DNA from: Zetaproteobacteria bacterium CG1_02_55_237
GTDB lineage: Bacteria; Pseudomonadota; Zetaproteobacteria; Mariprofundales; Mariprofundaceae
NCBI GenBank assembly: GCA_001871195.1
Contig: MNXA01000039.1
Span: 1 to 64,000 of the forward strand
Direction: 5' to 3'
Length of the DNA: 64,000 nt
Shown: positions 1-64,000 of the stretch, in pieces
Position numbering within the stretch: the first letter of the stretch is position 1
How the letters are laid out: the number at the start of each line of letters is the position of its first letter
Notes under the pieces: generated by a model
Databases searched by the model: none
The model's input: the letters and a program-made list of their open reading frames with translations, nothing else
What the model was told of the DNA's origin: nothing
Translations under genes and position numbers: made by a program

Positions 1-176
1 GCACACCGGCTGGATGCTTGCGTCAAACGCTTGTCCATCAACCCAGCTTCGCCTTCCCCCTGATAACGCTCTACATAACGCCGGAAGTTACGCTCGCTCA
101 TGCCGAGCAGTCGTCCCGCCTCTTCCTGGGTCAACTGGCCTCTCTGCCAACCACCATATGCCTCATCAAATCTCAT
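1..176 (-). mobile_element. ISNCY-type transposase, N-terminal part
   Basis: Reading the minus strand from an ATG at 176, preceded by a good ribosome site (CAGGAGGT), gives a protein starting MRFDEAYGGWQRGQLTQEEA and continuing with a helix-turn-helix (LLGMSERNFRRYVERY) and a segment ending in MDKRLTQ. This N-terminus is typical of ISNCY-family transposases. The gene runs off the left window edge after about 58 codons, so whether the transposase is intact cannot be judged. It points away from ilvC. Confidence 0.8.
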
Positions 177-300
177 CTTCCTGACCTCCTGTAACACTGT
201 CGTTCGTCTCATCTCTGATTACCTCTCGGGTAATCTTCAGACCGGACAACTTATGAGCTACTGATGAGGACAGGTTATGTGCTGCCGACAGCCAATCGAC
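177..300. mobile_element. IS leader and probable IS end
   Basis: The stretch between the transposase start and the ilvC leader has no gene. It carries the phrase ACCTGTCCTCATCAGTAGCT (minus strand, roughly 258-277), which I associate with the non-coding end of ISNCY-type elements. The exact terminal base and any target duplication cannot be fixed because the other end of the element lies outside the window. Confidence 0.45.
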
Positions 301-370
301 TCGCTGATGACGACGCGGCTTAAAAGCATTATCCTGCGCGCCCTTTTAATAAAACACAGTCAACACCTGA

Positions 371-1405
<1,035 letters not shown>

Positions 1406-1423
1406 GCGATCCAATCTCAATCT

Positions 1424-1450
1424 AAAAGGGAGCCTTATGGCTCCCTTTTT
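1424..1450 (+). terminator. ilvC rho-independent terminator
   Basis: An 11-bp stem AAAAGGGAGCC / GGCTCCCTTTT with a TTAT loop and a trailing T run, 19 bases after the ilvC stop. Confidence 0.9.
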
Positions 1451-1531
1451 TATGTTGCCCACTGTTGAAAATGGCGTTGCGATGGCCCATCTTTGGCAAA
1501 TCAACATTGAACGATGAAAGGAAAGAATGCC

Positions 1532-1987
1532 GTGACGAAAGAAGAGCAGAAGCAACCTGTATTCAGCATAAAAAAGATTTATACCAGAGACATCTCATTC
1601 GAGAATCCCAATGCGCCACAATCATTTACCGCTGCGGAGAACTCACCGAAAATCGAGTTGAACCTCGGGGTGCAGAACCGCCAGGTCAGCGAGGATCATT
1701 GGGAGGTGTCGCTGAAGGTGTCTGTGCTGGCTAAAGATAGTGAGAGCGATAACGTGGTTTTCGAGGTCGAGGTTGAGCAGGCCGGATTGTTCGTACTGAA
1801 GAATATCCCTGAAGAGCACTTGCCTGTGGTGCTCGGCGTGGATTGCCCGACGATCATCTTCCCCTACACCCGGCAGCTTCTCAGTCAGCTCACCGTAGAT
1901 GGCGGCTTCATTCCGCTGCTGATCGACCCATTTAATTTTGCCGCGGCCTATCAGAGCAGTCAGGAGCAACAGCAAACAACCCACTGA
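1532..1987 (+). CDS. secB: protein-export chaperone SecB
   Basis: Cytosolic tetrameric chaperone that keeps preproteins unfolded and hands them to SecA. The core (FSIKKIYTRDISFENPNAPQ, then the VEVEQAGLF and PTIIFPYTRQ strands, and the conserved LIDPFNFAAAY near the end) is diagnostic. An in-frame ATG lies at 1514, but the ribosome site AAGGAAAG (1518-1525) sits 6-7 bases before a GTG at 1532, so GTG is the better start and gives 151 residues. The gene stands alone between two terminators. Confidence 0.95.
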   Translation: MTKEEQKQPVFSIKKIYTRDISFENPNAPQSFTAAENSPKIELNLGVQNRQVSEDHWEVSLKVSVLAKDSESDNVVFEVEVEQAGLFVLKNIPEEHLPVVLGVDCPTIIFPYTRQLLSQLTVDGGFIPLLIDPFNFAAAYQSSQEQQQTTH

Positions 1988-2005
1988 GTGTTTTTTAAAT
2001 CGAAC

Positions 2006-2030
2006 AGGAGGCCGGAAGGCCTCCTTTTTT
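2006..2030 (+). terminator. secB terminator
   Basis: Perfect 8-bp stem AGGAGGCC / GGCCTCCT with a GGAA tetraloop followed by T residues, 18 bases after the secB stop. Confidence 0.92.
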
Positions 2031-2278
2031 GCGCGACAGTAGCAGGCAATCGATATTTTCCTTCAACTTGCGGGCACTGGATACAGCCCAAGATCATCAC
2101 TTCTTAATCCCCTGAATGTCACCCGACTTTACCCGGAATCTACTGCGTTGCATGGACAACTTGTCTTCTCACCATGTTGTGCCGGAGCTGTCGGTTTATT
2201 GACGCTGACGCCTTTCATGGACTAGAAAGGCATTGCGCCGCGTTCGCGGTGACATTGCTTGATTCCATGGAGGAAACA

Positions 2279-3124
2279 ATGAATACAGTACGTTCGCTTA
2301 TTTTAGGCAGAGACAGTGTATATACGCAGCTGGAAGTTCAGTACGAAAAGGAACTCGGATTGGCCTGGTATTACATGCACCCCAAACCCCGGCCCATTTG
2401 CACCCTGACCCTGATAGGAGAAATGCAGCACTGGTTTAATGAATTGCAGACGGCTCCCCGCCATGCCGATCTGCGTTATATCGTGCTGGCTTCGGATGTG
2501 CCCGGCGTGTTTAATCTTGGTGGTGATCTGGAGCTGTTTATTTCACTGATCCATGCGCGTGATCGCGAAGGGCTGCTTCACTATGCCAAATCCTGTATTG
2601 ATACGCTTGCCTTGAATAACAACGGTATCGAACGGGGAATCACCACCATCTCCCTGGTTCAGGGTGATGCCTTGGGCGGCGGTCTGGAGTACGCAGTATC
2701 AAGCGATATCTTGATCGCCGAGCGCAGTGCCAAAATGGGCTTCCCTGAAATCCTTTTCAACCTTTTTCCCGGCATGGGCGCCTACAGTCTGCTGTCGCGG
2801 AAAATCGGTAATCGCGAGGCTGAAAAATTGATCCTGAGTGGCCGGATTTACTCAGCTGAGGAGCTGTATGACTTGGGCGTTGTCGATGTGCTGGCTGAGG
2901 ACGGCCATGGTGAGAAGGATGTTTACGAATATATCAGCCGAGAGGAAAAGGCACGCAATGGTATTACTGCATTCCGTGCGGCCAGGAAGTGCACCCATCC
3001 ATTGAGCTATGAAGAATTGAAGGATGTCACTGATATATGGGTGGATGCAGCACTGAGGTTGAGCAACAGGGATCTGCGCATGATGGAGCGCCTGGTGAGC
3101 AGGCAGTCAGCCAGAAACGCTTAA
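2279..3124 (+). CDS. rpfF: DSF synthase, RpfF-type crotonase
   Basis: Crotonase-fold enzyme that in Xanthomonas makes the diffusible signal factor, a cis-2-unsaturated fatty acid, from acyl-ACP. From the ATG at 2279 (GGAGG five bases upstream; an in-frame ATG at 2174 lacks a ribosome site) the protein has 281 residues. It has the oxyanion motif FNLGGDLELF (78-87), GGGLEYAVSSD with Glu137, and MGFPEILFNLFPGMGAYS with Glu157. These two glutamates match the catalytic pair of RpfF, and the FNLFPGMGAYS stretch separates RpfF from ordinary enoyl-CoA hydratases. It converges on an RpfC-like sensor kinase, as in Xanthomonas. The fatty acid it makes cannot be read from sequence. Confidence 0.9.
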   Translation: MNTVRSLILGRDSVYTQLEVQYEKELGLAWYYMHPKPRPICTLTLIGEMQHWFNELQTAPRHADLRYIVLASDVPGVFNLGGDLELFISLIHARDREGLLHYAKSCIDTLALNNNGIERGITTISLVQGDALGGGLEYAVSSDILIAERSAKMGFPEILFNLFPGMGAYSLLSRKIGNREAEKLILSGRIYSAEELYDLGVVDVLAEDGHGEKDVYEYISREEKARNGITAFRAARKCTHPLSYEELKDVTDIWVDAALRLSNRDLRMMERLVSRQSARNA

Positions 3125-3143
3125 GCGGCAGGGATAAAACAAT

Positions 3144-3171
3144 GAGGCGGGGTGTCCTATCACCCCGCCTC
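3144..3171. terminator. hairpin between convergent rpfF and rpfC
   Basis: A perfect 11-bp inverted repeat GAGGCGGGGTG / CACCCCGCCTC with a TCCTAT loop lies in the 50 bases between the two convergent stops. It has no T run on either side, so it is a weak intrinsic terminator or a 3' end stabiliser serving both genes. Confidence 0.6.
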
Positions 3172-3174
3172 CCC

Positions 3175-5718
3175 CTATGAATCGGATTTGTTTGCCATCT
3201 CCGCTGCAAAGCCCCTGAGCGCCTGGCAACCTTCAAGGAAGATGGCTTCAAATTGCTCGGCATACTGCCTGAGTTGGGTTTCGCTCAACCTTGCCTTATG
3301 CCTTTCGATGTCATGATAGGGAGCAGTGGCCTTTCGCAAGCCCATGGTCACAGCCGAGCCTTTGAAGGCATGCGCGGCATTGGCAAAGGCCATGGTATCA
3401 CCACCCTGCGCGGCTGATTTAAGCTTGGCGATATGACCTGTGGCGCTGGTTTCAAAAAGATCGATGAATTCGGTGATCTTTGCCGGGGATCTGCAAATCC
3501 AGACCAGTTCCTGCAGCATCTCGGCATCCAGAATATCATCTGCATTGCCTTCACTGGTCTGCTCTGGCTCCTCCGGAGGAGTTTTGGGGAGATCAAACTT
3601 AAGCGGTTCGGCGGTCTGCGTATTGCCGTAGCGGGCAACGGTTTGCAGCAGATGTGAAATGTCCACAGGCTTGGTCAGATATTCGTTGGCCCCGGCCTCA
3701 CGACACTGGCGAATGGTTTCCGGCATGGCATCAGCACTGAGCATGACCACCGGGGTGCTGCCGCTGGTATCGAGGAAGCGGAATTGTTTGAGCACATCCA
3801 GGCCACTCACCTCCGGCATATTCATATCCAGAAGGACCAGATCGAAATGCGTATCAATGCTCAGTGCATCGAGCGCTTTTTCACCATCATCTACCAGTTG
3901 GACATGGTGTCCGGCGCGTTGCAGTACCTCGCTGATCACTTCCTGATTCACCGGATTGTCCTCGGCCAGCAGAATCCTGAGTGATTTCATACCCTGTTTG
4001 CGTTGATAGATATCGGAAATGGAAATGACATCACCTGCAGATTGCTGTACTACGCTGGCTGCATGCAGGGCGTTGAACAGCAGCGATTCCTCGATAGGTG
4101 GATGCAGCACGGCGTTGAATCCCGCCGAGTACATGATGCTGTCCGTGCCCTGATTTGCTTCGTGATCAAGCAGAATCAAATCCAAATCACCCAGTCCCGG
4201 TTTGCTGCGCACGGCCTGGGCAAACAACTCCGGTTTACAATGAAGCTGCGAGCGGTCAAGGATTAAGGCGCCGAAGGACTGCCCCGAAGATTCGGCATCA
4301 ACCAGGACCGACAGCAGAGGTGCATCGTCCTCCATGCAGATGCTGTCCACATTCCAGCGCTCGAGCATTTGACGAAGTCGCCGGCCCATGTCTTTGCTGC
4401 TGAGCACCAGAGCGCGGATGGGTACAAGCTGGCGCTTATTCGTGGTCTTTTCCTGTGTCTGGAAGGGGATGGTGATGGTGAAGGTGCTGCCTTCCCCTTC
4501 CCTGCTTTGCAGCTGGATCTTGCCTCCCATCAGTTCAATCAGTTGTCGGGAGATTGTCGTCCCCAGGCCGCTACCACCGTAACGGCGGGTAACACTGTTG
4601 TCTGCCTGGGTGAACTGATCGAATATTTTTTCCTGTGCATCTTCGGATATGCCGATGCCGGTATCCCGGATGGTCATGCGCAACATGGGCTTGTCGTCGG
4701 CATTGAAGTGCAGTTCAACATGTGTGGAAACATAGCCGGCATCGGTAAACTTCACGGCATTGCCAATGAGGTTAATCAGCACCTGTTTCAAATGCTGCGG
4801 GTCACCGATCAGGTTGAAAGGTACGTCTGGTTCGATATTCGCCTCAACCCTGATACCCTTACTCTTCGCCTGTGCTTCGAACATGGTCGCGACACTGCGC
4901 ACCAATTGATGCAGATCGAAGGGTTCGTCGGCCAGTTCCAGCTTGCCCGCTTCGATGCGCGACAGATCAAGGATGCGCTCAATCAGCCCCAGCAGGTGGT
5001 TGCCTGATCTCTTGATGACGGAGGCGAAACGCTTTTGTTCGCGGGTCATATGGGTGGTGGCCAGAAGGTCGCTCATGCCGATGATACCGTTGAGTGGCGT
5101 GCGCAGCTCGTGGCTCATATTGGCGAGGAATTGTGATTTTGCCCGACTTGCCTGCTCGGCCCGGTCGATGGCCTGCTGCAGCTGGAGGATCAGTTTGGCT
5201 ATAAATAATGGAATGATCAGGATGAGAATCAGATAGCCCAAAGCGATGTGTTCATTCGCCGTCCAGTATGGAACATAGGTGATTACGAAGATGAACCCCG
5301 CTGTTGATAGCAGGGTGGCGAGCACCAGGTAGCGCAGACCGAAACGCAGACCGTAGCCAACAATGACCCACAGGTACAAAGCCATAAATGGGGCGCCAGT
5401 TTCGCCATCGAGCAAAAGGAGGCATGCAGTCGGGATGCCGGTGTCGCCAATAACAGTGAGCACTCTGCGCAGATGGTTCTCAGTCGGGGAAAAGAATATC
5501 CACAAAGAGAAACCGATGGTGGCAACCAGATAAAGGCCGAGCACTTGCAGGGGGGCGATAAAACCTCCCCAATAAAAGTAAAGGCATGGGAAGGAAACGA
5601 TAAGCAGGCGGGTTATAGATTGCGGCTTTTCAGGGTTGGTCGAGGCGCGATAGGTCGCCAGCGTCTTTGCCCACAGAGAGGAGCTTTTACTCATTTCAGG
5701 CGAAGATGAGCGGGACAT
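3175..5718 (-). CDS. rpfC: DSF sensor hybrid kinase, RpfC-like
   Basis: Membrane hybrid histidine kinase of 847 residues. Five or six hydrophobic segments (about 35-178) include the [12 protein letters not shown] stretch seen in RpfC sensors. Then come a HisKA domain ([11 protein letters not shown], His203), a HATPase domain with [19 protein letters not shown], a receiver ([13 protein letters not shown] ... [13 protein letters not shown]) and a C-terminal HPt domain (AHAFKGS, His783). TM/HisKA/HATPase/REC/HPt is the RpfC order. Its gene converges on the DSF synthase gene, so it most likely senses that signal. In Xanthomonas RpfC passes phosphate to the HD-GYP protein RpfG and also binds RpfF; no rpfG lies beside it here. 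Neither candidate start (5718 or 5694) has a clear ribosome site. Confidence 0.87.
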
Positions 5719-5769
5719 ACAGGCAAATTAGCACAAGCCATGCCAGATTTGTATGAGTTCCTTATAAAC

Positions 5770-6084
5770 TCAGTCGTCAATATCGATCTGGATCAGGCCA
5801 GACTCAATACGCACAGGGAAGGTTTCGATATTCTCGAAGGCCGGCGGTGTAAGGGCCCGCCCATCGCGGATACAGAACCGAGCACCGTGGCGCGGGCAGA
5901 TAATCTGATCTCCTTCGCATCTGCCGCTGGCCAGCTCGCCACCATCGTGTGTGCAGACATCGGCAATGGCATACAATTCACCTTCGAGGTTGAACACGGC
6001 AATCGGTCCGATTTCCGTTTCGACAACCCGTCGTTTGCCCGGGCCGATATCTGTTTCCGGCGCTACATCAATCCATTCAGCCAT
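5770..6084 (-). CDS. Rieske-type ferredoxin
   Basis: A 104-residue soluble Rieske [2Fe-2S] protein of the NirD/biphenyl-dioxygenase ferredoxin type. The ligands are visible as C44-T-H46 and C63-P-R-H66 (CTHDGG and CPRHGARF). There is no signal peptide, so it is cytosolic. It is the last gene of the suf operon, 20 bases after nnrS, with AGGAAAGAG before its ATG. It probably passes electrons to an unidentified partner; similar ferredoxins occur in suf clusters of other bacteria, but their role there is not firmly known. Confidence 0.88.
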   Translation of the reverse strand: MAEWIDVAPETDIGPGKRRVVETEIGPIAVFNLEGELYAIADVCTHDGGELASGRCEGDQIICPRHGARFCIRDGRALTPPAFENIETFPVRIESGLIQIDIDD

Positions 6085-6104
6085 GTCTCTTTCCTCAGTT
6101 TTAT

Positions 6105-7310
6105 TCAGCCCGGTTTACCATCCACCCGAGCGTGCAACAGGATGGAGGCATAGCGAAGACCGACAATTATAAACGCAATGATCCAGCACGTTGCACTGAT
6201 AATGACCGATGCGTCAAGCAGGACTGGCTCAATAAGCGGGGGCAGAATACGAATCAGGGTGGCAAGCAATAGCAGGATAAAGGCTGCCGGCATCCATGGC
6301 AGAGCTGTGATATTGCGACCCGTATGTCCGAGCGCGACTCGGGCCATCATGCCGAGTGTAAACATACCGATAGCCCCCACCGTCCAGGCATGGATGGCCT
6401 GCACGGTCGGGATGCCGATAAACATACTGATGGCATAGATTAAAAAGCCTGCGACCAGCCATGCATAGCCGGCATGCAACACCCATAACATCGGCTGCTG
6501 CAGAATGGCCTTATTAAACCAGCCGATCAGTCGTGCACCATGAATCAGGGAGGCAAAGAATGCGGCAAGGATGATCAGCCAAGGCTGGCCAGTCGCAATC
6601 GTCAAGGCAAACAACAACACCGATGGCAGGGCCAGTTTCTCAATCGTCTTGTTGGCAACAGGCCGCAGCGCAATGGCCCGCTGCATGAAAAAGGGAACGA
6701 CACGTCCGGCAATCAGCACAATCAGAGCGACAATCACAACAACTGCAAGCTGCATGGCCTGAGCGGAAACATCTCTGGCATAGCCCAGTACTTCAGCATG
6801 TACAGCTGCATTGCACAGGCCGAGCAGCAGGAGCAACAGGGGGATCGGGTAATTATTAGATTGCTTTGCCTGCAGGAGTAATCTGGCGAGGACAAGGGCC
6901 AGCACTGGCAGAAACAACATATCAAGCAGGGCAAAGGCAACTGGCGGGATGAAGGAAGCGGCTGACAGGAGTCTTGGTGCCAGCCATAGCAGGGTGAGAA
7001 GGGCCAGCGATGTGCCGGATGATGTATCCAGCCCGGTCCAGTTGCGTACCGATGTAAGCAGAAAGCCCGCAATAACAGCCACTGCATAAGCAAAGACCAT
7101 TTCGTGTGCATGCCACAGGGATAGATTGAAATAGTTGTTTTGCCACAGGCCAGATGAAAAGCCGCCAAGAGAGACCAGCATTAACAACACCGCAAAACAG
7201 ATGCCGAGCAGGAAAAAGGGGCGAAAGCCAAGTGCCAGCAGCGCCCATTTTGATGGCCCGGAAGGTCCCTTCTGAGTCTCAATCTCAATGGACACCGGTG
7301 TGCCGGACAT
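6105..7310 (-). CDS. nnrS: NnrS family membrane protein
   Basis: Polytopic membrane protein of 401 residues with about 12 hydrophobic segments. The hallmark LWHAHEMVFAYAVAVIAGF is near residue 65, followed by LTSVRNWTG, and a GRVVPFF motif lies in the middle; the WHAHE histidines are candidate metal ligands. NnrS proteins contain haem and copper and relieve nitric oxide stress in several proteobacteria. It starts one base after the sufT stop, so it is co-transcribed with the Fe-S assembly genes. This placement suggests protection of Fe-S clusters against NO, which is inference. Confidence 0.9.
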   Translation of the reverse strand: MSGTPVSIEIETQKGPSGPSKWALLALGFRPFFLLGICFAVLLMLVSLGGFSSGLWQNNYFNLSLWHAHEMVFAYAVAVIAGFLLTSVRNWTGLDTSSGTSLALLTLLWLAPRLLSAASFIPPVAFALLDMLFLPVLALVLARLLLQAKQSNNYPIPLLLLLLGLCNAAVHAEVLGYARDVSAQAMQLAVVVIVALIVLIAGRVVPFFMQRAIALRPVANKTIEKLALPSVLLFALTIATGQPWLIILAAFFASLIHGARLIGWFNKAILQQPMLWVLHAGYAWLVAGFLIYAISMFIGIPTVQAIHAWTVGAIGMFTLGMMARVALGHTGRNITALPWMPAAFILLLLATLIRILPPLIEPVLLDASVIISATCWIIAFIIVGLRYASILLHARVDGKPG

Positions 7311-7311
7311 T

Positions 7312-7863
7312 TTAGAACATGCCTAGTTGCAGCTTGGCCTCGTCCGACATCATTGACCGGTCCCATGGGGGGTCGAAAACCAGCTCAACATCCACCTCGG
7401 TGACATTGTCCACATCCAGCAGGTGGGCGCGCACATCTTCAACAAGGATCGGGCCCATGCCGCAGCCGGCCGCGGTCAGCGTCATGATCACCTCGACACG
7501 GTTGCCGGGTTTCAGCGGGGTGATGTCGCAATGGTAAATCAGGCCGAGATCAACGATGTTCACCGGAATCTCCGGGTCATAACACTTCTCCAGCGCCTCC
7601 CACAGCGCATCCTCATCAACGGGTCCTGCAGGCACTTTGCTTTTCCCTGTTTCATGCTCCGTGCTTTCCAGGCCCAGCGCATCGGCATTGCTGCTCTCGA
7701 TGCGCGCCAGATTGCCGTTGATATTGACCGTATATGAACTTCCCAAGGCCTGCGTGATCATCACCCTACTGCCTTCGGGGATGGTTACCGGTGTACCCAT
7801 GGGAATGAGTAGTGCTTCGCAGTCGCGCAGCACCGTAATGTTTTCTCCGATATGAACGTCCAC
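7312..7863 (-). CDS. sufT: SufT, DUF59 Fe-S assembly protein
   Basis: 183 residues. The N-terminal part (about 1-60) is the SufT-specific extension. The C-terminal DUF59/MIP18 domain starts at DEDALWEALEKCYDPEIPVN and carries the conserved TAAGCGMGP cysteine. SufT helps mature Fe-S proteins downstream of the SUF scaffold and is common where sufU is present. It follows sufU by three bases and abuts nnrS. Confidence 0.93.
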   Translation of the reverse strand: MDVHIGENITVLRDCEALLIPMGTPVTIPEGSRVMITQALGSSYTVNINGNLARIESSNADALGLESTEHETGKSKVPAGPVDEDALWEALEKCYDPEIPVNIVDLGLIYHCDITPLKPGNRVEVIMTLTAAGCGMGPILVEDVRAHLLDVDNVTEVDVELVFDPPWDRSMMSDEAKLQLGMF

Positions 7864-7866
7864 CGT

Positions 7867-8322
7867 CTACTCCGTTTTGGCCGGTTCGGGCCTGTCTTTG
7901 ACTGCTGCAAGCAGCGTGTGCCAGCACAGCGTGGCGCATTTGATACGGCTGGGGAACTCGCGCACCCCGGCCAGCACGGTCAACTTGCCCAAGACCTCTT
8001 CATCAGGCGCTTCATCAAGCTCTGAGGTGGCCATGTGCTGGAAGTGCCCGAACATATCCTCGGACTCCTGCATGGTTTTTCCCTTCAGCGCATCGGTCAT
8101 CAGTGAGGCACTTGCCACCGAGATCGCACAACCTTCACCTTCGAAGGATACATCCTCAATCACGCCCGCATCATTCACCTTCAGGTAGACATGCAGCTTG
8201 TCGCCGCACAGAGGGTTGTAGCCATCCGCCTCATGGTTGAAGTCGGCAAGTTTGCCGAAATTGCGCGGGCTTTTGTTGTGATCGACAATCACCTGCTGGT
8301 ACAAATCTCTCAGATCAAACAT
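7867..8322 (-). CDS. sufU: SufU/IscU-type scaffold or sulfur acceptor
   Basis: 151 residues of the IscU/SufU fold. The conserved cysteines appear in NPLCGDK, GEGCAISVAS and RIKCATLCWH. The insertion between the second and third cysteine, with its position next to sufS, matches SufU rather than IscU. In Gram-positive bacteria SufU is a zinc protein that accepts sulfur from SufS; the same role here is inferred. It lies 34 bases after sufS. No sufE is seen in the operon, which fits SufU taking that role. Confidence 0.92.
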   Translation of the reverse strand: MFDLRDLYQQVIVDHNKSPRNFGKLADFNHEADGYNPLCGDKLHVYLKVNDAGVIEDVSFEGEGCAISVASASLMTDALKGKTMQESEDMFGHFQHMATSELDEAPDEEVLGKLTVLAGVREFPSRIKCATLCWHTLLAAVKDRPEPAKTE

Positions 8323-8356
8323 GCAAAACCTCGATTCAAGGCTGTGGGAAGAATCC

Positions 8357-9577
8357 TCATGCGAACAGCTCCTGTGCCTTGGTCAGAGCGGCGAACAAAG
8401 CATCTACCTCGCCCCTGGTGTTGTAGGCGGCAAACGAAGCGCGGGCGGTGGCCGGCACGTGGAAATGCTGCATCACCGGCATGGCGCAGTGGTGGCCGGC
8501 GCGAATGGCCACGCCTTCGCGATCCAGAATGGTGCCCAGATCATGCGGGTGCACACCCTTGATGGTGAATGACAAAACCGAAGCCTTATCTCGCGCTGCG
8601 CCAATGATCCTCAAGCCGTCGAAGGCCTTTGCTTTCTCTGTGGCATAGGCGAGCAGATCGTTTTCATGCGCGGAGGCAGCATCAATGCCCGTTTTCTTCA
8701 GCCAGTCCACAGCAGCACCAAAGCCAATGGCACCGGCGATGTTCGGCGTACCCGCCTCGAATTTATAGGGCAGATCGTTGTACTGCGTTTTCTCGAAGGT
8801 GACCATGGTGATCATATCGCCGCCGCCCTGGTATGGCGGCATGGCATCAAGCAAGGCCTCTTTGGCATAGAGCATGCCGATGCCTGTCGGGCCATACATC
8901 TTATGCGCGCTGGTTACATAGAAATCGCAATCCAGTGCCTGCACATCAACATGCAGGTGGGCCAGCGCCTGTGCGCCATCGAGCAGCACCTTCGCGCCGA
9001 CCGCATGCGCCTTTTCGATAATCGTCTTCACCGGATTGATGGTGCCCAGCGCATTGGACAGATGGACAATGCCAACCAGCCTGGTGCGCTCGCCAAGCAG
9101 CGAGTCCAGCTGATCCATGCACAACTCACCGGCATCGTTGATCGGCAACACCTTAAGGGTTGCGCCAACGCGTTCGCACAGCATCTGCCACGGCACGATA
9201 TCGGAATGGTGTTCCATCTCGCTGACCAGCACCTCATCACCGGCACCGATATTGGTCATGCCCCAGCTGGAGGCGACCAGATTGATGGCTTCGGTGGCGC
9301 CGCGGGTGAAGATGATTTCGCGCCGGCTGGTCGCGTTGAGCAGCTCGCGAATCTTGTCGCGCGCCGCCTCATAGCTGGCGGTGGCGCGCTCGGAGAGGGC
9401 ATGCACGCCGCGATGCACATTGGCGTTGTCGCGTTCGTAATAATGCCGCACGGCATCGATCACGCTTTGCGGCTTTTGCGTCGTGGCTGCATTATCCAGA
9501 TAGACCAGCGGCTTGCCGTACACCTCCTGGTGCAGGATAGGAAACTCGGCCCGGACCTTTTCTACATCAAACATCAT
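8357..9577 (-). CDS. sufS: cysteine desulfurase SufS
   Basis: PLP-dependent class V aminotransferase fold of about 406 residues that removes sulfur from cysteine for cluster assembly. The PLP lysine is in VTSAHKMYGPTGIG and the persulfide cysteine in RAGHHCAMPVM, the short-loop form of group II (SufS) desulfurases. An upstream in-frame TTG at 9595 is open, but AAGGA sits properly in front of the ATG pair at 9577/9574. It sits between sufD and sufU. Confidence 0.96.
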   Translation of the reverse strand: MMFDVEKVRAEFPILHQEVYGKPLVYLDNAATTQKPQSVIDAVRHYYERDNANVHRGVHALSERATASYEAARDKIRELLNATSRREIIFTRGATEAINLVASSWGMTNIGAGDEVLVSEMEHHSDIVPWQMLCERVGATLKVLPINDAGELCMDQLDSLLGERTRLVGIVHLSNALGTINPVKTIIEKAHAVGAKVLLDGAQALAHLHVDVQALDCDFYVTSAHKMYGPTGIGMLYAKEALLDAMPPYQGGGDMITMVTFEKTQYNDLPYKFEAGTPNIAGAIGFGAAVDWLKKTGIDAASAHENDLLAYATEKAKAFDGLRIIGAARDKASVLSFTIKGVHPHDLGTILDREGVAIRAGHHCAMPVMQHFHVPATARASFAAYNTRGEVDALFAALTKAQELFA

Positions 9578-9601
9578 CAATCCTTTTGTGCTCAAAAGAC
9601 T

Positions 9602-10861
9602 TCATCCCAGCATGGCCTCGGCATCTGTACCGAAGGGAAGTTTCGAGAAGGCAGCCTTTTCGATAAAGCGGCGCAGTGCAGGCAGGCTGATGCCGGTGAG
9701 TACCTCATCGGCGAAGGCGAAGGTCAGCATCTGCCGTGCCTCCTCCGCGGATATGCCGCGCGATTTGAGATAAAACAATTGCTTATCATCCAGCTGGCCG
9801 ATGGTGCAGCCATGTGCAGCCTTCACATCATCATGGTGAATCACCAGCTCAGGCTTGGCATCGATTTCCGCTTTGTCGGAGAGCAGCAGGTTGGCATTTT
9901 TTTGTGCCGAGTCGGTGCCGGAAGCCCCTTTATGCACAACCACCTTGCCGTTGAACACGCCATGGGCGCGATCATCGAGCACGCCGCGATAATGCTCGCG
10001 GCTGGTGCAGTGTGGCGCACGGTGATCAATCTGCGTGTGATGATCCGAGTGCTGCCTGCCGGTCGGCATATACAAGCCGTCCAGCTTGCATGCAGCACCG
10101 GGACCGGCCAGGTCAACCGCGATATCCAGGCGCGCCAATGAGGCACCGAGGGCAATGGCGTGCGAGGTAAAGTTGCTGTCCCGACCCTGCCAGACATCCA
10201 GGCGGCCGAGATGAAACTGCTTGAGCGACTCGTCCTGCAAGCGGTCATGTGTCAGTTGCGCCGCATCACCCAGATGCACCAGCGTCACAGCATGCGTAAG
10301 ACCCGGCTCTTCATTTACGCCGGCATAGTGCTCAATCACATGGGCGCAGGCTTCTTTGCCCAGCCACAGGCCATGACGCAGATGCGAAGCACCGGATTGG
10401 CTTGCGATGTGCAGCACATAGATCGGCTTGTCGAGTTTCACGCCATCGGCAAGACACAGACAGACGCCATCCTCAGCCAGTGCGCTGTTGGCGGCGAGCG
10501 CGCCATTGAACAGTGGCGCATCGGCATCCCAGGCAAGAGCCTTGACGGCCTGTTCGCCATTGGTGGCTAATAGCTCGGAAAGTGGTGTGAGCGCTGCACC
10601 TGCAGGCAGGGATGAGGCGCTGGACACAAGGCGGCCATCGGCAAAGACGATACGCCAGGCATCGAGATCGGGGATGGCCAGCGCATCAATGTCATCAGTC
10701 GTGAGGCCTGTCGGTTCAGCTGCCGTCCACCATGTTTCACCCAGTGTGCTGCTGATGCGAGCCAGAGAGGTATATTTCCACTCTTCCTGACGCGTGGTCG
10801 GAAGGCCGGCCTGTTCAAAGGCACCCCATGCACCTTTTCGGAATTCAGCAAGCTTAGGCAT
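9602..10861 (-). CDS. sufD: SufD, SUF scaffold subunit
   Basis: Subunit of the SufBC2D scaffold, 419 residues from the ATG at 10861. That start has GAGGAAG six bases upstream and overlaps the end of sufC by eight bases; a longer open frame to 10885 is less likely. The SufB/SufD beta-helix is recognisable in the C-terminal half ([40 protein letters not shown]), where the histidine of AAHGCTIG corresponds to the one placed near the cluster at the SufB-SufD interface. Confidence 0.93.
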
Positions 10862-11606
10862 GAGCTTCCTCACGCACCCAGTCATAACCGCGCTTCTCCA
10901 GTTCCAGGGCCAGCTTACGGTCGCCGGTTTTCAGGATGCGACCATCGACCAGCACATGAACGAGATCCGGCTCGATATAGTCGAGCAGGCGCTGGTAATG
11001 CGTCACCATGACAACGGCGCGATCGGCTGCACGCAGCTTATTCACGCCGCCGGCCACCACGCGCAGTGCGTCGATATCCAGACCTGAATCGGTTTCATCA
11101 AGGATGGCCAGGCTCGGCTCCAGCACGGCCATCTGGAAGATTTCATTGCGTTTCTTCTCGCCGCCGGAGAAGCCTTCGTTCACACCGCGCGACAGGAAGG
11201 CCTGATCCAGCTCGACCAGCTTGGCTTTTTCGCGTACCAGTTGCATGAACTCCATGGCATCCAGCTCTTCCAGACCCTGATGCTTGCGACGGGCGTTCAG
11301 TCCGGCCTTGAGTAGATACACATTGTTCACGCCGGGAATTTCCACCGGATACTGGAAGGCAAGGAATACACCCGCCCAGGCGCGCTCTTCCGGCTCCATG
11401 GCAAGCAGATCCTGCCCGTGGAAAGAAATGCTTCCGGCCGTCACCTCATAGCCATCGCGACCGGCAATAACATTGGACAGTGTGCTCTTGCCTGAGCCGT
11501 TCGGCCCCATGATGGCATGCACCTCACCGGGCTTCACCGTCAGGTTGATGCCCTTCAATATCTTCTTGCCATCTACCGAGGCATGCAGGTTTTCAATCTT
11601 CAACAT
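10854..11606 (-). CDS. sufC: SufC, ATPase of the SUF scaffold
   Basis: ABC-type ATPase of 250 residues that drives conformational change in SufBCD. Walker A is GPNGSGKS (35-42), the signature is GFSGGEKKR, Walker B is [12 protein letters not shown] and the H-loop is VMVTHYQ. SufC proteins typically carry EEPRAWAG-like text before the Q-loop, here [17 protein letters not shown]. The gene lies 20 bases after sufB. Confidence 0.97.
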
Positions 11607-11626
11607 ATTAAGAATCCTTTTCCATT

Positions 11627-13068
<1,442 letters not shown>

Positions 13069-13072
<4 letters not shown>

Positions 13073-13560
13073 TGTGGATTCCCATTCATTTCATTGCCCT
13101 GTGTGACCGGCATGCGCGCATCGGCATAACGTTTTTCCAGACGCAGTACCGGGGTGAAACCCGGTTCGATCATGTCGGCCAGCGAAATATCGCTGAGTGT
13201 GCCGCGCACTACCTGATTGATGATGTGCCAGTTGCCGCGCGTGTTGCAGTGTTCCTGCTGCTCGCAACGGCTGTGATCAAGACTGCACTCGGTGAGTGCG
13301 ATCGGCCCTTCAAGCGCGACGATGATGTCGCGGATGGAAATCTGGGATGCCTCGCGGGTCAGCCTATAGCCGCCACCAGCACCACGCACCGAGGTGAGCA
13401 GGCCGTCGCGCAACAGCAACTGAAGAATCTTGCTGACCGAGGGTGCGGGCAGGTGCGAACGGGCCGCGAGTGCCGCGGCATTGAGCACATGCTCTTCAGC
13501 CTGTGCCAGCTCGGTCATCAGCATGACGCCGTAGTCGGTCAGCCGCGTTATGCGGAACAT
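13069..13560 (-). CDS. Rrf2-family regulator of the SUF operon
   Basis: 163-residue Rrf2-family regulator with an N-terminal winged helix (about 1-70, including [13 protein letters not shown]) and three cysteines at 92, 99 and 105 ([15 protein letters not shown]) in the IscR spacing that binds a [2Fe-2S] cluster. It resembles the SUF-system regulator branch of Rrf2 proteins more than classical IscR. It is the first gene of the operon and lies directly downstream of an IscR-like operator, so negative autoregulation by the cluster-bound form is likely. Confidence 0.92.
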
Positions 13561-13575
13561 AAAGATATCCTGCTC

Positions 13576-13602
13576 ATAAGTCGGACCATTCTAGTCCGGT
13601 AT
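13576..13602 (-). promoter_or_regulatory. IscR type-1-like operator before the suf operon
   Basis: On the minus strand the site reads ATACCGGACT, then AGAAT, then GGTCCGACTTAT. This fits the IscR type 1 layout (ATA, spacer, GACT, five A/T-rich bases, AGTC, spacer, TAT) with a few mismatches and contains the dyad CGGAC-N7-GTCCG. It lies 16-42 bases upstream of the regulator ATG, where it would block transcription. Function is inferred from resemblance. Confidence 0.6.
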
Positions 13603-13710
13603 GAAAGAAGCGCAACCACAATAGTCCATTGCTGTTACATGGTTTTGTGTTTGGCGGTATGTAATTCAATGCAAACAATGGTTACGGTATGCCCGGACAG
13701 GAGGTGAGAT

Positions 13711-14442
13711 ATGCAACTGGCGCTGAGTACATGGCAGGAGGTGGAGCGGTATCTTGAGTCATCCACCGGCATCATTATTCCCATCGGCTCGACCGAACAG
13801 CACGGCCCGAACGGCCTGATCGGCACCGATGCCATCTGTCCCACACGCATTGCGCAGCAGATTGAAGCAAATGCGGATGTGTTAATTGCTCCAGCCATCA
13901 ACTACGGCATGTCGGCGCATCATATGGCCTTTGCCGGTTCGGTGACGCTGAAGCCAACCACCCTGATGCAGGTGGTGATAGATGTGGTTAGTTCGCTCCG
14001 GCAGCACGGCTTTACGCATTTCTATTTTCTCAACGGCCACGGCGGCAATATCCCGCCGGTCACATCGGCTTTCTCCGAGCTGTATGCAGGTATGTCCGAA
14101 AATGATCCGCCGCTGCGCTGCCGCATGGCCAACTGGTGGCGCAATGATGAAGTAAAGAAACTTGCCGCCGAGTTATACGGTGAAGCCGAGGGATTTCACG
14201 CCACGGTCAGCGAGGTGGCGCTGAGTTATTACGCTTATCCGGAAGCGGTTAAAAATGTATCCCTGACTCCCGAAGTCGCGCCGACCGATGAGTTCTTCGA
14301 TGCCTTCGATTTCCGCCGCAAATTTCCCGATGGTCGCATTGGCTCCAATCCTCAATTGGCGACAGTGGAAGCCGGTGAAAGATTCTGCCAACTCGCTGCC
14401 GAAGCACTAAGTGCTGATTATCGAAATTTTCTCGCAAGCTGA
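13711..14442 (+). CDS. creatininase-family amidohydrolase
   Basis: 243 residues with the creatininase fold. Metal-site residues are visible in GSTEQHGP (Glu29, His31), GTDAI (Asp40), NGHGGN (His110) and FHATVSEVAL (a later Glu). A strong ribosome site AGGAGGTGA precedes the ATG. The family includes creatinine amidohydrolase and enzymes of flavin, riboflavin-analogue and peptide cofactor pathways, so the substrate is unknown. It is divergent from the suf operon and followed by a terminator, so it is monocistronic. Confidence 0.88.
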   Translation: MQLALSTWQEVERYLESSTGIIIPIGSTEQHGPNGLIGTDAICPTRIAQQIEANADVLIAPAINYGMSAHHMAFAGSVTLKPTTLMQVVIDVVSSLRQHGFTHFYFLNGHGGNIPPVTSAFSELYAGMSENDPPLRCRMANWWRNDEVKKLAAELYGEAEGFHATVSEVALSYYAYPEAVKNVSLTPEVAPTDEFFDAFDFRRKFPDGRIGSNPQLATVEAGERFCQLAAEALSADYRNFLAS

Positions 14443-14466
14443 TTCGCTAAGGATATTTTTTCAATG

Positions 14467-14500
14467 AAAAGGGCCGCCTCATCCGAGGCGGCCCTTTTTT
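14467..14500. terminator. bidirectional terminator
   Basis: Stem AAAAGGGCCGCCTC / GAGGCGGCCCTTTT with an ATCC loop, T run on the right and A run on the left. It can end both the creatininase gene and the collagen-like gene that converges on it. Confidence 0.93.
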
Positions 14501-14520
14501 CTACTTTCATGTCGCAGATA

Positions 14521-15993
14521 TCAGTGCATCAGACACCGTGCGACGGCCCATATCTGTAGCGGTTGCGTTGAACTGTTCGAAACAGGGAAATAGCCATGCT
14601 GGGCTGTTACTGTCCAAGCATTCGGAGCACCAGGCTGATTCAGGAGAACCTGGAACAGATTGTAAGGCATGAGCCGAACTCCAGCGTTGGTTAATACCCT
14701 GTACCCCCCCCCCGTTGCAACGTATCCCACAGGGCAAATAGCAGCGACGGTTACAGGAGGGGCGTTGGGGATCAGCGGCACTGCAGCGGAGTAGGCCACA
14801 TATGCCCGCATGGGGTTGTTCGGGCCTGCCGGACCCTGTGGGCCTGGTACACCCTGTGGGCCTTGAATACCCGGAGGGCCAACAATGGACATGCCACGCA
14901 GACCCTGCGGGCCAACTGCACCTGCCGGGCCAGCCGGACCCGTGTGGCCTGTCAAGCCAACCGGACCCTGCGGGCCAACCGCACCATCAATACCGTTGGT
15001 GCCATTGATGCCGTCTGCACCTTTAGCGCCCTTTGGACCTGCTGGGCCTGTCAAGCCGATTGGACCCTGCGGACCAACAGCGCCATCAGCACCGTTGGTG
15101 CCATTGATGCCGTCTGCACCGTTTGCACCTGCTGGGCCAGTCAAACCAACCGGACCCTGCGGGCCAACCGCACCATCAACACCGTTGGTGCCATTGATGC
15201 CGTCTGCACCGTTTGCGCCTGCTGGGCCGGTCAAACCAACCGGACCCTGAGGGCCAACCGCACCATCAACACCGTTGGTGCCATTGATGCCGTCTGCACC
15301 GTTTGCGCCTGCTGGGCCAGTCAAACCAACCGGACCCTGAGGACCAACCGCACCATCAACACCGTTGGTGCCATTGATGCCGTCTGCACCTGCAGGGCCT
15401 GTCAAACCGATCGGGCCCTGAGGGCCGGTTGCACCTTTAGCTCCGGTCAAACCAATCGGACCCTGAGGACCAACCGCACCATCAACACCGTTGGTGCCAT
15501 TGATGCCGACTGCACCTGCAGGGCCTGTCAAACCGATCGGACCCTGAGGGCCTACAGCACCAGTTGCGCCTGTATCACCCTTCAGGCCCTGAGGGCCGGT
15601 TAAACCGATCGGACCTTGTGGACCGACTGCACCGTCAACACCGTTGGTTCCGTTAATACCATCTGCACCCGCGATACCCTGTGGTCCTTGCGCGCCGGTT
15701 GCACCGGTCAGACCCTGCGGGCCGGGTGTTAGTTGAATGTTTGCAATGGCGCTCGCGTTTCCCGCAATGGCTGCGGCATTCGCATCCACCTTGGCGGCCA
15801 CACCGCTTAACTTCAGCTTATTGTTGGTAATATCGGAATCATGTTTGCTGGTTTTTGCTTTCTCAGAAGCAATCTCAAGATCATGCCTGTCCTCTCGTAC
15901 CTCATCTGCCAATGCAGGCTGGGCAAAGGATACCGACATCAACAATGCTAATCCCGCCACCCATGGGTTATTTGGTGTTACTATATATTTCAT
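14521..15993 (-). CDS. exported collagen-like protein
   Basis: 490 residues from the ATG at 15993, which has a GGGAGAGGG ribosome site. A signal peptide ([18 protein letters not shown], cut near residue 29) precedes a charged linker (31-90). Residues 91-392 are Gly-X-Y triplets, about 93 in a row, then one IV interruption and 7 more. Common triplets are [27 protein letters not shown] and GAV. The last 98 residues form a separate domain with two cysteines ([15 protein letters not shown] and AVARC). The layout suggests a secreted trimeric stalk with a C-terminal trimerisation or binding head. No LPXTG or autotransporter barrel is visible, so how it is held at the surface is unknown. Confidence 0.88.
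14818..15723 (-). repeat. Gly-X-Y coding repeat tract
   Basis: This 0.9-kb tract encodes the collagen-like triplets. Units drift from short 27-45 bp blocks at its 5' end (minus strand) to near-perfect 90-bp units in the middle, a pattern expected from unequal crossing-over. Confidence 0.9.
15121..15390. repeat. three near-identical 90-bp tandem units
   Basis: Units starting at 15121, 15211 and 15301 differ at only a few positions (for example GGGCCAG versus GGGCCGG, and CTGCGGG versus CTGAGGG). Each encodes ten Gly-X-Y triplets. They are young enough for copy number to vary between strains. Confidence 0.9.
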
Positions 15994-16143
15994 CAGCCCT
16001 CTCCCTGTGCACATCCCGACGGATGCGCTTATATATTGTTGTTCCCCATTGAGAGGGCTGGTGTATTGATGAGGCCAACAGATGCCGTCGCGCCAATAGT
16101 GAACCGGCGAACCCTATGAAAGGGAGGGAATAAAACATATTAG

Positions 16144-16173
16144 ACCTTGGATATACGACCAGTCGTACGACTT
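16144..16173. promoter_or_regulatory. palindromic box 1
   Basis: ACCTTGGATATACGAC followed by CAGTCGTACGACTT. The core TACGAC-CA-GTCGTA is a perfect 6-bp inverted repeat with a 2-base spacer. It lies about 150 bases upstream of the collagen-like gene and shares its first 16 bases exactly with box 2. It is probably an operator for a LuxR-type regulator. Confidence 0.6.
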
Positions 16174-16200
16174 TTGTCTGGGGAGTCAGGCGCTGATGAA

Positions 16201-16590
16201 TCAGATGGCTGTCTGCAAGACCTGCAGTCTTTTCTTCAAATCATTGAAATTGATCGGTTTGGTGAGCACTGGGATTTGCTTGCAGGCAATTTCATTCTGC
16301 AGGGCTTGGCTGGAATAGCCGCTCATGGCAATGATGGGTAATGTTGCATGGTGCCTGCGAACATGCTGAATCAATTCCAAACCATTCACATGCGGCATGC
16401 ATATATCCGTAATCAATATGTCCAGTTGCGATGCGAGCTTGTTAAAAAGCGCCATGGCCTGCCAGCCATCGGGTGTCATCGTGACCTGATGGCCCAGCCG
16501 CTCAAGAAACTCATGAAAAATCTCGCGAATGGTCGGATCGTCTTCCGCGACCAGTATGTGGAGTTTTCGATTGCTACAGGATTCGCCCAT
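16201..16590 (-). CDS. single-domain response regulator
   Basis: 129 residues forming one receiver domain and nothing else. The acidic pair is in LVAEDDPTIRE, the phosphoacceptor Asp in LDILITDICMPHVNG, Ser in PIIAMSGYS and Lys in PVLTKPI. With no output domain it acts by binding a partner or as an intermediate in a phosphorelay. It lies between the two palindromic boxes, with box 2 about 75-105 bases upstream of its start, and next to a LuxR-type regulator and a hybrid kinase. Confidence 0.92.
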   Translation of the reverse strand: MGESCSNRKLHILVAEDDPTIREIFHEFLERLGHQVTMTPDGWQAMALFNKLASQLDILITDICMPHVNGLELIQHVRRHHATLPIIAMSGYSSQALQNEIACKQIPVLTKPINFNDLKKRLQVLQTAI

Positions 16591-16663
16591 ATCTCCTCCC
16601 GATCACATCATACTGGATGCAATCGGGAAGAGCATAATTTCGCCCGGAAGAAAAACCCATTGC

Positions 16664-16693
16664 ACCTTGGATATACGACTAGTTGTATGACCT
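16664..16693. promoter_or_regulatory. palindromic box 2
   Basis: ACCTTGGATATACGAC followed by TAGTTGTATGACCT. It matches box 1 except for single C-to-T changes in the right half (core TACGAC-TA-GTTGTA). It lies in the divergent promoter region between the receiver-only gene and the LuxR-type regulator gene. Confidence 0.6.
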
Positions 16694-16733
16694 TTTTCTT
16701 GTGATGGGTTGTGTTATCTATTAGAAATCACCC

Positions 16734-17357
16734 GTGCAAATTCTCCTGATTGATGACCATGAACTTTTCCGCTCCGGGATGGCGACAGCCCTGCGTATGC
16801 TTGATGAAAGCGTGGCCATTCTTGAGGCTGATTCCATCGCTTCCGGCCTGTCTGTCATTGAAACAACAAGCAGTACGCTTGATCTTGTTCTGCTTGATCA
16901 TGAGTTGCCCGATGGAAACGGCATCTCCCTGTTGCAGCGTATCCGTATGAATCACCCGCTTATCCCTGTGGCCATGCTTTCCGGCGTGGAATGCCCGAAG
17001 CTCATGAAGCAGGCGCTGGAAGCCGGTGCCCTGGGTTATCTCCCTAAAGCCACCAGCACACCTATCGTACTTTCGGCAATCCATCTCATGTTATCCGGTG
17101 GCATCTATGTGCCGCCCAAGCTGTTGCCTTCGCTTGGCGCATCTTTGCCCTCCCATGCGGTGCAGGCGAAGGTGAGCGATGAAGGGTTGACCGAGCGACA
17201 ACTGGAAGTGATGAACCTGATTGGTCAGGGCTTGTCGAACAAAGAGATTGCCTGGCGGCTGAATATCAGCGAAGGCACCGTCAAGGCGCATGTCACGGTC
17301 ATTTTGAAAGCCAAAGGGGTGCACAGCCGCAAGCTGCTTATTGTTTCAGGCGGTTAG
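16734..17357 (+). CDS. NarL/FixJ-type response regulator
   Basis: 207 residues from a GTG start: an N-terminal receiver (IDDHELFRSG, phosphoacceptor in LVLLDHELPDG, Lys in LGYLPKATS) and a C-terminal LuxR helix-turn-helix (about 148-203; LTERQLEVMNLIGQGLSNKE, ISEGTVKAHV). It is a DNA-binding response regulator. It converges on a hybrid kinase 21 bases away, its probable partner, and has a palindromic box about 40-70 bases upstream, which suggests autoregulation. Targets could include the collagen-like gene, which carries the same box. Confidence 0.93.
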   Translation: MQILLIDDHELFRSGMATALRMLDESVAILEADSIASGLSVIETTSSTLDLVLLDHELPDGNGISLLQRIRMNHPLIPVAMLSGVECPKLMKQALEAGALGYLPKATSTPIVLSAIHLMLSGGIYVPPKLLPSLGASLPSHAVQAKVSDEGLTERQLEVMNLIGQGLSNKEIAWRLNISEGTVKAHVTVILKAKGVHSRKLLIVSGG

Positions 17358-17378
17358 GAAAAGCTGCTGGCAGCTAGA

Positions 17379-19382
17379 TTAGGGTCTGTTCTGCCTCAGA
17401 AACAATTTCAATTTGGCAGGCATTACAGGCTTTTGCAGCATGAAAACACCTGAGTTGGTAATCTCCTGAAGTACTTCTTCTTGGGTTTCCCCGGTCATAA
17501 TCACGGCGGGGATTTGCTTCTTAAACAGGGTCCGGATCTCTTGAGCCACCTGCAAGCCGGTTGCATTGCACGGCAGCCTGTAGTCTGCAATCAGCGCATC
17601 CGGCATCCACCCATCCTTTACAATCGCCAGCGCCTCACCGGAGCTGCCGGCTATCATGACTTCGCAGCCCCATTCCTGCATGAGGATCGCGGCTGATTTC
17701 CGGATGGCTGCATCATCCTCAAGAATCAGGACGCGCATGCCGGCAAACGATTCGTGCTGCAAAGATAAAGCTGAAGGCGCACTGGCGGTCTCGACAGTCT
17801 CCGCCTTCGGCAAGGTGATGCGGAAGCAGCTGCCATGCCCCGATCGGGATGCAACTTCGATCGTATGATCCGGTAGTAAATGCACCATCCGGTTCACAAT
17901 GGACAGGCCCAGGCCAAGCCCTTTGCTCCTGTCCCGCTCAGGATTTCCCAGCTGATAAAATTCATCAAAAATATGCTCCAGCTGCTCTTCAGGAATGCCA
18001 ATTCCCGTATCCCGGACTTCAACCAGCACTTTGCCCTGCCTACAACGACAGGCCACCAGAATTTTGCCGTGATCCTCTGTGTAGCAAATGGCATTGCTTA
18101 CTAGGTTGTTCAAAATGCATTCGAGCATCATAAGGTCGGATTCAACATCACAACACGTTAAACGTGCCCGTAGATCAATCTTCTTTTTTTGCGCAATTAG
18201 GGAATAATCTCTGATCAGGTTATCAATGAGTATGTTGAGCTTGATCGGTTGCAGCTTGGGCACGACCACCCCTGCATCCAGTTTCGAAATGTCGAGCAGG
18301 GCATCCATAATCCGCCCCATTGAGCTGTGGGACTCCCGCAGGGCCGCAATCATCTCAATATCTTCGGACTGTTTAAGTCGTTGCGAAAGGATCTCGATGT
18401 AGAGCGACATGGCTTGCATCGGCTGGCGAAGATCATGGCTGGCCGAGGCCAGAAAACGGGTTTTTTCAGCGCTGGCATGATCAGCTTTGTCTTTAGCTAG
18501 GCGGAGTGCCTTTGTTCGTCTTTCGACCTCTTTCTCCAGCAGCTCATTATGATTCACAAGCCTCTGTTGATTCTCCATCAACATCTTAAATTCAGTGATG
18601 TCGCCGGCTGTACCAATCAAGCGTATCGGGTTACCAGTTTCCGATCGATCGATAACCTTTCCGCGCGTGAGCAACCATACGTATTCACCACTTTCAGATC
18701 GAACTTGCTGTTCAATTGCATAATTATCGGTTTTGTTGTCTAAAATATCCTGAAACAGTTGCAAAGTCTTGGCCTGACTATCCGGATGCAATCGTTCTGC
18801 CCAATCATTCAGATAATAATTCGCGTTCGGCAAGGTCATGTCAAAACCCAATATTTCTTTCATGCGCTTCGAAACCGTATTTACCCCGGTAAGAAAATTG
18901 TAGTCCCATACACCATCGCCGGATCCCTCAAGAGCAAATAGCCAGCGCTCTTTGTTTAGCCGGAGCGCTTCATTAAGATGTTTCTGTTCGGTGATGTCAC
19001 TGGCTATGCATAACCGGACAGGGCGATTGTTAAGCTGAATCATGCGGATGCAGTAGGAAACCCAGACTACCCCCTCATCTTTGCGCGCTAGCTGCATTTC
19101 ATGTTGATTACATTTCTCACCGCAGCCTTTGCCCAAAATGTTTGTTTGTCTGAATTCTTCTTGAAAGTCCTCTTGGATGATTGCCAGAAAAGGCATGCCT
19201 AGCAGTTCGTGCTCTGAATAGCCTGTCAAAGATAGGGCAAAAGAATTGGCATAGCAGATGTTTTCGCCCTGCAGAACAAACACTGCTTCTTGCATGGACT
19301 CGACAACGGTTTGAAAAAAGCCCGCATCATCAATAGCCCTGCAATGACCTGCAAGACTATTGGTTAACGACCCCTCCTCCAT
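17379..19382 (-). CDS. PAS hybrid histidine kinase
   Basis: 667 residues without convincing membrane segments. Two PAS domains (about 20-135 and 140-270, each ending in an ITEQK or ITEFK signature), a coiled linker, HisKA with SASHDLRQPMQAMS, HATPase (NLVSNAICYT, VRDTGIGIP, GLGLGLSIVNRMV) and a C-terminal receiver (LILEDDAAIRK, ALIADYRLP, LQKPVMP). The SHDLRQP H-box is typical of kinases that pair with NarL-type regulators such as the one convergent at 16734-17357. The signal is unknown; the PAS domains point to a cytoplasmic cue. It has only a weak ribosome site. Confidence 0.92.
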   Translation of the reverse strand: MEEGSLTNSLAGHCRAIDDAGFFQTVVESMQEAVFVLQGENICYANSFALSLTGYSEHELLGMPFLAIIQEDFQEEFRQTNILGKGCGEKCNQHEMQLARKDEGVVWVSYCIRMIQLNNRPVRLCIASDITEQKHLNEALRLNKERWLFALEGSGDGVWDYNFLTGVNTVSKRMKEILGFDMTLPNANYYLNDWAERLHPDSQAKTLQLFQDILDNKTDNYAIEQQVRSESGEYVWLLTRGKVIDRSETGNPIRLIGTAGDITEFKMLMENQQRLVNHNELLEKEVERRTKALRLAKDKADHASAEKTRFLASASHDLRQPMQAMSLYIEILSQRLKQSEDIEMIAALRESHSSMGRIMDALLDISKLDAGVVVPKLQPIKLNILIDNLIRDYSLIAQKKKIDLRARLTCCDVESDLMMLECILNNLVSNAICYTEDHGKILVACRCRQGKVLVEVRDTGIGIPEEQLEHIFDEFYQLGNPERDRSKGLGLGLSIVNRMVHLLPDHTIEVASRSGHGSCFRITLPKAETVETASAPSALSLQHESFAGMRVLILEDDAAIRKSAAILMQEWGCEVMIAGSSGEALAIVKDGWMPDALIADYRLPCNATGLQVAQEIRTLFKKQIPAVIMTGETQEEVLQEITNSGVFMLQKPVMPAKLKLFLRQNRP

Positions 19383-19698
19383 ATCAACCCCCTAACAATT
19401 CATTCAGCGATTTTGCTGGGAACGGTGTAAGCAAACGAATAAAAAATAATACTTGTTCTTAACAATCCCATCCCCATGGTTCATGCGTACTCAGCAGACT
19501 CCCCTGCAAAAGGCTGCGAATATACGAATTTTCCCCTCAAATATATGTTCAAAGAACATCTCTACCCGGCAGAGGGGGGTATCTGCGGTGCATATAAAAG
19601 AGGGACTATATGAGGAAGGGGGTGTTGCCAACAAGGCCGGGAATTCAAGATTTTATGACACATCAGGGAAGCTGGGTGATAGAAGCACCATTTGTTGA
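19383..19698. other. intergenic region, no gene seen
   Basis: About 320 bases between the divergently reading kinase promoter side and the ccsB terminator. It is AT-rich near 19440-19460, which could hold the kinase promoter. An 81-codon open frame on the plus strand has no ribosome site or family resemblance and I do not call it. Confidence 0.5.
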
Positions 19699-19731
19699 TA
19701 AAAAAGAAGGCGGACCAAGGCCCGCCTTCTT
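19699..19731 (-). terminator. terminator of the ccsB operon
   Basis: Stem AAGAAGGCGG / CCGCCTTCTT (19704-19713 with 19722-19731) followed on the minus strand by a T run. It lies 25 bases beyond the ccsB stop. Confidence 0.88.
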
Positions 19732-19755
19732 TGATGCGATAGCCTGCTTCAGGCT

Positions 19756-20991
19756 TTACAGGCGACCGTAAGAGTGCAGACCGGAGAGATACATATTCAC
19801 GCCGATGAAGCAGAACACGGTGACCAGGAAGCCGGCAACCGTCCACCAGGCCAGTGAATGGCCCTTCCAGCCGTGCGACACGCGTACATGCAGGTAGGCG
19901 CCGTAGGTCAGCCAGACAATCAGTGCCCAGGTTTCTTTCGGATCCCAGGACCAGTAACCGCCCCATGCTTCAGCTGCCCATGCCGCACCCAGAATGGTGG
20001 CCAGGGTGAAGGCCGGAAAGCCGATGGCAACAGCCTTGTAGCCCAGCTGATCAAGTTGATCGAGGCTCGGGAACACGGCCAGCAGGCTTGCCTTGGCGCC
20101 GCGCTTCTCAAGGTGTTCGCGCACCAGATAAGCCATGCCAGCACCACAGGCCACCGCGAAGGAGCCGTAACCGACGAAGTTCATTGGTACATGAATCTTC
20201 ATCCAGTAGGACTGCAGGGCAGGCACCAGAGGCTTGATCTCAGCATGCCCATGTGCCGAGAGCCAGATGCCGAAGAACACGCCTGCTGAGACCAGCGGCA
20301 GCACGAAAGCACCCATGGCACGAGCCTTGTAGCGACTCTCCAGTGTCAGATAAACGATGGTCGTGATGCAGAACAGCAGAATGAACACCTCGTACAAATT
20401 GGACACCGGTGCATGGCCGATTTCGACATCCAGCATGTAAGACTCATACCAACGCAGCAGCAGAGCCGAACCGCCGGCATAGATGCCGACCCAGGCGCTG
20501 GCTGTGGCTAGACGGCCGACGATGGAGGCTGGAGCGAACAGGTGCGTGATATACAGCAGGGCCGAAGCGAGCAGCGTGACATTCATGGTCATGATGATGC
20601 TGCCGGAGAGCAGATTGGACTGATCAAGGTAGTTGTACGCATCAGCGGCGGGCTCAAAGAGCACCTCCACCGCGGTTAGCAGAATCATCAGCAGTGCGCC
20701 GTCCAGAAACGGGACGATATTGACCGAAGCTTTCGACTCGGTGATGGATGGCTTGGCCATGCCCAGTGCGGTTCCTGTTGCCAGTCCAGCCAATGCCCCG
20801 ATACCAATCCAGCTGAATGATGAGGCGGTTAGGAAGAACAGCAGTCCATCATCGCCGTAGCCGTCCGGTCCGAACATAGCATAGGCGGAAACGCCGATAA
20901 TAGCGCCAAGATAGGTGCAAAAGCGGGCAAAGCCGGGCAGCCCCCGGTTGATGCCATCAAGCGTAAATCGTGATGCGGTTATTGCCGTCAT
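19756..20991 (-). CDS. ccsB: System II cytochrome c maturation, CcsA/CcsB (ResC)
   Basis: 411-residue polytopic membrane protein with about ten hydrophobic segments. The tryptophan-rich haem-handling motif WGGYWSWDPKETW is at 343-355, flanked by conserved histidines (for example KIHVPMN near 268). With ResB it forms the synthetase that exports haem and attaches it to apocytochromes c in the periplasm. Its start overlaps the resB stop by four bases. The nomenclature (CcsA, CcsB, ResC) differs between databases. Confidence 0.95.
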   Translation of the reverse strand: MTAITASRFTLDGINRGLPGFARFCTYLGAIIGVSAYAMFGPDGYGDDGLLFFLTASSFSWIGIGALAGLATGTALGMAKPSITESKASVNIVPFLDGALLMILLTAVEVLFEPAADAYNYLDQSNLLSGSIIMTMNVTLLASALLYITHLFAPASIVGRLATASAWVGIYAGGSALLLRWYESYMLDVEIGHAPVSNLYEVFILLFCITTIVYLTLESRYKARAMGAFVLPLVSAGVFFGIWLSAHGHAEIKPLVPALQSYWMKIHVPMNFVGYGSFAVACGAGMAYLVREHLEKRGAKASLLAVFPSLDQLDQLGYKAVAIGFPAFTLATILGAAWAAEAWGGYWSWDPKETWALIVWLTYGAYLHVRVSHGWKGHSLAWWTVAGFLVTVFCFIGVNMYLSGLHSYGRL

Positions 20992-22679
20992 GCAGCACTC
21001 CTGTTGTTGTTTTGTGGCCGCAAGGCTTCATCAACCTTGGTTAAGAGCTGATTAAACTCATTCTCAAAGCCCAGTTTATTGCGATTGGTCATGGCGCCAA
21101 GGGTAATTTCCACACCCTTTCCTTCTGCCTTGAGGACCACCCACAGCTTGCGATGCGGCACGTAGAACATGATGCACAGGCCGATGACCAGCAATGCGCT
21201 ACCCACCCAGACCGTGTTCATGCCCGGATCCTGAGTCAGCTCCAGACCGGTGTAATACATCTGATTGTAGTCCTCAAGCATCGGGATATAGGGCCAAGGA
21301 AGGCTGGAAAGACTGCCCATGGCCTGCAGTACCCGCATACCCCTTTCCTGAAAATCATCCGGCCGCTTCTGGTCGCCAAACACCTTGGTCATGGCCTCGC
21401 GGAAGGCAGCAAAATTAGCCTCCTTACCCTGTTGGTCAGGACGTTTACTTAGCGCCTCGGCGAAGGCTGTGTACAACTTCCAGTCGGTCGGTTGATCGAA
21501 ATCCAGCCCCAAGGGGTAGGCCTGATAATCGCCTGCGTCGCCAGTCAGCGAAACCATAATCATGTGGCCGCGATTCTGCCCGTCGAGCGTGAACGTATTC
21601 ATGAAGCTTTTGACCTTTACCGATTTGAGGTTGGGGCCGCGTACGACGTACTCTACAGCTGGCCCGAGGTCATGAAACTTCTTCGCCTCGCCGGGGTTTG
21701 CCATATTTTCAATATTGAAGGGGCGGAAGTTGGTGATTTCCAGGCTGATGCCGGTTTCCGGGTCCTTCCAGGTTTTATACACTTCGGTGTTAATAGACCT
21801 TGATTTGCCGCTGGTCGGGTCAACCAGCTTCAGGGTGACAGCAGAACCGCCATCGCCGAAGCTTGCCTGATAGATGCGCACGCCTTTGTAGAACAATGGT
21901 TCGTTAACAATGATGTCCTTGTGGTCGACGACCACCTTGCCGTCTTCAAGGATGGACAGCGTGCTGCGGAACTCCTTGGGCATGCCGGTCGGATAGAAAT
22001 CGATGAAAAAGCTATCGCAGCGCACGTCAAAAGGCATCTTCAACTGATCGGTTTTGGTGCCTTTGAGAAAACGGATGGTGTTATCCGTACCGTTCTCGAC
22101 CACGGTCATCGTGCCGCGGAATCCGTACTGCGCACCGAGCCATCCACCGATCAGAATCACCAGAATGGCGCTATGCACCAGAATGTAACCCCATTTGTGG
22201 GAACGACCCTTATCGCCACGGATGTAGAGACGACCATCCTCTTCTTCGCTCTTCTGCGACCAGTCAGACAGCGCCTTGCTGACAGTTGCCTTCGCCTCAG
22301 CCGCGTCAACGCCATCCAGCTTCCAGCGTTTCAGGTGATGGAAGCCCTTCAGCGATTTGTCGGTGATGACCACCTTGCGTGAGCGCATCTCCTTGAGGAA
22401 GACGGGCACATTGCGCCACAGGCAGACGCACAGCGAGACCATCAGGAAGACGAGCAGGCCGAAGAACCACGGGGTGTGGTACATGTCGAACAGGCCGAGG
22501 CTGACGAACACGTTGTACCACAGCGCACCGAACTGGGTGAGATAATCCGCCTGATCCTGATTCTGCTTGAGGACGGTGCCGATGGCACTGGCCAGGGCCA
22601 GCACCGTAAGCAGCGCGATGGCCAGCGACATGGAACTTAAACGATCGAAATAGGGTTTAAACCAGCTTTGTGTTTTCAT
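20988..22679 (-). CDS. resB: cytochrome c biogenesis protein ResB
   Basis: 563 residues: three N-terminal membrane segments (about 15-105; MSLAIALLTVLALASAIGTVLKQNQ is followed by the conserved LFDMYHTPWFFGLLVFLMVSL), a fourth near 170-190, a large periplasmic domain and a last membrane segment near 505-525 (VWVGSALLVIGLCIMFYVPHRKLWV). These are hallmarks of the ResB/Ccs1 half of System II synthetase. System II rather than the Ccm system is therefore used for cytochromes c in this organism. Confidence 0.95.
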   Translation of the reverse strand: MKTQSWFKPYFDRLSSMSLAIALLTVLALASAIGTVLKQNQDQADYLTQFGALWYNVFVSLGLFDMYHTPWFFGLLVFLMVSLCVCLWRNVPVFLKEMRSRKVVITDKSLKGFHHLKRWKLDGVDAAEAKATVSKALSDWSQKSEEEDGRLYIRGDKGRSHKWGYILVHSAILVILIGGWLGAQYGFRGTMTVVENGTDNTIRFLKGTKTDQLKMPFDVRCDSFFIDFYPTGMPKEFRSTLSILEDGKVVVDHKDIIVNEPLFYKGVRIYQASFGDGGSAVTLKLVDPTSGKSRSINTEVYKTWKDPETGISLEITNFRPFNIENMANPGEAKKFHDLGPAVEYVVRGPNLKSVKVKSFMNTFTLDGQNRGHMIMVSLTGDAGDYQAYPLGLDFDQPTDWKLYTAFAEALSKRPDQQGKEANFAAFREAMTKVFGDQKRPDDFQERGMRVLQAMGSLSSLPWPYIPMLEDYNQMYYTGLELTQDPGMNTVWVGSALLVIGLCIMFYVPHRKLWVVLKAEGKGVEITLGAMTNRNKLGFENEFNQLLTKVDEALRPQNNNRSAA

Positions 22680-22733
22680 GAGTCGGGCATCCTAGAGGAG
22701 TGGGCGAGGTAAAAAAACAAGGTTTTTGTATGG

Positions 22734-23369
22734 CTAATGCTGTGCGGGCATGGAGCCACGCAGAATATGCAGGTGCGCACTGCTCCATTTGAGCAGGGAA
22801 GAGGCGCATCCGCTGCTATCACCAAAGCTGATTTGTGCGTTGAGATGGCGGTGCCAGCGCATGCGCAGGCGTCGAGAAGGCGCCTGCACCGGCTGCTTTT
22901 TCCGGTTCAGGCTGCTGGAAATGAGCAGGCCACCAACAAGGTGAGCGAGATAGCGGCAAGCAAGATCTGCATCGACACGTATTGCGATTGCGCGCCCTCC
23001 AATCGTTCGCCCTCCAAAACAGGCCGGGGTGATATCCGTTGCGTCAGCACCTGCAGCGGGAACGATGAAGGTGGCAGGCCCCGGCCAGGCCTGAGACATG
23101 GTCTTGCGCAATGCCGATGGCAGGTGGATGCACAGGCCAAGCGCGCTGTGCACGGAATCGGCAAGCAGCAGGAATGGCCCACGGCGCTGTTTGAAGTTGC
23201 ATAGTTGTCTGGCTGCGGCCTGATTTCTTGCCACTGCCGCCACACCGGGAAGTGTGCCGGTGTGATGTGCGATCAGGCCGCCGCGGCGCAATATACGTGC
23301 CGTGCGTAGTAAGCGCAGCTTGGTGCGGACGGGCAGCTTGTGATGATCAAACAGCCTGTTCCGGATTAT
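22734..23369 (-). CDS. YrdC/TsaC-like protein with no standard start codon
   Basis: The reading frame shows the YrdC/Sua5 fold: RRGGLIAHHT (first strand), NFKQRRGPFLLLAD (the Lys-x-Arg nucleotide motif), WPGPATFIVPA, GRAIAIRVDAD and SSSLNRKKQP (Ser-x-Asn motif). The family makes threonylcarbamoyl-AMP for tRNA t6A. The first ATG/GTG/TTG-type codon is a TTG at 23291, which would cut into the helix before the first strand. The frame stays open into purE, where GAGG sits seven bases before an ATA at 23369; that start gives 211 residues, the usual length. The family's PTEAVxGLGC segment is replaced by HHTGTLPGVAA, so it may be a diverged paralogue. It lies between purE and resB. Confidence 0.7.
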   Translation of the reverse strand: MIRNRLFDHHKLPVRTKLRLLRTARILRRGGLIAHHTGTLPGVAAVARNQAAARQLCNFKQRRGPFLLLADSVHSALGLCIHLPSALRKTMSQAWPGPATFIVPAAGADATDITPACFGGRTIGGRAIAIRVDADLACRYLAHLVGGLLISSSLNRKKQPVQAPSRRLRMRWHRHLNAQISFGDSSGCASSLLKWSSAHLHILRGSMPAQH

Positions 23370-23370
23370 T

Positions 23371-23844
23371 TTAGTCCTCAGCGAGAATCGCCTCGGCCTG
23401 CGCCTTACGTTCGGCGAGCAGTTTCACACCAAGGCTTGCGTCCTGTGTTGCCAGAATCTGCACAGCCAGCAGGGCTGCGTTCTTCGCGCCATTGATGCCA
23501 ACGGTGGCCACCGGCAGACCGGGCGGCATCATCACTGTGGAATGCAGCGCGTCCTCGCCCTGCAATGGGCCGGATGCAATCGGCACGCCGATGACCGGTT
23601 TGACGGTTTTGGAGCAGACCACGCCGGCCAGGTGCGCAGCCATGCCGGCGGCACATATAAATACCTGACAGCCCGCTGCTTCCGCATCCTTTACCGCCTG
23701 CATGGTTTCCACCGGGGTGCGATGGGCGGAACGAACCATGGTTTTGTAAGGCACGCCGAACTCAGCGAGCACGGCCTCGGCCTTTTCCATAATACCACGA
23801 TCGGATTTGCTGCCCATCAGAATCAGAACTTTCAATGCTTCCAT
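23371..23844 (-). CDS. purE: N5-carboxyaminoimidazole ribonucleotide mutase
   Basis: 157 residues of class I PurE, which converts N5-CAIR to CAIR in purine synthesis. The phosphate loop is MGSKSD, the catalytic histidine lies in RSAHRTP, and [11 protein letters not shown] and [15 protein letters not shown] complete the site. Class I PurE normally needs PurK, which is not in the window. The gene follows purD by two bases. Confidence 0.96.
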
Positions 23845-23846
23845 TG

Positions 23847-25127
23847 TTATTCTCCCTTTTCGCGTGCCACGGCGCGATAACCGATATCCGTACGGTAGAT
23901 GCCACCCGGCCAGTCGAGTTTCTCAAGTGCAGCATAAACAGTTTTCTGTGCCGCGCCCACGGTGCCACCCAGTGCCGTTACGCCCAGTACGCGGCCGCCA
24001 GTGTTGACGATGGCCCCGTCTTTTTCGGCAGTGCCGGCATGAAATACCGTCGCCCCTGCTTTTTCCACGGCATCGAGTCCGCCGATTGCTTGCCCCTTTT
24101 CAAAGCTTTCCGGATAGCCATCCGAGGCCACAACTACGCACAGCGCCGGACGTTTGTCCCAGTCCAATGTCACGCCGGCCAGGCGCTTTTCGGCAGCGGC
24201 CAGCAGCACCTCGCCAAGATCGCTTTGCAGGCGACTCATCAGCGGCTGGCATTCAGGGTCGCCGAAGCGCACGTTGAACTCCAGTGTTTTCGGGCCATCG
24301 GAGGTCAGCATCACACCGGCATACAGGGTGCCGATGAATTCGATGCCGCGCGCCTTGAGTGTTGCGATGGTTGGACGGGCGATTTGTTCCAGAACCATTT
24401 GTGCGACTTCCGGGGTCACACACGGCGCCGGCGAATATGCTCCCATGCCACCGGTATTCGGCCCTTTATCGCCATTGAGCAGGGCCTTGTGATCCTGACT
24501 GGAATCAAGCGGCAGAATGGTGTCGCCGGAAACGATGAACAGGCAGGAGGCCTCTTCGCCGATCAGGCATTCCTCGATGACCACCTGTGAACCGGCCGAA
24601 CCGAAGGAATTGCCGGCCAGCATGTCGTGGGCTGCCTCGACAGCTTCCTCGACATTATGGGCCACAATCACGCCCTTGCCCGCAGCCAGGCCGGAGGCCT
24701 TGACGACAATCGGTGCGCCCCATTCGCGGATGGTCTGTTCGGCAAGGCTTGGGATGGTGTGCACCTCAAAACGCGCCGTCGGTACGCCGGCATCGGCCAT
24801 CAGTTGTTTAGAAAAAGATTTGCTGCCTTCGAGTTCGGCGGCTGCCTGATCCGGGCCGAACACGGCAAAGCCCGCAGCCCGCAGCCTGTCGGCCAGGCCC
24901 AGGACCAGCGGCACTTCCGGACCGACAACAACCAGTCGAGGTTGCTCTGCTGCGGCCAGTCGCATCAGACCCTCAATATCTTCAGCGCCAACGGATACGC
25001 ATCGCGCATCGCGTGCAATGCCTGGATTGCCCGGCGCGCAGACGACTTCGCTAACCGAAGGCGAACGCTTCAGTTTCCAGCACAATGCATGTTCGCGACC
25101 GCCGCCGCCGACTACCATCACCTTCAT
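23847..25127 (-). CDS. purD: phosphoribosylamine-glycine ligase
   Basis: 426-residue ATP-grasp enzyme joining phosphoribosylamine and glycine to give GAR. It begins MKVMVVGGGGREHALCWKL, has the ATP-grasp core (GAPIVVKASGLAAGKGVIVA) and the GDPECQPLM motif. It heads the minus-strand run purD, purE, tsaC-like, resB, ccsB, which may be one transcript with intergenic gaps under 60 bases. Confidence 0.97.
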   Translation of the reverse strand: MKVMVVGGGGREHALCWKLKRSPSVSEVVCAPGNPGIARDARCVSVGAEDIEGLMRLAAAEQPRLVVVGPEVPLVLGLADRLRAAGFAVFGPDQAAAELEGSKSFSKQLMADAGVPTARFEVHTIPSLAEQTIREWGAPIVVKASGLAAGKGVIVAHNVEEAVEAAHDMLAGNSFGSAGSQVVIEECLIGEEASCLFIVSGDTILPLDSSQDHKALLNGDKGPNTGGMGAYSPAPCVTPEVAQMVLEQIARPTIATLKARGIEFIGTLYAGVMLTSDGPKTLEFNVRFGDPECQPLMSRLQSDLGEVLLAAAEKRLAGVTLDWDKRPALCVVVASDGYPESFEKGQAIGGLDAVEKAGATVFHAGTAEKDGAIVNTGGRVLGVTALGGTVGAAQKTVYAALEKLDWPGGIYRTDIGYRAVAREKGE

Positions 25128-25363
25128 TGTTTACTCCATATATTCAGAAAGGGCGCAGCCTAACAGGCTTAAACCTGATTGTGATGCCTTTGTGCTGGCT
25201 GATGGCATGCAGGGATCCGGAATGGTAAGGGCATTGTCGTTTTGCATGGCCAACGGGGGAAAGTTTGCGCCATGAATAAAAGATCATTGTGCTGCAATGT
25301 TCGGATAAGCATTTCCCGTTAACGTAAGCCGACGCGTATTGTCAGGCTGAGGAGTGAACGAAG

Positions 25364-26047
25364 ATGATCAGACGATTGAGTTTCATGATATTGATCTTGG
25401 GTGTTACAGGTCTCGGGCAGTCGGTTATGGCTTCTGAAACAGGCATGGCCCAGAAGGCCATTATCCAGCTGATGGAAAGTCAGACCGAGGCGCTTGTTGA
25501 TGCACTGATCGCAAAAGATCAGTCAGGGTCCGAGCAGCATTATCAATCATTAAAAACCAATCTTGATCAGTTGCATTCGCTTGCGGCGAACATGGATTTT
25601 AGCGAGCGGCGTACCCGGGAGCTGTTTACGGCTTATTCATGGATGCGTCTGATCGCTATCGATATGCGTGCACACGCATGGACAGGGGCTTCCATTGCCG
25701 CCAATCAGATGGGCGGAGAAATTATCCGTTTCACCGATTTTGCCAACCTGACGCTGCGCGATGTGGCCTGGATGGGTTACCTGAGCCGGGATGTGATGCT
25801 GCTGAGTATGGAGGATATGCAAGGCAACATACAGGCCATCGACCTGCGCAGGGGTGAGCTGAGTGAAACCTGGAAAAGGGTCCGCGAGGAGCTGATCAAG
25901 GATTTTCGCAACAAGACGCTGGTCATGCGTGGCGATCAGATCATTAACAGCATTCAACAGGCCGACAACAGCAAGGCCCTTATTGATCTGAGTCGGGAAG
26001 AACATAAATTTGTCGACGAAATTGCAACATCACTCGGCAAGGCCTAG
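25364..26047 (+). CDS. exported helical protein, unknown function
   Basis: 227 residues I do not recognise. It starts with a signal peptide (RRLSFMILILGVTGLGQSVMA, cut near residue 24). The mature part is predicted to be almost all alpha-helical, with few prolines and no cysteines. A ribosome site TGAGGAGTG precedes the ATG. It is followed 100 bases later by trkH in the same direction. The approximately 235 bases upstream hold the divergent promoters of this gene and purD and nothing else I can name. Confidence 0.75.
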   Translation: MIRRLSFMILILGVTGLGQSVMASETGMAQKAIIQLMESQTEALVDALIAKDQSGSEQHYQSLKTNLDQLHSLAANMDFSERRTRELFTAYSWMRLIAIDMRAHAWTGASIAANQMGGEIIRFTDFANLTLRDVAWMGYLSRDVMLLSMEDMQGNIQAIDLRRGELSETWKRVREELIKDFRNKTLVMRGDQIINSIQQADNSKALIDLSREEHKFVDEIATSLGKA

Positions 26048-26147
26048 AAACGTTTGGCGATGAGGAATTCCGGCGCAGAGCGTTGACGCTTGGCTGGATA
26101 GGGTCGATATTTCAATCTATGCACACCGTCGTGCCTGACCGTTTATC

Positions 26148-27599
26148 GTGAAATTATTTCATCCAATCATTCTGGTGCTTTCGTTTGTGCTAATGCTGAC
26201 GGCTGGCATGACACTCTTATCAGATCTGTTGGCGATCGATGAATCGAGCCGGGTGCTTGATGCATTTCTGCTAACCGGGGGCGTTTGTGTGTTGCTTTCG
26301 CTGCTGGGGTTTGCAACGACTCTCGGGCAGGATTTTCAGGTGAGCAGCAAGCAGCTCTATCTGATTACGGTGAGCAGTTGGTGTCTGTTTGCTATTGTTG
26401 GCGCAGCACCGTTGTATCTGGCACTGCCATCACTTTCCTTCACAGATGCATTTTTTGAATCGATGTCGGGCATCACCACCACAGGTTCTACCGTCCTGAT
26501 GGGGTTGGACAGCATGCCGCACAGCCTGCTGCTTTGGCGGGGCATCCTGCAATGGGTGGGCGGTATCGGCATCATCATGCTCGGCATTGCCATTCTGCCC
26601 TTCCTGCGCATTGGCGGTATGCGACTTTTTTCCACTGAATCATCCGATTGGTCGAGCAAATCATTGCCGCGCGCACACAACCTGATCCAGAACATCGGTA
26701 TTGTGTATATCGGTATCACCCTGCTGGCCTGCGTGAGTTATCACCTGGCCGGGATGGGTTACTTCGATGCGATTGTGCATGCCATGAGCACCGTCTCGAC
26801 AGGCGGGTTTTCCAACTACGATGCTTCCGTCGGCTATTTCGGCGACAATCCGCCCATCCTCTGGGTGGGTAGCCTGTTTATGCTGCTGGGTGCGCTGCCC
26901 TTCGGCCTGTATGTGTCGGCAATGCGCGGTAAGCCGGAGTTGTTGTGGACCGACAGTCAGGTGCGCGGTTTTCTCGGTTTCGTCGTGCTTGTTGTGTTGC
27001 TGTTGAGCACTGAGCGGGTTCTGCACAGTGACCTGTCCTTCTTCGATGCGATGACCCATGCCACGTTCAATATCGTTTCCATCATCACCACGACGGGTTA
27101 TGTGTCCGAAGATTATACCCTGTGGGGCTCCTATGCGGTGGTGGTCTTCTTCTATCTGATGTTTGTCGGTGGCTGCTCAGGCTCAACCGCCGGCGCCATC
27201 AAGGTTTTTCGTTTCCAGATCGCCGTTGTTCTGCTGCGCAATCAGTTGCACCTGATGCGTCATCCGCACGCCGTATTCCTGACGAAATACAATGGTCGTG
27301 AGGTGGGTGACGACATCGTCCGCTCAATTGTCGCCTTCACCTTTTACTTTGGGTTTACCATTGCCGTACTGACCTTCTGCCTGTCACTAACCGGGCTCAA
27401 TTTTCTTACCAGTTTCAGCGCCTCGGTTACAGCGGTCACCAATGTTGGGCCGGGGCTTGGTAATGTCGTTGGACCATCCGGTAATTTCTCTTCGCTGTCG
27501 GATATGGCCAAGTGGCTATTGTCTGCCGGTATGTTGCTGGGCCGTCTGGAGATCATGACCGTTCTCGTGCTGTTCACCCGCACGTTCTGGAAAATATAA
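26148..27599 (+). CDS. trkH: Trk potassium uptake channel subunit TrkH
   Basis: 483-residue membrane protein built of four pore-loop repeats. The selectivity-filter stretches are visible as SGITTTGSTVL, TVSTGGFSNYD, SIITTTGYVSED and VTNVGPGLGNV. With a TrkA-type regulatory subunit it takes up potassium using the proton or sodium gradient. No trkA lies nearby. The GTG start at 26148 has no clear ribosome site. Confidence 0.95.
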   Translation: MKLFHPIILVLSFVLMLTAGMTLLSDLLAIDESSRVLDAFLLTGGVCVLLSLLGFATTLGQDFQVSSKQLYLITVSSWCLFAIVGAAPLYLALPSLSFTDAFFESMSGITTTGSTVLMGLDSMPHSLLLWRGILQWVGGIGIIMLGIAILPFLRIGGMRLFSTESSDWSSKSLPRAHNLIQNIGIVYIGITLLACVSYHLAGMGYFDAIVHAMSTVSTGGFSNYDASVGYFGDNPPILWVGSLFMLLGALPFGLYVSAMRGKPELLWTDSQVRGFLGFVVLVVLLLSTERVLHSDLSFFDAMTHATFNIVSIITTTGYVSEDYTLWGSYAVVVFFYLMFVGGCSGSTAGAIKVFRFQIAVVLLRNQLHLMRHPHAVFLTKYNGREVGDDIVRSIVAFTFYFGFTIAVLTFCLSLTGLNFLTSFSASVTAVTNVGPGLGNVVGPSGNFSSLSDMAKWLLSAGMLLGRLEIMTVLVLFTRTFWKI

Positions 27600-27625
27600 C
27601 CGGGAAGACCTGCTCCCCGGGCTTT
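27600..27625. terminator. weak hairpin between trkH and yebC
   Basis: CCGGG / CCCGG with an 11-base loop followed by GCTTTAT, located between the convergent trkH and yebC stops. The stem is short, so terminator function is uncertain. Confidence 0.35.
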
Positions 27626-27641
27626 ATAGATTTACAGGGCC

Positions 27642-28364
27642 TTAAGCGGGCAACTCCGCACTGTGATAGACCTGCTGAACATCGTCGCAGTCATCAAGTG
27701 CAGCGATGAATTTCTCGAGCATGGCCGCATCTTCACTACTGATTGGTGAGGTGTTTTGCGGCACCCACGAAATATCATCCACATCGAAGGAGATGCCCGG
27801 CATGGCCTCGCTCAGCGCCGTGCGCACGCGGTCGAATTCACTATCCGGAGCGAAAACGGTGACACTCCCATCTTCGCACTCGACATCGGTGACATCGATG
27901 TCTGCCGCCATCAATGCCTCAAGCACGGGCTCGTCGTCGTCACCCTTGAAACGGAAGATGGCCAGATGATCGAACATATGCGACACGGCACCCGGTGCGC
28001 CGATCTTTGCACCGTTTTTGTTGAAGCACATACGCACATCGGCAAAGGTGCGAGCGTGGTTATCGGTCAGGCAATCGACGATCACCATGCAGCCGCCGGG
28101 GCCAAAGCCCTCGTAACGCGCTGGCACGAAATCCTCGCCCCCCGCGCCCTTGGCTTTGTCGAGCGCGCGATCAATGACATGTGCCGGCACCTGATCCTTC
28201 TTCGCCTTTTCGATCAGGCGGCGCAGGCTCAGATTGCCGTTCGGATCCGTGCCGCCGCTTTTCGCAGCCACATAGATTTCCCTGCCGTATCTGGAATAAA
28301 CCTTGGTTTTGGCATCCGCTGTTTTGCCCATCGATGCCTTGCGTACTTCGTATGCTCTGCCCAT
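27642..28364 (-). CDS. yebC: YebC/PmpR family protein
   Basis: 240 residues of the YebC family: [20 protein letters not shown], then [36 protein letters not shown] and the acidic second domain. The usual MAGHSKWANI opening is replaced by the MGRAYEVR form found in a subset of proteobacterial paralogues. Family members have been reported as DNA-binding regulators and as translation factors acting at proline-rich stalls. The exact role here is unclear. Confidence 0.93.
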
Positions 28365-28394
28365 TACAACTCTCTCTCGTTTACTGCGTGTTTA

Positions 28395-28562
28395 ATGAAT
28401 ATGCCCCGAAGCATAATGCGACAAGACGACAAACGGTATCCGGATTTTGAGGTTGGTTCACATCGGATTGACGCGATTAGTGCCGATGATTGCATCGAAC
28501 TGGCGCGAGCTTGCATGACAACCTACAGTGGCGCGCTTATGCGTGGATGGAAAGCGAAATGA
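28395..28562 (+). CDS. small ORF coupled to the kinase gene
   Basis: A 55-codon frame (MNMPRSIMRQDDKRYPDFEV and so on) whose TGA overlaps the kinase ATG at 28559 in an ATGA arrangement. Composition is protein-like (RIDAISADDCIELARACM), but none of its three ATGs (28395, 28401, 28416) has a clear ribosome site. It could be a short coupled leader protein or the end of a decayed gene. I recognise no family. Confidence 0.35.
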   Translation: MNMPRSIMRQDDKRYPDFEVGSHRIDAISADDCIELARACMTTYSGALMRGWKAK

Positions 28563-30319
28563 AGCTTCATCAACTCAGGTTTGAAGATTCTGCTCAAGAA
28601 AAGCGGTATCAGACATCCCTTGAGGGCAACCTTATTATCCAGATGCGACTGGGGCTGTTGGCGCCGGCCATATTGTATCTGGTGATTAGTTTTCTGGATT
28701 CATACATTCTTCCCACCTCTTCGTATTCTGCGGTTTCTACTATCCACTTGATCGAGAGTGTTTTTCTTCTGTCTTTGGTCCTGTCCTTCTTGTACTTCCG
28801 AAGACTTCAATATCACAAAATCATGGTGACGGTTGGCGTGATGGTTGCCTGGACGTGCCATCTGCTTGTTATCGAAATGACCGGCGATCCGATTTATTTG
28901 GGTGAGGGTTATTTGATGGTGATCTGGGTCTGGCTTGTCTCCAGATTGAATGTTCGGCAATCCTTTTGGGTCATGGTTTTTTTTCTCATTGAATTTATCG
29001 TTTATTTCGACCTGAGCGGCCCTCCGTTCCAGACTTTGACAGGGCAGCTTTTCTTTCTCCTTGCTGCCGGAATCTTTGGTGTCCTGGCATCGACTTTGTT
29101 GGATTATCATCGCCGAAAACACTTTGTTGCCATGGAAAAGAACCAGTTGATGGAAGCACAGTTTCTGCAGGCGCAGAAAATGGAAGCCATCGGAACACTG
29201 GTTGGCGGGGTCGCACATGAATTCAACAACATGCTTGCCGGAATTACCGGAAGTGTCTTTCTGGCAAAGGGTGATGTGAAGGATTGCCCAAAAGCGCTCG
29301 AGAGATTGAATACGATTGAGAGGATTTCTTTCCGCGCGGCGGAAATGATTCAGCATATGCTGACCTTTGCCCGCAAGGACATGGTCAAGATGGTACCGGT
29401 AAGTCTGAATTCAATGATTGAGGAAACCATCAGGTTTGTCGGGCCTTCGCTTCCTGCTTCCATTGTTCTGGAAACAGATGATGGGAAAGATGAGTTTCTT
29501 GTCCGTGGTGACACGAGTTTGCTGCAGCATCTTCTGGTGAACCTTATCAACAATGCCCGTGATGCTGTCGAGGAAGCGGGAGCCCCGAATATTCTGATTC
29601 GAATGCGGCGATTTAATGCAGGTAAGGACTGGCTTGCCCGGCATCAGGGGTTGGGGAGCGAGGCTTTTGTCTGCCTCAGTGTTCGTGACAATGGAATCGG
29701 GTTTGACGCTGACAAGAAGGCCCGGATATTCGAACCGTTTTACACTACCAAGGAAGTTGGCAAGGGAACGGGTCTTGGGTTATCCATGGTTTATGGTGCG
29801 GTGCAAACACATCATGGCGTTATTGAGGTTGATAGCGCTGAAGGGGCGGGAGCCGAATTCCGGATCTATCTCCCGCTTTTGAAAGATTTGCCGAGTTCGC
29901 CTGCCTCACAGCCAGCGAAGACGCCGCTTTTTGGCCATGGGGAAACCATATTGTTGGTTGACGATGACAGGCATCTTTTGGACACAAGCCAGCAGGTTTT
30001 GGAGAGGCTGGGCTTTAAAGTGTTACTGGCGATGGACGGAAACGAAGCGGTTGAACAGGTGAGGCGGCATGATCGAATCGTTCTCACAGTCATGGATCTG
30101 GTTATGCCCGGTATGGGTGGTGTGGAGGCGATGCAATGCATCAAGAGATTCTGCCCGTCCATGAAGGTGGTGTTTGTGAGCGGTTACGATGTGGATGAAA
30201 CATTGAAACGGAACTTGGACGAAAGCGGGGAGGCGTCACTTGCCAAGCCCTATCATGTTGACGATTTGGCCCGGAAGATACGTTTGCTTCTCGCTCATCA
30301 CGATCCTGCTTCAGGATAA
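28559..30319 (+). CDS. membrane hybrid histidine kinase
   Basis: 586 residues from the ATG at 28559, which has GGAAAG upstream. About six membrane segments fill residues 28-182. HisKA follows with [19 protein letters not shown] (His220), HATPase with NLINNARDAVEEA, VRDNGIGFDADKK and GTGLGLSMVYGAV, and a C-terminal receiver (LLVDDDRHLLD, VMDLVMPGMGG, LAKPYHV). The H-box is the NtrB-like type, and the kinase core closely resembles that of the multi-PAS kinase at the right end of the window. No regulator gene lies beside it. Confidence 0.9.
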   Translation: MKLHQLRFEDSAQEKRYQTSLEGNLIIQMRLGLLAPAILYLVISFLDSYILPTSSYSAVSTIHLIESVFLLSLVLSFLYFRRLQYHKIMVTVGVMVAWTCHLLVIEMTGDPIYLGEGYLMVIWVWLVSRLNVRQSFWVMVFFLIEFIVYFDLSGPPFQTLTGQLFFLLAAGIFGVLASTLLDYHRRKHFVAMEKNQLMEAQFLQAQKMEAIGTLVGGVAHEFNNMLAGITGSVFLAKGDVKDCPKALERLNTIERISFRAAEMIQHMLTFARKDMVKMVPVSLNSMIEETIRFVGPSLPASIVLETDDGKDEFLVRGDTSLLQHLLVNLINNARDAVEEAGAPNILIRMRRFNAGKDWLARHQGLGSEAFVCLSVRDNGIGFDADKKARIFEPFYTTKEVGKGTGLGLSMVYGAVQTHHGVIEVDSAEGAGAEFRIYLPLLKDLPSSPASQPAKTPLFGHGETILLVDDDRHLLDTSQQVLERLGFKVLLAMDGNEAVEQVRRHDRIVLTVMDLVMPGMGGVEAMQCIKRFCPSMKVVFVSGYDVDETLKRNLDESGEASLAKPYHVDDLARKIRLLLAHHDPASG

Positions 30320-30377
30320 TTTCCCCAGCTAAATCTGCTATGATGTTTATACGCAGCGGAGGCTGGAGGTAATAAGA

Positions 30378-32057
30378 ATGAAGCATGACGGAATGAGCAA
30401 TAGCGATCAGATCATAAGTGGTCAGATCGTCGATGTTGTCGCCGGCCGTGTGTTCCCCGGCAGTATCGAGATCAGCGACGGCCGCATCGCGGCAGTCCGG
30501 CATACGGCTACCGCATCCGATCAATACATTGTTCCCGGCCTGATTGATGCCCATGTGCATATCGAAAGCTCTATGCTTCCGCCATCCGAATTTGCCCGTC
30601 TAGCCTGCGTGCATGGCACCGTTGCCACGGTGTCCGACCCACATGAAATCGCCAACGTGCTTGGCATGGATGGCGTTAACTACATGATTGAAGATGGCAA
30701 GCGAGTTGCGCTTAAGTTTTATTTCGGCGCCCCTTCATGCGTACCGGCAACGGGCTTTGAAAGTGCAGGTGCATCCCTGCATGCGGGTGATGTCGGGCAG
30801 TTGTTGCAGCAGCCGGACATCCGCTACCTGAGTGAAATGATGAATTTCCCGGGTGTGATTTCAGGTGACCATGAAGTCATGGAAAAAATCCAACTGGCAA
30901 AGAAACACCACAAGCCTGTCGATGGTCACGCTCCGGGGTTGAGGGGGGAGGATGCTGAGGCATACGTTCGAGCCGGGATCAGCACCGATCATGAATGCAT
31001 CAGCATCGAAGAGGCAGAGGAGAAGATGGCCCTCAGCCTGCATATCCTGATACGGGAGGGCTCAGCAGCGAAAAGCTTTGATGCCCTCGCTTCGTTGATT
31101 AAGGAACATCATGAGCGCTGCATGCTGTGCAGCGATGATTTACACCCCGACGATCTCGTGCTCGGCCACATCAATCTACTGGTCAAAAGAGCACTAGCGC
31201 TGGGCTACGATCCCATCCATGTGTTGCGCTGCGCCAGCCTGAATCCGGTGCAACATTACGGTCTGGATGTCGGATTGCTGCAAGCGGGCGATGCTGCCGA
31301 TTTTATTCTGGTTGATAATCTGAATGATTTCCGCATCCAGGCTACCTATATAGATGGGGTGATGGTTGCCGGGGATGGGGAAAGCCTGATCCCTCACCTT
31401 CACTCGGCATCAGTCAACTGCTTCCATACCAGCAACAAAGTCCCTGCTGATTTCCGTATTAAGGCGGAAGGTGCATTCATCAAGGTCATTGAGGCCACGG
31501 AAAATCAGCTCATTACGCATAAAAGCATTGCCAAAGCGCGAATTACGGATGGCGAAGTGGTGTCGGATACCAGCCGCGATCTGCTTAAAATCGCAGTTAT
31601 CAATCGCTATCAGGATGCATCTCCTGCCACTGCGTTTATCAAGGGGTTTGGCCTGCAGCGCGGCGCCATTGCCTCAACGGTGGCGCATGATTCACACAAT
31701 ATCATTGCCGTTGGCACTTCCGATGCGGAGATCAGCCGGGCGGTCAATCGGCTCATTGAGCAGCAAGGGGGCATATGCGCTGTATGCGAAGAGGAGGCCA
31801 TGCTTATTCCGCTGCCCATCGCCGGACTGATGAGCGATCAGGATGGGTATCAGCTGGCGCAGAGCTATGCCGATCTCAACCATTTTGTCCGCCGGCTTGG
31901 CTGCCCGATGCGCGCCCCCTTTATGACCCTGTCCTTCATGGCCCTGCTGGTGATGCCAAGTATCAAGTTAAGCGATAAGGGCTTGTTTGATGGCGAGGCA
32001 TTCACCTTCATCTCCCTGTTTGCATCGGAGGAAGAGCAGCATGCAGCAGCAGCTTGA
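30378..32057 (+). CDS. ade: adenine deaminase
   Basis: 559-residue amidohydrolase of the AdeC type that turns adenine into hypoxanthine and ammonia. The metal motif is GLIDAHVHIESS, followed by SDPHEIANVLG, GHAPGLRG and CSDDLHPDDLV, and the C-terminal ade domain holds SVAHDSHNI-like text (TVAHDSHNIIAVG). GGAGGTAATAAG precedes the ATG. Its last 17 bases overlap the next gene, hpt, which uses the hypoxanthine made here, so the two form a purine salvage pair. Confidence 0.95.
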   Translation: MKHDGMSNSDQIISGQIVDVVAGRVFPGSIEISDGRIAAVRHTATASDQYIVPGLIDAHVHIESSMLPPSEFARLACVHGTVATVSDPHEIANVLGMDGVNYMIEDGKRVALKFYFGAPSCVPATGFESAGASLHAGDVGQLLQQPDIRYLSEMMNFPGVISGDHEVMEKIQLAKKHHKPVDGHAPGLRGEDAEAYVRAGISTDHECISIEEAEEKMALSLHILIREGSAAKSFDALASLIKEHHERCMLCSDDLHPDDLVLGHINLLVKRALALGYDPIHVLRCASLNPVQHYGLDVGLLQAGDAADFILVDNLNDFRIQATYIDGVMVAGDGESLIPHLHSASVNCFHTSNKVPADFRIKAEGAFIKVIEATENQLITHKSIAKARITDGEVVSDTSRDLLKIAVINRYQDASPATAFIKGFGLQRGAIASTVAHDSHNIIAVGTSDAEISRAVNRLIEQQGGICAVCEEEAMLIPLPIAGLMSDQDGYQLAQSYADLNHFVRRLGCPMRAPFMTLSFMALLVMPSIKLSDKGLFDGEAFTFISLFASEEEQHAAAA

Positions 32058-32589
32058 AGAAATCCGGGGTGTTGAGAAAAATGCCAAGTTGTTGTTCTCG
32101 GAAGCCGAGGTGGAGGCTTCACTCGATCGCATGGCGGCCGAAATCACCACGCAGTTGGCAGGTTCGCATCCTGTTGTCTTATGCGTCATGGTCGGGGGAC
32201 TGGTCACCTGTGGCAAGTTGCTCACACGCTTACCCTTTCCTCTGCAGGTGGATTATATCCATGTCAGCCGTTATCGGAATCAGACCGCCGGCAGCGATAT
32301 CACATGGCTGGGGAAAAAACCGGATATGCTTGCCGGACGCGAGATACTGATTGTCGATGATATCCTGGATGAGGGTTACACCATGCAGGCAATCGTGGAG
32401 TTCTGCCATCAGGCAGAGGCAAAGCGAGTGCTCACATCTGTACTGCTCGACAAGACAGCAGCCCGTAAAGCAGCCATCAGTCCCGACTTCGCAGGTTTCT
32501 GCATTCCTGATTATTACGTGTTCGGTTGCGGCATGGATTACAAATCGTTTTTACGCAATGCACCCGGTATCTATGCCGTTGTACCCTGA
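32041..32589 (+). CDS. hpt: hypoxanthine-guanine phosphoribosyltransferase
   Basis: 182 residues from the ATG at 32041. It joins hypoxanthine or guanine to PRPP, giving IMP or GMP. The PRPP-binding motif ILIVDDILDEGYTMQAI is clear, and DYIHVSRYRNQTAG matches the flexible-loop region. The gene starts inside the end of ade, so translation is coupled. Confidence 0.93.
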   Translation: MQQQLEEIRGVEKNAKLLFSEAEVEASLDRMAAEITTQLAGSHPVVLCVMVGGLVTCGKLLTRLPFPLQVDYIHVSRYRNQTAGSDITWLGKKPDMLAGREILIVDDILDEGYTMQAIVEFCHQAEAKRVLTSVLLDKTAARKAAISPDFAGFCIPDYYVFGCGMDYKSFLRNAPGIYAVVP

Positions 32590-32689
32590 GCTTTACAGGC
32601 GAGTCGCTCCAGATCGAGAAAGCGTGCGTTAGCGAACAGACAATTGTGGGCAATGGTGAATAGTGTCAGCAAGTACAAACGTGAAACTA

Positions 32690-32974
32690 TATTTGCTGGC
32701 CTGACAGTTATGCCGCATGGGTATAGGCAACAGCTATTACGCCCTGAAACAGATCGACAAAGCCGGACAAGCCTTCTATCAAGCCACGATCGATCACCCG
32801 GATGCAGCAGCGGCATTCAACAACCTGGCCCAGGTTTATCTGGAGCCACACCGGTTGGATGAGGCGCGAGATGCGATTCAACAAGCCATACACCTCGATG
32901 GTGAGTCACCGATTTACCGGGAAACACAGGCTGCAATCGGAAAAGAACACTGGAGGCAACATGGATATCATTAA
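32690..32974 (+). pseudogene. TPR remnant, C-terminal end of a PA2778-like protein
   Basis: From 32717 an 85-codon frame gives TPR text (GIGNSYYALKQIDKAGQAFY, then AAAFNNLAQVYLEPHRLDEA). This looks like the C-terminal repeats of PA2778-type C39 cysteine peptidases. Just upstream, in another frame, WPDSYAAW fits directly before it, so one base appears lost in the GCATGGGTATAG run near 32715. No peptidase domain or start remains. The fragment overlaps the start of the next gene. Confidence 0.6.
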
Positions 32975-33212
32975 CTTAATCATATTTTTAGCCGTTGGCG
33001 CGCTGGCTGGCTGGCTAGCTGGTAACATCATGAAGGGACGAGGATTTGGTGTTGTTGGCGACATTGTTGTGGGAATTGTGGGTGCTGTATTGGGTGGCCT
33101 TGTATTCGGTTTGTTCGGTATAACAACAGGCGGATTATTAGGCGCCATCATTATGGCCACGATTGGCGCTGTTATGTTGTTATATCTCATCAGATTTTTG
33201 AGGACGGCCTAA
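32961..33212 (+). CDS. GlsB/YeaQ/YmgE-type membrane protein
   Basis: 83 residues with three hydrophobic segments rich in glycine: FLAVGALAGWLAGNIMKGRG, VVGDIVVGIVGAVLGGLVFG and LLGAIIMATIGAVMLLYLI. This is the transglycosylase-associated protein family induced by general and acid stress in many bacteria. GGAGG lies six bases before the ATG. It is the first intact gene of the stress-related block. Confidence 0.92.
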   Translation: MDIINLIIFLAVGALAGWLAGNIMKGRGFGVVGDIVVGIVGAVLGGLVFGLFGITTGGLLGAIIMATIGAVMLLYLIRFLRTA

Positions 33213-33291
33213 GCCATTAACCGCTGAAAGCAATCTGCTGTCCTTCAGGTGAGGAATGGCACAAAACCGGAGTATCAAACAGGAGAAGGCG

Positions 33292-33630
33292 ATGAACACG
33301 AAAGAGCTATATCAGCTGCGCAAGCAGGATGAGGATGTGTTGAACGATAAAGAACTATATCAGGTGCAAAAGCAGGATCAGTTGAACGAATGGAAAGCAG
33401 AAGTAGAGGCGCATAAGACAACGATCCATGCGGCAAGCCCAGACGCGCAACTTGATATGAACAGTATGATTGAAGCACTGGAAAGCAAGATTGAGTCGGG
33501 TAAGGCCAGGCTTGCTGACATTGCGGATGCCAATGAAGAAGCATGGGAATCAATCAAAGAGGGTGTGGAATCAGCATGGGATTCGATGAAGTCTGATATG
33601 AGTGAGGTGGCAGCCAGGTTCAAAAAATAG
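33292..33630 (+). CDS. coiled-coil stress protein, sll1863-like
   Basis: 112 residues, charged and almost wholly alpha-helical, with a near repeat at the start (KELYQLRKQDED and KELYQVQKQDQL) and a C-terminal helix pair ending AWDSMKSDMSEVAARFKK. The overall look matches the small sll1863-type stress-response coiled-coil proteins; I hold that family call loosely. A strong AGGAGAAGG ribosome site precedes the ATG at 33292. It sits between a YeaQ-type protein and an acetoin reductase. Confidence 0.75.
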   Translation: MNTKELYQLRKQDEDVLNDKELYQVQKQDQLNEWKAEVEAHKTTIHAASPDAQLDMNSMIEALESKIESGKARLADIADANEEAWESIKEGVESAWDSMKSDMSEVAARFKK

Positions 33631-33705
33631 CTACTGCTGCCTGATAAAGCCTTGTTGATAGGACATGAAGCATCAAGTGAACGGCAGGTACAAGGAGAAC
33701 GAAGG

Positions 33706-34485
33706 ATGAGTACTAAAGCTAAGGTTGCATTGATTACAGGAGCCGGTCAGGGAATCGGCCGTGCCATTGCCTTAAGGTTGGCGAAGGATGGTGCGGACAT
33801 TGCGATTGTCGATCTCAAGAAAGACAAAATGGATGCCGTCGCCAAAGAGGTGCAAGCCTTAGGCCGCAAGGCAACGGTTTTCGTTGCAGATGTGACGAAT
33901 CGCGACCAAGTCTATGCAGCTGTTGACCATGCCGAGAAGGAACTCGGTGGTTTCGATATCATGGTTAATAATGCTGGAATCGCTCAGGTCCAGCCGGTGG
34001 CTGATATCACGCCACAAGAAGTGGAAACCATTTTCAAAGTGAATATCGAGGGCGTGCTCTGGGGCATCCAGGCTGCGGCCAGGAAATTCAAGGAACGCGG
34101 CCACAAAGGCAAAATCATCAATGCATCATCGGTTGCAGGTCATAACGGCTTTGCCATGCTCGGAGCCTATTCTGCCACCAAGTTCGCAGTCCGTGGCCTG
34201 ACTCAGGCTGCAGCGCTCGAATATGCCAGCGACGGCATCACGATCAATGCTTACTGCCCCGGTATTGTCGGAACGGATATGTGGGTTGAAATTGACGAAC
34301 GTTTTGCGGAACTGACCGGTGCTCCGAAAGGGGAAACCTATAAGAAGTATGTGGAGGGGATTGCACTGGGCCGGGCAGAGACACCTGAAGATGTGGCCGC
34401 TTTCGTCTCGTATCTGGCTGGGCCGGATTCAGATTACATGACAGGACAGGCACCCATCATCGATGGTGGAATCGTTTACCGCTGA
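33706..34485 (+). CDS. acetoin/diacetyl reductase (SDR)
   Basis: 259-residue short-chain dehydrogenase. The NAD motif is [10 protein letters not shown], then NNAG, catalytic Ser in NASSVAG and [10 protein letters not shown] (Tyr-x-x-x-Lys). The C-terminal stretch [21 protein letters not shown] matches (S)-acetoin-forming diacetyl reductases such as BudC. It reduces diacetyl and possibly acetoin with NADH in the cytosol. AAGGAGAACGAAGG precedes the ATG. No acetolactate decarboxylase is nearby. Confidence 0.85.
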
Positions 34486-34596
34486 TGCAGCCCCGGTGTC
34501 GACTCCGTTATTCAAGAGTCAGGATTGTTACGGCATGTGTGCAATATCAAGTTGTACTGACAATAAATTCTTTTCACTTACAAAACAGGAGATTAG

Positions 34597-36756
<2,160 letters not shown>

Positions 36757-36971
36757 TGTTATGTACATATTCCCGCGCCTCTCATCATAGTGGTGCGGTG
36801 TATGTCAGAGGCACTGGCCTGTTTAATGACGTCTGTTACTGGTTCTACGCAGGCGAAATGTAAGCTGAATATATGGAACTAAAACACTCAACCAGGCGAC
36901 GCACGCGAACAGTAATTACGCTGTGCCATCGTCGTCGGCGAGCTTGCTCGTTATAACGAAAGGAGAAAAAC

Positions 36972-37565
36972 ATGACTATTACCCTACCCGACCTCCCTTA
37001 CGATAAGGCTGCTCTTGAACCACATATCAGCTCTCGGACAATGGACTTTCATCACGGCAAACACCATAACGCTTATGTTACAAATCTGAATAAATTAATT
37101 GCAGAAACTGATCTGGCTGGCAAGACGTTAGAGGACATCATTAAAGCAACCGTAAATGATGCTGACAAAACCGGCATCTTCAATAATGCGGCACAAGTTT
37201 GGAACCACACATTTTATTGGCAATCGATGAAACCTAATGGTGGAGGTGTACCTTCCGGAGACATCGCAGAAAAGATCATTGCTGATTTCGGTAGCCACGA
37301 CAACTTCATTTCAGAGTTTAAGACTGCTGGACTTACTCAGTTCGGCAGTGGTTGGGCATGGTTGGTGCTAAAAAATAATAAGCTCGAGATTATGAAAACC
37401 ACAAATGCTGACACACCAATAGCACATGGCATTATGCCCTTATTGACAGTAGATGTGTGGGAGCACGCCTATTACCTTGACTACCAAAATGGTCGAGGCA
37501 ACTACCTCGATAGCTTTTTTAACAATCTTATCAATTGGGATTTCGTTAATTCCAATCTCGCTTAA
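36972..37565 (+). CDS. sodB: iron superoxide dismutase
   Basis: 197 residues. Metal ligands are His27 (FHHGKHH region), His79 (VWNHTFYW), Asp161 and His165 ([11 protein letters not shown]). The NNAAQVWNH context with Gln75 is typical of the iron form. It converts superoxide to peroxide in the cytosol, complementing katG just upstream. AAAGGAGAAAA precedes the ATG. The gene is visibly more AT-rich than its neighbours. The 215 bases between katG and sodB hold no gene. Confidence 0.96.
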
Positions 37566-37573
37566 CTCTGAGG

Positions 37574-38896
37574 ATGAATAAAATCGAAGATAGAAAAGCC
37601 AATTATCGTAAAGATAGCCTGACATTGGTTGGTGCTATTGCACTTGGCACCGGCGTGATGATTGGCGCTGGAATCTTCGCATTGACCGGGCAAATGGCTG
37701 AAATGACCGGGGCGCTCTTCCCTCTGGCATTTCTCTCGGCCGCACTCATTGTTTCATTCAGTGCCTACTCCTATGTGAAGATGTCGAATGCCTACCCCTC
37801 GGCAGGTGGCATTGGCATGTACCTCTACAAAGCCTATGGCGGCACGCTGCCGACAGCGTTTAATGCGCTTTTGATGTATTTCTCCATGGTGGTTGCGCAA
37901 AGCTTTCTTGCCCGGACCTTTGGCTCATACAGCATGCAACTTTTTGAGCCTGGCTATCATGGGATTTTGGTTCCGGCATTGGGCGTTGGTGCGTTAATCG
38001 TCGCCTTCCTTATTAATTTATCCTCGAATCGCTTGATTGAAGGTGTGGCCTCTTTTATCGGTTTTGCGAAAATAGGTGGCATCATCATTTTTGGTGTGGC
38101 CGGTGTATGGGTTGCCGACAGCATCGCGATGGATTTTACACAGAGCATTCCCGATTCCACAGTCAGTGGCTTCCTGGCCGCTACAGCCTTAGGGATTCTT
38201 GCCTTCAAAGGCTTCACCACCATCACCAATAGTGGCTCGGAGCTCAAAGACCCGCATCACAATGTGGGGCGGGCCATTATGATCTCCATCGCCCTTTGTG
38301 TTGTGATTTATACTTTGGTGGGGTTTGCTGTGGCCAGCAATTTGTCACTGAGCGATATTATCGCAACCCAGGATTATTCTCTGGCCGCCGCTGCAAAACC
38401 TGCACTGGGTGATTCTGGCCTTTGGTTTACGGTCATTCTGGCCATGCTGGCCACTGCGGGGGGTATTATTGCCAGTATCTTCGCGGTATCGCGAATGCTC
38501 GCCATGCTCACCGAGATGAAGCTGGTGCCTCATAGTCACTTCGGCATGTCCGGTAGCATCCAGAAACATACACTGGTTTACACAGTGGTGATCGGCATTG
38601 TGTTGACTGCGTTTTTTGACCTGTCACGCATTGCAGCACTGGGTATTATTTTCTACCTGATTATGGATATAGCGGTTCATTGGGGAATATTGCGCCATTT
38701 GCGTCGGGACATTCATGCCAATGTGCTGATTCTGATCACGGCCATCATGCTTGACCTATTGGTGCTTGGTGGATTTCTCTGGGTGAAGGTTATCTCCGAC
38801 CCGTTGGTTATCGGAGTCGCGATAAGCGGCATGATTATCATCGCAATCATCGAAACCTTATTTCTAAGAAAACAGGGCCAGACGGAAAATGTTTGA
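37574..38896 (+). CDS. APC-family amino acid permease
   Basis: 440 residues, about 12 membrane helices, beginning with the APC fold signature (GAIALGTGVMIGAGIFALTGQ) and a broken helix 6 region (ALGILAFKGFTTITNSGSELKDP). The family imports or exchanges amino acids or amines by proton coupling. The substrate cannot be told. It follows sodB by nine bases and is probably co-transcribed. Confidence 0.88.
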   Translation: MNKIEDRKANYRKDSLTLVGAIALGTGVMIGAGIFALTGQMAEMTGALFPLAFLSAALIVSFSAYSYVKMSNAYPSAGGIGMYLYKAYGGTLPTAFNALLMYFSMVVAQSFLARTFGSYSMQLFEPGYHGILVPALGVGALIVAFLINLSSNRLIEGVASFIGFAKIGGIIIFGVAGVWVADSIAMDFTQSIPDSTVSGFLAATALGILAFKGFTTITNSGSELKDPHHNVGRAIMISIALCVVIYTLVGFAVASNLSLSDIIATQDYSLAAAAKPALGDSGLWFTVILAMLATAGGIIASIFAVSRMLAMLTEMKLVPHSHFGMSGSIQKHTLVYTVVIGIVLTAFFDLSRIAALGIIFYLIMDIAVHWGILRHLRRDIHANVLILITAIMLDLLVLGGFLWVKVISDPLVIGVAISGMIIIAIIETLFLRKQGQTENV

Positions 38897-39009
38897 TCGT
38901 GATGTGGTCTGCGCAAACATGATAACCCTGTATTGCAATCCACGACCGTTAGCGTTTGTTAGGAACATAACCGAGGGCCGCTTCCTCATGGTCTACACTG
39001 CTCATTAAG

Positions 39010-40398
39010 ATGGCCAACGACTCTAAAAATGCATTGCAACGTGGCCTGGAAAGTATCCACGATCCATTTTCCGATTTCATTCGCGCCCAGACAACCTCCA
39101 GCCTGTTTCTTCTGGTCGCGACAATCGCAGCCCTTTGGTGGGCGAACTCAGCTTATGCCTCTACCTATCAAAATCTTATACACACACCGATTGGTTTTTT
39201 TATAGGCGAATTTGAACTACGAGCATCACTCAAACACATTATCAATGATGGTTTGATGGTGATTTTCTTCTTCTTACTCGGTCTTGAAATCAAACGGGAA
39301 GTGCTCGCCGGAGACCTCGCTCGATCAAAAAATCGACGAATGCTGATTCTCTGCGCCCTTGGTGGAATGGTTTGTCCGGCTCTGATTTATTCCTTGTTCA
39401 ACTGGTCACTTGATTCACAAATCGGATGGGGCATACCCATGGCCACCGATACGGCGTTTGCGTTGGGTGTCCTGACGTTGGTGAGGAAGCATATACCCGT
39501 TAGCCTGCTGGCTTTCATCGTGGGTCTCGCCATTGTCGACGATATCGGGGCAATAGTGGTCATTGCACTATTTTACACGCAGGAGATATCTGCAATGCAT
39601 CTGGCAAGTGCATGTGCGCTTATTGCATTTTTGGCAGTAGCCAGCCGCGCAGGTGTTCGCCAGCCGCTTTTCTATCTTATTGTCGGTGTTGCAGCCTGGT
39701 GGGCGATGCTCAAATCCGGTGTTAACCCCACGGTTGCCGGTGTCGCCATTGCTTTGACGGTGCCGGCAAGACCCAAGTTAGCGCCGGGGAAATTACTCGG
39801 TAAGGCGAAATCAACTATCAGCGCAATGCAGAAAAGCACTAAAGAGGTGGATGTGCTCGGTAGCAAACGCGATCACGAACAGGTACTGGAGGTTCGCGAT
39901 GTTGCGGAACGTGCCAGCACACCTCTGCGTCGCTGGGAAGATGCGCTAGACCTGCCGGTAGCACTGTTTATCTTACCTCTGTTTGCATTGACCAATGCTG
40001 GCGTCGCATTTGGCTTCAGCTCATTTGTCGAAAGCCTCCAGCACGCGACTGGATTAGGCATTATTACCGGGCTCGTTATCGGGAAATTTATCGGGATTTC
40101 CGGTGCATGCTGGCTGGGCCTGCGTTACAGCATAGGCTGCTTACCTAATGGTGTTCATTTTCAACATGTCATTGGTGTCTCGCTCATAGCAGGGATTGGC
40201 TTCACCATGTCTACCTTTATCGCCACGCTGGGTTTTGACGGGCAGCCCGAACATCTCCATAACGCAAAAACATCGATTTTGATTGCCTCAATGATTCCCG
40301 CAATGCTTGGCCTCTTGTATCTCCGATTTATTTCTAAAAAACATAACAAAACACCCGATTCGATACCAAAAAACGGTGCAGATGAGCTTAGTCGTTAG
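39010..40398 (+). CDS. nhaA: Na+/H+ antiporter NhaA
   Basis: 462 residues. The paired aspartates of the ion site are in VGLAIVDDIGAIVVIALFYT, and ALGGMVCPALIY and GIPMATDTAFALGVL are also conserved. It is longer than the Escherichia coli protein because of a hydrophilic insert (about 255-312) before DLPVALFILPLFALTNAGV, a feature of the long NhaA subgroup. It exports sodium in exchange for protons. It ends the co-directional stress block. Confidence 0.95.
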   Translation: MANDSKNALQRGLESIHDPFSDFIRAQTTSSLFLLVATIAALWWANSAYASTYQNLIHTPIGFFIGEFELRASLKHIINDGLMVIFFFLLGLEIKREVLAGDLARSKNRRMLILCALGGMVCPALIYSLFNWSLDSQIGWGIPMATDTAFALGVLTLVRKHIPVSLLAFIVGLAIVDDIGAIVVIALFYTQEISAMHLASACALIAFLAVASRAGVRQPLFYLIVGVAAWWAMLKSGVNPTVAGVAIALTVPARPKLAPGKLLGKAKSTISAMQKSTKEVDVLGSKRDHEQVLEVRDVAERASTPLRRWEDALDLPVALFILPLFALTNAGVAFGFSSFVESLQHATGLGIITGLVIGKFIGISGACWLGLRYSIGCLPNGVHFQHVIGVSLIAGIGFTMSTFIATLGFDGQPEHLHNAKTSILIASMIPAMLGLLYLRFISKKHNKTPDSIPKNGADELSR

Positions 40399-40495
40399 CT
40401 TGAATAGCAAATCAATCTGCTGTTATTAACCGCATCTGCAAGTGAGGGGGGCTTTGCGCAAGACATCTGTGTGTAGCGGGATTCCCCGGCTAATT

Positions 40496-41002
40496 TTAAG
40501 GTTCGATTGCTTTGAGGATGCCGCGGATGATATCCGTCGGAGTTGGCGGGCAGCCGTGAACGGTGATGTCCACGGGGATAATGTCGGACACGGTGCCGGC
40601 AATCGCATAGTTATCTTTTCCGAACACCCCGCAATTGGCCGCGCAGTCGCCCACGGCGACCACCAGCTTGGGGGCAGGCATGGCATCAAAAGTCATCTGC
40701 AGGGCTGTTGCCATATTGCGGGTTACGGGACCGGTAACCAGTAGCATGTCGGCATGCCGCGGGCTGGCCACGAAATGGCAGCCGAAACGTTCCAGATCGT
40801 AGTAGCAGTTATTGCTGGCATGTATCTCCAACTCGCAGCCGTTGCACGAACCGGCATCCACCTGCCGGATGGCAAGCGAGCCGTTGAAGCGTTTGCGGAT
40901 TGCAGCTTCCAGACGCTGATCGGAGGCCTCAAGTTGATTGCTTTCGGCAAGCTGCTCGGGCTTGCAGCCGGTGCGGAAGATGGTGCGCAGGATACCCAGC
41001 AT
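40496..41002 (-). CDS. HycG/HyfI/NuoB-like Fe-S subunit
   Basis: 168 residues from the ATG at 41002, whose ATGA overlaps the stop of the preceding gene; a longer upstream frame to 41236 is only a shadow. The four N2-type cluster ligands are present at Cys53 and Cys56 (GSCNGCELE), Cys120 (VGDCA) and Cys151 (VHGCPP). It therefore should hold a [4Fe-4S] cluster next to the large subunit. It is the last gene of the Hyf-like operon. Text is closer to hydrogenase-3/4 small subunits than to NuoB of complex I. Confidence 0.92.
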   Translation of the reverse strand: MLGILRTIFRTGCKPEQLAESNQLEASDQRLEAAIRKRFNGSLAIRQVDAGSCNGCELEIHASNNCYYDLERFGCHFVASPRHADMLLVTGPVTRNMATALQMTFDAMPAPKLVVAVGDCAANCGVFGKDNYAIAGTVSDIIPVDITVHGCPPTPTDIIRGILKAIEP

Positions 41003-42636
41003 CAGAGATCGTTGCCCGCATACGAGCAGTTGAAAGATTTGTTGTTCAGCGGGAAATCGGGTACCGGAACATCGCGAACAGCCAGTTCCAGCCCCAGCCA
41101 GTTGATAACCGATGGGTCGCGCACGAAGTAGCGGTCCACAAGGCCGCCCTCCCCGAAACGCACCCAGGCGGCAATCTCGCCGCGCCAGCCCTCGATGGCG
41201 GCAAAACCGGACACGCCGGCCTCCGGGGCCTTCCACGGGTTGGCAATATCGCCCGACGGCAGTCCTTCGAGTAAGTCCCCGATCAGGCGGGCCGAATCGG
41301 CGATTTCCTCGAAACGCACCCAGACGCGCGTCGCCACATCACCCATATGCCCCTGGGCCACCCTGATTTTCAGGCTGTCATATGGGGGATAGGCCTCCTC
41401 GATACGTTCGTCTGGATAGTTGCCGGATGCGCGGCCGGCATAGCCCAACAGGCCAATATCGAGCGCATCCTGCACACTGACCACTCCGGAACCGATGACG
41501 CGTTCCTGGATGGACGGGTGATCGGCATAGATGGCGCGCAGCTGTTCCACTTCGGCGGCAATGTTCCGTGTCTGGGCAAACAAGGCATCCAGGTCCGCCG
41601 CATCAATATCGCGGCTCACCCCTCCAGGAATCACCAGATTCATCAGCAGGCGGTGGCCGAAGATGGTCGCATGCAGCCGCGCCATGTCCTCGCGCAGTCT
41701 TTGCATCTGGGCATGCATGAAGATGAAGGCGGCATCGTTACAAACTGCGCCGATATCGCCGATATGGTTGGCCATGCGCTCGCGCTCGCAGAGTACGCCG
41801 CGGATAAAGCTGGCGCGTAGCGGTGGCGGTTTCTGTGCCGCGTATTCGCAGGCCTGTGAAAAGGCCCAGGCATGCGCCACCGTGCTGTCGCCGGAAACCC
41901 GGCCGGCCAGTTTCACACCGTCGGTCGCGGTGCGTCCCTGCATGGCGCGCTCGATGCCCTTGTGCACATAGCCCAGCCGCGCTTCCATGTTGAGCACCTG
42001 CTCGCCGACGGCGAGGAAACGGAAATGCCCCGGCTCGATGATGCCTGCATGCACCGGTCCGACGGGGATTTCATACACCCCGGCACTGGGACTCTGCACA
42101 TAGGGATAATCGATATGCAGCCGTGCGGCATCGGACGGCATGGGTTCATTCGCGGCAAAATCCCGGCGCAGTGGCTGTACGGCCAGCGGCCAGTGCTCGT
42201 GCTTCAGCCACGGTCGGGGATCGGGGATATTGGTCATGGTGATGCCGAACATGTCCTGCATGCTGCGCTCCATGCGGCAGGCGGCAATAAAGTGGTCGCT
42301 GATGGAATGTACAGCAGGCTCGTCGGGGTTCAGTTCGGTGCGCAACAGCGCATGGCGGTGTTCGGGGTGGGCAAAGGCCATATAGGCATACAGCGGCAAC
42401 TCGTTTGCGGGTGATGCGCTGCCTGTTGGCGAGGCATCGTGCAGGCCGGCCTCGGCAGCCCATACAGCCACCAGTCGCATCTCCATACGGCGGGCAAGTT
42501 CCGCAGCCTGTGCCCAGTCCAGTCGTCGGATTTCCAGACAGGGCATATGCACCGGATGATGGTCTTCAAGGAAACGGCTATGGATGCCGTGATCGGCAAG
42601 CCTTTCGGCGAACCAGGTGTTGACGACGAATCTCAT
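41002..42636 (-). CDS. HycE-like large subunit lacking NiFe ligands
   Basis: 544 residues with an N-terminal NuoC-like 30-kDa domain (about 1-150, ending MFGITMTNIPDPRPWLKHEHWP) and a HycE-type 49-kDa domain (VGPVHAGIIEPGHFRF, LGYVHKGIERAM). At the first NiFe cysteine pair the sequence reads RVSGDST, so both cysteines are Ser (248 and 251). The C-terminal DPCxxC is also absent; the protein ends SFNCSYAGNDL. It cannot bind a NiFe centre in the known way. This matches energy-converting-hydrogenase-related (Ehr) subunits, not true hydrogenases. Confidence 0.9.
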   Translation of the reverse strand: MRFVVNTWFAERLADHGIHSRFLEDHHPVHMPCLEIRRLDWAQAAELARRMEMRLVAVWAAEAGLHDASPTGSASPANELPLYAYMAFAHPEHRHALLRTELNPDEPAVHSISDHFIAACRMERSMQDMFGITMTNIPDPRPWLKHEHWPLAVQPLRRDFAANEPMPSDAARLHIDYPYVQSPSAGVYEIPVGPVHAGIIEPGHFRFLAVGEQVLNMEARLGYVHKGIERAMQGRTATDGVKLAGRVSGDSTVAHAWAFSQACEYAAQKPPPLRASFIRGVLCERERMANHIGDIGAVCNDAAFIFMHAQMQRLREDMARLHATIFGHRLLMNLVIPGGVSRDIDAADLDALFAQTRNIAAEVEQLRAIYADHPSIQERVIGSGVVSVQDALDIGLLGYAGRASGNYPDERIEEAYPPYDSLKIRVAQGHMGDVATRVWVRFEEIADSARLIGDLLEGLPSGDIANPWKAPEAGVSGFAAIEGWRGEIAAWVRFGEGGLVDRYFVRDPSVINWLGLELAVRDVPVPDFPLNNKSFNCSYAGNDL

Positions 42637-44111
42637 GCGCCACCCCCGGCCGGCGTGACCGAGACAATCAGCGCAGCAGCCTGTTCATACCAGTCGGCCA
42701 GAAAGTCCGGAATCGCCAGGCCGAGCGCCAGAGCCAGTGCAAAATGCACATACACCGGGAGCATGTTCACATGCACCGGGACGGCGTGTTCGGCCGGCTC
42801 GCCGTACACCATCGGCTGCACGAAGCGGAACAGGCCGGCCATGGCCACCAAGAGGCCCAACAGCAGCGGCAGCGTGGTCCACGGATAGGATTCAAGGGCT
42901 GCGGTAAAGAGCAGGAACTCGCTGGTAAATACACCAAATGGGGGAAAGCCGGCGATGGCTGCAGTGCCGATCAACAGCCCCCAGCCGATGCCGGGGTGAT
43001 GGCGGATCAGGCCGCGAATCTCGGACATCTTCTGCGTACCCATGGCCTGTGCAGCATGGCCGACAGTGAAGAAGATGCCGGATTTGACCAGCGAATGCAC
43101 AGTCATGTGCAGCAGGGCCGCAAAGCTGGAAAGCGTGGTGCCGATGCCAAAGGCGAAGGTCATCAGGCCCATGTGTTCGATGGAGGAAAAGGAGAACATG
43201 CGCTTGATATCGCGCTGTTTATGCAGACTTAGGGCTGCAACAGCCAGCGACAGCAGGCCGAAACCCATCATGATGTGGCCGGCCATGTCTGTGCCGGTGG
43301 CACCGTCCACCAGCATCTTGCAGCGCACCAGCGCATACAGGGCGAGATTGAGCAACAGGCCGGAGAGCACGGCGGATACGGGTGTGGGGCCTTCGCCGTG
43401 CGCATCGGGCAGCCAGGCGTGCATCGGGGCAAGCCCAACCTTGGTGCCGTAGCCGACCATCAGGAAGCAGAAGGCAATGCTCATCACCGCCGGATCGAGT
43501 TCGGCGGCGTGGGCATAAAGCAGGGTCCAGGTGAGTGCTTCGTTGCCATGCCCGAGCACAGTCGAGGAGGTGAAATACACCAGCACCGTGCCGAACAGGG
43601 CCAGCGCAATGCCCATGCCGCAGAGGATAAAATACTTCCAGGCCGCAGCGATCGAGGCCGGTGTGCGATACAGCGAAACCAGCAGAACCGTGGCCAGCGT
43701 GGCCAGCTCCAGCGACACCCATAGCACGCCGATATTGTTGCTGGTGAAGCCCAGAAGCATGCCGAACTGGAAGAGCTGGAACATGCTGTGATACAGCCTG
43801 AGACGCAGCCTGTCGACGCGCCCTCCCTCCAGTTCATGGCGCATGTAGGGACCGGAAAAGATGGTCGTGGTCATGCCGACAAAGGTGGTCAGGGCAACGA
43901 GGAACACATTGTAGGCATCGAGATGGAACCAGCCGCCCATTGCATCCACCGATTTTACATCCAGCACCTGTACGGCCAGCAGCAGGCTGAAAACGAAGGT
44001 GGACACACCTGTAGCGACATTGATGCGCGCGGCGAGCCGAGGGTGGTCAATCAATCCCAGCAAGATGCCGCCGATCAGGGGTGAAAGCAGGGTAGCGAGA
44101 AACATGTTCAT
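42633..44111 (-). CDS. HyfF/NuoN-like membrane subunit
   Basis: 492 residues, about 14 membrane helices, of the antiporter-like (MrpA/NuoLMN) family. The pump motifs are present: WVSLELATLATVLLVSLY with its acidic residue in helix 5, VGLAPMHAWLPDAHGEGPTPVSA and LHMTVHSLVKSG. The GEGPTPVSA form is typical of HyfF/hydrogenase-4 subunits. It overlaps the HyfE-like gene and the large subunit gene by four bases each. Confidence 0.92.
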   Translation of the reverse strand: MNMFLATLLSPLIGGILLGLIDHPRLAARINVATGVSTFVFSLLLAVQVLDVKSVDAMGGWFHLDAYNVFLVALTTFVGMTTTIFSGPYMRHELEGGRVDRLRLRLYHSMFQLFQFGMLLGFTSNNIGVLWVSLELATLATVLLVSLYRTPASIAAAWKYFILCGMGIALALFGTVLVYFTSSTVLGHGNEALTWTLLYAHAAELDPAVMSIAFCFLMVGYGTKVGLAPMHAWLPDAHGEGPTPVSAVLSGLLLNLALYALVRCKMLVDGATGTDMAGHIMMGFGLLSLAVAALSLHKQRDIKRMFSFSSIEHMGLMTFAFGIGTTLSSFAALLHMTVHSLVKSGIFFTVGHAAQAMGTQKMSEIRGLIRHHPGIGWGLLIGTAAIAGFPPFGVFTSEFLLFTAALESYPWTTLPLLLGLLVAMAGLFRFVQPMVYGEPAEHAVPVHVNMLPVYVHFALALALGLAIPDFLADWYEQAAALIVSVTPAGGGA

Positions 44112-44785
44112 TCTTCGTCATCCCCGTGGATCAGATGGGCATTCATTGCATCCACCTCCAGCGAATCGAAGGTGTCGCGAATCTGGAAGAAGAACAGCCC
44201 GAAGATCAGGGCGGCAATCAACACGTCGAAGGCGATGCCGATTTCCACCACCAGCGGCATGCCGTTGGTCGAGCCGATGGCGGCGAAAAACAGCGAATTT
44301 TCAACCGCCAGAAAGCCGACCACCTGGGTGATGGCTTTTCTGCGGGTAATCATCATCAGCATGCCGAGCAGTACGCAGGCAGTGGCAATGGCCATTGAGT
44401 CGCGCGTCATCAGTTGCGAAATTTTCTCGATGGGCTGGATGATATGGAAGGCGAACAGGGTTACGCCCAGCGCTACCAGCATGGTCAGCGTGGTGTTCAT
44501 CAGCGGTTCCACCTCGCGATGCACATGCAGCTCGCGAATCACCCGCCACAGCAACCAGGGCAGCAGTAGACCCTTGAGCAGAAAGGTCATCACGGCGGAG
44601 ATATAGAGTTCATTGTTGTCGGTGCCGTAGGCCACCACGGCTGCGGTGACGGCCAGCAGCACGCCCTGCGCGGCAAACCAGTTGAGCACCGAGAGCATGC
44701 GATGCTGGGCAAGCAGGGCGAAGGAGGTCAGCAGCATCAGCGCTGCCAGCCCATCCACCAGTTGCTGGATCAGTGCCGCACTCAT
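44108..44785 (-). CDS. HyfE-like membrane subunit
   Basis: 225 residues from the ATG at 44785, with about six membrane helices. The pattern of a NuoK-like core (ACVLLGMLMMITRRKAITQVVGFLAVENSLFFAA, with buried Glu) and a preceding three-helix part matches HyfE. It ends in an acidic cytosolic tail (HLIHGDDEE). The start overlaps the HyfC-like stop by four bases. Confidence 0.9.
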   Translation of the reverse strand: MSAALIQQLVDGLAALMLLTSFALLAQHRMLSVLNWFAAQGVLLAVTAAVVAYGTDNNELYISAVMTFLLKGLLLPWLLWRVIRELHVHREVEPLMNTTLTMLVALGVTLFAFHIIQPIEKISQLMTRDSMAIATACVLLGMLMMITRRKAITQVVGFLAVENSLFFAAIGSTNGMPLVVEIGIAFDVLIAALIFGLFFFQIRDTFDSLEVDAMNAHLIHGDDEE

Positions 44786-45729
44786 GCCCCGACCTCCAGC
44801 ATGTAATAGGACAACAGGCCCAGGAAGGCTATGACAAATGCGCCGCTGAGATACTCCGGCACCTCGAATAGACGCAGCTTGGCAAGGCTCGTTTCGATCA
44901 CCGCCAGCGCCAGCAGCAGCCCGGCCAGCTTGGCGATCCACAGAGCGAAGGCTACAGCCACCCCGACAAGACTCGCATCGGTGGTCATGCCCCAGGGCAT
45001 GAACAGATCGGCAATCAGTGTGGCGAAGAGCATCAGCTTGACCATGGCGGCCCATTCCATCAGTGCCAGATGCCGTCCGGAATATTCGAGGATCATCGCC
45101 TCGTGGATCATGGTCAGTTCCAGATGCGTGCCCGGGTTGTCAATCGGAATGCGACCGTTTTCGGCCACGGCAATCATCAGCATGGCGACCATGGCGAAGG
45201 CCAGCGAGGGATGCAGGGCAAATGGCGAGTTCAGGGTGTGGTTGATCATGGTGGTCAGGTTTGTGCTGTGTGCCCCAAGCGAGAGCACGAAAATACTCAT
45301 CAGCATGGCAGGCTCGGCCAGTGCCGCGAAGGTCATTTCGCGACTGGCGCCCATGCCACCGAAGGCCGTACCGATATCCATGCCGGCCAGCGCCAGAAAA
45401 AAGCGGGCAAGGGCCAACAGTGCCACCAGCGCAATCACATCCGCAGTCAGGGAAAGCGGCGTGTCCACGAGGAGCGCCGGCACCACGCTTGCGGCCATGA
45501 CCGTGGCGGTGAACACCACATAAGGGGCGGTGCGGAAGATCCACGAGGCGTGAGCAGCCATCACCACTTCCTTGCCGAATAACTTGCGCAGGTTGCGCCA
45601 TGGCTGCATGACGTCGGCTCCACGCCGGTTTTGTAGACGCGCCTTGCAGGTGGCCACAAAGCCCGTGGCCAGCGGTGCCAGAAGCAGCAGCAGGACGGCT
45701 TGCAGCATTTGCACGAAGGCAGAACTCAT
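44782..45729 (-). CDS. HyfC/HycD/NuoH-like membrane subunit
   Basis: 315 residues, eight membrane helices. The link between the membrane arm and the Fe-S arm is recognisable in RRGADVMQPWRNLRKLFGKE, FGGMGASREMTFAALAEPAM and AENGRIPIDNPGTHLELTMIHEAM, with the conserved acidic loop residues. In complex I this subunit shapes the quinone pocket. It overlaps its neighbours on both sides by four bases. Confidence 0.93.
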   Translation of the reverse strand: MSSAFVQMLQAVLLLLLAPLATGFVATCKARLQNRRGADVMQPWRNLRKLFGKEVVMAAHASWIFRTAPYVVFTATVMAASVVPALLVDTPLSLTADVIALVALLALARFFLALAGMDIGTAFGGMGASREMTFAALAEPAMLMSIFVLSLGAHSTNLTTMINHTLNSPFALHPSLAFAMVAMLMIAVAENGRIPIDNPGTHLELTMIHEAMILEYSGRHLALMEWAAMVKLMLFATLIADLFMPWGMTTDASLVGVAVAFALWIAKLAGLLLALAVIETSLAKLRLFEVPEYLSGAFVIAFLGLLSYYMLEVGA

Positions 45730-47738
45730 ATGTACACCGCCAGTAAAAACAGAATTGTGATAAAGGTATAGGCCAGATAGGCATGGATACCGCGCTGATG
45801 CTCATGCTGCAGCAGCTTGGCTGTAAACAGGGTGAATCTGCCGATGGGTTGATAGATGTACTTCACTCCGAGATCGGCCACATGCACGACATAAAGCACC
45901 TGGTTGGCCAGCACCTTGTGCCGGCTGTGCTCGCTGTGTGCATGCACCTCGGGCCGGTAGATGGGAGCGAAAATCCGCCGCAGCGGCTGCGAGAAACTGG
46001 TGGCATTGTACTGCATGCGGGCATGAATATGCGGATTGCCGCAGCTCCACAGTACATTGCGCCGTATGCTGGTGCCTTTCGGATGCGTCAGCCAGAAGGC
46101 CAGCCCGCCGAGCACCAGCATGCCGGCCAGGGCAATGGGCGCGGAGTATGAGCTGTGCGCCGCAGTTACCGGGGTCAGCCACAGCCAGCCGTGAGCATGT
46201 ACGGAGCCGGCCAGCGATACCTGTAGCAGGGACTGCGGCACTGCATCCATGAGCGGAATGAACAGTACGGGCAGCAGGCCAAGTGCCAGACAAAGCACTG
46301 CAGGAATAGCCATGCCCAGCTTCATCCAGTTGTCCACCTCATGCGCGTGTGCTGCTGCCTCGCTGCGCGCATGGCCGAGAAAGACCACGCCGAACACCTT
46401 CACGAAACAAGCCGCGGCCAGCGCGCCGGCCAAGGCCAGCATGGCAGCCGAGAAGGGCACGATGGCGGTGAGCAGGGCGCCGCCCAGTTGCGGCGCCAGC
46501 AGTGCGGTCTGAAAGGTGAGCCATTCGGAGACAAAGCCGTTAAACGGCGGAAGGGCGGAGATGGACAGGCAGGCCACGAGGAAGAATACGGCGGTCCATG
46601 GCATACGGTGGATCAGGCCCCCCATGGATTCCATGTCTCGCGAGCCAGTACTGTGCAGTATGGCGCCTGCGCCCATGAACAGCAGGCCCTTGAACAGCGC
46701 ATGGTTGATGGTGTGATAGAGGGCTGCGATCAGACCAAGAGCGGCCAGCATCGGATGCCCGAAATGCGCCAGCAGCATGCCAAGCCCCAAGCCAATTAGG
46801 ATGATGCCGATATTCTCGATTGAGTGGTAGGCCAGGAGGCGCTTCAGGTCGTGCTGTTGCAGGGCCAGAAGCACGCCGGATACGGCTGAGCCGGAGCCTG
46901 CGGCGAGCACCAGCGTGCCCCACCACCACTGGAAATCGCCCGGCCCCATCAAATCCCAGACCACACGAATGAAGCCAAATATTGCCACCTTGAGCATGAT
47001 GCCGCTCATCAGGGCAGAAACATTACTTGGCGCCACTGGATGCGCCTCGGGCAGCCAGCCGTGCAGAGGAACCACACCCGCCTTGGTACCGAAACCAAAG
47101 CCTGCCAGCAGAAACGCGACCGAAGCCCAGAAGGGGCTAATCTCCGCCTGCCGCATGGCGGAAAACTCAAAGGAGCCGGATGCAGCATAGAGCACGGCAA
47201 AGCTGCCCAGAATCAGCAGGCCCGCCATATGCGCCATGAGGATATAGATAAAGCCTGCCTTGCGGTTTTCCGCGTGCTGGTGTTTGAAGGTCACCAGAAA
47301 AAAGGACGATATGCTCATCAGTTCCCAGAACAGCATGAAGGTGAAGGCATCGTCGGAGGCAAGGATGCCCAACATGCCGAGTACGAACAGCGGCAGGAAG
47401 ATGGCCAGTGGTGTCAGGTGCGACTCGCCGCGCAGATAGCCCTGTGAATAGATGGCCACGGGCAGCAGCAACGCGCCGATAACCAGATAGAAAAAAGACG
47501 CCAGCGCATCCAGCCTTAGATGCATGGGCAGCCAGGGCAGGCCCAGCGGCAGAACGATGTCGCCACCGCCATAGAGCAGGCCGGCCATGCCGGCCAGTAT
47601 GGCCAGTAGCCCGGTAAGGGCGAGCAGCAGGCTTAGGGTCGTGCGCTGCATATCAGGCCGGTGCACGAGGGAAGGGGCCAGCGCCGCCGCGAGGGCCAGA
47701 CCGCAGGCGCTCAATGCCAGGTTGAGTGCCGACATCAT
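45726..47738 (-). CDS. HyfB/NuoL-like subunit, second copy
   Basis: 670 residues of the antiporter-like family with about 16 membrane helices. The pump motifs are seen in FMLFWELMSISSFFLVTF (acidic residue in helix 5), AGVVPLHGWLPEAHPVAPSNVSALMSG and LYHTINHALFKGLLF. The cytosolic part includes the HyfB mark WSCGNPHIHARMQY followed by FSQPLRRIF. It is a close paralogue of the gene immediately upstream. Confidence 0.93.
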   Translation of the reverse strand: MMSALNLALSACGLALAAALAPSLVHRPDMQRTTLSLLLALTGLLAILAGMAGLLYGGGDIVLPLGLPWLPMHLRLDALASFFYLVIGALLLPVAIYSQGYLRGESHLTPLAIFLPLFVLGMLGILASDDAFTFMLFWELMSISSFFLVTFKHQHAENRKAGFIYILMAHMAGLLILGSFAVLYAASGSFEFSAMRQAEISPFWASVAFLLAGFGFGTKAGVVPLHGWLPEAHPVAPSNVSALMSGIMLKVAIFGFIRVVWDLMGPGDFQWWWGTLVLAAGSGSAVSGVLLALQQHDLKRLLAYHSIENIGIILIGLGLGMLLAHFGHPMLAALGLIAALYHTINHALFKGLLFMGAGAILHSTGSRDMESMGGLIHRMPWTAVFFLVACLSISALPPFNGFVSEWLTFQTALLAPQLGGALLTAIVPFSAAMLALAGALAAACFVKVFGVVFLGHARSEAAAHAHEVDNWMKLGMAIPAVLCLALGLLPVLFIPLMDAVPQSLLQVSLAGSVHAHGWLWLTPVTAAHSSYSAPIALAGMLVLGGLAFWLTHPKGTSIRRNVLWSCGNPHIHARMQYNATSFSQPLRRIFAPIYRPEVHAHSEHSRHKVLANQVLYVVHVADLGVKYIYQPIGRFTLFTAKLLQHEHQRGIHAYLAYTFITILFLLAVYI

Positions 47739-49813
47739 ATGGCGCTCGCCGCCTGCATCAGGGATGGGAGATGATAGTGGGCAACGGCCTGTTTGAACGA
47801 CAGCAGGGCGAGCAGGAACAGAATCGTATAGAAGGTATAGGCCAGATAGGTATGAATGCCGGTCTGATGTTGCCGATCCAGCCGCTTGGCCAGCGACAGT
47901 ACGAATTCAGCAATGGGCTGATACAGCTTCTGCACGGCTATGTCCCGCACGAGCGAGGTGAAGTGCACCTTTCTGGTCAGCAGTTTATGCCGGTTCTTTT
48001 CGTTGTGGATATGCTCTTCCGGTTGATAAATACCGACCAGAATTCGCCGCAGCGGCTGCGAGAAGCTGCTGGCACTGTATTGCATGCGGGCATGGGTATG
48101 CGGATTGCCGCAGCTCCACAGCACGCTGCGCCGAATGCTTTCTCCACGCGGATGCAGGAAGATGAAGGCCACGCAGCCCAAGGCCAGCATGCCGGCAAGG
48201 GCTGCGGGTGCGGAATAAGATGCGTGTGACACATCAACCGGGGTCAGCCACAACCAGCCGTGGGCATGTACGGCACCGGTCAATGAAATATCCAATAGCG
48301 TTTGCGGTACGGCATCCATGAGCGGAATGAACAACACCGGTAGCAGACCGAGCGCCAGGCAGAGCACGACGGGAATAGCCATACCCAGCTTCATCCAGTT
48401 ATCCACCTCATGTGCATGTGCGGCGGCATTGCTGCGCGCATGGCCGAGAAAGACCACGCCGAACACCTTCACAAAACAGGCTGCGGCAAGTGCGCCGGCC
48501 AGTGCGAGCATGGCTGCCGAGAAGGGCACCATGGCGGTAAGCAGAGCGCCGCCCAGCTGCGGCGCCATCAGAGCACTTTGAAAGATAAGCCATTCGGAGA
48601 CAAAGCCGTTGAACGGGGGAAGTCCGGAAATGGACAGGCAGGCGACAAGGAAGAATACAGCGGTCCACGGCATGCGGTGGATTAGCCCGCCCATGGATTC
48701 CATGTCGCGTGAGCCAAAGCTGTGCAGCACGGCGCCTGCTCCCATGAACAGCAGGCCCTTGAACAGAGCGTGGTTGATGCTGTGATACAGAGCTGCGATA
48801 AGGCCGAGCGCTGCCAGTGTGGGATGTCCGTAGCGGGCCAACAGCATGCCAAGACCAAGGCCTATCAGTATGATGCCGATATTCTCAATTGAGGAATAGG
48901 CCAACAGGCGTTTCACATCGTTCTGTTGCAGTGCCAGTAGCACGCCGGTCACAGCCGATGAGGAACCCGCCGCCAGCACAAGTGTGCCCCACCACCACTG
49001 GAAATCGCCTGGCCCCATTAAATCCCACACCACCCGGATGAAACCAAAAATTGCCACCTTGAGCATAATGCCGCTCATCAAAGCAGAAACATTGCTTGGT
49101 GCCACCGGATGCGCATCGGGCAACCAGCCGTGCAGCGGGACCACACCCGCCTTGGTGCCGAAGCCCAGCCCTGCCAGCAGAAAGGCGATGGCCGCCCAGA
49201 AGGGGGAGATCGCAGCCTGCCGCATGGTGGCAAATTCAAAGGAGCCGGATGCCGCATAGAGCACGGCAAAACTGCCCAGAATCAGCAGGCCGGCCATATG
49301 TGCCATCAGCAGATAGAAGAAGCCTGCCTTGCGGTTTTCCGCATGCTGGTGTTCGAAGGTCACCAGAAAATACGAAGCCAGGCTCATTACTTCCCAGAGC
49401 AGCATGAAGGAAAATGCATCGTCGGCCAGCACCACGCCCAGCATGCCGAACACGAACAGTGGTAAAAATACCGCCAGCGGCGCAAGCCGCGTTACCCCGC
49501 GCAGATAACCCTGCGAATAGATGGCCACGGGCAATAACAGAGAACCTATGAGCAGCAGGAAAAAGGCACCCAACGCATCCAGTCGCAGATGTATGGGCAG
49601 CCACGGCAAGCCCAGCGGAAGAGTCAGCGCGCCTCCGCCCTCCATCAATCCGGTGATGCCGGCGGCGATAGCCAAAAGGCCCGTAACGGAGAGCAGCAGA
49701 CAGAGAAGCGTGCGCAGGATATTGCCGGAGGTGAACAGGGCTGGAAGCAGTGATGCCAGCAGGGATGAGATACAGGCGGCCAGAGCCAGATCGAGCGTGA
49801 GTATCCCGCTCAC
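47735..49813 (-). CDS. HyfB/NuoL-like subunit, first copy
   Basis: 692 residues from a GTG at 49813 that overlaps the regulator's TGA (GTGA); the open frame reaches a TTG at 49840. It carries the same motifs as the second copy (FMLLWEVMSLASYFLVTF, AGVVPLHGWLPDAHPVAPSN, WSCGNPHTHARMQY) and long shared blocks, so the pair arose by tandem duplication. With the HyfF-like subunit the complex has three antiporter-type pumps. Confidence 0.92.
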   Translation of the reverse strand: MSGILTLDLALAACISSLLASLLPALFTSGNILRTLLCLLLSVTGLLAIAAGITGLMEGGGALTLPLGLPWLPIHLRLDALGAFFLLLIGSLLLPVAIYSQGYLRGVTRLAPLAVFLPLFVFGMLGVVLADDAFSFMLLWEVMSLASYFLVTFEHQHAENRKAGFFYLLMAHMAGLLILGSFAVLYAASGSFEFATMRQAAISPFWAAIAFLLAGLGFGTKAGVVPLHGWLPDAHPVAPSNVSALMSGIMLKVAIFGFIRVVWDLMGPGDFQWWWGTLVLAAGSSSAVTGVLLALQQNDVKRLLAYSSIENIGIILIGLGLGMLLARYGHPTLAALGLIAALYHSINHALFKGLLFMGAGAVLHSFGSRDMESMGGLIHRMPWTAVFFLVACLSISGLPPFNGFVSEWLIFQSALMAPQLGGALLTAMVPFSAAMLALAGALAAACFVKVFGVVFLGHARSNAAAHAHEVDNWMKLGMAIPVVLCLALGLLPVLFIPLMDAVPQTLLDISLTGAVHAHGWLWLTPVDVSHASYSAPAALAGMLALGCVAFIFLHPRGESIRRSVLWSCGNPHTHARMQYSASSFSQPLRRILVGIYQPEEHIHNEKNRHKLLTRKVHFTSLVRDIAVQKLYQPIAEFVLSLAKRLDRQHQTGIHTYLAYTFYTILFLLALLSFKQAVAHYHLPSLMQAASAI

Positions 49814-50364
49814 CGCGAGCGCACCATCAGCAGTTCGCAAATCTCATCGGATACATTGCGCCAGTTGTGTTGCTTGCGGGCATCGTAATAAAGCGACTGC
49901 ATTTCACTCAGGGCATATTCGCGCCCGTCGTATTCGAGCAAGGCTTTGCCGCGGCGCATCCAGACAAAGGCATGCGGACTCTTGATGCCGTATTGCCCTT
50001 CCTCAAAACGGCCGCCGGGTTCGAGTTGAACCAGCATGGGTTCAAATCCGGTCGGTTGATGCATGGCTGTTAAGGGGATGAAGCGTCCGCCCTGACTTAA
50101 GGGTACGGAGGGGCGGTCGTTAAGATCAAAGATTTCGATATCCACGGCATCGCCGGTTTCGATAAAAAAGGCAGCCACGGCAACGCCCAGACCATCGGCC
50201 AGTTTTTCCAGTGTGGCTACCGAGGGCGAGGTAAGACCTGCTTCGAGCTGTGACAGGGAAGCCGCACTGATGCCGGCCGCTTCGGCCAGTCCCCGTTGTG
50301 AAAGCCCCTGTTTTTCGCGCAGGGCTTTAATTTTGGCGCTGAGTTCTTTCGTCACCGGCACCAT
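49810..50364 (-). CDS. XRE regulator with cupin domain
   Basis: 184 residues: an N-terminal HTH_3 domain (KIKALREKQGLSQRGLAEAA, ISAASLSQLEAG, 10-62) and a C-terminal cupin sensor (about 105-180; GGRFEEGQYGIKSPHAFVWM, LYYDARKQHNW). This class usually regulates the adjacent operon in answer to a small molecule held in the cupin. Its stop overlaps the GTG of the first HyfB-like gene, so it is the operon's first cistron and its probable regulator. Confidence 0.9.
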   Translation of the reverse strand: MVPVTKELSAKIKALREKQGLSQRGLAEAAGISAASLSQLEAGLTSPSVATLEKLADGLGVAVAAFFIETGDAVDIEIFDLNDRPSVPLSQGGRFIPLTAMHQPTGFEPMLVQLEPGGRFEEGQYGIKSPHAFVWMRRGKALLEYDGREYALSEMQSLYYDARKQHNWRNVSDEICELLMVRSR

Positions 50365-50596
50365 TATTCATAATAATGTACACCTGTATATATTATTTAA
50401 CACCCATGTCGTGTCGGGTATTGGCGAGGTTTGGCGAAGGTTGCCATCCGCCGGGGCTTCACATGCGGTGGCCACCGTTTTATCGTCGCAGCATGAAGCT
50501 GGGAGATGCGAACATTCACCTCAGTATGGTGGTGTTAGAGCCGGGCGGCTTTGCCTTTATCTCCGGGCCGGTGATCTCCGGGGATTTCGCCTCCAC
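50365..50596. other. divergent promoter region with a doubtful short ORF
   Basis: The 230 bases between the regulator and murI start with an AT-rich stretch (50365-50400; TATATATTATTTAA near 50387), which is likely the promoter of the Hyf-like operon. An open frame from ATG 50492 to 50600 encodes 35 residues (MKLGDANIHLSMVVLEPGGF and so on) and overlaps the murI ATG as ATGA. I recognise no family and see no ribosome site. Confidence 0.4.
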
Positions 50597-51397
50597 ATGA
50601 GCATTCGCCCGATCGGCATCCTCGATTCAGGAGTCGGCGGCCTGACCGTGCTGCGCGAAATTCGCGCCATTCTGCCGCACGAGCCGATGGCTTATCTGGC
50701 CGATTCAGCCAATCTTCCCTACGGCAGCAAAACCGACATCTGGATTCAGCAGCGAGTTCTGCATCTGGCCGACCAGATGGTGAACCGTTACGACATCAAG
50801 ACGCTGGTGGTCGCCTGCAATACCGCCACTGCTGCGGCGGCCGGCGCCTTGCGCGGCCATCTTTCCATTCCGGTGATCGGTATGGAGCCGGCGGTGAAGC
50901 CGGCCAGTGAGGCGACAAAGAACGGTACCGTCGGCATCCTAGCCACAGAGGGAACCATCAGGAGCGCGCGACTGGCAGGCCTCCTGAAGGCCTTCGCCGA
51001 CGGCCTCCACGTGATCACCCGGCCCTGCCCGGGGCTGGTGGAGATGATCGAGAACTCCGAACCCGGCTCGGCAGAGCTGCGGGAGAATGTGGAACAGTTT
51101 TTACAACCTCTCCTGCACCAGGGAGCCGACACAATCGTGCTGGGCTGCACCCACTACCCGCTGCTGCGCGAACTGATCCGCGACATCGTCGGCCCCGATA
51201 TCCATCTCATCGACACGGGTGCCGCCGTTGCCCGGCAGACGCTGCGCCAGCTCACCCGCCAGGGCCTGCTCGGCCCGCCGGTCGATCAACCGGCCATTCG
51301 TCTTTTCACTACGGGTCCGACGGATGTCTTTTCAGGAGTGATTCAACGGCTGTTCACGGATTTGGCCTCCGTACCTGTCGGTCATTTCACCGAATAA
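50597..51397 (+). CDS. murI: glutamate racemase
   Basis: 266 residues from the ATG at 50597; an open frame extends to 50213 but only this start begins with the conserved RPIGILDSGVGGLTVLREI. The two catalytic cysteines lie in VVACNTATA and VLGCTHYPLL. It supplies D-glutamate for peptidoglycan. No ribosome site is obvious, which fits coupling to the short upstream frame. Confidence 0.96.
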   Translation: MSIRPIGILDSGVGGLTVLREIRAILPHEPMAYLADSANLPYGSKTDIWIQQRVLHLADQMVNRYDIKTLVVACNTATAAAAGALRGHLSIPVIGMEPAVKPASEATKNGTVGILATEGTIRSARLAGLLKAFADGLHVITRPCPGLVEMIENSEPGSAELRENVEQFLQPLLHQGADTIVLGCTHYPLLRELIRDIVGPDIHLIDTGAAVARQTLRQLTRQGLLGPPVDQPAIRLFTTGPTDVFSGVIQRLFTDLASVPVGHFTE

Positions 51398-51415
51398 ACA
51401 GTATAGATTGTATGA

Positions 51416-51709
51416 ACTTTTCGGCGTGGGAGTGTACTTCGCAGAGCTTCCCTTGCCGCTTTCGAGGCGGTGCAGCGCGGCGTGGATTCAGGCCTGTTCG
51501 AACTGGCCTCGGAAACCTTTTTCCTCTCCCCGATGCATTTCGACGACTTCGATGATTTCGACCGCAAGATTCTCAAGGTGACGCATAGCGATCACAGTCT
51601 TTCCCCCGAGTTGCATGCAAAGGTCAAAGCGAAGTTCGAATCGCGTATGACCCCTTCAGGTGCTGAATTCCGGATGCCTATCCGGGTGGAACTGTTGCGC
51701 AGGCCGTAA
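51416..51709 (+). pseudogene. SAM-methyltransferase remnant, C-terminal half
   Basis: The frame runs from just after a TGA near 51413 and reads LRRASLAAFEAVQRGVDSGL, then LSPMHFDDFDDFDRKILKVTHSDHSLSPEL and MTPSGAEFRMPIRVELLRRP at its end. This looks like the C-terminal part of class I SAM methyltransferases of the smtA type. The SAM-binding N-terminal half is missing, and what lies before is the intact murI end. The only in-frame start is a GTG at 51470. Confidence 0.55.
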
Positions 51710-51766
51710 CGGTTTCTCCTGCCAAGTGGGCTTGCGTTGCCGGGAGTGCTACTTTAGTGTCACTTT

Positions 51767-52024
51767 ATGCGTACCGAACTTGTAACCACCCTTAAACGAC
51801 AGGCAACGGAATTGTTGTCCGATCTTGAGCGAGACAAACAACCCATCCTGATTACCCAGCATGGCATGCCGACTGCCTACCTCGTTGATGTCGAGTCGTA
51901 TGAATTGTTGCAGAGCCGCATGGGTATTCTTGAAGGGATCGCCAGGGGCGAGTCGGCCGTCACCGATGGCCGCACGCTCAACCAGGATGAAGCCAAGGCC
52001 AGCATGGCCCGATGGCTGAAGTAG
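51767..52024 (+). CDS. Phd/YefM-type antitoxin
   Basis: 85 residues: LVTTLKRQATELLSDLERDK, then ILITQHGMPTAYLVDVESYE, the Phd/YefM DNA-binding fold, and an acidic C-terminal tail (GRTLNQDEAKASMARWLK) that would wrap the toxin. It overlaps the downstream toxin gene by 13 bases. Such antitoxins also repress their own operon. Confidence 0.9.
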   Translation: MRTELVTTLKRQATELLSDLERDKQPILITQHGMPTAYLVDVESYELLQSRMGILEGIARGESAVTDGRTLNQDEAKASMARWLK

Positions 52025-52308
52025 TCTGGACGGAACCGGCGCTCAGCGACCTCGACGCCATCGCCGATTACATCGCACTGGAAAACCCGGTCGCCGCATC
52101 CGAACTGGTGCGCCGCGTCTTTGTGCACACCGAGCAGCTAGCGAGTTTTCCTGAAAGCGGCGGTGCGGTTCCCGAACTCGAAGGCTCCCGCTACCGGCAG
52201 ATCGTCGAGCCGCCCTGCCGCATCTTCTACCGCTTCGATGGGCAAAAGGTCTTTATCCTGCATGTTATGCGTACCGAGCGATTGCTTCGCAAGGACAATC
52301 TGCGGTAA
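52012..52308 (+). CDS. RelE/ParE-family toxin
   Basis: 98 residues with the RelE/ParE fold: VVWTEPALSDLDAIADYIAL, RRVFVHTEQLASFPESGG, then RQIVEPPCRIFYRFDG and FILHVMRTERLL at the end. By sequence alone ParE (gyrase poison) and RelE (ribosome-dependent RNase) types cannot be separated, but the DLDAIADYI opening is more ParE-like. It is translationally coupled to the antitoxin. Both genes look intact. Confidence 0.88.
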   Translation: MAEVVWTEPALSDLDAIADYIALENPVAASELVRRVFVHTEQLASFPESGGAVPELEGSRYRQIVEPPCRIFYRFDGQKVFILHVMRTERLLRKDNLR

Positions 52309-52362
52309 CTACAATGCGCGAAACAAGACCCCGAATGTGCGAATGTGTGAGCGAACAAAAAC

Positions 52363-52393
52363 AAAAGGCCCGCTTCGATGAGGCGGGCCTTTT
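52363..52393. terminator. bidirectional terminator
   Basis: Stem AAAAGGCCCGC / GCGGGCCTTTT with a short loop. It can serve both the toxin gene and the convergent purH gene. Confidence 0.88.
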
Positions 52394-52417
52394 GGTTTAC
52401 TTGAGGCGAATTTCGGA

Positions 52418-53983
52418 TCAGTGCCTGAAATGCCGGATGCCGGTGAAGATCATGGCGATGTCTTTTTCGTCGGCTGCGGCAATCACTTCATCGTCGCGGA
52501 TCGAGCCGCCCGGCTGAATGACCGCCGTGGCGCCGGCATCGGCCAGTGCATCCACGCCGTCGCGGAAGGGGAAGAAGGCATCGGAGGCCACTGCCGAACC
52601 CTTGATGGCTGAGCCACCGTGCAGGGCGGCAATGCGCGTCGAGTTCACGCGGTTCATCTGGCCGGCACCCACGCCCAGCGTTACGCCATTCTTGGCGAAC
52701 ACGATGGCATTGGATTTCACATGCTTGGCGACCGTCCAGGCAAACAGCATATCGTCCCATTCGACGTCCGTCGGGGCGCGCTTGGTCACCACCTTGCAGG
52801 TGTCGCGATGCAGGATGTGGTCATCGCGCTGCTGCACCAGCAGGCCACCATTCACCCGCTTGAATTCAAGACCACCACTTACAGCCTCGATGGACGGGGC
52901 CAGCAGCAGACGCAGATTCTTGCGCTCGGCCAGCACGGCACGCGCGGCTTCGGTGAAGCCGGGAGCAATGACCACCTCCATGAAGGTTTCGGCAATCAGC
53001 TTGGCGGTTGCCTCTTCAAGCGGGCGATTGAATGCAGCTATTCCTCCAAAAGCAGACACTGCGTCGGCAGCGCGAGCACGCTCGTATGTTTCTGCCTGAT
53101 CGGCACCCACGGCCACGCCGCAGGGGTTGGCATGCTTGACGATGACCACAGCAGGCGCCTCAAAATCGCGCACCAGCGCGAAGGCGGCATCGGCATCGGC
53201 GATGTTGTTATAGGAAATCGCCTTGCCCTGCATGATCTCGCAATCGGCCAGCGACATGCCCTCATCCTCTGGGTCGGCGTAGAAAGCGCCCTGCTGATGT
53301 GGGTTTTCACCGTAGCGCAGCTCGTCTGCTGTCTTGATGAACTGGCGGGTGAAGATATCCGGGAAGTCGCGCTTGGAGCCATCGGCATTAAGGGCGGAAA
53401 AATGGTTGGCGATGGCGCCGTCATAGGCCGCAGTGTGTGCGAAGGCCTTCACGGCCAGCGCGCGGCGTTTGGCTTCATCAAGATCGTTGCTGTCCATCGC
53501 GTCGAGGATCATGACGTAATCGCTCGGATCGACGACGATGGTGACGAATTTATGATTCTTGGCTGAGGCGCGCACCATGCAGGGCCCGCCGATGTCGATG
53601 TTTTCAATGGCATCGTCAATCGTGCAGCCCTCTTTGGCCACGGCCTCGCGAAACGGATACAGATTCACACAGACCAGATCGATTTGCTCGATACCGTGCT
53701 CGGCCATGGAGGCTAGATCGCCGGGATTATCGCGGCGCGCAAGGATGCCGCCGTGCACCTTGGGGTTCAGGGTTTTTACACGCCCGTCCATCATCTCGGG
53801 GAAGCCAGTGTACTCGGAGACATCACGGCAGGCGATGCCTGCCTCGCGCAAGAGCTTGGCTGTGCCGCCGGTGGACAGGATATCCACGCCCTTGGCGCTT
53901 AGTGCGCGGGCGAAAGCCTCGACGCCGGTTTTATCGGATACGCTGATCAGTGCGCGCCGGATGGTGTAGGACTGGCTGGACAT
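52418..53983 (-). CDS. purH: AICAR transformylase/IMP cyclohydrolase
   Basis: 521-residue bifunctional enzyme for the last two steps of IMP synthesis. The N-terminal cyclohydrolase ([29 protein letters not shown]) is followed by the transformylase with the catalytic Lys-His region [13 protein letters not shown] and the C-terminal [30 protein letters not shown]. It is monocistronic and ends at the shared terminator. Confidence 0.97.
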
Positions 53984-54079
53984 GGTTGCTCCCGTGTGCG
54001 GTTTGAAGGAATCGGAACGCTACGTATCGTGCCCTGCCGTGCAAGGTTTTCAACGAGACCGTTCTTGTCCGGGGATGCG

Positions 54080-54715
54080 TCAGTCTATAGGTGCAGAGAA
54101 CAGTGCCTTGGCATGTTCAAGAACGCGCGTCTCCACCTCGCTGCGACTGGCGTGAACGCCCTCCGCATGCATGGATGTCACGGGTGAATCTGTCATCCCG
54201 CAGGCCACAATGCCGGAAAAGTGGCGCAGATTCGGATGGATATTCAGGGCGATGCCGTGAAAGGTGATCCATTTGCGGCAGCGCACGCCGACAGCGGCTA
54301 TTTTGTTGCCGCCCACCCAGACCCCGATGCCACGTTTGCTGCGACAGGCTTCGATGCCGAAGTCAGCCAGTGTGCGTATGACCATCTCCTCCAGCCGCTG
54401 GACATGGCGGTGCAGGTCGGGATCGCTGCGCAGGTCGGCTAGCACATAGCACACCAGTTGCCCAGGCCCATGGTAGGTCACCTCGCCACCGCGCCCGCTC
54501 TCGAATACGCTGATGGATTCACCATCAACGATACGACTGAGAATATCGCTTTCGCTGCCTGAGGTGCCGATGGTGTACAGCGGCGGGTGTTCGGTAAGAA
54601 TGATGCAGGGGCTTGCCCGGCCTGCGATGATGTCTGCCACCCGCCCTTCCTGCTCGGCCAGCGAATCGGGGTAGGCTTGAACTGCATGACGAATGATTTC
54701 CAATGGGGGCGACAT
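54080..54715 (-). CDS. lipB: octanoyltransferase
   Basis: 211 residues. Transfers octanoate from ACP to lipoyl domains, the first step of lipoate attachment. EHPPLYTIGTSGSESD, GRGGEVTYHGPGQLVCYVL, NKIAAVGVRCRKWITFHGIALN (with the active-site lysine) and GIVACGMTDSPVTS (catalytic Cys) are all present. The start overlaps the upstream end of the divergent NUDIX frame. No lipA lies nearby. Confidence 0.95.
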   Translation of the reverse strand: MSPPLEIIRHAVQAYPDSLAEQEGRVADIIAGRASPCIILTEHPPLYTIGTSGSESDILSRIVDGESISVFESGRGGEVTYHGPGQLVCYVLADLRSDPDLHRHVQRLEEMVIRTLADFGIEACRSKRGIGVWVGGNKIAAVGVRCRKWITFHGIALNIHPNLRHFSGIVACGMTDSPVTSMHAEGVHASRSEVETRVLEHAKALFSAPID

Positions 54716-54810
54716 CAGAGAAGCCTAGCCTCGCCGCGCGGGAATCACCATTGCCCGCAAGCAGCGCCTTGGGCAGCGACTTTGCCGATGAAGTCCTTAG
54801 TATTCGATGC

Positions 54811-55227
54811 ATGCTCCATCAAACCATTGCGCTCATCGCCGCTTTCAACCGCAACGGTGAAGTGTTGTTGCTCAGTCGACCTGCCGATGTGCATTGCGCA
54901 GGCCTGTGGTCTTTTCCCGGCGGCAAGGTGGAGGTTGGAGAAGAAGCTCTGCAGGCCGCGAAGCGCGAATTGGCAGAAGAAACAGGACTCGCTGCAATAC
55001 GTTGGCAACATATTGGCGATGCTGAACATGCCTATCAGGATCGGATACTTCACTTCAGCTTATTTGCCTGCGACTGCCTCGACACATCGGGATTGAACTG
55101 CGAATCGGAACACGCATGGGTGAGCTGTGATGCTCTGGGAGATTTCGCCATGCCGGAAGCCAATGCCAAGCTGCTCCCCATGCTGTCTGCGCCGGCAATG
55201 ATTGAATATTTAAGCACCACGGAATAA
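54811..55227 (+). CDS. NUDIX hydrolase, MutT-like
   Basis: 138 residues from the ATG at 54811. The NUDIX box is complete: GGKVEVGEEAL followed by KRELAEETGL. The opening (MLHQTIALIAAFNRNGEVLL) and LWSFPGGKVE match MutT-type pyrophosphohydrolases that clean oxidised dGTP. The frame is open to an ATG at 54703 inside lipB, but those extra residues are not typical, so the shorter form is preferred. Neither start has a strong ribosome site. Confidence 0.85.
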   Translation: MLHQTIALIAAFNRNGEVLLLSRPADVHCAGLWSFPGGKVEVGEEALQAAKRELAEETGLAAIRWQHIGDAEHAYQDRILHFSLFACDCLDTSGLNCESEHAWVSCDALGDFAMPEANAKLLPMLSAPAMIEYLSTTE

Positions 55228-55244
55228 CGCCCTCCTTAAAGCAG

Positions 55245-55269
55245 AAAGCCCCGCCGAGGGCGGGGCTTT
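55245..55269. terminator. bidirectional terminator
   Basis: Stem AAAGCCCCGCC / GGCGGGGCTTT with a GAG loop, between the NUDIX gene and the convergent lysine-rich protein gene. Confidence 0.85.
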
Positions 55270-55309
55270 GCAAAATGAAACTGAATATTGATTCAGTGAA
55301 GGGCGATGG

Positions 55310-55663
55310 TCAGTTGGTTTCGCTTTCCATCTTCTTGTCGGCTTCCTTCATCTTCATCTTTTTCTTACCTTCATCGGAGGCTTTGTCTTTCCTTTCCTTC
55401 ATCTCTTTCTTGCCTTCATCCGAGGCTTTGTCTTTCCTTTCCTTCATCTCTTTCTTTTTCTTGTCGTGATGCTTCTTGGCAGACTTCTCCTCATCCTTGT
55501 TTGCCTTGCGCTCAGCCTGGTGAGCCTTCTTGGTTGCCTTGTCTGCATGTGCATCGGCTGACATGCCGGCCTTTTCACGCACGCCATGATCTGCTGCCAA
55601 AACGGGTGTTGCTGCCAATCCGAGGGCTGCCAGTGCAGCCAGGGACAAAATAGATTTACGCAT
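55310..55663 (-). CDS. exported lysine-rich repeat protein
   Basis: 117 residues: a signal peptide (SILSLAALAALGLAATPVLAA, cut near residue 23) and a mature part with very high Lys/Glu/Asp/Met content, no cysteine and no aromatic residue. It contains two copies of KEMKERKDKASDEGK. Such sequences are disordered or a single charged helix. Function unknown; binding of metals or anionic surfaces is only a possibility. A good ribosome site (AGGAGG) precedes the ATG. Confidence 0.78.
   Translation of the reverse strand: MRKSILSLAALAALGLAATPVLAADHGVREKAGMSADAHADKATKKAHQAERKANKDEEKSAKKHHDKKKKEMKERKDKASDEGKKEMKERKDKASDEGKKKMKMKEADKKMESETN
55368..55457. repeat. two 45-bp tandem units
   Basis: Direct repeat with period 45 bases (55368-55412 and 55413-55457), nearly identical, encoding the 15-residue lysine-rich unit. 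Confidence 0.88.
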
Positions 55664-55861
55664 ATGTTCATGCCTCCTGAGATATCAGCCTTTGGCCGAT
55701 GATCAGGATTATAAATCACGGCTGTCTGTAAGACAGGCGCAAAGATTACCCTCCTTCATATTTTTGCTGGTCGGATATCGAAAGAGGATTTCTTTTGCTA
55801 TGACCCCTATGGCGCTAGGCTGAGCCACATTCAATTTATATGTACGGCAAAGGAGATTCGG

Positions 55862-58492
55862 GTGAGCAATAGTTTTGGTGCCAGGAGCACTCTCAAGGTC
55901 AAGGATAAGACATACACCTATTACCGTCTGGATGCTGCTGGCGATGCCGCCCGCTTGCCATTCTCGATGAAAATTCTGCTGGAGAATCTGCTGCGCCGCG
56001 AAGACGGCGAGGTGGTCAGTCGCGAGGATGTGCTGTCGATCCTCAACTGGGATGCCAAGGCCGAGCCGTCGAAAGAAATCGCCTACATGCCGGCACGTGT
56101 GCTGATGCAGGATTTCACGGGCGTACCCGCCGTGGTCGATCTGGCAGCCATGCGCGATGCAGTGGTGGCGCTTGGTGGCAAGGCTGCGCAGATCAATCCG
56201 CTGGCGCCGGCCGAACTTGTGATTGACCACTCCGTGCAGGTGGATGCATTCGGCTCCGATGATGCCATGGCAAAGAACGCCGAAATTGAATTTTCGCGCA
56301 ACCGCGAGCGCTACAACTTCCTTAAGTGGGGGCAGTTGGCCTTCGACAACTTCAAGGTTGTGCCACCGGATACCGGGATTGTGCATCAGGTCAATCTGGA
56401 GAATCTGGCGCGTACTGTGTTTGTGGATGATGCAGGCGTAGCCTACCCGGATACGCTGGTCGGCACCGATTCGCACACCACCATGATTAATGGCCTCGGC
56501 GTACTCGGCTGGGGTGTGGGCGGTATCGAGGCGGAAGCAGCCATGCTCGGCCAGCCGGTCTCCATGCTGATTCCCAAGGTGGTTGGTTTTGAGTTGAACG
56601 GAGCCTTGCCGGAAGGTGCCACCGCCACCGATCTTGTGCTGACCATTGTGGAAATCCTTCGCAAGCACGGCGTGGTCGGCAAGTTTGTCGAATTCTATGG
56701 TGCGGGACTGGATCATCTGCCACTGGCTGATCGCGCCACTATCGCCAATATGGCACCGGAATATGGCGCCACCTGCGGCATCTTCCCGATTGATCATGAG
56801 ACCCTGAATTACCTGCGCCTTTCCGGCCGCTCCGAAGAAAACATTGCGCTGGTCGAGGCCTATGCCAAGGCCCAGGGCATGTTCCGCGACGGGCCGAACA
56901 CAGCTGATTACAGCGAGACGCTGTCGCTGGATATGTCCACGGTTGTACCCTCACTGGCCGGCCCCAAGCGCCCGCAGGATCGCGTTGCACTGACCGATGC
57001 AAAGGCAAGCTTTACCAAGGCATTGAGTGCCGTGAAGGCCGAAGCAGGACTGGAAACGAAGGCCGTGCGCACAAATATTAACGGCAAAGAAGTGACCATC
57101 GACAACGGTGCCGTGGTTATCGCAGCCATCACCTCCTGCACCAACACCTCCAACCCATCGGTCATGCTCGGTGCGGGTCTTGTTGCCAAGAAAGCCGCCG
57201 CCTTAGGTCTCAACTCTGCGCCGTGGGTGAAAACCTCACTCGGCCCCGGCTCTTTGGTGGTTACCGAATATCTTGAAGGTGCGGGGCTTATGGAGCCGCT
57301 GAAAAAGCTGGGCTTCCATGTTGTCGGCTACGGTTGCACCACATGTATCGGCAACTCCGGACCGCTGCCTGTTGAAGTCTCCAAGGCCATCGCTGATGGA
57401 GACCTTTCCGTTTGTTCGGTGCTCTCCGGCAATCGCAACTTCGAAGGTCGCGTGCATGCTGAGGTGCGCATGAATTATCTGGCCTCCCCGCCGCTGGTCG
57501 TGGCCTATGCCATTGCTGGAACGATGAATATCGATCTGTACAAGGAGCCGCTGGGCAAGGGCGCCAACGGCCAGGATGTGTATCTGAAGGACATATGGCC
57601 GACACAGGCCGAGGTCGCGGCGGCTGTGGCGGGCGTGAATCGCGCTCAGTTCACCAAATCCTATGCCGATGTGTTCAAGGGCGATGCCAACTGGCAGCAA
57701 CTGGCTGCCCCTGAGGGCGAGCGTTTTGCCTGGGAGGATGATTCCACCTATATCCAGAACCCGCCCTACTTTGTCGGCATGAGCAAGGAGCCGGGCAGCA
57801 TCGGCGATATCAGCGGTGCGCGCGTGCTGGCCATGCTCGGCGATTCGGTGACCACCGACCACATCTCGCCGGCAGGCAATATCAAAGCTGATTCCCCGGC
57901 TGGTCGTTACCTGCGCGAACAGGGCGTGGAGGCAAAGGATTTCAACTCCTACGGCTCACGGCGCGGCAATCATGAGGTCATGATGCGCGGTACCTTTGCC
58001 AACATCCGCTTGCGCAACCGATTGGCCCCCGGCACAGAGGGAGGTGTGACCCTGCATCTGCCGGATGGCGAAGCCATGAGCATTTACGATGCGGCCATGC
58101 AGTACAGGGAAGAAGCTGTTCCGGCCATTATCCTTGCCGGTAAGGAATACGGTTCGGGTTCGTCGCGCGACTGGGCTGCTAAGGGACCTGCCCTGCAGGG
58201 CGTGCGTGCCGTGATTGCCGAAAGCTATGAGCGTATCCACCGTTCCAATCTGGTTGGCATGGGCATCCTTCCCTTGCAGTTTTTGGATGGCGACAGCCCC
58301 GAAACGCTGGGACTGACAGGCCATGAAGTATTCAGCATCAGCGGCGTGAAGCAGGGCGCGAAAGAAGTGAGCGTTACGGCCGACGGCAAGACCTTCACTG
58401 CCAGCGTGCGTATCGACACTCCCAAGGAATGGGATTACTACCGTCACGGCGGCATCCTGCATTATGTGCTGCGCCAATTAGCTGCGAATTAA
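55862..58492 (+). CDS. acnA: aconitate hydratase A
   Basis: 876 residues of the AcnA/IRP1 type. It interconverts citrate and isocitrate in the TCA cycle. [4Fe-4S] ligands are in [10 protein letters not shown] and [32 protein letters not shown] and [13 protein letters not shown] are active-site stretches. The GTG start has AAAGGAGA upstream. It is monocistronic, ending at a strong terminator. Confidence 0.97.
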
Positions 58493-58519
58493 GCGCTGGT
58501 TTTTCATTCGAGCCACAAT

Positions 58520-58549
58520 AAAAAGGGCCCCGATAAGGGGCCCTTTTTT
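58520..58549. terminator. bidirectional terminator
   Basis: Stem AAAAGGGCCCC / GGGGCCCTTTT with a GATAA loop and T run, between acnA and the convergent YihY-family gene. Confidence 0.92.
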
Positions 58550-58570
58550 ATTTGCCGGTTTCGCAGCCTC

Positions 58571-59935
58571 TTATAATTCTTTGCCATTCTGTTTGGCATC
58601 TTTTCCAAGTCCGGCAAGAACCATGTCCTTCAGGGTTTGATGCTGCATAGCTTGATCAACCGCTTCGTCTGCAGCCTGCATCATCTGGTCAACCACCGGC
58701 TCCTTCGCCAATCGCCATGGCATAAGACCACTTTCCTCATTGCCGGAGCGCACGGCATCAAGGATATGTTTGACCGGCAGGGTCTCCATATCCTGTGCAG
58801 GCACATAAGGCGGCGAACCTTCGCTGGTGGCGATAATGAGCTGGCGTGCTTGCAGTGTATCCAGAATGTCCTGAGTGACATTAAGCGGCGCACCCAGTTT
58901 GCGTGCCAGTTCGTCGATTTGCCATGCTGTCTGGTGACGGTAGTAATGCTGTCCGATATGGAACATGGCGAGCAGCGACAGTTTCTCCGTCAGGAGAGGG
59001 CTTAAGCCCTGTTGATTCCGGCGCACCGCGATATGCCCCGGATTCTGGCAATAGAATGCGATGCTGGTGCCGAGCAGCAGAATCAACCAGCTCACAAACA
59101 GCCAGATCATGAACATGATCAGGATGGCGAAGCCGGAATAGATGGCTGTGTAGTTGCCCGAATTAACGACAAAAGTGCCGAAAGCCCAGCCTGCTGTTTC
59201 CCATGCAATACCGGCTACTGCACCACCGATCAGCGCTGGCCCGATCTTCACCTTGGTGTTTGGCATGAAGATATAAACAAAGGTAAAGGCGACGATCACC
59301 AGGGCGTAAGGAATGAGTTTGCCAATCGAAGCCACCACAAGTCCCAAAAGTGGAACGCTTGAGATCGCCCCAACCACGGAAGAACTCATCAGCGATGCCG
59401 TCATGCCGAGGGCGGAGAAAATCAGTAGCGGGCCGACCAGAATCACGCTCAGGTATTCGCTGAAGCGTTGCCCCAGTGGGCGGGCCTTATCGATGTGCCA
59501 GATATAATTGAAGGATTTTTCGATTTTGTGCAGTAGGGAAACAACCGTATAGATCAACATGCCGAGACCCAATGAGCCCAAGACGCCGACCTTGATGTTA
59601 TCCACGAAGCCGACAATTTGCCGGGCGATTTCTTCTCCCTTGTCTCCCAATGCAGACAATGTATTCACCAGTGCCGGCTCAAGCTGATTCTGCACCCCGA
59701 AACCTTTGAGTACGGAGAAGGTGAGGGCGAGCAGAGGAACCAATGAGAGCAGGGTGGTGTACACCAGACTCATGGCGCGCAGGGTGAGCTGTCCTTCGAG
59801 AAAATCACGAATCACCGCAAAACTCACCTGCAAGATGCGCGTAATCAGCGCTTTCCAGCCGGGAAGCGAATGAACATCGTCCGGCCAAAGTATCTGCAGG
59901 CCAGCCGCTTTCCATTTCATCATCAGCTCAAACAT
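58571..59935 (-). CDS. YihY/BrkB-family membrane protein
   Basis: 454 residues from the ATG at 59935, which has GGAGG six bases upstream. Six membrane helices (about 45-295) show the family text RAMSLVYTTLLSLVPLLALTF, SFNYIWHIDKARPLGQRFSEYL and YTAIYSGFAILIMFMIWLFVSWLILLLG. A cytosolic C-terminal part (about 300-454) looks like a winged helix (IDELARKLGAPLNVTQDILDTLQ), which is longer than in minimal YihY proteins. It was once named RNase BN, but that is not its function; the true role is unknown. Confidence 0.88.
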   Translation of the reverse strand: MFELMMKWKAAGLQILWPDDVHSLPGWKALITRILQVSFAVIRDFLEGQLTLRAMSLVYTTLLSLVPLLALTFSVLKGFGVQNQLEPALVNTLSALGDKGEEIARQIVGFVDNIKVGVLGSLGLGMLIYTVVSLLHKIEKSFNYIWHIDKARPLGQRFSEYLSVILVGPLLIFSALGMTASLMSSSVVGAISSVPLLGLVVASIGKLIPYALVIVAFTFVYIFMPNTKVKIGPALIGGAVAGIAWETAGWAFGTFVVNSGNYTAIYSGFAILIMFMIWLFVSWLILLLGTSIAFYCQNPGHIAVRRNQQGLSPLLTEKLSLLAMFHIGQHYYRHQTAWQIDELARKLGAPLNVTQDILDTLQARQLIIATSEGSPPYVPAQDMETLPVKHILDAVRSGNEESGLMPWRLAKEPVVDQMMQAADEAVDQAMQHQTLKDMVLAGLGKDAKQNGKEL

Positions 59936-60116
59936 AAACATCCTCCACGGCATTCCGCCTGACGAATGTAGCAGAATCCCCAAGGCTTTGTCTTCACGTC
60001 GTCTACGAAGGGCAGCCGAACCTTGCCTGTGGTGATGCAGCGGATGACGCTGGCGGAGCGCATGGCTAACCTTGCGGACGAGAGTCAGGAGGAAAACGAG
60101 GCGCACGTTTGTGGAG

Positions 60117-60200
60117 ATGGTGAAGACCTATGCACCGGCGATGCTGCTGATCTTGGGCGGGTTGCTTTGCTTTGTGCTGATACTTGCCCACGGGTGGTGA
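60117..60200 (+). CDS. possible 27-residue membrane peptide
   Basis: MVKTYAPAMLLILGGLLCFV followed by LILAHGW: one hydrophobic segment with a basic N-terminus. The frame is open upstream to 60048, with possible GTG or TTG starts. An AGGAGG lies at 60087-60092, too far for the ATG. It stops four bases before the next gene's ATG, which suggests coupling. Weakly supported. Confidence 0.3.
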   Translation: MVKTYAPAMLLILGGLLCFVLILAHGW

Positions 60201-60204
60201 AGTG

Positions 60205-60426
60205 ATGGCAAGACATACAGTGTGCAGAAAATGCGGCCAGCCGTATCATACGGAATGGGGTGGCAGTTCTTGGGTTTGGCTGCTTTTAGCCACGCTGTGT
60301 GCTGTTTCCATGGTGTTTCTTATTCCGACAATTCTCTATCCGATCTGGGTGTTTGCCAGCAGAGAGAAGGTATGCCTGACTTGCGGCCGGGAACCGGGAA
60401 ACAACGATGATGCAGGCAAGCCGTGA
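60205..60426 (+). CDS. zinc-ribbon membrane protein, unknown function
   Basis: 73 residues. CRKCGQPYHT at the N-terminus and CLTCGREPG at the C-terminus are two Cys-x-x-Cys knuckles that can bind one zinc together. Between them lie two hydrophobic stretches (VWLLLATLCAVSMVFLIPTILYPI in total), which would form a helical hairpin so that both knuckles face the cytosol. I know no function. Confidence 0.65.
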   Translation: MARHTVCRKCGQPYHTEWGGSSWVWLLLATLCAVSMVFLIPTILYPIWVFASREKVCLTCGREPGNNDDAGKP

Positions 60427-60447
60427 TACCTGACTTTGATGCGGATT

Positions 60448-60882
60448 CTATTTTGATTTGAAGCTGATGATGTGGCGGCGGTCGCGTTTGTCCGGGCGTT
60501 TGTCGGGTGCGGGGGATGATGCGGCATGCAGCTTATGCTGTTCGGCAAGCGTGGCGCGCCGTTCAATGCTCTCAGGAGTTTCAGTATAAAGCGTCTGCGC
60601 CTGTGAAGCAGGGCCGCGTTTCTCAGACAGTCCCGTGACCAGCAGATCAAAGGCCTGCTGTTCCTTCTGAAGGCTGATGGCATCACCGATATGCACCAGC
60701 TTTGCTGGTTTGGCACGCACCCCGTTGATCCACACATGCCCGCCTTTCACCGCATCGGCAGCCATGCTACGCACCTTGTAAAAGCGCGCCGCCCACAACC
60801 ATTTATCAATCCTGACGCCTGCATCGCCAATCAAATTATCCGGCCTTACCCCCTCAGGAGACTTTCTCGAGCGGATGTTCAT
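60448..60882 (-). CDS. hslR: Hsp15-like S4 RNA-binding protein
   Basis: 144 residues with an N-terminal S4 domain: RIDKWLWAARFYKVRSMAAD, then GHVWINGVRAKPAKLVHIGD, and a basic C-terminal tail. The YKVRS and WINGVRAKPAK text matches Hsp15, which binds stalled 50S subunits carrying a nascent chain and helps recycle them. Its start overlaps the stop of the kinase gene upstream by four bases. Confidence 0.92.
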   Translation of the reverse strand: MNIRSRKSPEGVRPDNLIGDAGVRIDKWLWAARFYKVRSMAADAVKGGHVWINGVRAKPAKLVHIGDAISLQKEQQAFDLLVTGLSEKRGPASQAQTLYTETPESIERRATLAEQHKLHAASSPAPDKRPDKRDRRHIISFKSK

Positions 60883-63800
60883 TGATGGCCAATCAACTTT
60901 AGAATCAGTTGGCTGAGCTTTTTATATGAAAACGGCTTGCTGATAATGGTGCTGTTCTCAACCTGATCCTCATCAGACATCGCCTGATCCTTGGCATAGC
61001 CGGTGGCGAAAATAATGGGCAACTTCTTATCCAGGCGTCGGATGGCTTTCGCCAGTTCGATACCGCCCATCTTCGGCATGACAATATCCGAGATCACCAG
61101 CCGGATATCATTCTGATGCAAGCTGAACATCTGCAGAGCGTCCTCGCCATCGCTAGCGATCAACACCTGATAGCCCATATCTTTAAGAACTTCCCCGGAT
61201 GTGACTCTCATATCCTCTTCATCATCCACCAGAAGAATGGTTTCTCCACTGCCGTGGACAATGCCGCCTGCATCTTTCTGGACTGAATCCTGAACTTTTT
61301 CCGTCAATGGCAGGTAAATATGAAAAGCCGAACCAACTCCCTTTTCGCTTTCCACTTCAATAATACCACCATGTGATTGCACAGCACCGTAAACCATTGC
61401 CAGACCCAGCCCCGTACCTTCGCCAATACCCTTGGTGGTGAAAAACGGCTCGAAAACCTTCTCCAAACACTCTGCTTCAATACCCTGTCCGTTGTCGCCC
61501 ACGCTTAGTTTTGCGAACCGCTTGCCCTTGGTCTCCGGGTGCACTTTTCCAAAAGCGGCTGTGGCGACAAATGGCTTGAGGCTGCAGAGGATGCTCGGTT
61601 GGCTCACATAAAAGACCGCATCGCGTGCATTGTTCAATAGATTCATCAATACCTGTTGCAACTGAGTAGCATCACCGGCAATGGTCAATTCTTCCTGGCA
61701 GATGTCGCAAGCGAGTTCGATATTCTCGGGGATGGCTGCTTTGACCAGTTGAAAGCCTTCCTTGATAAAGGTGTTGAGTGAGAAGGTGCTCATCTTCATC
61801 CGGTCTTTGCGGGCAAATGTGAGTAGTTGCTTGACCATATCTGCCGCGCGCTTGCCAAGTTGTTCGATGCCATCCAGCTTGGCGTCAACCTCCGGTTGTT
61901 GTTTCAGTTTTCGTTTGGCCAGATAAACATTACCCTGAATAGCTGCCAGCATATTGTTAAAGTCATGGGCGATACCACCTACCAGCGTGCCGATGGCCTC
62001 CATCTTCTGAGCCTGAAGGAACTGATCCTCCATTTTCTTGTATTCGCTCATGTCCTGTTGAATAGCAACATAATGGGTGGTTTCGCCAGCGCTGTTATGG
62101 ATGGGTGCTACAGACATCATCGCCGGATAAAAACTGCCATCCTTTCGACGATCGACCAGCGTGCCGTTCCAGACTTCACCGCGTGTGATCGTATCCCATA
62201 GCTCTTTGTAAAAGGCCTGATCCTGAGCCTGGCTTTTAAGGACCGCCGGGGTTTTGCCAAGTATTTCTTCCGGCGAATATCCCGTGACTTTGCTAAATGC
62301 CGGATTCACATATTCGAGTATGGCATTCCGATCTGTAATCATCATGGATTCGCCGGCGTGTTCTATGGCATGAAGTAACATGCGGGCTTTACCTTCGCTT
62401 GCTTTGCGCTCGGTAATATCCAGCGTTGTACCAATCGAGCGCAGTGGTGCGCCATCCTCATCCGAGTAGCTGGTCAGGCAGCGCTCATGTACCCATTTGA
62501 TAGAGCCGTCCTGCATCAGCAAGCGGTGCTCAATATCATACTGGGTTCTATTTTTTATCGACTCCGAATAAGCATGATTTACCAATTCACGGTCATCAGG
62601 GTGCACAATTTCCAGAAATGCATCATATGTTTCCGGCGCACTGGGATTCATGCCGAATATGCGGTACAACTCATTCGACCAGATTAAAACATTGTTGACC
62701 AAATCAAGTTGCCAATGACCAACCTGGGCTATGCGCTGGGCTTCCTCATGCATGGTCTGGATTTCCTGCAGCTGTTGCGTGTGTTCCCGCAAGGCATCTT
62801 CTGCCAGCTTGCGCGCGCTGATGTTTCTGACGAATGCAACGTTATATTCCTTGTCGCCAAATTTAACGAAGTTGGCGGCGACCTCGACCGGGAAAACAGA
62901 GCCATCCTTGCGGCTGTGCTGTGTTTCGAAGCTGAGGGAGCCTTTCTGCTTGAGTTCCTGCCAGTGAGCAGGCCATGTTTCAATCGGGAAATCAGGATCC
63001 ATGTCGGGGATGGACATCCCAAGCAGCTCTTCTCTTGTATAGCCATGTTCGCGGCATTCCGCTTCGTTGACGTAGCAAATCTTCGCCTGTTCATCGACCC
63101 AGACAATGCACTCAGGTGCATGGTCACTGACAAACTGGGTGAGCTGAAGATTTTCCTCCACCTGTTTGCGCTCGGAAATATCCTGATGTGTGCCGCAGAC
63201 TCGCAGTGGCTCGTTCGAGATGGGATCATAGGAAATGACCGCCCCTGAGCCCTGAATCCAGACCCAGTGCCCGTCTTTGTGCTTCATCCTGAATTCAACA
63301 GTATAAGGTTCACGATTGGTGAAAGAGGCTTCAATGACAGGCAGGACTCGCTGCTTGTCATCGGGGTGGACTCTTGCCTCCCAGTCGCTGACATTATTGG
63401 CGATATCTGCTCGATCCAGCCCCAGTATATCCAGCCAGCGATCATTCACCTGCTGAGCACCTGTTTTGAAATCCCAGTCCCAATAACCCAGTGCTGCACC
63501 AGCAATAACATGGCGTAATTGTTCTTCGCTCTGCTGCAGGGTTATTTCCGCCTGCTTGTGCTCGGTGATATCGCTGACCGCGCCGCTCCACAGGCTTTCA
63601 CCCTCGCCCTGAGCTGTGAGGTCGGATTTGATTTGTATCCAGCGCGTTTCGCCATGGATGATAAACCGGCCTTCCCAGCGAAAGGGCTTCATCAGCTCCT
63701 TGGCGTCAGTATTGGATTTTATCAGGCTATCCAGATCGTCGGGGTGTACAGTAGAAAAGGCAATGCTGGCGTCGCTCAGCACTGCGCCTTCGTCAAGGCC

Positions 63801-64000
63801 CAGTAGCTGGCAAAACACAGGGCTGACATATTCAAAGCTCATCGAGCCATCAGCATGAAAACGGAAGAGATAGACGCCAACGGGAATGTGCTGAACGAGG
63901 TTGTCGTAACGCGCCATGCTTTCTTCCAGCTTGGCCTCGGTCTGTTTGCGCTCGGTGATGTCACGGGTAAAAACTGCGGTAAGCTCTACCTTGCCCTTTT
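60879..64000 (-). CDS. multi-PAS hybrid histidine kinase, 5' end off window
   Basis: At least 1040 residues. The frame continues past the first ATG at 63917 to the window edge as [19 protein letters not shown], so a further PAS domain lies outside. Inside are five PAS units, each closing with a DITEHK, DISERK or NISARK type signature, then HisKA ([20 protein letters not shown]), HATPase ([34 protein letters not shown]) and a receiver ([31 protein letters not shown]). No membrane segment is seen in this part. It overlaps hslR by four bases, an unusual pairing. Confidence 0.92.

Follow-up and report, generated by a model that had tools for sequence, protein, structure and literature searches.

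Transcriptional control by the CrbS/CrbR system (MxtR/ErdR), described in Pseudomonas and Vibrio, is accomplished by a hybrid kinase and a LuxR-type response regulator (PMC5715377, PMC9927353). Activation of acs by CrbR in Pseudomonas fluorescens depends on the ACTU motif, which has the form GAC-N4-GTC and must be symmetric for activation to occur (PMC5715377). In P. aeruginosa, ErdR acts as a repressor of many targets as well (PMC9927353). SgmT/DigR in Myxococcus xanthus comprises a hybrid kinase and a DNA-binding response regulator that control extracellular matrix and secreted proteins via a defined site and that are linked to c-di-GMP (PMC3509222). We analyzed a window (the whole stretch of zetaproteobacterial DNA under study, 64,000 nucleotides) in which a hybrid kinase and a LuxR-type response regulator (RR) lie near a gene for a predicted secreted collagen-like protein. 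The features of the locus are as follows.

14521-15993, minus strand: collagen-like protein, predicted secreted (PF01391, E=5.6e-46)
16144-16171: box 1, putative collagen-side operator copy, ACCTTGGATATACGACCAGTCGTACGAC
16162-16171: core of box 1, GTCGTACGAC
16201-16590, minus strand: receiver-only protein, 129 aa (PF00072), divergent from the RR
16664-16691: box 2, putative operator in the divergent RR/receiver promoter, ACCTTGGATATACGACTAGTTGTATGAC
16682-16691: core of box 2, GTTGTATGAC
16699-16727, plus strand: predicted RR promoter, with -35 TTGTGA at 16699-16704, a 17-nt spacer and -10 TAGAAA at 16722-16727
16734-17357, plus strand: RR, 207 aa, with a receiver domain (PF00072) at 3-110 and a GerE (LuxR/NarL) domain (PF00196) at 152-203
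17379-19382, minus strand: hybrid histidine kinase, 667 aa, PAS-PAS-HisKA-HATPase-receiver, NahK/ErcS-like

The RR has the order of receiver and LuxR-type HTH domains found in ErdR/CrbR response regulators (NF041830). ErdR was also its best NCBIfam match, at 131.9 bits, which is far under the curated cut-off of 390. The kinase gene stands tail to tail with that of the RR. Its two PAS regions (PAS_9 and PAS_3) set the kinase apart from CrbS, which has an SLC5 transporter and STAC domains; a Pfam search of the kinase gave no match to the SLC5 domain. The neighbors also differ, being surface-protein genes here and acetate genes in the CrbS/CrbR system. The catalytic and receiver part of the kinase resembles NahK/ErcS-type hybrid kinases (NF041832, near_NosP_CTERM) at 335.9 bits, under the curated cut-off of 400 and far under NahK's own cut-off of 1500. 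The ortholog in genome G047 scored 335.5 bits, and the kinase is 56% identical over 432 aa to the kinase beside the closest RR ortholog. Compared with SgmT/DigR (PMC3509222), the locus shares a hybrid kinase with a DNA-binding RR, matrix or secreted targets (putative here) and a c-di-GMP link; in contrast, the M. xanthus kinase and RR are orphan genes, and SgmT has GAF and GGDEF domains. By analogy only, the locus would work like CrbS/CrbR and SgmT/DigR.

The collagen-like protein matched PF01391 at 154.6 bits against a cut-off of 27.2, and has a signal-peptide-like start, 100 Gly-X-Y triplets and a 99-aa C-terminal domain. The Gly-X-Y repeat region is shared with the Lcl and Scl collagen-like adhesins; however, the protein is far under the adhesin cut-offs (161.9 bits against Lcl, NF046116, with a cut-off of 500) and its ends are different. 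Because the RR, the kinase and the collagen-like protein all scored under the nearest NCBIfam cut-offs, none was filed as ErdR, NahK or Lcl. A search of 120 relatives for the C-terminal domain gave no match in another genome at E<=0.001, and among about 400 genomes of the phylum 3 had matches, all of them weak (E 5e-4 to 0.007). The coding sequence of this domain contains a run of ten C at 14704-14713 (G10 on the coding strand). No other homopolymer of the window reaches 9, the genome as a whole has about nine such runs of G, this one included, and slippage here could make the end of the protein phase-variable. The collagen repeats at 14946-15594 are also tandem repeats at the DNA level (90, 126 and 180 bp, 86-97% matching) that could change length by recombination. 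Elsewhere in the window, SufB (11627-13072, by NCBIfam) lies within 9602-13560, where neighboring frames that look SufC-, SufD- and Rrf2-like by inspection of the sequence suggest an ordinary Fe-S assembly cluster.

The initial annotation of the window had described two boxes with 16 shared bases, one upstream of the collagen gene and one in the divergent promoter of the receiver-only gene and the RR, and both the boxes and their context were confirmed. The first 16 bases are identical (16/16), as are 25 of 28 overall; each of the 3 differences over the 28 bases is a C in box 1 and a T in box 2. The interval from the 3' end of the receiver-only gene to the start codon of the collagen gene (15993, minus strand) holds box 1, and that from the receiver-only gene to the GTG start of the RR (16734, plus strand) holds box 2. 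The 24-mer of the annotation had 2 matches in the 64-kb window compared to 0 in 100 dinucleotide shuffles. A genome search for scattered copies, allowing up to 3 mismatches to the 28-mer, gave exactly 2 matches in 2,328,739 bases (99.99% complete); both were intergenic and both were at the collagen/RR locus. This excludes the many scattered copies that would have counted against the annotation's reading. As repeats, the boxes run in the same direction and flank exactly the receiver-only gene (16144-16691), as if it had been inserted with duplication of an operator.

The annotation had also proposed a TACGAC-N2-GTCGTA palindrome within the boxes. Box 1 has this palindrome without a mismatch, and box 2 departs from it at one base (GTTGTA); it was not seen in the aligned upstream regions of relatives, and was for that reason rejected as the conserved element. 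The part that relatives share is GTCGTACGAC, 6 bp to the right. Box 1 carries an exact AGTCGTACGACT and is the closer of the two boxes to the conserved core; the core of box 2 has two departures from GTCGTACGAC and, compared with relatives, is shifted 3 nt toward the start. The exact core was found at 2 places in the genome, box 1 and C28:32761; the latter falls within a reading frame of 753 aa and was dismissed as a chance match. Both boxes have a pair of the GAC-N4-GTC type, GACTTTTGTC (exact) in box 1, with a perfect GAC-TTTT-GTC pair at 16169-16178, and GACCTTTTTC in box 2. The pair in box 2 ends beside the predicted -35; at box 1, no -35 was found in the direction of the collagen gene. 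The CrbR ACTU motif consists of inverted GAC-N4-GTC pairs just upstream of a -35, an arrangement that box 2 may share; unlike that motif, the core here is a double site around GTCGTACGAC.

The RR has orthologs at 45-60% identity in 15 further genomes of the family. In an ungapped, start-anchored alignment of 16 relatives, most, from several other genera, had a core related to GTCGTACGAC centered approximately 50 nt before their own start, along with TTGCAT at -35 to -30 and TGAAAT at -12 to -7, six bases before the start. The -35 and -10 of the RR in the window fall at the same columns, and the promoter looks leaderless; because its -10 ends only six bases before the GTG, RNA synthesis would start at or beside the start codon. 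Pairs of the form GAC-N4-GTC or GAC-N4-ATC were seen left of the core in eight orthologs (L034, L035, L126, L129, L037, L125, L127 and L128), the last four of these with a shortened right half. The closest RR ortholog (L121) has a diverged box, and some orthologs, such as L039, have no clear site. Seven relatives likewise have a receiver gene divergent from the RR, but its identity to that of the window is only 25-32%.

A matrix was built from the sites of 16 relatives, with the genome of the window excluded, and the 64-kb window was scanned on both strands. Box 2 scored highest (15.0) and box 1 second (14.8), followed by a third site at 11.7. A single site of at least 14.7 arose in 14% of 200 dinucleotide shuffles, and two such sites in none. 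No such box was found upstream of the two other matching NarL-type RR genes of the same genome. When 100 relatives were searched with a loose 18-mer, allowing 3 mismatches, the matches were mostly noise.

We also searched 61 genomes of the family, 14 of which have an RR ortholog, for RGTCGTACGACY. Intergenic cores were present in 8 of the 14 genomes with the RR compared to at most 1 of the 47 without it (Fisher p = 8e-6), a test that partly counts itself, most intergenic sites being the RR's own promoter. When that promoter was left out, sites remained in 3 of 14 compared to 0-1 of 47 (p = 0.01-0.035), for which the statistics are thin. These remaining sites stand before the collagen gene in the window's own genome, a PilZ gene in G027 (L088) and a PAS-GGDEF-EAL gene in G034 (L090). 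Directly beside the PilZ-gene box (L088, 6570-6660) is a near-perfect hairpin, GTTGTATGTCCCCC-ATTT-GGGGGACATACAAC, with the half-site-like ACATACAAC in its arms. In G034 (L090, 4120-4839), the neighbor of the box-bearing GGDEF-EAL gene is 67% like the creatininase-like gene (13711-14442) that adjoins the collagen gene in the window, hinting that the two regions may be a shared locus.

Taken together, these data indicate that both boxes are probably operators of the RR encoded at 16734-17357, which would control its own gene and the collagen gene. The annotation had read the boxes as a shared operator of this LuxR-type regulator, and the boxes of RR orthologs, the relatives-only matrix and the co-occurrence support that reading at the level of sequence. 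The hybrid kinase would phosphorylate the RR, and the phosphorylated dimer would bind half-sites of the TACGAC/GTCGTA type, in tandem pairs around the GTCGTACGAC core. At box 2, the RR would sit just upstream of its own leaderless promoter and control it, and perhaps the divergent receiver gene as well. Its binding at box 1 would put the collagen-like protein under its control. Activation is the more likely sign of control, by analogy with CrbR and from the location of box 2 directly ahead of the -35. On the collagen side of box 1, there was no -35/-10 pair at the spacing of the RR promoter, and a scan for consensus sigma-70 promoters found none. Because no clear sigma-70 promoter stands beside box 1, it is from the box itself and from similar loci that we infer control of the collagen gene by the RR. 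For the same reason, more than one reading of box 1 is possible: it could serve an activator-dependent promoter that lacks a -35, or it could be a relic of duplication.

The latter reading is the main rival. It holds that box 2 is the operator of the RR and that box 1 is a leftover copy from insertion of the receiver gene or duplication of a segment, with no role for the collagen gene. The same-direction boxes bracket precisely the receiver gene, and a weaker similarity is seen just beyond them; the closest ortholog locus has no receiver gene between the RR and the surface gene; and box 1 has no clear promoter beside it. A decaying relic, however, would be expected to match worse, and box 1 with its exact AGTCGTACGACT is nearer the conserved core than box 2 and has the additional perfect GAC-N4-GTC pair. 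We regard a relic as unlikely.

The boxes could alternatively be operators of another transcription factor, for example another NarL-type RR of the genome, which has at least two more NarL-type RR-kinase pairs. NarL-type regulators bind similar inverted repeats. This explanation is improbable given that the box travels with the RR orthologs, and that neither of the other two RR genes has it upstream. An origin of the boxes as dispersed-repeat copies, or a role as RNA hairpins or terminators, has next to no probability. The palindromic sequence speaks for it; yet only two copies occur in 2.33 Mb, a number by which a dispersed-repeat origin was rejected, the conserved core is a loopless perfect palindrome unsuited to a hairpin, and the core of box 2 is upstream of the RR transcript start proposed above.

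Counting that of the window, there are 4 loci in which the RR or its ortholog is found beside a NahK-like kinase. Three of these 4 loci also have a large, presumed secreted repeat protein near the RR, which in the window is the collagen-like protein. In the closest ortholog locus (G047:C62; RR 60% and kinase 56% identical), the RR is divergent from the gene for a protein of 1835 aa with Big_9 (Ig), cadherin and TSP3 domains, with no receiver gene between them. In G037, the RR-kinase pair is beside a 1604-aa DUF4347/Ig protein, approximately 1.6 kb from the RR, and a second perfect TAGACTTAAGTCTA site lies between the RR and the gene for this protein. No giant secreted protein adjoins the fourth locus, in G105 (L132). 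By analogy, these loci suggest that the system may govern surface or matrix proteins together with c-di-GMP-linked genes. It is conceivable, if still short of an even chance in our estimation, that kinase, RR and operator form a cassette, conserved in Mariprofundus-like bacteria, by which large secreted repeat proteins are switched. The target would then be swapped between lineages (collagen-like here, Ig/cadherin-type elsewhere) while the regulator and the operator type stay constant. Near a second NarL-type RR-kinase locus of the window's own genome (L070, G000:C29), there is a G12 run at 6116-6127, and the frame of the kinase appears split (6354-7301 and 7286-8641), a possible frame-variable kinase or assembly error.

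The locus is well supported as a new regulon of a familiar type. Among the papers searched, we found none that joins collagen-like proteins with Zetaproteobacteria. The regulator, the kinase, the operator and the targets are proposed here together, and the short operator is directly testable. Relatives of this bacterium build extracellular iron-bearing stalks (PMC8250860). If true, the proposed control would give a handle on how such bacteria turn their surface proteins on and off.
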